33,420 bases of DNA from Pirellulales bacterium. GTDB taxonomy: Bacteria; Planctomycetota; Planctomycetia; Pirellulales; Lacipirellulaceae. Below, piece by piece: positions 1 to 33,420 of this stretch (the first letter of the stretch is position 1; each line of letters opens with the position of its first letter). The translations under genes and the position numbers were made by a program. Below the pieces are notes generated by a model. It did no database searches. It was not told the origin of the DNA and was given only the letters and a program-made list of their open reading frames with translations. The stretch covers positions 1 through 33,420 of the forward strand of contig JADZFK010000242.1 in the NCBI GenBank assembly GCA_020849945.1. Reading direction: 5' to 3'.

Positions 1-178
1 CGCTGCTAACCAGAACGACATGCCGTTTCTCTTCCAGCAGTTGAACAAGCTGCTCGGCGATATTGGTGACTCGCTGCTGATCGAGCGTGCCATCCTCGCA
101 CGCAAGTACGCGGGTCCCCACCTTCACCACCACGGTGCGAGAGCGAGAATCCAATTCTTGTCGAGCGGTGGAGGACAT
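1..178 (-). CDS. proB: Glutamate 5-kinase, N-terminal fragment (cut by window edge)
   Basis: ProB phosphorylates glutamate to glutamyl 5-phosphate, the first step of proline synthesis in the cytoplasm. Translating the minus strand from ATG 178-176 gives about 59 residues: MSSTARQELDSRS, then the amino-acid-kinase opening VVVKVGTRVLACEDGTL, then RVTNIAEQLVQLLEEKRHVVLVSS. The VVKVGT..L strand-loop, the QRV..IA..L helix and the VLVSS strand are the usual order at the ProB N terminus, where SSGAV would follow. The frame stays open to base 1, so this is truncation by the window and not a broken gene. The start is the only ATG that begins just before the conserved strand. The partner proA is not visible. 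Confidence 0.85.
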   Translation of the reverse strand, partial: MSSTARQELDSRSRTVVVKVGTRVLACEDGTLDQQRVTNIAEQLVQLLEEKRHVVLVSS

Positions 179-288
179 GGAATTCACTTGCTTATGCAAC
201 GGTTGATAAGGCAACTTGCGCGACTACAGATACTACTTCCGCACGCTTCATGCGCATGCGACTCGGCGGCTGTCACAAACCCCCGCGC

Positions 289-597
289 TCAGGCCGGTTG
301 TAGGACGCGAATATCTGCACTGACCAGCATATCCTTCACGCGCTCTCGGTAGCGAAGCATGTGTGGCGCATTCAAATGCGCGGCAAGCGATTCGACGCTT
401 TCCCATTTCTCGACAACCGTGATCGCATCCGAACGCTCGGCGGGCAGCCCGGGGATGCTGGTCGAGAGATCGACCGCGGGAGCGTACTCCAGGCACCCTG
501 CCTCTGCTCGAACCTCGGGCACGAGCTGCTTGAATTCGGCGAGGAATTCCTGTCGGCAGCCACTTTGCAGGTGTAGCGTAGCAATCACATGGATCAT
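289..597 (-). CDS. Antibiotic biosynthesis monooxygenase (ABM) domain protein
   Basis: A 102-residue single-domain protein of the ABM dimeric alpha/beta-barrel family, cofactor-free quinol or small-aromatic oxygenases related to YgiN. The sequence shows MIHVIATLHLQSG, a helix EFLAEFKQLVPEVRAEAGCLEYAP, the strand AITVVEKWESVESLAAHLNAPHM and a final helix RERVKDML. The E.GCL.Y and E.W.S...L..H motifs are diagnostic. The start at 597 is the conserved MI.V position; an upstream extension to 696 is possible but has no homologous sequence. The gene lies 110 bases downstream (in its own reading direction, upstream of proB) and is probably its own unit. The substrate cannot be told. Confidence 0.8.
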   Translation of the reverse strand: MIHVIATLHLQSGCRQEFLAEFKQLVPEVRAEAGCLEYAPAVDLSTSIPGLPAERSDAITVVEKWESVESLAAHLNAPHMLRYRERVKDMLVSADIRVLQPA

Positions 598-734
598 GGT
601 AAAACCCCAATTTCCGCAAAACCTATTACGATAATCGACCGCCCCCGAAACGAAAAGACAGGCTTTCGTATTTCTAAGCGCCAATCTGCTTTTCACATAG
701 GGAACCTCCCGGCTCCAAGCGCGTGAGGAAACAC

Positions 735-905
735 CAATTCGAGTTAGCGGCGGCCGCCAGGCCGCTGTTTTAACCGGTCATCTTTGCCACTCGTTTCCAC
801 CACTTGTGCCGAAACCAGTAGCCCACTTTCCAAAAAATCACAACCTCTCCGCAAGATTGATATTGTACTCATCTCGCTCCGCGAGCGGAGTACTTAGATT
901 TCTTC
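735..905. repeat. Dispersed intergenic repeat, copy 1 (spacer 598-1163)
   Basis: The 566-base spacer between the ABM gene and lexA holds no convincing gene. From about 735 it carries a repeat beginning AATTCGAGTTAGCGGCGG. This contains a hairpin, AGCGGC...GCCGCT (746-766), followed by GTTTT. The repeat continues through GAAACCAGTAGCCC (810-823), then AAAAAATCACAACCTCTCCG and a CTCGCTCCGCGAGCGGAG palindromic block near 872-891. Almost the same string recurs after rlmKL at 11788, and its first part recurs at 14091. The hairpin plus T-run could act as a terminator, but its placement is not consistent with that in every copy. Confidence 0.8.
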
Positions 906-1036
906 CAACCTCCACCCACCGATTGGAGCGAGAAAGTATTCGGATAGCCTTTTCTATCCTTCTATTCCATCCCCGCCCCACCCCCCCGGAAATTCTGAAA
1001 AAATTCGCCAAAAAACGTGGCTACCCCCCTTGACGA

Positions 1037-1052
1037 TGTACGGCCGTATACA
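1037..1052. promoter_or_regulatory. Candidate LexA operator (imperfect palindrome) upstream of lexA
   Basis: The 16 bases TGTACGGCCGTATACA form an imperfect dyad (TGTA...TACA outer arms) about 110 bases before the lexA start. LexA normally represses its own gene by binding a palindrome in its promoter. A TTGACG hexamer starts at 1030 just before it, but no well-spaced -10 box is evident. This is a position-based guess; the box of this lineage is unknown to me. Confidence 0.3.
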
Positions 1053-1163
1053 ATAGCCTGTAGTTCAGGTGTGCAGCGGAACACTACCGCTAGATTATAC
1101 GCGCGGGCTGGGTGCCAGCCTGCGTACCCCCCCGTTCACTTCGCAAGCATGGAGCCTTTCGCA

Positions 1164-1766
1164 ATGGCGCTTTCAGACCTAACACCCCGGCAGCGGGAAG
1201 TCTTTGATTTCATTCTAGACAAAATTACCAATCGCGGTTACGGCCCGACCGTCCGTGAGATCGGCGACGAATTTCAGATCAGCTCGCCAAACGGCGTGAT
1301 GTGCCATCTGAAAGCACTGCAAAAGAAGGGGCTGATCACACGCGAACCGAACCTCTCTCGGTCGATCCAGATCAGCGAAGCCTATCGGCAAGAGCAGGGC
1401 ATCCCGCTCGTTGGCCAAATCGCGGCCGGCAACCTCTCCGAAGCCATCGAACAGGCCGAACGCTTTGCGTTCGACGATTGGTTCCCCCAACGCAAGAACC
1501 AGTTTGCCTTGCGCGTGAAAGGGAATTCGATGATCGATGCGCAAATTGCCGATGGCGACCTCGTCATTTGCCGCCGCTGCCGCACCGCGCATAAGGGCGA
1601 TATTGTCGTGGCACTAACCGACGAAGGCGAAGCAACTCTCAAGTACTGGTATCCCGAGGCAAATCGCGTTCGGCTTCAACCCGCGAATGCCTCGATGAAG
1701 CCGATCTACTGCCGCAACGCCCAGGTCATCGGCATCGTAACCGGCGTTGTCCGCCGCGTCGTCTAG
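1164..1766 (+). CDS. lexA: LexA repressor / SOS self-cleaving transcription factor
   Basis: A 200-residue LexA. The N-terminal winged helix is LTPRQREVFDFI (6-17), GYGPTVREIG (25-34), and the recognition helix near SSPNGVMCHLKALQKKG (40-56). The C-terminal S24 peptidase has the Ala88-Gly89 cleavage site (GQIAAGN), the nucleophile Ser122 in GNSMIDAQIADGD and the general base Lys160 in ATLKYWY. All autoproteolysis residues are present, so it should be RecA-responsive and repress DNA-damage genes as a dimer. The start at 1164 is chosen because GGAG (1151-1154) lies nine bases before it; ATG 1149 has no ribosome site. The gene is monocistronic here with no SOS gene next to it. The recognition helix differs from that of E. 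coli, so a lineage-specific operator is expected. Confidence 0.95.
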   Translation: MALSDLTPRQREVFDFILDKITNRGYGPTVREIGDEFQISSPNGVMCHLKALQKKGLITREPNLSRSIQISEAYRQEQGIPLVGQIAAGNLSEAIEQAERFAFDDWFPQRKNQFALRVKGNSMIDAQIADGDLVICRRCRTAHKGDIVVALTDEGEATLKYWYPEANRVRLQPANASMKPIYCRNAQVIGIVTGVVRRVV

Positions 1767-2346
1767 ATGCCCGTTGACACGAATTAACCTCTGCCGCAGA
1801 CGGGGGCCGATGGTTTCAGCAAAGTGCAACCGCCGGCTTTCGTCGGCGGCTATCGGAACGACGCTTTGTCCCCAATACTCCCCTCCCTTTTAGGGAGGGG
1901 GTGGGGGAGGGGTCGTGCATTGCCGCATTCTTGACCTTGCTCGAACCGCTAACCGATCCCGTACAGGTTTTTATTGGCGAAGCCCACTACATCGCTAAGC
2001 TCACCACGACGGCAAAACGTACACAACGGAGTTACTTGTTACTTGTGAGGGTATCCGGGGGATACGGGATACACAGACCCCGGCTTTGCCCAGGGTCTTG
2101 CCCCGATGTTACGATGCGAGGCTGGCTTAACCCCCGGAAAAGCCAGGGCTGAATGTAGTTCCAATTCCCGGACACCTTCAACGGGCTTGTTGCAATTGAT
2201 ATCTGAATTCACCTTCCCGCTCGAATCCTGTTGATCTTGTTAATCCTGTCTAAAGAATGTTTTCGTCGTGTCCGCCGTGTCTTTGTGGTGATCGTGAATT
2301 AGCGCGACGGTATTGATTTCTGAAAAGTGCATTCGAAGAAGTTCCA
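1767..2346. other. Gene-free spacer between lexA and kbl with repeat fragments
   Basis: No supported gene. There is a short GC hairpin, CCGCCG...CGGCGG, near 1831-1850. A purine/pyrimidine-rich inverted string, CTCCCTTTTAGGGAG with GGGGTGGGGGAGGGG after it, lies at about 1879-1913; related strings occur near 18665 and 19855. A GATCTTGTTAATCCTGTC element starts near 2232 and is related to elements at 9360 and 14147. It is followed by a GTGTCCGCCGTGTCTTTGTGGTGA string resembling 31939-31971. A ribosome site for kbl (GAAGAAG, about 2334-2340) ends the spacer. Confidence 0.6.
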
Positions 2347-3540
2347 ATGACAACGACTATCCCAACATCCGTTACGCAAACGCTCGACAGCATTCGCGAG
2401 GCCGGCCTCTACAAACGCGAACGTGAAATCCGTTCTCCGCAGTCCGCCAAGATCGCCGTGGCAGATGGCCGATCGGTGCTCAACCTATGCGCAAACAACT
2501 ATCTGGGGCTTGCGAATCACCCCGAAGTGGTGAAGGCCGCGCATGAAGCGCTCGACCGTTGGGGCTTCGGTCTCTCCTCGGTCCGATTCATCTGCGGCAC
2601 CCAATCTTGCCATCGCGAATTGGAGCGAGCCTTGAGCGATTTCCTCGGCACTGAGGATACGATTCTTTACTCTTCCTGCTTTGATGCGAACGGCGGGCTG
2701 TTTGAAACGCTCCTCTCGGCCGACGATGCGGTCATCAGCGACGAACTCAATCACGCCTCGATTATTGATGGTATCCGCCTTTGCAAGGCGAAGCGTTACC
2801 GGTATCGCACGAATGACATGGGCGACTTGCGCGAAAAACTGCAAGAAGCGACTGCCGCCGGAGCGAGTACGAAACTCATTACGACCGATGGCGTCTTCTC
2901 GATGGACGGCACTTGCGCCCGGCTCGACGCCATTTGCGAGTTGGCGGACGAGTTCAATGCGATCGTTCATTTCGACGATTGCCATGCCACCGGATTTTGG
3001 GGAGCCACCGGCCGAGGCACCCACGAGTACCGCGGCGTGGTTGATCGGATCGATTTGACATCAGGTACGTTAGGCAAAGCGCTCGGCGGCGCAAGCGGCG
3101 GATACATTGCCGGCCGTGCCCCCTTCATCGAACTACTTCGCCAACGCTCGCGGCCGTACCTGTTTTCAAACTCAATCGCGCCGCCCATCGTCGGCGGATC
3201 GCTCAAGGCGATCGAGATTGCCCGCACGGATTCGGCTCGTCGCGAATCGCTTCGCAAGAACGCCGCGCTGTTCCGCTCCGAAATGACTCGTCGAGGGTTC
3301 AACATCGTGCCCGGCGAGCATCCCATCGTGCCAATCATGCTGGGCGAGGCCACGTTGGCGGCCCGAATGGCCGAGAAACTGCTTGAGCTAGGGGTCTACG
3401 TGATCGGGTTCTCGTACCCGGTTGTACCGATGGGGGCCGCGCGAATTCGCGTCCAAGTATCGGCCGAACACACCGAAGCCGACCTCCTGTTCGCCATCGA
3501 ACAGTTCGACCAGGCTCGGAAAATGGTTCAAGCAACGTGA
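2347..3540 (+). CDS. kbl: 2-amino-3-ketobutyrate CoA ligase (glycine C-acetyltransferase)
   Basis: A 397-residue PLP enzyme of the alpha-oxoamine synthase family. Kbl cleaves 2-amino-3-oxobutyrate with CoA to glycine and acetyl-CoA, the second step of threonine breakdown. Visible hallmarks are [11 protein letters not shown] (50-60), [14 protein letters not shown] (78-93), [11 protein letters not shown] (132-142), the PLP-contacting FDDCHATGF (209-217) and the Schiff-base lysine Lys244 in [10 protein letters not shown]. Length and lysine position match E. coli Kbl. The signature CGTQ..H favours Kbl over the related BioF, HemA and SPT enzymes. The usual partner threonine dehydrogenase (tdh) is not in the window, so the substrate may come from elsewhere. 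It is convergent with the next gene, 47 bases apart. Confidence 0.93.
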
Positions 3541-3587
3541 GTGCGGCGATCGAGCACTCGAACTGGCCACGGCCATGGCAACGAACG

Positions 3588-6224
3588 CTACTGGCGAAAC
3601 ATTGAGTTTTTCTCGTCGCCATGAGAAAGCAAAAACGCCATCAGGTCGAGCAACTCCGCTTCACTAAGCGTGTTGAGCAGCCCGGCAGGCATCATCGAAG
3701 TCGGCGAAGGCTCCATCGATTCAATTTCGGGCCGGTCAATCGTTACGATTGCGTTCGGGTCCTGCATGTTTGTGTTAACCATGATGCCTTCCTTGTTGAA
3801 GTTCGTGATTCGACCGGTTACTACCTGGCCTCCCGAAGTCGTGATGACGACTGCCTGGTATTGGTCGCTGACAACCTTGCTTGGTTCCATGACCGACTCC
3901 AAGATATCGCGTGGGCTGAAACGCCCCGCAAGACCGGTAAGGTCGGGCCCGACCGCCCCGCCATCTCCGGCGAAGTGATGGCAGGCGTAACAGTTGGCGG
4001 CCGCAAACATCGCCTTTCCATGCTTGAAATCTCGCCCCTTCAACTTGGTAGAAAGCAGCGGAAGCACTTCCTCCATCTTCCATTCCTTGACGAACGGACG
4101 CGGCGGCGTCACGGGCAGGGCTTGTGCCTGTAGCTTCGGGGCCGCCAGTTCACCAAGTTCCTTTCGCTCGGCTTCGGAAATGTTCGCCAGACAATCGTTT
4201 CGCAATTCCTCCATGAAGGTGGGGAAGTTATTGCCGCCACGATACTGCCGCGCGTGGACGAACCACTCCAGCAATTGACGGTGGAGTTCAGGTGTCCAAC
4301 CAACCTTGAGGTACCGCAACGAGCGCACGAGATTGATTTGCTCTTCCTGGGCAGGCGCGGTAGCCACTAGTGCCATGCCTTTTCGAGCAGCCGAAGGTGC
4401 TTGAAGATAACACATCAACTCTGTCAGCATGCCATTGGCTCGCGCATCGCGGGCGGGGTAAATGGAATCGAGCCGCGCAATGACCCGATCGCGAACCGAT
4501 TCCTCGGGTGCGCCCAAACGGTAGAAGGCCAGTTCGCAAACGCGGATCGCCTGCAATCGCTGATCGTCTGAGAGCGTTTCCCAATCGAGACGGTCAAGGG
4601 CCAGGAATACTTGGCCTTGAAGACGGTGGGGCAGGGCACCGCCGATTGAAAACGTCGGCACCGGAGTATCCAAATCGGGGCCTTTCGGCTTGTAGCTCCG
4701 CGGCACTTTGCGAACCAACGCCAACAGGACTTCAAGCAATGTTTGAGGGTTTTGCTCGGCGAGCGCTCGTGACTCCCATTCGGCGAGAGGCCTGTGTTCG
4801 ATCGCCGTTCGGGCGGCCGATCGCAGAAAGCGATCCGAACTGCCCAGGTGTGGCCACGCCTTTTCCACGGCATCGGGGTGATCGCCAACGTGAAGCGTTT
4901 CTAGTTCGCGTCGTAGCGCTCGCTGCTCTTGGTTTGGTTGATGGCCATCGGCGCGGGCCGTCGATTCGCTTCCCACATAGGTCAGGCGATACAAGCCCGA
5001 TTGCGTGAGCCGACCGCCGATCAAGAAATACATAGCGCCGTCCCGCTGATTCACGACGGCATCGGTCAACGGCAACGGCGTGGCCCACATGAACTCCTCC
5101 GAAGTCGCCGCATAGGAAGAGCCCTCTGGCTGCAAATGGATCGCATACATCTTGCCATAGGTCCAATCGCAAATGAAAAGTGCATTCTGGTACTTTGCCG
5201 GGAACTTCGCGCCATAACCAAACGTGATCCCTGTGGGCGAACCAAGCCCAGTATTCACAACCGGCGGCAACGTATCAGCGTAGTAGACGGGCCACTTCGC
5301 GCTGCCGTTTCGCCACCCCCAATCAGTTCCACTGGAAACATGACACACGCGGGTAGGCCGATACCACGGCGCGCCGATGTCCCATTCCATATCGGCATCG
5401 TAGGTGAACAGCTCACCATCGGCATTGAACGCAATATCAAAAGGGTTTCGATACCCACTCGAAATGCGCTGCCAGTTCTTGCCGTCGGGATCGACCTGGT
5501 AAATAGCACCAGCCGGCGCTGGCATGCCTCGCATGAAACCAACGCCATAGATACGCGGCAAAAGTTGATCCTCGTCCCAAATCTCGGGTACTCGCGATTC
5601 GGTGCCTGGAACCGGCAACGAATTATTCCCGCAAACCACGTATAACGATTTTCCATCAGGGGCCAGCACCACGGCATGAGGGCCATGCTCACCATCGCCC
5701 TCCACGTGTTGCAGCCGCTTCACGAGGTCGAGTTCGCCGTCGCCATCGGAGTCGGTTACGCGATAAAGCCCGCTCTGCTTGCGGTCACGGTTCATCATCA
5801 CGTAGAGGCTATCAAACGCCCACAATAAACCTTGAGCACCACGTACCTTGGCCGGGATGCGCTCCACACGAACGCGGCTCGAATCTGTTTTCGTATCGGC
5901 GACGATCGGCGCAGCCCCTTCATCGGCTAGCGACACACGATACAAACCGCCGTTCTCGTCGCTTACGATGAGCCGACCCCGTGGATCGGTGCAGAGGTTG
6001 ACCCACGACCCCTCACGATCCTTCGGCACCGAATACAGCAGTTCGACTTGGAACCCCTCGGGCACATGAATCTTGTCAGCGGGCGTGGCACTCGACGAGA
6101 GTTCGAAGGCCTCACGACTTGGCTTCTTCGCGGTTTCATCTGCCGCGGCAGTTCCGCCCGCCGCCCAATTTGCAGCCAACACCATGAGCAGTATCGACCG
6201 AAGTACAATATTCTGGAACGGCAT
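3588..6224 (-). CDS. Secreted PVC-type c-type cytochrome / beta-propeller dehydrogenase-like protein
   Basis: An 878-residue exported protein. An N-terminal signal segment (NIVLRSILLMVLAANWAAGG) precedes a sugar/sorbosone-dehydrogenase-like beta-propeller with WVNLCTDPRGRLIVSDENGG, GDGEHGPHAVVLAPDG and GYRNPFDIAFNADGELFTYD. A middle region looks helical, HEAT-like. The C-terminal 'PVC-type' heme domain has CYACH at about 745-749, VGPDLTGLAGRF, the block ILESVMEPSKVVSDQY and a terminal SMMPAGLLNTLSEAELLDLMAFL, which would supply the axial Met. Such proteins are abundant in Planctomycetes and are thought to oxidise sugars or alcohols in the periplasm, passing electrons to the attached heme. The substrate is unknown. 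ATG 6224 was chosen over 6251 because GGAGG lies seven bases upstream. Confidence 0.88.
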   Translation of the reverse strand: MPFQNIVLRSILLMVLAANWAAGGTAAADETAKKPSREAFELSSSATPADKIHVPEGFQVELLYSVPKDREGSWVNLCTDPRGRLIVSDENGGLYRVSLADEGAAPIVADTKTDSSRVRVERIPAKVRGAQGLLWAFDSLYVMMNRDRKQSGLYRVTDSDGDGELDLVKRLQHVEGDGEHGPHAVVLAPDGKSLYVVCGNNSLPVPGTESRVPEIWDEDQLLPRIYGVGFMRGMPAPAGAIYQVDPDGKNWQRISSGYRNPFDIAFNADGELFTYDADMEWDIGAPWYRPTRVCHVSSGTDWGWRNGSAKWPVYYADTLPPVVNTGLGSPTGITFGYGAKFPAKYQNALFICDWTYGKMYAIHLQPEGSSYAATSEEFMWATPLPLTDAVVNQRDGAMYFLIGGRLTQSGLYRLTYVGSESTARADGHQPNQEQRALRRELETLHVGDHPDAVEKAWPHLGSSDRFLRSAARTAIEHRPLAEWESRALAEQNPQTLLEVLLALVRKVPRSYKPKGPDLDTPVPTFSIGGALPHRLQGQVFLALDRLDWETLSDDQRLQAIRVCELAFYRLGAPEESVRDRVIARLDSIYPARDARANGMLTELMCYLQAPSAARKGMALVATAPAQEEQINLVRSLRYLKVGWTPELHRQLLEWFVHARQYRGGNNFPTFMEELRNDCLANISEAERKELGELAAPKLQAQALPVTPPRPFVKEWKMEEVLPLLSTKLKGRDFKHGKAMFAAANCYACHHFAGDGGAVGPDLTGLAGRFSPRDILESVMEPSKVVSDQYQAVVITTSGGQVVTGRITNFNKEGIMVNTNMQDPNAIVTIDRPEIESMEPSPTSMMPAGLLNTLSEAELLDLMAFLLSHGDEKNSMFRQ

Positions 6225-6788
6225 CAATCGACCTCCATCGGTGTTCGTCAAGCAGTCGCTATTTGTGTATAGGGCCGAACCGTAGTTCAGGTTGCAAGAT
6301 AGTGTGTTCCGCCTGCCGGGCAGGACTATGGATCGATCGCTACGTGGTTAATTCACCATCACTCGACCAACCCCGAGCCAGTTGCAAGGCGAAAACTCAA
6401 TTTCCGTCGCCGTTGGCTCGGGGGCAAACGATCCGAGAGGGGCCATATTCCATGCCTCATCTATAGGTGCCGGTGGTGATATTGAGTGGTCGTTCATAGT
6501 TTTGCTCGGCTCGCGGGGCCTACTTGCGGCGTTCCTATGATGCACCGCTTTCCGCAACCCAAGCCAATTCCTGGCAAGCTCATATTATGCGTGCAGAACC
6601 CCTTTCCGCAAAGCAATGAATCGGAGGATATTATTGGACTATTATTGGGAACTAAACCGGATCATCATTGAATACGGTCGAGGGGCAAGATTCCGCGGTA
6701 AGGCCGCAATGCAGTGCAACCCAGATGTTCGTTGGTTGCGCACCCTTGCTAGGGGCCGCACGTTCGCATCGCTACAGGAAAGTGTCGC
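6225..6788. other. Divergent spacer without a supported gene
   Basis: This 564-base gap separates the divergent cytochrome gene and the DUF819 gene, so both promoters should lie here; no clear -35/-10 pair could be chosen. It contains an interrupted inverted repeat (CGAGCCA 6374-6380 / TGGCTCG 6414-6420), a CTCGGCTCGCGGGG string near 6508 related to the CCGAGCGGG repeats at 16306 and 20057, and two TTTCCGCAA words. Small ORFs cross it on both strands, but none has recognisable protein features. Confidence 0.5.
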
Positions 6789-7958
6789 ATGACTCCCCCA
6801 TATGTCACGGGCACGGCAGGAATACTGGCTGTGTTGAGCAGTGTTTGTGCCGTATTCTTCTGGCTGGAAAAGGCTACGGGGTGGCGACTGTTTCAGTACA
6901 TGCCTCCGCTGGTGTTCATCTATGCGACACCGATTTTACTCACCAATCTGCAGGTGCTCCCGCTCGAGTCGGCGGTCTATGAAAGTATCGAGAGCCTCCT
7001 GCTTCCCATGATGCTCACCTTGCTTCTGCTGAATGTCAATTTCAGCGGAGCGCTACGCATCATGGGGCGAGGCGTGGGCGTCATGCTCTTTGGTTCGTTG
7101 GGGGTGATGATTGGCGCGCCATTAGGATTGCTTGTCGTGCGCCGGTGGCTCGGGCCAGACGCCTGGATGGCATACGGCGCTCTCGCCGGCAGTTGGATCG
7201 GTGGAACAGGCAACTTGATGGCCGTCAACCAGATGCTCGATGCCCCCGGTGCGGAAGGAGGCTTGGCCGTACTGGCCGATTCCACCCTTTATTCCTTGTG
7301 GCTTCCCGTGCTGCTTATTTCCAAGCGATTCGCAACATCATTCGCCCGTTTCACGGGGGTTGAATCGGATCGTGTCGAACAGCTCCGCGCAATTGCAATT
7401 GCCGAACGGCATGAACCTCGTGTTCCCACGACTCGCGATTACCTATTCCTCGTCTGTATCACGTTGGTAGCTACCTGGGTTGCCAATTCGTTGGCCTCTG
7501 TGCTGCCCGTCAAGGAGCCGTTCCTCTCCGTAAATACATGGAAGATACTGCTGATAACGTCATTGGGAATCGCGTTGTCGTTCACGCCGATGCGTCGCAT
7601 TCCGGGGAGCCAAGATTTGGGGATGGCATTCGTGTTCCTGTTTGTGGCCAAGATGGGTGCAACGGCCGACCTTTCCAGTGTGGCCAAGCAAGCAATCCCA
7701 TTTCTGGCCGGTGCGTTCATCATGATTTCCACCCACGGCCTGTTCTGCCTGATCGGGGCCAAACTGTTCCGATCCGATATCCATACGGCCGCCATCGCCA
7801 GCGCCGCCAACATAGGCGGTGCCGCATCGGCCTCGATCGTGGCCTCGCACCACTTGCCGGCCCTGGTCCCTTCAGCCATCCTTATGGCCCTGATTGGCTA
7901 CGCCATCGGCACCTATTGCGGATATCTTACGGCGCTCCTCTGCAGGATGCTGATGTGA
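6789..7958 (+). CDS. DUF819 family integral membrane protein
   Basis: A 389-residue inner-membrane protein with about ten to eleven hydrophobic helices and almost no soluble part. The paired signature loops of DUF819 (YjcL-like) proteins are visible: GSWIGGTGNLMAVNQ near residues 137-151 and SAANIGGAASASIVAS near 337-352. These Gly/Asn-rich, symmetry-related loops suggest a transporter with two inverted halves, but no substrate is established for the family. The first helix starts right after MTPPYVTGTAG, supporting ATG 6789; an AGGAAAG ribosome site (about 6776-6782) fits. The gene stands alone between divergent and convergent neighbours. Confidence 0.85.
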   Translation: MTPPYVTGTAGILAVLSSVCAVFFWLEKATGWRLFQYMPPLVFIYATPILLTNLQVLPLESAVYESIESLLLPMMLTLLLLNVNFSGALRIMGRGVGVMLFGSLGVMIGAPLGLLVVRRWLGPDAWMAYGALAGSWIGGTGNLMAVNQMLDAPGAEGGLAVLADSTLYSLWLPVLLISKRFATSFARFTGVESDRVEQLRAIAIAERHEPRVPTTRDYLFLVCITLVATWVANSLASVLPVKEPFLSVNTWKILLITSLGIALSFTPMRRIPGSQDLGMAFVFLFVAKMGATADLSSVAKQAIPFLAGAFIMISTHGLFCLIGAKLFRSDIHTAAIASAANIGGAASASIVASHHLPALVPSAILMALIGYAIGTYCGYLTALLCRMLM

Positions 7959-8054
7959 ATGAACACCGAAACAGCACGGGGCAGGGCAGGGGAGGGGAGT
8001 AGGGGAGTAGGGCGGCCCGCCTTAATCTCACAATCTCGTCGCTGGTTTCCTTTC

Positions 8055-9230
8055 TCATTCCAACGGTCGTTTCGCAAAAGCAAACGACTTGCTGTGGCCT
8101 TCATCATACGCCGGGTCGTTCGGGTCGAAACTGCTGATTCGTACCTTGGGCATCACGGCTTGAAGGAACTTCTGTTCTCCCAGGTAGATGGCCGTGTGGC
8201 GAATCTTGCCATCGTCGCCCAAGAAGTACAGCGTATCTCCGCGCCGCATGTTGGTTCGATGCCAACGTGTGGCTGTCAGTTGTCCTACATAAAACTGTTG
8301 GTACGAATCACGGGGCAAGTGGAAGCCGACAGCGGCATAACTCATCTGCACTAAACCCGAGCAATCGATGCCTTGCTGCGTGCGGCCTCCCCAGAAGTAC
8401 GGTGTGCCGATGAGTCGTTTGCCTGTGGTAATCGCTAGTTCTATATCGTTCGTCGGTTCCTCGATCATTCGGCAATGAGACGCCGGCAAGGCAGCGGAAG
8501 CCCCCTTGTCGCCAGGCAAGATCACCCAGATATCCTTCTCATCGCTCTTGCGGTACTTCAGCCGCGCTCCCGCGGGGATCGTAAGCCCCTTGCCGACCTC
8601 GCAGTCGGCAAGAACCAACACTCGTGGGCCATCCAGGTATTTGGCAAACGTATCCCCATCCACACGTTCAACGTCTCCGCTTGCGATATACCCCAAGTAC
8701 CCCTCTCGGCTATGGACGAGCAAGTGCTCCGCTTCCTCGCGAAGCAAGAAGAGAGGCTCTGCGAACAGGCAATCGTTCTCTTGCGTTCGCTTACCAATTG
8801 GCTTGTCAAAGCAATAGCTATGGCTTCGTCTGACGAATCCGAACTGCTTGCTTCCTAAACCACTGGCGGGGAGCGACTCGAGTCGGTCTTCGATCTTGAA
8901 ACCTAGGAGCGTGAGATACTGTACAATAGCCGAATGGGTTTCGGCGAGCTCCACATATCCGTGGAGCACGACTTGCTTTGCTGCATGGGCCTCGGCAATC
9001 ACGTGGAACGCACAGAGGCGACGGTCGTTGCCCAACTCACGCGAGAAGGCTTCAATGTATTGTGGAAGTCGTTCTGGCGCCCCCTCGAGTTCTGGCTCGA
9101 CCTTGCGCGCAAGCCACGCAACGCCGCGAGGCCCGGCGGGTTCCGGGCTCGGTGACGAAGTTGGTTCAGCGCCCCGCAACCAACTCGCGCCACCCATTAG
9201 CAATAACAGCGGCAAGAACATGCGTTGCAT
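8055..9230 (-). CDS. Secreted NlpC/P60 (C40) peptidoglycan hydrolase
   Basis: A 391-residue exported protein. The signal peptide MQRMFLPLLLLMGGASWLRG is followed by a long N-terminal region with SH3b-like beta segments and then the NlpC/P60 catalytic domain (about 260-391). That domain shows GTPYFWGGRTQQGIDCSGL with nucleophile Cys290, DSYQQF, GDTLYFLG and the base His345 in IRHTAIYLG. C40 enzymes hydrolyse gamma-D-Glu-diamino-acid bonds in wall stem peptides or recycled muropeptides. The architecture recalls the dipeptidyl peptidase VI/YkfC group. The third polar residue is probably Gln357 instead of the more usual His. It is convergent with the DUF819 gene. The 96-base gap to that gene holds G-rich strings (GGGCAGGGCAGGGGAGGGG). 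Confidence 0.88.
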   Translation of the reverse strand: MQRMFLPLLLLMGGASWLRGAEPTSSPSPEPAGPRGVAWLARKVEPELEGAPERLPQYIEAFSRELGNDRRLCAFHVIAEAHAAKQVVLHGYVELAETHSAIVQYLTLLGFKIEDRLESLPASGLGSKQFGFVRRSHSYCFDKPIGKRTQENDCLFAEPLFLLREEAEHLLVHSREGYLGYIASGDVERVDGDTFAKYLDGPRVLVLADCEVGKGLTIPAGARLKYRKSDEKDIWVILPGDKGASAALPASHCRMIEEPTNDIELAITTGKRLIGTPYFWGGRTQQGIDCSGLVQMSYAAVGFHLPRDSYQQFYVGQLTATRWHRTNMRRGDTLYFLGDDGKIRHTAIYLGEQKFLQAVMPKVRISSFDPNDPAYDEGHSKSFAFAKRPLE

Positions 9231-9313
9231 GACGGCTCCTAGACAATCTCACCAAAATACATCGACTTCATTCCACCATTTAACCTAACGCAGCCTACGA
9301 CCGCAACTCGTGG

Positions 9314-9386
9314 CACGGACTTCAGTCCGTGGTAGGTTCAGATAAAGCCTGTGCCAAATGTTGATCCTGTCAATCCTGTCAATAAA
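9314..9386. repeat. Palindrome plus 9-bp direct repeat upstream of rlmKL
   Basis: CACGGAC (9314-9320), TTCA, GTCCGTG (9325-9331) is a perfect 7-bp stem with a four-base loop. It is followed at about 9360-9385 by TTGATCCTGTCAATCCTGT, a duplicated 9-bp ATCCTGTCA unit found in similar form near 2232 and 14147. These strings lie in the 5' region of rlmKL. Reading them as coding would add the artefactual peptide MPNVDPVNPVNKQ, which is one reason to start the gene further in. Confidence 0.75.
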
Positions 9387-9422
9387 CAAGCACCTTCGCG
9401 GGGGGGGGTGTTCGACAAGGCC

Positions 9423-11789
9423 ATGTCCATGCCAGATTCCCAACAACATGAACTAAAGCTCATCGCAACGGCGGCGGCCGGAACCGAGTCGATCGTCAAG
9501 CGGGAACTCGCCTCGCTTGGATATGAAGCCCGCGTGACCACGCCAGGCCGACTCCTGTTTGAAGCACCGGCTTCGGCCATTGCCCGCGCAAACCTGTGGC
9601 TTCGCTCGGGTGAACGCGTGCTGATCGAGATGGGCCGCTTTGCCGCCACCGATTTCGGCGTGTTGTTCGATGCCACGGCCTCCCTGCCATGGGAGCGTTG
9701 GCTCACTCGTGATGCGGCTTTTCCCGTGAGTGGCCGATCGCACCACTCGCAGTTATCAAGTGTCCCGGCTTGTCAGAAGATCGTCAAACGAGCGATCGTC
9801 GAACGATTGCGAAAATCCCACAAGGTTCAACTGCTGCCCGAAACCGGGCCGCTTTACGCGGTCGAAGTTAGTTTACGCGACGACCTCGCCACGCTGACAC
9901 TCGATACCACGGGCGTCGGCCTTCACAAACGCGGTTACCGTCGCCTCGTGGGCGAAGCCCAGTTACGCGAAACGCTCGCCGCGGTGCTCGTGCAATTGAG
10001 TTACTGGCGACCGGGCCGTGTGCTGGTCGACCCGTTTTGTGGCACCGGGACGGTTCCGATCGAAGCCGCGCTTCTCGGTCGGAATATCGCCCCCGGCTTG
10101 AATCGCAGTTTCGTGGCTGAAGCTTGGCCCACGCTTCCCGCGCCGTTGTGGCGCGAGGCGCGTGAAGAGGCTCGCGATCGAATGCTCCCACCCTTGGCGG
10201 AACGCCTGATCGGCTACGACATCGATCCGGAAGCTCTGAGCCTCGCCCGCTTCCACGCCGAACAAGCGGGCGTGGCCAATGACATCCATTGGCAACAACG
10301 CCCCTTCACCGAGTTGCGGGCAAAGGCCGAATTCGGTTGCTTGATCACGAACCCGCCCTATGGCGAACGCCTCAACACCGATTCCGAAGTCGAAGAACTC
10401 TATCGATCTTTTCCCCTTGTTCTCCGGCGTCTTCCTACGTGGTCGCACTACATTCTTTCATCGCGACACGATCTCGAAACACTCGTGGGCCAACCAGCAA
10501 ACCGCCGTCGAAAACTCTATAACGGCGCTCTCGAATGTACTTACTACCAGTTCCACGGCCCACGGCCATCGCCCGCTTCTGCCCTCCCACCCAAGGAAGG
10601 GCAGGGCGGGCATTTCGCGGAATCCCATGTCCTTTGCGGGGCAGGGCAGGGCGAGAGCTCGAGGGAACCTCTCTTCCCCACCACGGCTACCGAGGAAGGG
10701 CAGGGGGAGGGGACCAACGTCCTCCCGCTCCCCACAACTTCCACGGCTTCTGCAAAGGCGTCCCCACAACAACCAGTTCTGGGCCCTGCTTTCGGCGGCC
10801 TCCAATCCTCTGCCGCCCGGCAAGCCGAGGAGTTCGCCAATCGCCTAAAGAACCGCGCACGCCACCTGCGACGTTGGCCCACAAAACGCGGTATCCGTTG
10901 TTATCGACTCTACGATCGCGATGTGCCCGACGTTCCGCTCATTGTCGATTGCTACGAGGATGCGCTGCACATCGCCGAGTTCGCTCGGCCACACGACCGC
11001 ACGCCAGCCCAGCATGCCGATTGGCTCGATGCGATGGTCCGAACCGCCGCCAAAGTGCTCGAAATTCCCCGTGATCGTGTTTTCGTGAAACACCGTGACC
11101 GCCAACGCGGCACCGACCAGTACGAACGGATCGACGATCGCGCGGCACGGTTCGTCGTTCACGAGGGTGGATTGAAGTTCGTCGTCAACCTCTCCGATTA
11201 CATTGATACCGGTTTGTTTCTCGATCATCGCATCACGCGCGAAATGGTTCGTCAGGCGGCCAAGGGCACCCGCATGCTCAATCTGTTTGCTTATACGGGG
11301 GCATTCAGCGTCTATGCGGCGGCCGGCGGTGCCGTTTCAACAACTTCCGTCGATAAGTCGGCCACTTACACGGCTTGGGCCCGCGAGAACCTTGAACTGA
11401 ACGGCTTCAGCGGCCCCGCGCATCGCATCGTTCAAAGCGATCTTCGCGAGTTCATGGCGAGGCTCTCTCCGGGCGAGGTGTGGGACTTGGCCGTGGTGGA
11501 CCCCCCCACGTTCTCGAACACGAAAGGTTACGAAGACGATTGGGACATTCAACGCGATCATGGCGAGCTATTACGCCAACTGGCCAAGCACTTGTCGCCA
11601 AACGCTGTCGTGTTCTTCAGTACGAACTCTCGTCGCTTTCACCTTAACGAAGCCGCTCTGGGCGATTATGTCGTTCGCAACATCACTCGCCAAACGATCC
11701 CCGAAGACTTTCGCAACGAGCGTATCCATCAATGCTGGAAGTTGATCCGAATGGACTCATCTCGCTCCGAGCGTGAGATGAAAGGCTAA
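9423..11789 (+). CDS. rlmL: Bifunctional 23S rRNA methyltransferase RlmKL
   Basis: A 788-residue fusion of RlmL (m2G2445) and RlmK (m7G2069), which modify 23S rRNA during 50S assembly. The N-terminal half has a THUMP region (about 60-160), the SAM motif DPFCGTGTVPIEAA from residue 203 and catalytic NPPY at 310-313. The C-terminal half has an RlmK/RlmI-type domain with NLFAYTGAFSVYAAAGG (about 620-636) and DPPTF from 693. E. coli RlmKL is 702 residues; the excess of about 86 matches a Pro/Gly/Ser-rich linker at residues 380-464 made from repeat-like DNA. The last dozen residues (DSSRSEREMKG) also lie beyond the normal end and come from repeat DNA. ATG 9423 (or 9429) is chosen because the earlier frame only encodes an intergenic repeat. 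Confidence 0.93.
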   Translation: MSMPDSQQHELKLIATAAAGTESIVKRELASLGYEARVTTPGRLLFEAPASAIARANLWLRSGERVLIEMGRFAATDFGVLFDATASLPWERWLTRDAAFPVSGRSHHSQLSSVPACQKIVKRAIVERLRKSHKVQLLPETGPLYAVEVSLRDDLATLTLDTTGVGLHKRGYRRLVGEAQLRETLAAVLVQLSYWRPGRVLVDPFCGTGTVPIEAALLGRNIAPGLNRSFVAEAWPTLPAPLWREAREEARDRMLPPLAERLIGYDIDPEALSLARFHAEQAGVANDIHWQQRPFTELRAKAEFGCLITNPPYGERLNTDSEVEELYRSFPLVLRRLPTWSHYILSSRHDLETLVGQPANRRRKLYNGALECTYYQFHGPRPSPASALPPKEGQGGHFAESHVLCGAGQGESSREPLFPTTATEEGQGEGTNVLPLPTTSTASAKASPQQPVLGPAFGGLQSSAARQAEEFANRLKNRARHLRRWPTKRGIRCYRLYDRDVPDVPLIVDCYEDALHIAEFARPHDRTPAQHADWLDAMVRTAAKVLEIPRDRVFVKHRDRQRGTDQYERIDDRAARFVVHEGGLKFVVNLSDYIDTGLFLDHRITREMVRQAAKGTRMLNLFAYTGAFSVYAAAGGAVSTTSVDKSATYTAWARENLELNGFSGPAHRIVQSDLREFMARLSPGEVWDLAVVDPPTFSNTKGYEDDWDIQRDHGELLRQLAKHLSPNAVVFFSTNSRRFHLNEAALGDYVVRNITRQTIPEDFRNERIHQCWKLIRMDSSRSEREMKG
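10560..10812 (+). repeat. Repeat-like DNA inserted in frame in the rlmKL linker
   Basis: About 255 bases within rlmKL differ in composition from the flanking domains. They contain several GGGCAGGG words (near 10600, 10638, 10643 and 10696), GAGGAAGGGCAGGGGGAGGGG, and C-rich complements. Spacers elsewhere in the window hold the same kind of strings (GGGGCAGGGCAGGGGAGGGG at about 7978-7997, GGGAGGGGGTGGGG at about 1894 and 19857). The encoded peptide is low in complexity and joins two complete domains without breaking the frame. Confidence 0.65.
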
Positions 11790-11945
11790 TTCGTGTTAGC
11801 GGCGGCCGCCAGGCCGCTGTTTTAACCAGTAATCTTTGCCACTTGTGTTGAAACCAGCAGCCCGCTTTCTAAAAAATCACAACCTCTCCGCAAGATGTTT
11901 TTCCGCTCGCGGAGCGAGCGGAGTACTTTATACAGTTCAACAACA
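11788..11945. repeat. Dispersed intergenic repeat, copy 2
   Basis: This copy begins in the rlmKL stop codon with AATTCGTGTTAGCGGCGG and contains the same AGCGGC...GCCGCT hairpin followed by GTTTTAACC. It runs on through ATCTTTGCCACTTGTGTTG, CAGCAGCCCGCTTTCTAAAA and TCACAACCTCTCCGCAAGAT to CCGCTCGCGGAGCGAGCGG. It matches copy 1 (735-905) almost base for base, apart from a 13-14 base indel near the CCACTT word. The upstream words CTCGCTCCGAGCGTGAG also resemble sequence before copy 1, so the similarity reaches into the 3' end of rlmKL. Confidence 0.85.
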
Positions 11946-11977
11946 CGTTTTCAAGCGTCCATTGTCGTCCTCGGGCA

Positions 11978-12436
11978 TCAATTGTTCTCCTCTGGTATGG
12001 AAGGCAACCAGCGGCGGCTAAGGTCTTCGAACATGGCATCCCACTTTGTGCGTTGATCCGCCGAAAGCGTGTTGCCGATCTCGGTTCGCAACTGCTCAAG
12101 TTGCGACACGATTTCCGGCTGAAACTTCTTCCGAATCCTCAGTATCTCAACTTGGCGGCGCGCAACGATCTCTTCGACCAAGGCGGTCTGGCGGTCGTCC
12201 AAACTCAGTTTTCGTTTCAGTAGCGCGGCGGCTCGTTGCGGCGCGACTTCGGGGTGTTGAATAGCGTGCTGCAATCGGTGTACGACTCCATAAACTGCGA
12301 CTCCCGCACCGGAAGCAAAGCCCATTCCAAAGATCAACAGGCCGAGCAGCACCGTAAGCCAACGACGCCTGGGGCGGTCGGCGCGGGGCAGGGGGGCGCT
12401 CGGCGAATCGATCGTGTGCGATTGCGTTCCGCTCAT
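11978..12436 (-). CDS. Membrane-anchored Spy/CnrX-like periplasmic sensor
   Basis: A 152-residue protein. A basic N terminus (RPRRR) precedes one transmembrane helix (about 26-50) and a helical periplasmic domain. After the membrane comes HRLQHAIQH (His53, His57, His61), then the LSLDDRQ (78-84) and LSADQRTKW (124-132) turns typical of Spy/ZraP/CnrX four-helix domains. CnrX-type sensors hold an anti-sigma factor and release it when metal binds. The His-x3-His spacing is like the first CnrX metal ligands, but the later His-x3-Met appears as Lys-x3-Met (131-135), so metal binding is uncertain. Its ATG overlaps the stop of the preceding gene (ATGA), implying translational coupling. It is the last gene of a four-gene cluster. 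Confidence 0.72.
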   Translation of the reverse strand: MSGTQSHTIDSPSAPLPRADRPRRRWLTVLLGLLIFGMGFASGAGVAVYGVVHRLQHAIQHPEVAPQRAAALLKRKLSLDDRQTALVEEIVARRQVEILRIRKKFQPEIVSQLEQLRTEIGNTLSADQRTKWDAMFEDLSRRWLPSIPEENN

Positions 12437-12702
12437 TGAAGGGTAACCACAAAAGGTGAAACGAACGTTACAAGGGGCGATTGCAACTGCGACCATGCCT
12501 CCATCGCGTAATAACTGCTGGCAACTACCGCCGTGCAACTCGCCGCCAGTACCGCCGCGAGCGGCCGAACGGCCTCGCCCCAATAACTCTCCTGCCGACC
12601 GACACGGATCGTCCGCAGTACACGCGCCCGCACGTCCACCGGAATCGGCGATTCGATTTCGGCAGCGCTGCCGTAACGCTTTAACCAATGTATTTCATTC
12701 AT
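12433..12702 (-). CDS. Small single-pass membrane protein, putative anti-sigma factor (CnrY-like)
   Basis: An 89-residue protein with a soluble N-terminal part (MNEIHWLKRYGSAAEIESPIPVDVRARVLRTI) and one hydrophobic segment (about 46-68, VRPLAAVLAASCTAVVASSYY). It has no recognisable zinc-finger (HxxxCxxC) anti-sigma motif. The role is inferred from context: it overlaps the sigma gene by 8 bases upstream and the sensor gene by 4 bases downstream, the same order as sigma / short anti-sigma / periplasmic sensor in Cnr-type loci. ATG 12702 is preferred to 12732 because AAAGG lies just before it. A general small membrane protein of another kind is possible. Confidence 0.6.
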   Translation of the reverse strand: MNEIHWLKRYGSAAEIESPIPVDVRARVLRTIRVGRQESYWGEAVRPLAAVLAASCTAVVASSYYAMEAWSQLQSPLVTFVSPFVVTLQ

Positions 12703-13282
12703 CCTTTGTCTCACGGAACCCAAGTTGGTCATACAATCGGCGAAATTTCCTCCGGGCTCGATAGGCCTGAACCTTGATCATCGTTGGCGACCACCCCGCC
12801 AGGTCGGCCGCCTCGGTTACGCTGCGAGATTCCACGTACAACAGCGTCAATACAAGCCGATCTCGCGGCGGAAGCCGTTCGAGTATCCTGGCAACGGCCT
12901 CGCTCTGCTCAAGCCGCTGCAGAGAACCATCGTCATTTGTTTTCGCCACAGGCTCCAAGGCCAGGCGATCAAGCGAAACCAAGTCGCCACGGCGGGCTCG
13001 CTTCCAATACCGATAACCAATCCGCGTCGCAATTCTTTGAAGCCAGTGCTCGAGTGGGGCATCGCCTCGATAGGTGTGCAAACTAAAGTAGGCTTCCACG
13101 AACACGTCGTGCGTCAACTCCTCAATCAACGCCCGATCTCGCGCGAACCTCGCCATGCGGCGGGCAATAACCTGCTGGTAACGTTCGATGACTCGGGCAA
13201 ATGCGGCTCCGTCGCCCTGAAGCGATGCCGCCACATCCATATCGAGTTGCTTCCTGCCAGCCGCTTCCGTCTCCGCTTCCAT
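12695..13282 (-). CDS. ECF-type RNA polymerase sigma factor
   Basis: A group-4 (ECF) sigma-70 family factor of about 195 residues. Region 2 is visible as GDGAAFARVIERYQQVIARRMARF, ELTHDVFVEAYFSLHTYRG and PLEHWLQRIATRIGYRYWKR. Region 4 is visible as LERLPPRDRLVLTLLYVESRSVTEAADLAGWSPTMIKVQAYRARRKFRRL, with the expected helix-turn-helix. It should direct RNA polymerase to an envelope-response regulon including its own operon. The start is uncertain: ATG 13282 follows a GGAA, ATG 13240 follows GGAAG nine bases away, and the open frame reaches 13447. The gene sits 173 bases after the Spy-like gene, a stretch that may contain a longer basic N terminus (KDRDGKGRKRKGGSG) if translation starts at 13348. 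Confidence 0.88.
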   Translation of the reverse strand: MEAETEAAGRKQLDMDVAASLQGDGAAFARVIERYQQVIARRMARFARDRALIEELTHDVFVEAYFSLHTYRGDAPLEHWLQRIATRIGYRYWKRARRGDLVSLDRLALEPVAKTNDDGSLQRLEQSEAVARILERLPPRDRLVLTLLYVESRSVTEAADLAGWSPTMIKVQAYRARRKFRRLYDQLGFRETKDE

Positions 13283-13455
13283 TCCGATTTCCAGTACAGC
13301 CCCGCTACCACCTTTTCGCTTCCGACCCTTGCCGTCGCGGTCCTTCATCATCCATAGGAACCATGCCCGCACCCGCGCTAACACGGGTACGGGCACCGAG
13401 TTCATTGGGACGGTACAAGTCATCACGGGTAGGAAATGCCTTGCCAATTAGCAAG

Positions 13456-13944
13456 TTATTGATTGACAACCTTCTGCAGGAACTTGTCAACCGCCGCATC
13501 CGCTTCTCCACGATGCGATTCAATCTTCTCGATCTGCTCGGATGTCAGCACGCCTGCCACTTCGCCCTTGATCTTCGACGCCAGTACTGCGGCATCGCCG
13601 ATCGACTTGCCCATCTCGTTGGCGGCAGCCCGAATCGCCTGCTCGTTCGATTCCTTCGACAGCGTGGCATCACGCAAGGCTCGCCGCTTCTCGACGATCG
13701 GTTTTGCAACGGCCGCAATCTCCGAGCGATGGCTCTCGACGATCTTGCGAATCGACTCACGCTGTTCGTCTGTAACATTCAGCTCCGAACGCAGCGTCAT
13801 CAGGCGACCAAATTGCCCCTGAAGAAACACCCGTAGCGGTCGGGCGGCTTCCATGCTTTGAACCAGGCTCGGCGCCGCAACGGCCCCCAGCGCACACACG
13901 GCCAATCCAATCATGCTTAGCGATACAATCGTTCGCTTTCTCAT
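13456..13944 (-). CDS. Exported Spy/CpxP-like protein
   Basis: A 162-residue exported helical protein. The signal peptide MRKRTIVSLSMIGLAVCALGAVAA is followed by two LTxxQ-type repeats, LNVTDEQRESIRKI (about 55-68) and VLTSEQIEKIESH (about 131-143). These are the hallmark of Spy/CpxP/ZraP periplasmic chaperone-sensors. It heads a minus-strand cluster with the sigma factor and the membrane-anchored relative, so it is probably a target or a modulator of that envelope response. The ribosome site GAGGAG...AAGG precedes ATG 13944. A TGTAACC word in the upstream 120 bases could be an ECF -35 element, but no matching -10 was identified. It is unlikely to be an enzyme. Confidence 0.8.
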   Translation of the reverse strand: MRKRTIVSLSMIGLAVCALGAVAAPSLVQSMEAARPLRVFLQGQFGRLMTLRSELNVTDEQRESIRKIVESHRSEIAAVAKPIVEKRRALRDATLSKESNEQAIRAAANEMGKSIGDAAVLASKIKGEVAGVLTSEQIEKIESHRGEADAAVDKFLQKVVNQ

Positions 13945-14090
13945 CTTACCTTAACTCCTCTGCAATGGGTGGAAGGGTGGCACTTGGCCACGACACCAAC
14001 TTAGTGGCACCAACCCAAGCATTGGTTACACCCCAAAATAATCTTTTCTTGCCCCCCAAGCTCTACACACCGAACTTGCGATGGTATGTT

Positions 14091-14170
14091 AATTTGAGTT
14101 AACGGCGGGCGCCAGGCCGCTGTTTTAACCGGTCATTTCTACCACCCGATCCTGCCATCCTGTCCTGTCT
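14091..14170. repeat. Dispersed intergenic repeat, copy 3 (shortened), plus TCCTGTC element
   Basis: AATTTGAGTTAACGGCGGGC and then GCCAGGCCGCTGTTTTAACC match the beginning of the repeats at 735 and 11788, with a few changes; similarity fades after TACCACC. It is followed directly by GATCCTGCCATCCTGTCCTG, related to the elements near 2232 and 9360. The spacer 13945-14232 must also contain the promoter of the sigma-factor cluster. Confidence 0.75.
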
Positions 14171-14232
14171 TATTTCCGCCTGCCGTGCCCGTCGTGTCGT
14201 CGTGCTGAAAATGACTTGGCGCCGTCTCACTC

Positions 14233-15261
14233 CTACTGCGGCGGCCCCCCTCTCGGACGGCGGGCTGTGTCCAAACCTCCGGCTGCCGGACCATACGGTG
14301 AAGCTCCATTCATACGGGGCAAAGCGTTTGGCGTATTGTACGGCGATGCATCGGTCGGCCATTGCCACGAATTCGGTTGCCCAAAGCCATTCGGCCCGGC
14401 CATGTTGCTCGGCGGACCATTCGGCGCAATGTTCTCCCTGTTGGCAACGTTGGGGGCCTGTGTCTCGTTGCTCGGTGCGAGTTGATGGAACGCATGGGCC
14501 GTCGCACGGGCCGCTTCGGCTCCTAACTGTCCCAGGGTGCCCGGTTCCATCGAGCCGACGCGGTCGCGCAGCTCATGCAGCTGGTTGAGTTGGCTTGCAA
14601 CTTGCGGGTTGCGAGCTTCGATCTGCTCCATGACCGAGGGTTCGCCCAAGATCATCATCGCTACGATTCCTAGCTTGGCATAGGTTGAGAAGTTCGACCA
14701 AAGATCGTCGCCCCAAAACTTGATCGCGGTGCCGAACGAGCTTTTGAATCGCCAACGTCCATGCTTCCACTCAACCGCATAGATTTCGTCGAGAAGCAAG
14801 TGCGAAAAGAAACCACCCATGACCCCGCCCGCCTTAAAAAAGCGTATCTCAATGGGAGACGTGCCACTAAGCAGGAACGCAAGTCCACCAAAGATCAGCA
14901 TCGCCGGGATACTGTGAAACATGCCGCGATGCACGGTGAACCTGCGGATCAATCGCGTCGCCCCAAATCGAATCGCAAGGTACATCCCCACGGCCACCAA
15001 CACCATGGCATCGTGGCTTAACGCAAGCGATTGGAACCGACCCACAAGCAGCATCGGAATGGTGGCGGCGGCAAAGGCCATCGTCTCACGCAGCGGCACT
15101 CCATAATCACTGTCCAGGTCTGGCAGCATCCCCGAAAAACCACACATGGCTCCACACAGCACCGCAGTTTCTGTGGGGACCCCATAACCAGCCGCCAACA
15201 CGCCCGCATAACCGCCACCGAGCACCGTGCTCGTTCCAACATGCATGCGGAAGCCTGCCAT
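14233..15261 (-). CDS. YdjM/DUF457-like membrane-bound metal-dependent hydrolase
   Basis: About 342 residues. The motifs of the YdjM (predicted inner-membrane metal-dependent hydrolase) family are in order: HVGTS near the N terminus, PDLDSD (about 47-52), HRGMFHS (about 110-117) and GGFFSHLLLDEI (about 148-159), interleaved with four to five hydrophobic helices. The conserved His and Asp residues are presumed to bind metal; the substrate is unknown. The C-terminal third is a Pro/Asn/Gly-rich tail (GPPSNMAGPNG...) predicted to be disordered and cytoplasmic. The open frame extends upstream to 15324, but that part encodes a heptamer repeat (NPQSAIRNPQSA), so ATG 15261 or 15246 is the real start. 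In E. coli, ydjM is SOS-regulated; nothing here shows that. Confidence 0.8.
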   Translation of the reverse strand: MAGFRMHVGTSTVLGGGYAGVLAAGYGVPTETAVLCGAMCGFSGMLPDLDSDYGVPLRETMAFAAATIPMLLVGRFQSLALSHDAMVLVAVGMYLAIRFGATRLIRRFTVHRGMFHSIPAMLIFGGLAFLLSGTSPIEIRFFKAGGVMGGFFSHLLLDEIYAVEWKHGRWRFKSSFGTAIKFWGDDLWSNFSTYAKLGIVAMMILGEPSVMEQIEARNPQVASQLNQLHELRDRVGSMEPGTLGQLGAEAARATAHAFHQLAPSNETQAPNVANRENIAPNGPPSNMAGPNGFGQPNSWQWPTDASPYNTPNALPRMNGASPYGPAAGGLDTARRPRGGPPQ

Positions 15262-15270
15262 ACAGAAACC

Positions 15271-15305
15271 TGCGGATTGCGGATTGCGGATTGCGGATTG
15301 CGGAT
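15271..15305. repeat. Heptamer tandem repeat (TGCGGAT, five copies)
   Basis: Five perfect head-to-tail copies of TGCGGAT occupy 15271-15305, ten bases upstream of the start of the YdjM-like gene. The array cannot be coding without shifting frame each time its copy number changes by one. Other 7-bp arrays occur at 18613 and at 26402-26534. Confidence 0.95.
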
Positions 15306-15412
15306 TTACGCACAGTGAAAACACAGTTTGGGGAGAACACTTTATGAGATCACGCGGGAAGGGCCAAGGGCAACGCCCGCATGTAGTGCTAGCTGTGGCC
15401 CCTCCGGTGGCC

Positions 15413-15441
15413 TTCGCAAGCCGCGGGGCCGTTGCTATAGT
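15413..15441 (+). promoter_or_regulatory. Candidate sigma-70 promoter for cvpA
   Basis: TTCGCA (15413-15418) and TATAGT (15436-15441) are separated by 17 bases, 48 bases before the cvpA start. A similar GCTATAGTT word occurs 49 bases before the TIGR03009-like gene (23857-23864). Confidence 0.4.
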
Positions 15442-15488
15442 TTCCGCCGGAACCCCCTGCCCACTCCTACTTCTTCTGGCCGCCCCTC

Positions 15489-16295
15489 ATGCAAACCTAC
15501 GACGCTTTGATGCTGCTCGTGCTGCTTGCCACCACGATCTTCGGATTTTGGAAAGGCATGGCTTGGCAGATCGCCTCCCTCGCGTCGCTGATCGTGAGTT
15601 ACTTTGCCTCGCTTCGCTTCAGCGAGAAGCTCGCGCCAATGTTTGCCCAAACGCTCAATCTGCAACCGCCGCTGAATCGTTTCGCGGCCATGCTGGCCGT
15701 TTACGTCGGTTCATCGTTCATCATCTGGATGTTGTTCCGGCTCGTATCGGGCGCCATCGACAAGGTGCGCCTCGAAGCCTTCGACAAACAACTTGGCGCA
15801 ATGTTCGGGTTCACCAAGGGTGTGCTACTTTGCGTCGTGATTACTTTTTTCGCCGTGACGTTCTTGCCCCAACCGCAGGGCGAAGCGATCGTCGGCTCGC
15901 AATCGGGTCGGTACATTGTTGCCCTGTTGGATAAGGCCCATACGGTCTTTCCGCCCGAACTGCACCAAGTGATCAATCCCTATCTCGATCGTATCGAGAA
16001 AAAGCTTAATCCGAACTTCCAACCGCGCGGCCAGGATATGCAGCAACTGTGGCAGAACCAAGCCAACTCGCAACCTTCGACCGCCTGGCCGCAGTCGCCG
16101 CAAATCCCCTGGCCAACGTCACAACCACCTCATGCGCCACAAGCCGAGCCCTCTCAGCAACCTTCAACGGCGTGGCCCAGGCCACAAACCGATCAATCCA
16201 CATACCAGCCCGAAGACCCCTATCGCGCAACTCGTGAACCCAACCCATTCCCAGGTCCTTACTCAGCACGAGTACCCACGGGTCGCGAGTATTAG
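15489..16295 (+). CDS. CvpA family membrane protein with proline/glutamine-rich tail
   Basis: A 268-residue protein. The first 125 residues carry four hydrophobic helices in the CvpA pattern: YDALMLLVLLATTIFGFWKGMAWQIASLASLIV, then FAAMLAVYVGSSFIIWMLF and DKQLGAMFGFTKGVLLCVVIT. The D...G...G...G F.KG signature of CvpA/colicin V production proteins is present. The family is linked to envelope homeostasis and, in enterobacteria, purF co-expression; its molecular activity is unknown. From residue about 185 the protein is Pro/Gln/Ser rich with a repeated QPSTAWP word at two positions, probably disordered and cytoplasmic. No purF is adjacent, so the E. coli context is not kept. Confidence 0.85.
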   Translation: MQTYDALMLLVLLATTIFGFWKGMAWQIASLASLIVSYFASLRFSEKLAPMFAQTLNLQPPLNRFAAMLAVYVGSSFIIWMLFRLVSGAIDKVRLEAFDKQLGAMFGFTKGVLLCVVITFFAVTFLPQPQGEAIVGSQSGRYIVALLDKAHTVFPPELHQVINPYLDRIEKKLNPNFQPRGQDMQQLWQNQANSQPSTAWPQSPQIPWPTSQPPHAPQAEPSQQPSTAWPRPQTDQSTYQPEDPYRATREPNPFPGPYSARVPTGREY

Positions 16296-16305
16296 GCATC
16301 AGTAG

Positions 16306-16385
16306 GTGCCCGCGAGCCGAGCGGCACTACGCAGTGAAGTGGCAGCGAAGTCGGCCGTAGCATGTCCCGCTCGGCTCGCGGGCAC
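16306..16385. repeat. Long inverted repeat in the cvpA-accA spacer (16296-16663)
   Basis: Arm 16306-16327 (GTGCCCGCGAGCCGAGCGGC + AC) and arm 16364-16385 (GTCCCGCTCGGCTCGCGGGC + AC) are inverted copies with one or two differences and a 36-base loop. A third copy, GGTCCCGCGAGCCGAGCGGG, is at about 20057-20076. The element follows the cvpA stop by ten bases and could end transcription, though no T-run follows. The remaining spacer to 16663 holds no supported gene. Confidence 0.8.
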
Positions 16386-16663
16386 TACATGCTTGATCAT
16401 GCTCGCCTCGGCACGGCGGACCGACTGGGCGGGGCGGCCGGGGCCCTATTTCCAGCGGAAAGCAGCAGCCAAAACGAACATAAGAGCGATTATCGGACGT
16501 TGGGCACTTCCCGGCCTTACGCCGTAATCACCACCCTGCCCGACCAGCCCGCTACGCATCCCCATCGCGCTGGCCGACTCCAACATCGCCTCGACGCCTT
16601 CGCGCTCGTTAGAAGCCATCCTGTGCGTTCGCTCGATTGCATCGAGCGTTCGTTCGAGCCGAG

Positions 16664-17662
16664 TCACCGGCTGTTCTGGCCCATCGCCGGCTCGGCCGAC
16701 TCGCAATCGAGGTACCGGCCCATCTGACGAAACTTCTCGTAGCGGTTCGCCAGCAATGTCTCCATCGGCAGATCAACCAGTTCTCGCAGCGACTTGAGCA
16801 AGTACATCTTCAGCCGCGAGGCCATTTGGTGATGGTCGCGATGGGCGCCGCCAAGCGGTTCTTCGATCACATCATCCACGCAGCCCAGCTCGCGTAGATG
16901 GCTCGACGTGAGCTTGAGTGCCCGGGCGGCATCGCCCGCAAACTTGTGGCTCTTCCACAAGATGCCCGCGCAGCCTTCGGGGCTGATGACCGAATAATAC
17001 GCAAACTGCAAGACGGCCACGCGATCTCCAACGCCGATCCCCAGGGCGCCGCCCGAGCCGCCTTCGCCGATCACAACGCAGATGATTGGCGTTGGAAGCC
17101 GCGACATTTCGAGCATGCTTTCCGCAATCACTTGTGCCTGGCCGCGCTCCTCGGCACCGATCCCAGGGTAAGCGCCCGGCGTATCAATAAAACAAATGAT
17201 TGGCAGCCGATACTTGGCGGCCAACCGCATCTTGGCCATCGCCTTGCGATACCCCTCGGGGTGGGCGCACCCAAAGAAGCACTCGTTGCGCTCCTTGAGC
17301 GTCTTCCCCTTGTAATGCCCGACGACCAGCACCTTGAACCGATCGAGTTTGGCAAACCCCGTCCGGAGCGCGCGGTCGTCGCCGAAAAACTTGTCGCCGT
17401 GCAGTTCAACGAACTCGTCGAACAACAAATTGAGATAGTCGGTCAACATCGGCCGATCGGGGTGCCTCGCCACCTGCACCGTTTCCCACGAATCGAGCTG
17501 GCCATAGATGCGCCGCATCGTTTCCGCCAACTCCCGCTTGAGTAGCCGTATTTGGTCTCGCAGCTCCGCCGTCTTCGGTTCCGTTCGCTCCAACGAAGCA
17601 ATCCGATCCTCCAAAGCGGTAATGGGTTCCTCAAACGCCAGTCGATAAATGTTATTGGCCAT
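16664..17662 (-). CDS. accA: Acetyl-CoA carboxylase carboxyltransferase subunit alpha
   Basis: A 332-residue AccA. With AccD it moves the carboxyl group from biotin to acetyl-CoA, making malonyl-CoA for fatty-acid synthesis. Visible signatures are the N-terminal helical hairpin FEEPITALEDRIASLE, RHPDRPMLTDYL, ELHGDKFFGDDRA, VVGHYKGKTLKE, FIDTPGAYPGIGAEERGQ, the oxyanion-hole glycines of GEGGSGGALGIGVGD and SPEGCAGILWK. It is slightly longer than E. coli AccA (319). The C-terminal tail (ESAEPAMGQNSR) is unremarkable. It starts 48 bases after the stop of a Ser/Thr kinase on the same strand and is likely co-transcribed with it; accD and accBC are not in the window. Confidence 0.96.
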   Translation of the reverse strand: MANNIYRLAFEEPITALEDRIASLERTEPKTAELRDQIRLLKRELAETMRRIYGQLDSWETVQVARHPDRPMLTDYLNLLFDEFVELHGDKFFGDDRALRTGFAKLDRFKVLVVGHYKGKTLKERNECFFGCAHPEGYRKAMAKMRLAAKYRLPIICFIDTPGAYPGIGAEERGQAQVIAESMLEMSRLPTPIICVVIGEGGSGGALGIGVGDRVAVLQFAYYSVISPEGCAGILWKSHKFAGDAARALKLTSSHLRELGCVDDVIEEPLGGAHRDHHQMASRLKMYLLKSLRELVDLPMETLLANRYEKFRQMGRYLDCESAEPAMGQNSR

Positions 17663-17710
17663 GTTGTTGCTTTTCTGTTTCCGTCGGCTCTCTCTTCGCC
17701 GTCTTCCGGG

Positions 17711-18604
17711 TTAGCTTCTTTCCGTGGAGGTTTCGGCCTGGCTCGCTGCCGGCGGCTGGGGTGGGGTGTAGAATATCTTCTGCGTCTTGATCTCCATCAT
17801 GACGTCTTTCATGTTTGCCGGGCGGTCTTTCGCGTCCTTCGCCATCAACCGCTGCACAAAGGCGGCGAACTCGGGGGTAATGTTCTTATCGAACACCGTC
17901 AGCGGCTGCGGCTTCGAGGAAATATGCCGCTGCAATAGTTCGTTCGGCGTGTTGGCCGTGAAGGGGGGTTTGCCCGAGAAAAATTCGTGAACCATGCAGC
18001 CAAAACTATAAATATCCGCCCGCGCATCGAGCGATTGACCGCGAATCTGCTCCGGCGACATGTAGCTGTGTGTTCCTTGAATGACTTTGGTCTTGCCGCC
18101 GAATATCTTGCTCAGCCCCCCCGCGGGCTTACGAGCTAGGTTGAAGTCAATCAGCTTGATGAGGTCATCTTCCCGCAGCAGAAAATTATCGGGCTTGATA
18201 TCGCGGTGAATCCACCCCTTCTCGTGCAGGTGCGCCAGCGAAGCAGCAGCGCCAGTCAATATCGCTTTCGAACGATGCAGCAGTTTCTTATAGCCCCCTG
18301 AAATGATCTGCTGCTTCAAGTTCGGCACCTTGAACAACTCCAACAGCATGAACGCCCCGTTTGATGTATTACCAAAATCGATCGTGCGGATCACGTTCGG
18401 GTGATCGAGCATGATTCCCACGTTGTACTCGTGTTTAAGCTCCGCCACATGCGCCCGAGAATACTTCGGGCCAGGCGGCAACCACTTCATCGCGAAAGGC
18501 TCGTTTTCAGAGACAGGACGCACGGCCCAAATCTCGTAAATCGCGCCTGCGCGTATCAAGTGATACATTCGGTAATTGCCGACAATTTGTTGCGATACGG
18601 CCAC
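17711..18604 (-). CDS. Soluble Hanks-type Ser/Thr protein kinase with DFN motif
   Basis: A 297-residue protein made of a kinase domain only, with no transmembrane helix or sensor domain. Motifs include the ATP lysine Lys40 (FAMKWL), Glu59 of helix C, the catalytic loop HRDIKPDN with Asp135, and GTHSYMSPEQIRG in the activation segment. DARADIYSFGCMVHEFFSGKPPF and the final RP (DAKDRPANMKDVM) are also present. Two features are atypical: the glycine loop is poor (RAGAIYEI, one Gly) and DFG is replaced by Asp153-Phe-Asn155. The metal-binding Asp and the HRD Asp remain, so activity is possible. The short Pro-rich C terminus has no clear role. It lies 48 bases upstream of accA. Confidence 0.9.
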   Translation of the reverse strand: MAVSQQIVGNYRMYHLIRAGAIYEIWAVRPVSENEPFAMKWLPPGPKYSRAHVAELKHEYNVGIMLDHPNVIRTIDFGNTSNGAFMLLELFKVPNLKQQIISGGYKKLLHRSKAILTGAAASLAHLHEKGWIHRDIKPDNFLLREDDLIKLIDFNLARKPAGGLSKIFGGKTKVIQGTHSYMSPEQIRGQSLDARADIYSFGCMVHEFFSGKPPFTANTPNELLQRHISSKPQPLTVFDKNITPEFAAFVQRLMAKDAKDRPANMKDVMMEIKTQKIFYTPPQPPAASQAETSTERS

Positions 18605-18977
18605 GGGAAATCGGGGGCTGGGGGCTGCGGGGCGAGATCAAAGGATTCACGCTTTGTCTCAGAACTCCCCTCCCGGTTAGGAGGGGGTGAGGGAGGATTC
18701 GCGGATCGCTCGTTCCTTGTTACCACCAGTCTACCCCCTTGCCGCTCAACCGAAAAGCTTGATGTGATCCCCTGCAAGCCCGATCACTTATTTATGTTCG
18801 CGACCGTGAGGACTCACAAACCCGAAGCGTCAGCGAGGGAATGTGTGCTTTTTCCCTCGCCGACGCTTCGGGCTGGTTTCCAATGCGCTCGCCCAAAGTA
18901 AAAAAGTGATCGGCCCTGTGATCCCCTACCCCCTCTTCGCAACCTCCTGCGCTCGCAAAAACAACGAACGGCATGGC
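18605..18977. other. Kinase-truA spacer with heptamers and long palindrome
   Basis: No gene supported. GGGGGCT is repeated twice at 18613-18626, next to the kinase start. A CTCCCCTCCCGGTTAGGAGG / GGGTGAGGGAGG string lies at about 18666-18696. A near-perfect 20-bp inverted repeat with one mismatch occupies 18821-18840 (CCCGAAGCGTCAGCGAGGGA) and 18853-18872, with a 12-base loop ending in CTTTT. The palindrome could end truA transcription, although truA stops just beyond at 18978. Confidence 0.75.
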
Positions 18978-19718
18978 TCAATAATCCACTTGCACCAGAA
19001 ACAATCCCTCAGCCGGTGCCGTTTGCCCCGCGCGGCGGCGGTCGCATGCCGCCAGCACTTCGCCGGGCCACTCGATCGGCCGTTTGCCAACGCCGACTTC
19101 CACCAACGTCCCCACGATCGTTCGCACCATGTTGTACAAAAAACCATCCCCCGCCACTTCCAGCGTAATCTCCCGATCCCGTCTCGCCACAGCAAGCTCG
19201 TAAATCGTTCGAATAGAATCGGGCCGTTCGGAACCCGCCGTCTCGAAGCTCGAAAACTCGTGCCGACCCACCAGCGCCTGCCCTGCCCTGCTCATGGCTC
19301 CGGCATCGAGCGGCTGCGGATAGTGCCACGCATAATGCCGCTCGAAGACGGCTCTCACGCGATCGTTGTGGATGCGATACCGATACCGCTTGCCTACGGC
19401 GTCGCGCGTCGCATGAAACCTCTCGCGGGCATCCTCGATCGCACACACCGCGATATCTTCCGGCAACAAAGCGTTCAGCCCGCGAAGCAGTTCGTCGTTG
19501 GCAAGCCGCGTTTCCGTCGCCAGGCCAACAACCTGCCCCAACGCATGCACGCCGGCATCGGTTCGCCCCGCGGCTGTCACGCGCAACGATTCCTGGGTAA
19601 GTCGCTGCCAGGTCGCTTCGAACGTGCCCTGCACCGTCGATCGGTCCGGCTGAAATTGCCAACCGGAGTACCCTGCACCGTCGTAAGCCACCGTCAACTT
19701 AAGCCAACGCACGGGCAT
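18978..19718 (-). CDS. truA: tRNA pseudouridine synthase A
   Basis: A 246-residue TruA, which converts uridines 38-40 of the tRNA anticodon arm to pseudouridine. The opening VAYDGAGYSGWQFQPDRSTVQG is characteristic. The catalytic Asp54 lies in AGRTDAGVHALGQV, followed by LNALLPEDIAV, RFHATRDAVGKRYRYRI and the C-terminal GDGFLYNMVRTIVGTLVEVG. ATG 19718 is preferred to 19739 because GGAG lies six to seven bases upstream and the protein then starts right before the first strand. Length is typical. It appears monocistronic. Confidence 0.95.
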   Translation of the reverse strand: MPVRWLKLTVAYDGAGYSGWQFQPDRSTVQGTFEATWQRLTQESLRVTAAGRTDAGVHALGQVVGLATETRLANDELLRGLNALLPEDIAVCAIEDARERFHATRDAVGKRYRYRIHNDRVRAVFERHYAWHYPQPLDAGAMSRAGQALVGRHEFSSFETAGSERPDSIRTIYELAVARRDREITLEVAGDGFLYNMVRTIVGTLVEVGVGKRPIEWPGEVLAACDRRRAGQTAPAEGLFLVQVDY

Positions 19719-20289
19719 GAGAGGCTCCGCGTGGAGCAAAGGGTGTGGAACGAGGGTGATCGAATGTACTCATCTCGCTCCGCGAGATGAATTTCCGCTC
19801 GCGGAGAGCGCAGTTACATTAAACAGTTCAACTTGTGTAGATACCAGCGCCTTGTAGGGAGGGGGTGGGGACGGTTCGACATTCACTGGATCCTTGGCAT
19901 TGCTTGAACCGCCACCCAATCCAGAACTGGTCTTAAAACAAAGCACGAGGGCCTCTCGCATTGGTGCGATTCACCAATCGCGGCCATGTGGATTTCGAGC
20001 ATACCAGCATCGCCCCGTCCAATCCAGCGCCCTACATGGCAATACAAACGTCCCAGTAGGTCCCGCGAGCCGAGCGGGACACAAAACAACCACCCCCGAA
20101 ACCACTTCAATTAATCGTGCCACTCAGCGCGCCGCACCTCATTCCACTACCTAATTCCACTACCGGCCGGAAGTTTTTTGTTAGAATTAGTCGTCGCTGG
20201 TAGTGGGTGCCTTGCCATGCGGCAACCTCTTCACAAACACATGGAATCTCATCAACTACTCTGCTAACCAACCGATTCTTGGGGGCCTT
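19719..20289. other. Divergent truA-GH127 spacer with repeat fragments
   Basis: No gene supported over 571 bases. TCATCTCG (19770-19777) and CGAGATGA (19783-19790) form an 8-bp hairpin. With the CCGCTCGCGGAG block after it, it matches parts of the repeats at 735 and 11788, including the trailing ACAGTTCAAC word shared with 11935. A GGGAGGGGGTGGGG string lies near 19857, and a CCCGCGAGCCGAGCGGGAC copy of the 16306 repeat lies near 20059. Confidence 0.65.
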
Positions 20290-22848
20290 ATGTCGCTATT
20301 CCATCTCGATCACGCAACTTTCCGGAGCCAACGTGTGAGCCTGGCCGGGCCGCCGCGTTTCGCGTTCATCGTCGCCGCGATGATTTCATGCTCCGCGCTG
20401 CCCGCAACGGCCACCGCGGCACAACCACCTGAGCCGGTGTTCAATCGTGCCCCGCTTGCCGAAAAAACCTATGCCGAGCTGCCGCTGGGGGCAATCGAGC
20501 CCCGGGAATGGCTCCGTAACGAACTCGAACGAATGGCGGCCGGTGTCTCGGGCCACCTCGACGAGTGGTATCCCGAGGTCTGCGGCGATAGCAATGCCTG
20601 GCTCGGCGGAAATGGTGACAACTGGGAACGCGGCCCCTATTGGATCGACGGCCTCTATCCCCTCTCCAAGTTACTTCACGACAAATCTCTCGAATCCAAG
20701 GCCATGCGATGGGTCAACTGGACCATCGAGCACCAACGCGACGACGGTTACATCGGACCTCCTGTACTCTCGCCCGAAGATCAGCGGCGGCCAATTCCCG
20801 AAGGCGTCCAAATCGAGAATCCCGCCGATTGGTGGCCACGGATGGTGATGCTCAAAATCTTGCAGCAACACATCCTGGCGACCGGTGACCAGCGAGCCAT
20901 CCAGTGCCTCGAACGATACTTCCAATACCAGCTCAAGATGCTGCCCGTACAACCACTCCACGACAAGTCAAACCCCCGTTCCGGCTCGTGGTGGGCCACT
21001 CAACGCGGTGGCGATAATCTCCTCGTCGTGCTGTGGCTCTACAATCTGACGGGCGACAAGTCTCTCCTGAAACTTGCCGAGTTGCTGTACCAACAAACCG
21101 TGCCCGTCACAACCTGGTTCGAGCATGGGCCTCAAAACATGCTGTGCTACGCCGGCGATCAAGGCCCAACTCTGCATGGTGTCAACCTTGCCCAAATGAT
21201 GAAAACGCCAACCCTCCGCTGGCAGCAGGACCGTCAGCAGCGCCATCTCGATGCCACGGAGACGGCCTTTTCACTCATCCGAAACTTCCACGGCCAACCT
21301 AACGGCATGTACGGCGGAGACGAGCACTTGCACGGTCGCGGCCCCAGCCGCGGTTCCGAATTGTGTTCAGCCGTCGAATTAATGTACTCGCTCGAATCCA
21401 TGCTAGAAATCACAGGCAATCCTCTCCACGCCGATCGACTCGAACGCATCGCGTTTAACGCCTTGCCAACTCAGTGTACCGACGACTATCGCGCTCGACA
21501 GTACTTTCAGCAAACCAACCAAGTTCTTGCCAGCAAAGGTTCGCGCGACTTCTTCAACGACGAAGAAGAACGCGTCGTCTTTGGTCTCACAACCGGCTAC
21601 GTGTGTTGCACCTGCAATCTGCATCAAGGATGGCCCAAGTTCACGCAACATCTCTGGTTCGCCACCAACGATCACGGCCTCGCCGCCTTGGCCTATGCAC
21701 CCTCCTCGGTTACCGCCAAAGTGGCCGATGGACAAGTCGTTACGCTTCGACAATCGGGCGGGTACCCATTCAAACCCCTTGTTAAAATCGACGTGCATAC
21801 CAATCGCGAGGTCGAGTTTCCGCTGCACTTGCGCATCCCCGGCTGGTGCGATGACGCCCGACTCGAACTCAATGGCAAACCGGTAGACGCCAAACTAAAC
21901 CCCGCCAGCATCCACATCGCGCGCCGCCTTTGGCACGATGGCGATCAGGTCTCCCTTCACCTGCCCATGCGATTGAAAACTTCGCGCTGGTTCCAACGCA
22001 GCGTTGCGATCGAGCGTGGCCCACTGGTCTTGGCTCTCGACGTGCCGTCTACCTCGCGGACCGTCAAACGCCCCGGCCCCGAAGGCACGTCGACATCGGC
22101 CGCCGACCGAGGCTACATCGAGTTCCTCCCGCTGGGAAAGTGGAACTACGGCATTCCGGAAGCAACCATTCGAGCTTTAGAACAGAATTGCACGCTAACC
22201 GTTGCCGAGACCATCTCCGATAATCCTTGGACGAATCAGTCGGCACCCGTCGAACTCACAACCTTTGGCGTTGAGTTGCCCGAGTGGCAACTCAACCGCA
22301 ACTCGGCCGCAGACCCGCCGCTCAGCCCGGTCACGAGTCGGCCTGATGTCCAGATTCAGCCACTCCGCCTCATCCCCTACGGTGCCACTACGCTTCGCAT
22401 TGCCGAAATCCCAACCGTCGTTGGCACCCCTGTTACCACCCGCGCCGGAGATATGATTCTTTCCGCATCCCACGTATTCGAACGCGATTCATTGGCTGCC
22501 GTGCATGACAGCCACGTGGCCGATTCCCCTCGCCATACCTTCTGGCCACACCGGGGCGGCTCCGAATGGTTGCAGTGCGAGTTCGACAAACCGCGAACCT
22601 TACAGCGAATCACCATTTCATGGTATCAAGACGTCGGACACGGTTCATGTCGAACGCCAAAATCTTGGAAACTACTCTATCGAAACGGCAATGCATGGAC
22701 ACCGCTTCCGATCGCATCCAGCTCAAACAATGATTCCAACGACGTCACCATTATCACCTTCGCACCCGTAACCACCAACGCGCTGCGGCTGGAACTCGAA
22801 CTACGAGACAACTTTTCCGCCGGAATTCGAGAATGGGATTTTGAATAA
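20290..22848 (+). CDS. Secreted GH127-like (DUF1680) beta-L-arabinofuranosidase with C-terminal discoidin-like domain
   Basis: An 852-residue exported protein; signal segment about 17-44 (FAFIVAAMISCSALPATA). The DUF1680 (alpha/alpha)6 catalytic region follows: LPLGAIEPREWLRNELERMA, WERGPYWIDGLYPLS and GGDEHLHG. SELCSAVELMYSLE supplies Glu357 and Cys359, and GYVCCTCN supplies Cys439-Cys440. In the GH127 enzyme HypBA1, a Glu-x-Cys and a Cys-Cys pair bind zinc and one Cys is the nucleophile; both pairs are kept here. A beta-sandwich part follows (LHLRIPGWC). The last 135 residues (WLQCEFDKPRTLQRITISWYQD ... LRLELELRDNFSAGIREWDF) look like an F5/8-type binding domain. The enzyme would trim arabinose- or related pentose-containing glycans outside the cytoplasm. 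ATG 20290 is picked as it places the signal peptide near the start. Confidence 0.86.
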   Translation: MSLFHLDHATFRSQRVSLAGPPRFAFIVAAMISCSALPATATAAQPPEPVFNRAPLAEKTYAELPLGAIEPREWLRNELERMAAGVSGHLDEWYPEVCGDSNAWLGGNGDNWERGPYWIDGLYPLSKLLHDKSLESKAMRWVNWTIEHQRDDGYIGPPVLSPEDQRRPIPEGVQIENPADWWPRMVMLKILQQHILATGDQRAIQCLERYFQYQLKMLPVQPLHDKSNPRSGSWWATQRGGDNLLVVLWLYNLTGDKSLLKLAELLYQQTVPVTTWFEHGPQNMLCYAGDQGPTLHGVNLAQMMKTPTLRWQQDRQQRHLDATETAFSLIRNFHGQPNGMYGGDEHLHGRGPSRGSELCSAVELMYSLESMLEITGNPLHADRLERIAFNALPTQCTDDYRARQYFQQTNQVLASKGSRDFFNDEEERVVFGLTTGYVCCTCNLHQGWPKFTQHLWFATNDHGLAALAYAPSSVTAKVADGQVVTLRQSGGYPFKPLVKIDVHTNREVEFPLHLRIPGWCDDARLELNGKPVDAKLNPASIHIARRLWHDGDQVSLHLPMRLKTSRWFQRSVAIERGPLVLALDVPSTSRTVKRPGPEGTSTSAADRGYIEFLPLGKWNYGIPEATIRALEQNCTLTVAETISDNPWTNQSAPVELTTFGVELPEWQLNRNSAADPPLSPVTSRPDVQIQPLRLIPYGATTLRIAEIPTVVGTPVTTRAGDMILSASHVFERDSLAAVHDSHVADSPRHTFWPHRGGSEWLQCEFDKPRTLQRITISWYQDVGHGSCRTPKSWKLLYRNGNAWTPLPIASSSNNDSNDVTIITFAPVTTNALRLELELRDNFSAGIREWDFE

Positions 22849-23174
22849 CACCCACCCTCCCGCCGCCCCCCGTCTCTCGTCAAAGTAACCCTCTCAACCA
22901 TCGCCTCTTCCTCCGTGCCCGCAACCCTCTCGCCCGCCCCGCGCTCCGCTCCGCGTCGCGGCTAAACACCCAACCCACCCACAACATCCCTTCTGCCCCT
23001 CGACCCTCGACCCACCAAGTGGCCAATAATTTTAGTGGAACCTTGTACCGTAACCTGCTAAGATGCCCGCACGCCGAATCAGCGGCCAACGGCTCTTTGA
23101 CAATTTTTCCCGATCCCCTCGCCCCCACACCGGGCACGCGCTCCGTGGCGCATCGTGTGCAATCGCCCCATTTA

Positions 23175-23197
23175 GCCCCCGGTCAATGACCGGGGGC
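23175..23197. repeat. Perfect palindrome in the gene-poor spacer 22849-23489
   Basis: GCCCCCGGTCA (23175-23185) and TGACCGGGGGC (23187-23197) are perfect inverted arms. A related palindrome is at 24946-24966. The surrounding 640 bases after the GH127 gene contain no gene I can support. They include two exact copies of GCCGATTATTGCA (23268-23280 and 23345-23357) and several further ATTGCA/TGCAAT words to 23400. Confidence 0.75.
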
Positions 23198-23489
23198 CTG
23201 GCGAAGCACCCAACCAACGGCGATCACCCACCCCCGCGGTTAAATGTTCGCAACCATGAGCAAAATCGCCGATTATTGCAACACCCCCACCCCGGAAAAC
23301 GCTGCAATTCCCGGCAGAAACGCCCGACCCCCGTCGCAAATAGCGCCGATTATTGCATCCAAAACCACGTTTCCGCCCCCGTTGCAATACGCGCAATATT
23401 CCCGCCCCGCCTTCGAGCGACCACAGAACCGTCGGGGGGCCGGACCAGCTTCCAGAGTCCTCCGAGCAATACGCATCTGCCCCTCGCTC

Positions 23490-23745
23490 TAAGCCTGGGC
23501 TACCGTTTGCGGCGGGTCCGCAAGACGAAGCCTCAACAAAAGTTCCGGTAACCGATGCCCTCTTCGACCACCTGCGTGAAGTCCACGCGCAAGCGGCCCG
23601 AGAGCCGACAAATCACTGGAACGGAACGTTGCTCGATTCCATCGGAACCGCCTTGGCGTGGGCCCGCACAATGACTTGGCGCGGCGTGCCACCGATCCTC
23701 CACAAGAAATTGGATATTGTAGCAAGGCATTTGACAACATGGCTT
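23490..23745 (+). pseudogene. Degraded ISAzo13-type transposase remnant
   Basis: Three pieces resemble parts of an ISAzo13 ('Rhodopirellula transposase') family protein. In one frame LGYRLRRVRKTKPQQKF (about 23496-23548) looks like the end of the N-terminal helix-turn-helix region. After a frameshift near 23548, VTDALFDHLREVHAQAAREP follows. HWNGTLLDSIGTALAWARTMTW + RGVPPIL then resembles the C-terminal end of the DDE domain. The catalytic middle, several hundred residues, is missing. No terminal inverted repeats or target duplication could be located. The family call comes from memory of motif style and is moderate. The remaining ORF runs to 23823 with no further similarity. Confidence 0.5.
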
Positions 23746-23911
23746 GGAGTCATCTTACCCAAAGCACACTGTGCCGCTGGTGTCGTAGTGAATGTGATTG
23801 CCTCAACATCGAAGTCTTTGTGAATAATTCGGTCTAGGTGGAAGGTGGAAGTGCCGCTATAGTTCCGGGGCTGCTATCACCCACCCCCACCCCGAGCCGC
23901 GAGCCAGGCCG

Positions 23912-24931
23912 ATGAGAATCCTGTTGCGTCGAGCGAAGTCTGTCCTGCTGAACTTGCTAGCCGTGCTCGCTGTTGTAGTGGTTGCCGATGGCCAGCAGCC
24001 CTACAGTGCCGCGCAGCCTTACCCCGAGACGTCGGGGAACGCGCAGGGGCATGTGCAGCAGCCCGCACCATCGCAGGCTATTCCACCTCAACAGCCCGGT
24101 GTAGGCGGCCCCGGCGGCGTGCCCGTTGGCTATCAGCTCAACGCGTTGCAGCAGGCGGCGCTCGATCAGGCGCTTGATGCCTGGCAGGTCGAGAGCAACA
24201 AGGTCATCACCTTTAGTTGCCCGTTCGAGCGTTGGGAATACGTGGCCGCCTTTGGCCCGATGATCAACAACCAACTTGCTCCGCTCAATAAGTGCGACGG
24301 GCAATTGACGTACAGCAAGCCCGACAAGGGCAGCTTTCAGATCACGAAGATCACGACTTACAAAGAGTCGCCGCCGCCGGCCGATCAACCGCAAGCTCCG
24401 CGTCGCGGCGACTGGCTGGAACAGACCGAGTCCATCGGCGAGCACTGGGTGTGCGACGGCAAATCGGTGTACGAGTTCCGAACCAACGAGAAGCAAGTGA
24501 TCGAGCGGCCTTTGCCGCCCCGCGCGCCGGGCGAAAATGTGCTCGATGGTCCCCTGCCCTTTCTCTTCGGCGCCAAGCCCGAGGAACTCAAGAGCCGCTA
24601 CTGGATGCGAATTGATCCGAGCAATGCGAATCCGAACCAGGTGTGGATCAACGCGCTGCCGAAACACCAGCAGCAGGCGGCCGACCTCCGGCAAGTCGAT
24701 GTGATTCTGGACCGTGTCCGCCAATTGCCGCTCGCCATGCAAGTGACGCTGCCCAACGGCGACCGCCACACCTACATGTTCCGCATCGATCAGGCGAAGA
24801 TCAACGGAGCGCTCGATCGCCTTCAGCAGACGCTGTTCGAACGGCCTCGCACGCCATTCGGTTGGAAGCACGTGGTTGAGAACACGCCGGTCGCCCAAGG
24901 CCAACCCAATGCCCAAGGCCAACCGCGATAG
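23912..24931 (+). CDS. TIGR03009-like planctomycete-specific exported protein
   Basis: A 339-residue exported protein. The signal peptide is SVLLNLLAVLAVVVVADGQQ. A Pro/Gln-rich stretch to about residue 70 leads into a domain beginning LNALQQAALDQALDAWQVES. It continues with FERWEYVAAFGP, GQLTYSKPDKGSFQI, EHWVCDGKSVYEFRTNEKQVIERPLP, PFLFGAKPEELKSRYWMRID and VWINALPKHQQQAADLRQVDVIL. That order (Y..PDKG, DGKSVYE, LPFLFG..PEELK) fits TIGR03009, restricted to planctomycetes; it recalls LolA/LolB-like lipoprotein-carrier beta-sheets with outer-membrane roles, but this is inference. It ends with two QGQP words. ATG 23912 starts the signal peptide directly; a TATAGT word lies 49 bases before. Confidence 0.82.
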   Translation: MRILLRRAKSVLLNLLAVLAVVVVADGQQPYSAAQPYPETSGNAQGHVQQPAPSQAIPPQQPGVGGPGGVPVGYQLNALQQAALDQALDAWQVESNKVITFSCPFERWEYVAAFGPMINNQLAPLNKCDGQLTYSKPDKGSFQITKITTYKESPPPADQPQAPRRGDWLEQTESIGEHWVCDGKSVYEFRTNEKQVIERPLPPRAPGENVLDGPLPFLFGAKPEELKSRYWMRIDPSNANPNQVWINALPKHQQQAADLRQVDVILDRVRQLPLAMQVTLPNGDRHTYMFRIDQAKINGALDRLQQTLFERPRTPFGWKHVVENTPVAQGQPNAQGQPR

Positions 24932-24945
24932 TGTTGTTATTATTT

Positions 24946-24966
24946 CCCCCGGTCATAAACCGGGGG
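24946..24966. terminator. Candidate bidirectional terminator hairpin
   Basis: CCCCCGGT (24946-24953), CATAA, ACCGGGGG (24959-24966) is a perfect 8-bp stem between two convergent genes: one ends 14 bases before it and the other one base after it. There is no strong T-run on either side (TTATTATTT before it), and the same palindrome type occurs at 23175 where no gene ends, so it may just be a repeat. Confidence 0.45.
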
Positions 24967-26238
24967 CTAAATTTGGGGAGCTGGTTCGTTGGCTTTTTTT
25001 CGAGTCAGCACTTCTTGGTAGAGGTTTGCCACGCGTTGGGCCATCGTCGCATCGGAGAAATAGGCTGCGTGCCGGGCTCGCGCGGCTTGGCCCATTGGAA
25101 TGTAATCGGCACTTTGCGCGATCAACTCATCGAGGGCCGCCGCGAGTTGGCTCACGCTTCCCGGCTCGACGAGGTAGCCCGTCTCCCGATGAACGACCGC
25201 CTCGGGAACTCCTTCGACGCGGGATGCAATGACCGGCAACCCGGCGGCCATCGCTTCGAGCACAACCATCGGCAACCCTTCGCCGAACAAGCTGGGTAGC
25301 ACCAGCGCATCGATCTTGGCAAGCTCCCGCGAAATGTTTCGCGTGAACCCTTCCCAATCGATCGCGGCTTCGAGACCAAGGCGAACGACTTGGCCGCGTA
25401 TTTGGGTTTGATACTCGGGAGACTCGAACGCTCCGACCGCGCGAAGCCGAACGTCGTGGCCTTGCGAACGAACAAGGGCCAGCGCATCGACCAACACTTC
25501 GAGGCCCTTGCGAGGTCGAAACAGTGCCACGACGCCGAGCGTCCAAGTGTGGGTCGGCAGTCGTCGCTTGCGGTCGATCACCATGCTTGGAACGCCGTTT
25601 GGAATGCAAACGATTCGGTTCGATTCGATACCGCGGCCGATCATGTATTCTCGCAAGCTGGGCGATACGGCGATGAGCCGATCGGCGCGACGCACGGCCG
25701 CCCACTCGGTCCAAGCATTCACGCCGTTGAGCAGCCATCGGGTTGAATCGCGGCCGGCCGGGCTGTGCACGTGGTAGATCAACGGCACGCCGGTCCATCG
25801 GGCGGCAATCTTTCCGACGAGTGCGCTCCGCGGCGTGTGGGCGTGGATCAGGTCGTAGCGTTCGGTTCGACAAAGTGCAACGATCTGCTTTACGACCCGC
25901 AGGTCGAGCCGGCCGCGCATCGACATTTCGTGGAGCGGAGACGACCGAGCTTCGCGCGCGGTTGCAAACCGCCCCGGCTTGAGGCTCACCAACCCCACCT
26001 CACAACCAAACTGGGGCAGTTGCTTGGCGAGCAAATCTTGCACTCGCTCGGCGCCCGCGTAGTGCTCACCGTTGATCAAGTGCAAGGCATGGCACGGGCA
26101 GGTGAATGGGCCGCTACGAGAAGCGGCGGCACCCGGCGGCGACTGCATGTCTTCTCGGACCGCTTGCGGAAGGGGAAGAACAACAGGCACCTCATCCACT
26201 GCGAGGCCAACGGGATCATAAAACGTGGGAACCGACAT
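24967..26238 (-). CDS. Family GT4 glycosyltransferase
   Basis: A 423-residue GT-B glycosyltransferase, retaining GT4 family. The N-terminal Rossmann half carries HLINGEHYAGAERVQDLLAKQL (acceptor-side glycine loop), LIHAHTPRSALVGKIAAR, LIYHVHSPAGRDS and DRLIAVSPSLREYMI. The C-terminal half has IPNGVP, TLGVVALFRPRKGLEVLVDAL and the EX7E nucleotide-sugar motif in FGEGLPMVVLEAMAAGLPVIASRVEGVPEAV. It would add a sugar from a nucleotide donor to a surface glycan or lipid at the inner membrane face; donor and acceptor are not predictable. No other polysaccharide genes are near. ATG 26238 is chosen; the open frame to 26271 begins with TTG. Confidence 0.9.
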   Translation of the reverse strand: MSVPTFYDPVGLAVDEVPVVLPLPQAVREDMQSPPGAAASRSGPFTCPCHALHLINGEHYAGAERVQDLLAKQLPQFGCEVGLVSLKPGRFATAREARSSPLHEMSMRGRLDLRVVKQIVALCRTERYDLIHAHTPRSALVGKIAARWTGVPLIYHVHSPAGRDSTRWLLNGVNAWTEWAAVRRADRLIAVSPSLREYMIGRGIESNRIVCIPNGVPSMVIDRKRRLPTHTWTLGVVALFRPRKGLEVLVDALALVRSQGHDVRLRAVGAFESPEYQTQIRGQVVRLGLEAAIDWEGFTRNISRELAKIDALVLPSLFGEGLPMVVLEAMAAGLPVIASRVEGVPEAVVHRETGYLVEPGSVSQLAAALDELIAQSADYIPMGQAARARHAAYFSDATMAQRVANLYQEVLTRKKANEPAPQI

Positions 26239-26401
26239 TCGGGCGAACTCGCGACGAGGTGAGAGGGGCAATCTTCAGAACTCTACCTTGTTCCGATTGC
26301 CCATCCCCTTCCCGTTGCACATCCAGCCTAATTATTTGCTGTAGCGGTCGTATCGAATATCCGGATTCGCAGCTGCTACGCACCGCGAGAAGAACCGCAT
26401 G

Positions 26402-26534
26402 CGAATGACGAATGACGAATAGCTGATGACTGATGACTGATGACTAATAGCTACGGGTATTGGCGGTAGATGCGGCGTTGCCGCCGCCGCTAAAGACTCG
26501 CCCCTCGCCCCTCACGACTAACGACTAACGACTC
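26402..26534. repeat. Cluster of four different heptamer tandem arrays
   Basis: The spacer after the GT4 start contains, in order, CGAATGA repeated 2.7 times (26402-26420), CTGATGA three times (26423-26445), GCCCCTC twice (26500-26513) and ACGACTA three times (26514-26534, last copy ends in C). Every unit is seven bases and the last array abuts the stop codon of the MATE gene. The sequences of the units are unrelated to each other. Confidence 0.95.
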
Positions 26535-27932
26535 TCACACTTGCATGGCGAGCCAGCCGTCGTGGCGGAAGCGAAGGGTCATCAGGATGCAGCGGACGAC
26601 GATGTCGGTTATCGCGGCATACCACGCGCCGATGACCCCCAGCCCGGCCCCGTGGAAGGTGACATCGAGGAATGGAACGTGGATCGCTCCGTGTGCGAGC
26701 AGCAGAGCGAGCGGTACGCGGAAGAAGATGACACCGAAGACGTTGAGCAGGAGTGGAATCCGGGTATCGCCCGCGCCTCGCAGGGCGCCGATCAGCACCA
26801 TCAAGATGGCAAGCGGCACCATGGCGAAGGCGACAACCTGCAGAATCTCGGCTGCGAGCGGAACGACTTCGCCGGCATCACCGCTGAGGAAGAACGAGGC
26901 AAGCGGCACGGCTTGGATGTAAAACACTGCGCCGGCGAGCGACATGACCGCCGAGGCGACGCCGCACGCCATCCAAGCGCTTCGACGAGCGCGAGCCGGG
27001 TCGCGTGCACCGAGGTATTGGCCGGCCATCGTTGCGGCGGAAACCTGAAACGCGCCGCCCGGCATGTACCCCAGGGCTTCGATTTGAATTGCCACGCCAT
27101 GCGCGGCGGCCGCCACATCGCCGAGCGAAAGGATAATGCGCAGGAAGATCAGGTGGCAGAAACTTACGAGCAACACGTCGGTCCCACCGGGGATACCGAT
27201 CCGCAGGATGCGACGGATGAGGTCGAGATCGGGCCGCATGGCGGCAGGCCGCAAGTGGAAACCGGCCCGGCCGCACGCCAGCAGGCCGAGCAGGATGCAC
27301 GCGCCGCCGCAGTGGCCAATCGCGGTGCCGAGCGCGATGCCCGTCCACCCGAGTTGGGGCAGCGGGCCAAGGCCCTGGCAAAGCGAATAGCTGGCAGCGA
27401 TGTTGACCAGGTTGACGATCGCCATGACGACGAGGCCGCTGACGGTATCGCCGGCGGCCCGTAGGCAGGCGACCGCCACCCGCTCGACCATGACGGCGGG
27501 CAACACGCACAGTTCGATGACGAGGTATCGATGGGCGGCCTCGGAGGCTAGCCCTTCCAATCCCATCAACCGCGGGAAGTAGCCCGCGAGCGGCAGTGCA
27601 AACGCCATGAGCAGCAGCGACCAGAGAAAGCCGCTCACGATGGATTGGTTCATTACCCGATCGGCCATCTTGAAATCGCGTGCCCCGACGAAGCGAGCCA
27701 CCAAGGCCGTGGAACCGAGCGCGATGAAGTTGAACACGTTGCCCGTAAGCCACAGAGCGTAGATCATCAGGGCCATGGCCGCCACGTAGGCTTCATGCTG
27801 CAAGAAGTTGCCGGTGAGCCACATATCTGTGAACCCAACGAGCAGGTGGAGTACCTGTTCGAGGAGCACGGGCCAAGTTAATCGCAACATCGGCCGAAAG
27901 GTGCCGGGTTCATCGACAAACGACGTTCGCAT
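26535..27932 (-). CDS. MATE family efflux transporter
   Basis: A 465-residue inner-membrane protein with twelve hydrophobic helices in two homologous halves, matching the usual MATE length of 450-480. The first half opens with RLTWPVLLEQVLHLLVGFTDMWLTGN and continues with ALGSTALVARFVGARDFKMADRVMNQS. The second half starts IRRILRIGIPGGTDVLL and holds AAAAHGVAIQIEALGYMPGGAFQVSAATMAGQYLGA, with GALRGAGDTRIP later. Such proteins export drugs or metabolites using sodium or proton gradients; the substrate is unknown. The position in the tree (NorM-like or DinF-like) was not determined. ATG 27932 is the natural start. It is divergent from the NfeD gene. Confidence 0.92.
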   Translation of the reverse strand: MRTSFVDEPGTFRPMLRLTWPVLLEQVLHLLVGFTDMWLTGNFLQHEAYVAAMALMIYALWLTGNVFNFIALGSTALVARFVGARDFKMADRVMNQSIVSGFLWSLLLMAFALPLAGYFPRLMGLEGLASEAAHRYLVIELCVLPAVMVERVAVACLRAAGDTVSGLVVMAIVNLVNIAASYSLCQGLGPLPQLGWTGIALGTAIGHCGGACILLGLLACGRAGFHLRPAAMRPDLDLIRRILRIGIPGGTDVLLVSFCHLIFLRIILSLGDVAAAAHGVAIQIEALGYMPGGAFQVSAATMAGQYLGARDPARARRSAWMACGVASAVMSLAGAVFYIQAVPLASFFLSGDAGEVVPLAAEILQVVAFAMVPLAILMVLIGALRGAGDTRIPLLLNVFGVIFFRVPLALLLAHGAIHVPFLDVTFHGAGLGVIGAWYAAITDIVVRCILMTLRFRHDGWLAMQV

Positions 27933-28013
27933 ATAATTTCAGACCACGGGTCCAGGCATTGCGTACAAACCATCATCGCGGCTGGTGCCGCTTATCGGGT
28001 TTTTTGCGCGGTT

Positions 28014-28042
28014 TTGCCCTGCCAATGGGTAAGGCTTATAAT
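28014..28042 (+). promoter_or_regulatory. Sigma-70 promoter for the NfeD-family gene
   Basis: TTGCCC (28014-28019) and a consensus TATAAT (28037-28042) are separated by 17 bases. The start of the NfeD-family gene lies 84 bases downstream, giving a leader of about 75 bases. Just before it is a T-rich stretch, GGGTTTTTTGCGCGGTTTTG. Confidence 0.7.
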
Positions 28043-28126
28043 TCGTGGGCCAAGCATCGAACGCGGGGCTAGCGCGGGCATTCGATCGGCGAGGGAATTC
28101 TAGCCGACCAAGGATCGTTATCGCAA

Positions 28127-30541
28127 ATGGTTCCCAACAGGCTACATCTTCTCCGTTCGATTCCGCGCCTTGTAATTCTCACGGCTGTGGCGGGCTCGTT
28201 GGCCCTGCTCTGCTTGGCTGCTTCCGTTCGCGCTGCGGAGGACGTCCCGAAATCCAACGCGGAGAGCGAGTTGAAGTCCACGCCGAGCCAGGGGGCCGAA
28301 GGCCCGCCGGCGGGTGATTCCTCGTCGGCCCCGCCGGCTTCCGATCCCCAACCTGCCGCAACCTTGCCCGAGCCAGCTGCGGAGCCCGCTTCCACTGCTT
28401 CGAATCCGAAAGTGGAAGCCGACGCGGTTCGCACGCCAGCCAAGCTTGGCGAAGGTGCGATGGTTCGAGTTCGCCTTCCGCTGAAAGGGCTTGCGGACGA
28501 AGACGCGAAGTCCGCGATCCAACGAGTCGTCGAACGCCTGCTCGCTTCACCAAGCAGCGACGGCCGACGCCCTACGCTTGTGCTCGAATTGTGTCCGCAA
28601 TCGAGCGAGGCTGAGTTCGGTCGCGGCACCGACTTCACGCGAGCACTGTCGTTGGCCGATTTCCTCACTCGGCCCGAGATGTCTGCCGTCAAAACGGTTG
28701 CCCACGTGCCGCGAACGATCAAGGGGCACGGCGTGCTCATCGCGTTAGCTTGCGACCAGATCGCCATTCACCCCGATGCCGAGCTTGGCGAAGCGGGGAT
28801 CGATGAAGACTCTCGGCGCGCGATCGACTCAAAAAGACGAGCCGCTTACGTCTCCGTCGTCAAGGCGAAGCACTCGGTGCCGCTGGCCGTGGCGCTCGGA
28901 ATGGTCGATCGCCAACTCGAAGTTCTGCAGGTGGAAACCGACGCAGGGATCGAGTATGCCCTGCGCGACGACCTGCCCGAACTTGCCAAGAAGCACACGA
29001 TCATTGCCGAGAACACGATCGTGCCGGCCGGGTCGTTGGGAACTTTTTCGGGCCGCGAGGGCCGCGAATTCGGCCTTCTGCAGATACGCGATACGGAATC
29101 GCTTGCCCGTTCGCTCGGGTTGCCGGCCTCTGTCGTTTCGCTCGATCAATCGATGCAGGGGAATTGGCGCCCGGTGGTGCTGAGGATCGAGGGGCCCATT
29201 ACGCACCGCAAGGCAAGGCAGTTCAGTACCTTGCTGGGTGTCGAGCTTTCCAAGCGGAAGACGAATTGGATTGCCGTCACGATCAACAGTGCGGGCGGCT
29301 CCTTGGGAGACTGCTTGGACATGGCCGCCACCCTGGCACAACTGGATTCGGACGAAGTCCACACGGTGGCCTACGTGCCGGTCGAGGCGGCGGGTGGAGC
29401 GGGCATCATCGCGCTTGCATGCGACCAAGTCGTATTGCAGCCGGAGGCGCATCTTGGTGGAAAGGTTCTTGGCCCCGAGGACCCCGAGACGTTGGGTACC
29501 GCCAAGAAGCAGATTCAGGAATCGCTTGCGAAACATCTGCCGCATGGGTGGTCGCTTCCGATGGCGATGATCGACCCGAGTATCGAACTCTACGCCTACC
29601 AGAACGTGAGCACCGGGGAAGTTCGCTACCTTTCGGCAGAGGAAGCGGGTGCGCTGGAGGAGGCCGCCAAGTGGCGCCGCGGCGCGCGCTTCAAACCGGC
29701 CAACGAATCGCTGATTCTGCCGAGTGCCCAGGCCCGGGAGATGGGCTTTGCGCATCAAATTGTCAACAGTTTTGATGAACTTCGCCAACTCTATGTAATC
29801 CGCCAGGAAGTCCGCGAGGCCAAGCCGAATTGGGCTCTGGAACTGATCGAAGCGCTTGCGACACCGGGGCTGGCCATTCTCTTGCTCCTCATCGGCTTCA
29901 TCGGCGTTTACATCGAACTTCATAGCCCGGGCATTGGGGCTGGCGGATTCATCGCCGCACTTGCCTTTCTTCTCTTCTTCTGGAGTAAATTCCTGGACGG
30001 CACCGCCGAGTGGCTTGAAGTCCTCCTATTTCTCACCGGCGTGTTTTTTCTGCTTGTGGAATTGCTCCTGTTGCCGGGTTTTGGCATCTTCGGCCTGGGC
30101 GGCGGCGCGATGATCCTGGCGTCGCTCGTGCTCGCCTCGCAAACCTTTGTGTTCCCTCACACCGAATCGCAAATGGTTGAGCTACGCCGTTCGCTGATGG
30201 TGGTCGCTGCCGCGGGCTTGGGCTTGATGATCGCGGGATTCAGCCTGCGCCGTTACTTGCCGCAGGCGCCGGGTTTCCGGCGTCTGCTTCTTCAACCCAT
30301 GCCTGAAGAGGACTTGGCCGACTTGGATTACCGCGAAGCGATCGCCGATTACTCGAACCTTGTTGGCGAACAGGGTGAGGCCTTTACCAATCTCATGCCC
30401 GCCGGGAAAGCCGTTTTTTCCGGCCAACTCATTGATGTGATTGCCGAAGGGCTGCCCATCGACCGCGGACGAACGGTCGTCGTCGTGAAGACCCGCGGCA
30501 ACCGCGTCGTCGTCCGGGCACTCGAAAACCCGAGCGGCTAA
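28127..30541 (+). CDS. NfeD-family membrane protein with two degenerate ClpP/crotonase-like domains
   Basis: An 804-residue protein. The signal/anchor is 14-36, then an Ala/Pro/Ser-rich stretch to about 105. ClpP-like domain 1 is about 110-250 and domain 2 about 345-480. Four to five transmembrane helices (about 580-690: LLLLIGFIGVYIELHSPGIG ... LVELLLLPGFGIFGLGGG) precede a soluble NfeD OB-fold (about 745-804: GKAVFSGQLIDVIAEGLPI). NfeD proteins act with stomatins in membrane quality control; long forms carry a Ser-Lys protease. At the Ser site (AxSAG in active relatives) domain 1 has KGHGVLIAL (199-207) and domain 2 AGGAGIIAL (422-430): Gly/His, no Ser. The oxyanion INSAGGS loop (387-392) remains in domain 2. 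No stomatin gene follows. A GTG/ATG alternative is not needed; AAGGA lies 11 bases before ATG 28127. Confidence 0.87.
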   Translation: MVPNRLHLLRSIPRLVILTAVAGSLALLCLAASVRAAEDVPKSNAESELKSTPSQGAEGPPAGDSSSAPPASDPQPAATLPEPAAEPASTASNPKVEADAVRTPAKLGEGAMVRVRLPLKGLADEDAKSAIQRVVERLLASPSSDGRRPTLVLELCPQSSEAEFGRGTDFTRALSLADFLTRPEMSAVKTVAHVPRTIKGHGVLIALACDQIAIHPDAELGEAGIDEDSRRAIDSKRRAAYVSVVKAKHSVPLAVALGMVDRQLEVLQVETDAGIEYALRDDLPELAKKHTIIAENTIVPAGSLGTFSGREGREFGLLQIRDTESLARSLGLPASVVSLDQSMQGNWRPVVLRIEGPITHRKARQFSTLLGVELSKRKTNWIAVTINSAGGSLGDCLDMAATLAQLDSDEVHTVAYVPVEAAGGAGIIALACDQVVLQPEAHLGGKVLGPEDPETLGTAKKQIQESLAKHLPHGWSLPMAMIDPSIELYAYQNVSTGEVRYLSAEEAGALEEAAKWRRGARFKPANESLILPSAQAREMGFAHQIVNSFDELRQLYVIRQEVREAKPNWALELIEALATPGLAILLLLIGFIGVYIELHSPGIGAGGFIAALAFLLFFWSKFLDGTAEWLEVLLFLTGVFFLLVELLLLPGFGIFGLGGGAMILASLVLASQTFVFPHTESQMVELRRSLMVVAAAGLGLMIAGFSLRRYLPQAPGFRRLLLQPMPEEDLADLDYREAIADYSNLVGEQGEAFTNLMPAGKAVFSGQLIDVIAEGLPIDRGRTVVVVKTRGNRVVVRALENPSG

Positions 30542-31770
30542 CGCTCGATCTCGATTGCCGTTTCCACTCGTCCCGAGGAGTCGGCCATCGCGCGGGGCAT
30601 GGCGTTTGTGTTGGCGACCATTGCAACGTTGCCTTGCCGATCGACGGCAATCAGGCCGCCATCCTCTGGCTTCAGAACTTTGAAGACACATTCCTTGGCC
30701 GCTTCATCGAGCGTAAGGCCGCGCGACTCCATCAGGATACCCATCCGCGCGCAAATGGAATGGCGGATAAACTCCTCGCCTTTGCCCGTGCCGCTCACCG
30801 CGCACGAGCCGTTGTTCGCATAGTTGCCCGCGCCGATGATTGGCGAATCGCCGATTCGGCCGGGCATCTTGCCCGTTCGGCCGCCCGTGCTGGTGGCGGC
30901 GGCCAGATTGCCGTGGCGATCGAGCGCCACACAGCCCACCGTGCCATGTCCTCCGCTATCCGCCTGTTGAAAAACGCCATCGAGGCGTTTTTCAACCTCG
31001 CCAAGCTCGGAGCCAAGCTCCTCGCGGCTTGCAAGACAGCGACTTAGGTCGCTGTTTTGGCATGGCATCCATGCCATGACGCCGCCCGTTGACTTCTTCA
31101 ACGGGCGGCTATCACCCCGCACATTGGTTGCACGCGCCGCAGCACGCTTCAACGGGTAGCCAGGTTTTGTGATGGGCGGATGCCCCTCGGCCGCAAGCCA
31201 AAGATTGAGCTGCTCGAATCGGCGATCGGTGTAATAATAATCTTGCGAAACCTGCTCGCAGGCATGTTGCTTTCCGAACGCGTCGGCCCGTTCGCCCGCC
31301 AAGAATACGTGTTGGGTATGCTCCATCACGAGCCGCGCCGCCACCACTGGGTTCTTCAGTGTTTTCACGCCGCCCACGCCACCGCATCGCAACGTAGCGC
31401 CGTCCATGATCGAAGCGTCCAGCTCGTGCGTTCCCTCGCGGGTAAAGACGGCACCGCGCCCGGCGTTGAATCGCGGATCATTCTCCAGCGCGACGACAAC
31501 CTTCTCCACCGCTTCGAGCGCCGTGCCGCCATTTGATAGCACGTCGCGCCCGACGCCGATGGCGGCCCGCAGCGATTTGTCCATCGCCGCTCGTTCGGCC
31601 GGCTCCGTCTTGCGAGCCGTGCTCCCTGCTCCGCCATGCAGCACCACGACCCAGCGCCCTTCGGCCTGCTCCGCTCTGGCCGATCCTCCTAAAATGGAAG
31701 ATCCAACCAGCGCCACGAAACCAACCATGAGAACGCAAGCCTTCTGATTCCGCCCTACCGAAATGAACAT
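30538..31770 (-). CDS. Exported isoaspartyl peptidase / L-asparaginase with enlarged linker
   Basis: A 410-residue N-terminal nucleophile hydrolase of the IaaA/plant-type asparaginase family; it self-cleaves into two subunits and hydrolyses isoaspartyl dipeptides or asparagine. A signal peptide (about 10-33) targets it outside. Motifs: VVVLHGGAGS (41-50), LENDPRFNAGRGAVFT (95-110), ELDASIMDGATLRCGGV (116-132), KNPVVAARLVM, the nucleophile Thr277 in HGTVGCVALDRHGNLAAATSTGG, IGDSPIIGAGNYAN and SGTGKGEEFIR. The linker ahead of Thr277 is unusually long: residues 221-269 are encoded by an array of DNA palindromes. The excess is in frame, so the enzyme may still mature. Its stop overlaps the NfeD stop by four bases (convergent). 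AAGG seven bases before ATG 31770. Confidence 0.92.
   Translation of the reverse strand: MFISVGRNQKACVLMVGFVALVGSSILGGSARAEQAEGRWVVVLHGGAGSTARKTEPAERAAMDKSLRAAIGVGRDVLSNGGTALEAVEKVVVALENDPRFNAGRGAVFTREGTHELDASIMDGATLRCGGVGGVKTLKNPVVAARLVMEHTQHVFLAGERADAFGKQHACEQVSQDYYYTDRRFEQLNLWLAAEGHPPITKPGYPLKRAAARATNVRGDSRPLKKSTGGVMAWMPCQNSDLSRCLASREELGSELGEVEKRLDGVFQQADSGGHGTVGCVALDRHGNLAAATSTGGRTGKMPGRIGDSPIIGAGNYANNGSCAVSGTGKGEEFIRHSICARMGILMESRGLTLDEAAKECVFKVLKPEDGGLIAVDRQGNVAMVANTNAMPRAMADSSGRVETAIEIER
30966..31109. repeat. Array of four perfect palindromes inside the asparaginase gene
   Basis: Four hairpins: GTTGAAAAACGCC / GGCGTTTTTCAAC (30966-30978 / 30984-30996), ACAGCGAC / GTCGCTGT (31036-31043 / 31048-31055), TGGCATGG / CCATGCCA (31058-31065 / 31069-31076) and GCCGCCCGTTGA / TCAACGGGCGGC (31081-31092 / 31098-31109). 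The span is exactly 144 bases, 48 codons, with no stop in the minus-strand frame. A further CTTCAACGGG word at about 31150 echoes the last stem, and CTTCAACGGG also occurs near 2177. Confidence 0.95.
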
Positions 31771-31817
31771 GGAATTGCCTTTCTAGCGAGATTAGTCCGC
31801 ATTTCTGACAATCAAAA

Positions 31818-31971
31818 CCACGGAGGCACGGAGCCACGGAGAAAACCAGTAGCAAGTACCCCTACCCCAAGGAACGGTGGAAACACCCTGTTTTCTAGCT
31901 ACGGGCGGTTGACCTTGCTTCCAACGATCTCTTGGCTTGTTCTCCGTGACCTCGGTGTGCTCTGTGGTGAA
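31818..31971. repeat. Inverted-repeat element in the spacer 31771-32176
   Basis: ACCACGGAGGCACGGAGCCA + CGGAGAA (31818-31844) and the inverted, diverged copy TTCTCCGTGACCTCGGTGTG + CTCTGTGGT (about 31940-31968) flank about 95 bases. A partial relative (GTGTCCGCCGTGTCTTTGTGGTGA) is at about 2268-2291. The shape is that of a small non-autonomous element, but no target duplication was seen. The rest of the spacer contains no gene. Confidence 0.65.
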
Positions 31972-32176
31972 AAATCCGGGTTAGGGCCGCAAATGCAGCC
32001 TCATTCAACAGGGAACCTGGGCCCCAAGTATCGCGGGGGCTTCATTAATCGGCTGGTCTGAAGTACAAATAGAACCAGTTCACCGCTCCGCGATCTGCGA
32101 TGCTGCCGATCGCCGGTGATCGCCGAGTGTCCTTTGGCGAGCCAACTACTCCATAACATCGCAGGAGCTGTGCCAC

Positions 32177-32914
32177 GTGTCAAACTTCTACTCGATAAAC
32201 GGGCGATGGTGGGCGTTGCTAGTTCTATTGTTACCGGCCCGGTTGGCATGGGCAGAAGAAAGCTCGAACGCGCCAAGGGCATTCATCGATGGCACCGGAT
32301 TGGGGTGGGTGAGCCTCGGCGGCGATGACTTCGCGCCTGTCAACGGTGCGCCCGATACCTGGGCTTGGAGGGATGGCACGGCCCACTGCAGTGGAAAGCC
32401 CGTCGGCGTCACGCGAAGCATCAAGCCATACACGAACTTCGAATTCGTTCTTGAATGGAAGCACCTCAAGCCGGCCGGCAACTCGGGTGTGTTTGTTTGG
32501 ACCGACCCGGAAAGCCTCGAAGGCCTGTCCCCCGGCAAATTGCCGAACCGCGGAATCGAGGTTCAGATTCTCGATCACGGTTATGCTTCGCAATACGAAA
32601 AGCGACACGGCAAGAAGGCCGATTGGTTCACCACCAACGGCGACGTGTTTCTCGTTGGCCGGGCAAAAATGGAGCCACTCGGCTTGCGTTCGCCCGACGG
32701 CAAGCGTAGCTTCCCGCGCAAGAACTTGAGCAGGGGGGTCGGTGAGTGGAACCACTACTACATTCGCGCCATTCATGGAGAAGTTCGGCTTTGGGTGAAC
32801 GGCGAGGAAGTTTCCGGCGGCACCAAGTGCGACCCCAACACCGGCTACCTCTGCCTCGAATCGGAAGGTTCGCCCGTCGAGTTCAAGAATTTGCGAATCC
32901 GCGAACTGCCATGA
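32177..32914 (+). CDS. Exported DUF1080 (3-keto-disaccharide hydrolase) protein
   Basis: A 245-residue exported protein. The signal peptide is WWALLVLLLPARLAWAEE. The DUF1080 beta-jelly-roll (concanavalin-like) fold follows: FIDGTGLGWVSLGG, WAWRDGTAHCSGKPVG, TRSIKPYTNFEFVLEWKHLKPAGNSGVFVW, NRGIEVQILDHGYA, GEWNHYYIRAIHGEVRLWVNGEEV, GYLCLESEGSPVEFKNLRIREL. This order (E.W...GNSG...W; GIE.QILD; WN...I...G....WVNG; G.I.LQSEG.PV.F.NI...) is diagnostic. DUF1080 proteins have been shown to act on 3-keto-sugars in other bacteria and are extremely common in Planctomycetes. Translation most likely starts at GTG 32177, with GGAG at 32164-32167. The gene is alone here. Confidence 0.88.
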   Translation: MSNFYSINGRWWALLVLLLPARLAWAEESSNAPRAFIDGTGLGWVSLGGDDFAPVNGAPDTWAWRDGTAHCSGKPVGVTRSIKPYTNFEFVLEWKHLKPAGNSGVFVWTDPESLEGLSPGKLPNRGIEVQILDHGYASQYEKRHGKKADWFTTNGDVFLVGRAKMEPLGLRSPDGKRSFPRKNLSRGVGEWNHYYIRAIHGEVRLWVNGEEVSGGTKCDPNTGYLCLESEGSPVEFKNLRIRELP

Positions 32915-32986
32915 CCTTCAGGCAGGTACGCACGACTATTTTTTCACTAGGCTTGCCGCTTCCAACCCATGCTATTTCGATAGACC

Positions 32987-33361
32987 ATGTTCAAAGCACT
33001 CGGAAATCTCGCCAATCTTGGTTCGCTCGTTAAGCAGGCCCAGGAGATGGGCAATCGCATGCAGGCTTTGCAAGAGCAACTCAAGCTCAAACGGGCCACT
33101 GGCACGGCCGGCGGCGGGCTGGTCGAGGTGGAAGCGAACGGCATCGGCGAGGCACTTGCCGTTCGGATCGATCCTTCGCTCTTTGAGAAAGGCGAGCGCG
33201 AAATGATCGAAGACCTTCTGCCTGCCGCCTTCAATGCCGCTCAAGCCAAGGCCAAGCAGCTCCACGCGGAGGCGATGCAATCGATTGCCGGAGATCTTTC
33301 GCTCCCCGGCTTGGGTGAAGCACTCGCTCAACTCGGAAATCCACCCGGCCCCGGCGTTTGA
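32987..33361 (+). CDS. ybaB: YbaB/EbfC nucleoid-associated protein
   Basis: A 124-residue YbaB/EbfC family DNA-binding protein. It opens MFKALGNLANLGSLVKQAQEMGNRMQALQEQL, the long N-terminal helix that makes the tweezer-like dimer. Then come VEVEANGIGEALAVRIDPSLF, the central antiparallel strands, and a helix LLPAAFNAAQAKAKQLHAEAMQSI; it ends LSLPGLGEAL and a short Pro/Gly tail. Dimers bind DNA with little sequence preference and help organise the nucleoid. The gene normally sits directly before recR, and often after dnaX; neither is confirmed here because the window ends 59 bases later. The helix starts at the ATG, so this start is firm. Confidence 0.93.
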   Translation: MFKALGNLANLGSLVKQAQEMGNRMQALQEQLKLKRATGTAGGGLVEVEANGIGEALAVRIDPSLFEKGEREMIEDLLPAAFNAAQAKAKQLHAEAMQSIAGDLSLPGLGEALAQLGNPPGPGV

Positions 33362-33373
33362 ACGGCGGTTCGG

Positions 33374-33420
33374 ATGTCAATCCCAATCTCGGCCAATCTT
33401 CTCCATTCCCTCGCAATCTC
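33374..33420 (+). CDS. Possible 5' end of a gene following ybaB (cut by window edge)
   Basis: An ATG 12 bases after the ybaB stop opens a frame (MSIPISANLLHSLAI) that stays open to the window edge. Position would suit recR, but 15 residues show no RecR signature and there is only a weak CGG-rich ribosome site. The minus strand here also has an open frame. Confidence 0.25.
   Translation, partial: MSIPISANLLHSLAI

Follow-up and report, generated by a model that had tools for sequence, protein, structure and literature searches.

CnrYXH of Cupriavidus metallidurans (pMOL28, NC_007972) is the described system with which the present locus is best compared. The ECF sigma factor CnrH is freed from the CnrYX complex and then transcribes its own operon (PMC4803752), and CnrY wraps the sigma factor with two helices (PMC4598750, PMC7406223). 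The RpoE8 operon of Azospirillum brasilense Sp7 (AMK58_RS24945-24955) encodes a sigma factor, a hypothetical protein, and a "periplasmic heavy metal sensor" in this order, with 4-nt overlaps (PMC12826043). Spy of E. coli, an exported LTXXQ protein, is an envelope-stress chaperone under the control of Cpx/Bae/Rcs and not of a linked sigma factor (PMC8144458). Its relative CpxP is a regulon member that acts as an inhibitor of CpxA, and misfolded protein is believed to titrate it (PMC6737893). In both CpxP/CpxA-CpxR and ZraP/ZraS-ZraR, the Spy-fold periplasmic protein is a chaperone and a regulon product, and feeds back on the sensor (PMC6737893).

In the present study, we analyzed a window of 33,420 nucleotides from a bacterium of the order Pirellulales. 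Planctomycetes possess many ECF sigma factors, the partners, signals, and promoters of which are unknown. The locus described herein is probably an autoregulated envelope-stress sigma circuit that resembles CnrYXH in its working but lies outside that family. It shares with CnrYXH an ECF sigma factor, a single-pass protein of approximately 90 aa (the anti-sigma factor there and a candidate here), and an anchored sensor of the Metal_resist/LTXXQ type. The genes of both systems form one overlapping operon; transcription by its own sigma factor was reported for CnrYXH (PMC4803752), whereas autoregulation in planctomycetes is a computational prediction from a promoter box. However, the planctomycete order is sigma-small-sensor rather than Y-X-H, linked RND metal efflux genes are not present, and a third of the loci have an additional Spy gene at the head of the operon. 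Since membership of the CnrY family and conserved metal ligands were both searched for and neither was found, we do not regard the module as a member of CnrYXH.

The Azospirillum operon demonstrates that the order sigma-small-sensor exists outside planctomycetes. Its hypothetical protein has a hydrophobic segment, as does the small protein, but is unrelated in sequence; its sensor is not recognized by the planctomycete sensor profile, and no Spy gene adjoins it. The Cpx and Zra systems employ two-component kinase sensors, in contrast to the ECF sigma factor and anchored LTXXQ protein of the present locus.

Gene organization

Table 1. Positions of the genes and predicted promoter of the locus within the window.
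Feature	Position	Strand	Description
Spy-like (LTXXQ) exported protein	13456..13944	-	162 aa, N-terminal hydrophobic signal peptide
ECF sigma factor	12695..13447	-	Longest ORF 250 aa
Small single-pass protein, putative class-II-like anti-sigma	12433..12702	-	89 aa
Membrane-anchored sensor, LTXXQ/Spy-fold	11978..12436	-	152 aa
Predicted autoregulatory ECF promoter	14002..14030	-	TGTAACC 14030-14024, 15-nt spacer, GCCACTA 14008-14002

The four ORFs were located in the order and on the strand given in the original prediction, which had also proposed translational coupling of the last three genes. The overlaps on which this proposal was based were recovered on measurement (8 nt between the sigma and small-protein genes and 4 nt between the small-protein and sensor genes), and overlaps or short gaps, most commonly ATGA, separate the genes in nearly all loci. 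In a genome of the same genus, a 246-bp gap lies between the sigma factor and the small protein (L010:6989-7234), such that the coupling of this pair is broken. The gap holds a repeat-like stretch reading SPSPSGRGLG / LSLRERAGVRV. An RlmKL-type methyltransferase encoded at 9351-11789 of the window has a low-complexity insert of ~90 residues between its two domains, which resembles this repeat in flavour. An Rfam scan of the window returned no match.

The sigma factor of the window matched Sigma70_r2 and Sigma70_r4_2 above the Pfam cut-off, and TIGR02937 at 70.8 bits (cut-off 42.9). It has regions 2 and 4 only, without region 3, and, thus, belongs to the ECF (sigma-70 group 4) factors. Its start is ambiguous; GTG 13426, ATG 13423, or ATG 13405 is more plausible than TTG 13447. 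The Spy-like protein exceeded the gathering cut-offs of LTXXQ (PF07813; 3.6e-10, 40.9 bits against 24.3) and Metal_resist (6.5e-7), and its hydropathy profile showed an N-terminal hydrophobic segment. The LTXXQ score and the signal peptide place it in the LTXXQ superfamily. It matched E. coli Spy (3oeo) at 5.4e-5; assignment to Spy proper was rejected, with a score of 35.3 bits against the cut-off of 174 of the equivalog model NF007769.

Distribution of the module

The last three genes form a conserved module that is inherited together across the planctomycete phylum. Searching with the sensor recovered it from 8 of 60 near genomes, while profile searches yielded 24 strong loci within the order and loci in 55 of 392 genomes sampled across the phylum. 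An ECF sigma factor and small protein directly precede the sensor in nearly every untruncated strong locus, the exceptions without an adjacent sigma factor being L054 and L158. Since these loci had been selected for the sensor, a sigma-only scan of 84,980 genomes was performed to avoid circularity. The 27 loci obtained were mostly planctomycete, with one from Hydrogenedentota, one from Wallbacteria, and a sigma fragment on a contig of Armatimonadetes; the small protein and sensor followed in order in all loci that were long enough to show them. After the removal of duplicates, the sigma factor, small protein, and sensor occurred in the same order in 70 of the 72 sigma loci (nearly all from Planctomycetota), a count of which the sigma-seeded scan is the unbiased part. 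The small protein was present in 71, and the two loci without the full triad (L079 and L089) run into contig ends. This recurrence argues against a chance cluster.

The original prediction had treated the four genes as one cluster. The order sigma-small-sensor is indeed maintained in relatives, whereas a Spy-like gene lies directly upstream of the sigma gene in about a third of the loci (24 of 72, comprising 23 identified by script and L048). At least 11 families are represented among these 24. A Spy-like gene was not found at any other position in the loci, with the exception of the sigma-less L054. Since two thirds of the loci have no upstream Spy gene, Spy is dispensable for the module. The Spy-led state requires about 10 changes on the sigma tree, indicating that it was gained or lost repeatedly, and is more clustered than with shuffled labels. 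No other neighbor recurred in more than 5 of the 70 loci.

In L054:4984-5631 (G127), the Spy-like protein is fused in frame to the small protein, and the sigma gene between them is absent. This arrangement, which retains the promoter box upstream, may represent a deletion, decay, or a real fusion.

The literature searched, which did not take in the key ECF classification papers, contains no description of the planctomycete module; therefore, an ECF group for this sigma factor may already exist on paper.

A shared promoter

The original prediction missed a promoter shared among the loci. A conserved box, TGTAACC-N15-SCCACTA, precedes the Spy start in the otherwise unalignable upstream DNA of Spy-led loci, and is located ~57 nt before the Spy ATG in the window. 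Deviations comprise a 14-nt spacer in L080, TTTACTA in L052, and a masked last part in L050. In 733 kb of loci, the strict pattern gave 28 matches, 18 of which lay on the right strand and no more than 700 bp upstream of the lead gene; the matches in L048 and L051 also belong before the lead gene and add two to this number. We trained a weight matrix on seven Spy-led loci and tested it on 64 held-out loci. In 33 of the 64, its best score in the whole locus, on both strands, fell within the 650 bp that precede the lead gene, against ~2 expected by length. The box is common to Spy-led and Spy-less loci, and is recognizable in most copies of the module. With the matrix, it was weak or not found in about one third of the loci, most of which belong to distant lineages. 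The conserved box fits an autoregulated operon, and the linked sigma factor presumably recognizes it.

Two strict-pattern matches revealed the missing Spy-sigma heads of genomes G368 and G081 on other contigs; the sensor contigs of these genomes had begun without them. Among the perfect matches in the genome of the window, that at 14002-14030 is the one before a gene start. Eight of the 13 strict matches in 11 whole genomes belonged to this operon.

These genome-wide counts bear on the size of the regulon. In an alternative explanation, the sigma factor serves a wide regulon elsewhere, of which the Spy-like gene is just one incidental member, sharing the promoter because of where it lies. In its favor, many loci lack Spy, and further boxes were noted: in G161 and G771, before the gene of an exported protein that lies close behind the sensor gene, and in G127, before a gene for an RND adaptor. 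However, the strict box occurs only about once or twice per 4-11 Mb in the genome of the window and most relatives, one occurrence being this operon, and the transcript begins with Spy, which directly follows the box. Furthermore, relaxed promoter patterns were no more common than a reversed control pattern, from which we concluded that the regulon that can be detected consists mainly of the operon itself. We consider a wide regulon to be highly improbable. A general second output behind the sensor was also rejected (1 box match against 2.4 expected by density).

Individual second boxes were observed. In L061:6398-6426 and L129 (G771:C100:56180-56208), a box lies just behind the sensor gene and before a different exported protein gene; these are possible alternative outputs. 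A promoter-like box in L202 (G127:C160:2910-2938) is located 47 nt before a gene that, by eye, resembles an RND-type periplasmic adaptor. This is the genome that lost the sigma factor from the operon, and the box may be due to chance.

The candidate anti-sigma factor

Exactly one transmembrane segment was predicted in 39 of the 40 small proteins, starting near residue 45 and with a more positive N-terminal flank. In the window protein, the AF2 model (pLDDT 85) has cytoplasmic helices at residues 3-14 and 24-38, and the membrane segment starts from about residue 44. The cytoplasmic part carries a family motif, P-x-D-V-x3-V, around the start of the second helix (IPVDVRARV in the window), the positions of which are well conserved (P in 33, D in 34, V24 in 36, and V28 in 39 of the 40 proteins). 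Class II anti-sigma factors of the CnrY/NepR mode are defined by two cytoplasmic helices that embrace sigma4 and sigma2. Based on its position, topology, and shape, we infer that the small protein functions as the anti-sigma factor.

Neither the small protein nor the sensor of the window had a significant Pfam match of its own, and the small protein showed no significant homology to any Pfam anti-sigma factor. An NCBIfam anti-sigma model matched 7 of the 40 small proteins weakly (best 6e-5), and none of the 40 matched the CnrY/NccY family models PF17524 and NF033790. Homology to CnrY could not be demonstrated: an early collinear match of the small-protein profile to 4cxf_B (E 2.3) vanished with more sequences, and the hhalign alignment with CnrY was collinear but no more than suggestive, at a probability of 4.6% and with 3 of 100 N-terminal shuffles scoring as high.

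The absence of a significant CnrY match leaves room for another arrangement, in which the short N-terminal tail of the anchored LTXXQ protein holds the sigma factor, with the small protein serving as an accessory or a connector. The sensor and small protein are both single-pass with a cytoplasmic N terminus. However, the conserved cytoplasmic motif belongs to the small protein, and the weak anti-sigma profile matches also fall on it, whereas the cytoplasmic tail of the sensor, of about 25 residues, is unconserved. We regard this arrangement as quite unlikely, and retain the small protein as the candidate anti-sigma factor.

The sensor and the question of metal

All 42 aligned sensors have one transmembrane segment (residues 26-53, approximately, in the window). 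Their invariant or nearly invariant periplasmic positions, L79, L124, Q128, and W132, correspond to two LTXXQ motifs, which occupy residues 79-83 and 124-128 of the window sensor. Profile comparisons showed that the sensor and the Spy-like protein are homologous (Spy-like family: hhalign probability 97%, E 4.9e-11; E. coli Spy: 1.3e-4). The same approach did not reveal homology to CnrX. Metal_resist (PF13801) was matched by 16 of the 42 sensors (E<0.01), the window's own sensor not being among them. The two motifs are 45 residues apart in the sensor (range 38-46), in contrast to 75-76 residues in Spy-like proteins and 76 in CnrX; therefore, the sensor appears to be a shortened version without about 31 inter-motif residues that are present in CnrX. 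In the AF2 model (pLDDT 88.7), the membrane helix continues to residue 60 and is followed by helices at 65-77, 81-121, and 126-143. A fold search of this model against PDB and BFVD found nothing significant, a long membrane helix with a short hairpin being a poor query.

The original prediction compared His53-x3-His57-x3-His61 of the window sensor with the metal ligands of CnrX and, in view of the lack of metal efflux genes nearby, suggested envelope stress or a different metal as the signal. The histidines are present, but are not a family feature (H53 in 3, H57 in 7, and H61 in 17 of the 42 sensors). When measured against the ligands of CnrX, ligands of this type were not supported, because these histidines vary among the sensors, which also lack much of the inter-motif stretch. 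The absence of metal efflux genes was confirmed in the window, and no metal transporter was recurrent near the 70 loci.

These findings weigh on a metal-sensing circuit of the CnrYXH type, in which the sensor would bind a transition metal via H53/H57/H61 and other residues and free the sigma factor, with the Spy-like protein acting as a ZraP-like metal-binding chaperone. Metal_resist, the Pfam family of CnrX, does match some of the sensors as well as the Spy-like protein, and H-x3-H occurs in the window sensor and several close relatives, such that metal may play some role. However, in addition to the poorly conserved histidines, the shortened motif spacing, and the lack of metal transporters, the Spy-like protein of the window is not His-rich. 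We consider this circuit to be unlikely. Since neither conserved ligands nor linked metal genes were found, metal sensing is less likely, and, of the two signals suggested, envelope stress fits better than metal.

Proposed circuit

We propose that an envelope-stress circuit operates as follows. At rest, the small protein would hold the ECF sigma factor at the inner membrane via its two N-terminal helices, and the anchored LTXXQ/Spy-fold protein, which reads the periplasm, would keep the small protein in this holding state. Periplasmic stress would then change the sensor. The input is most likely unfolded protein, acting directly or via a soluble Spy-like protein that is drawn away; metal is a less likely input. 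The released sigma factor would transcribe its own operon from TGTAACC-N15-SCCACTA, producing the Spy-like chaperone and more of the three regulators. The chaperone would relieve the stress; it may also switch the circuit off by binding to its anchored homologue, in the manner of CpxP with CpxA.

An envelope protein-folding circuit is the most economical reading because of the precedent of CnrH, the position of Spy as the first gene in the transcript, and the relationship of the sensor to Spy. The weakest step in this reading concerns what the signal is; unfolded protein or Spy is a more likely signal than metal. We tentatively suggest that the shortened, tethered Spy fold may be a receptor for unfolded envelope protein, while its soluble homologue provides both output and feedback, although this specific assignment is more doubtful than the circuit as a whole. 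If true, planctomycetes have an envelope unfolded-protein response that combines a single chaperone family with a single ECF sigma factor. The circuit would also take the CnrYXH design outside metal resistance and provide a minimal chaperone-as-receptor system that can be studied. Since a sigma factor, likely anti-sigma factor, receptor, output, and promoter were identified together and are co-inherited across the phylum, the circuit is directly testable.

Some receptors deviate from the common form. In L067:5414-7753 (G201), a 779-aa frame lies beside an ECF sigma gene, and its N-terminal part weakly matches the sensor profile (1.4e-8); it may be the same receptor bearing a large additional domain. 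By Pfam count, C-terminal EF-hands are present in about four sensors, such as L076:2105-2701, which was assigned by eye; they may point to a calcium input in this clade.
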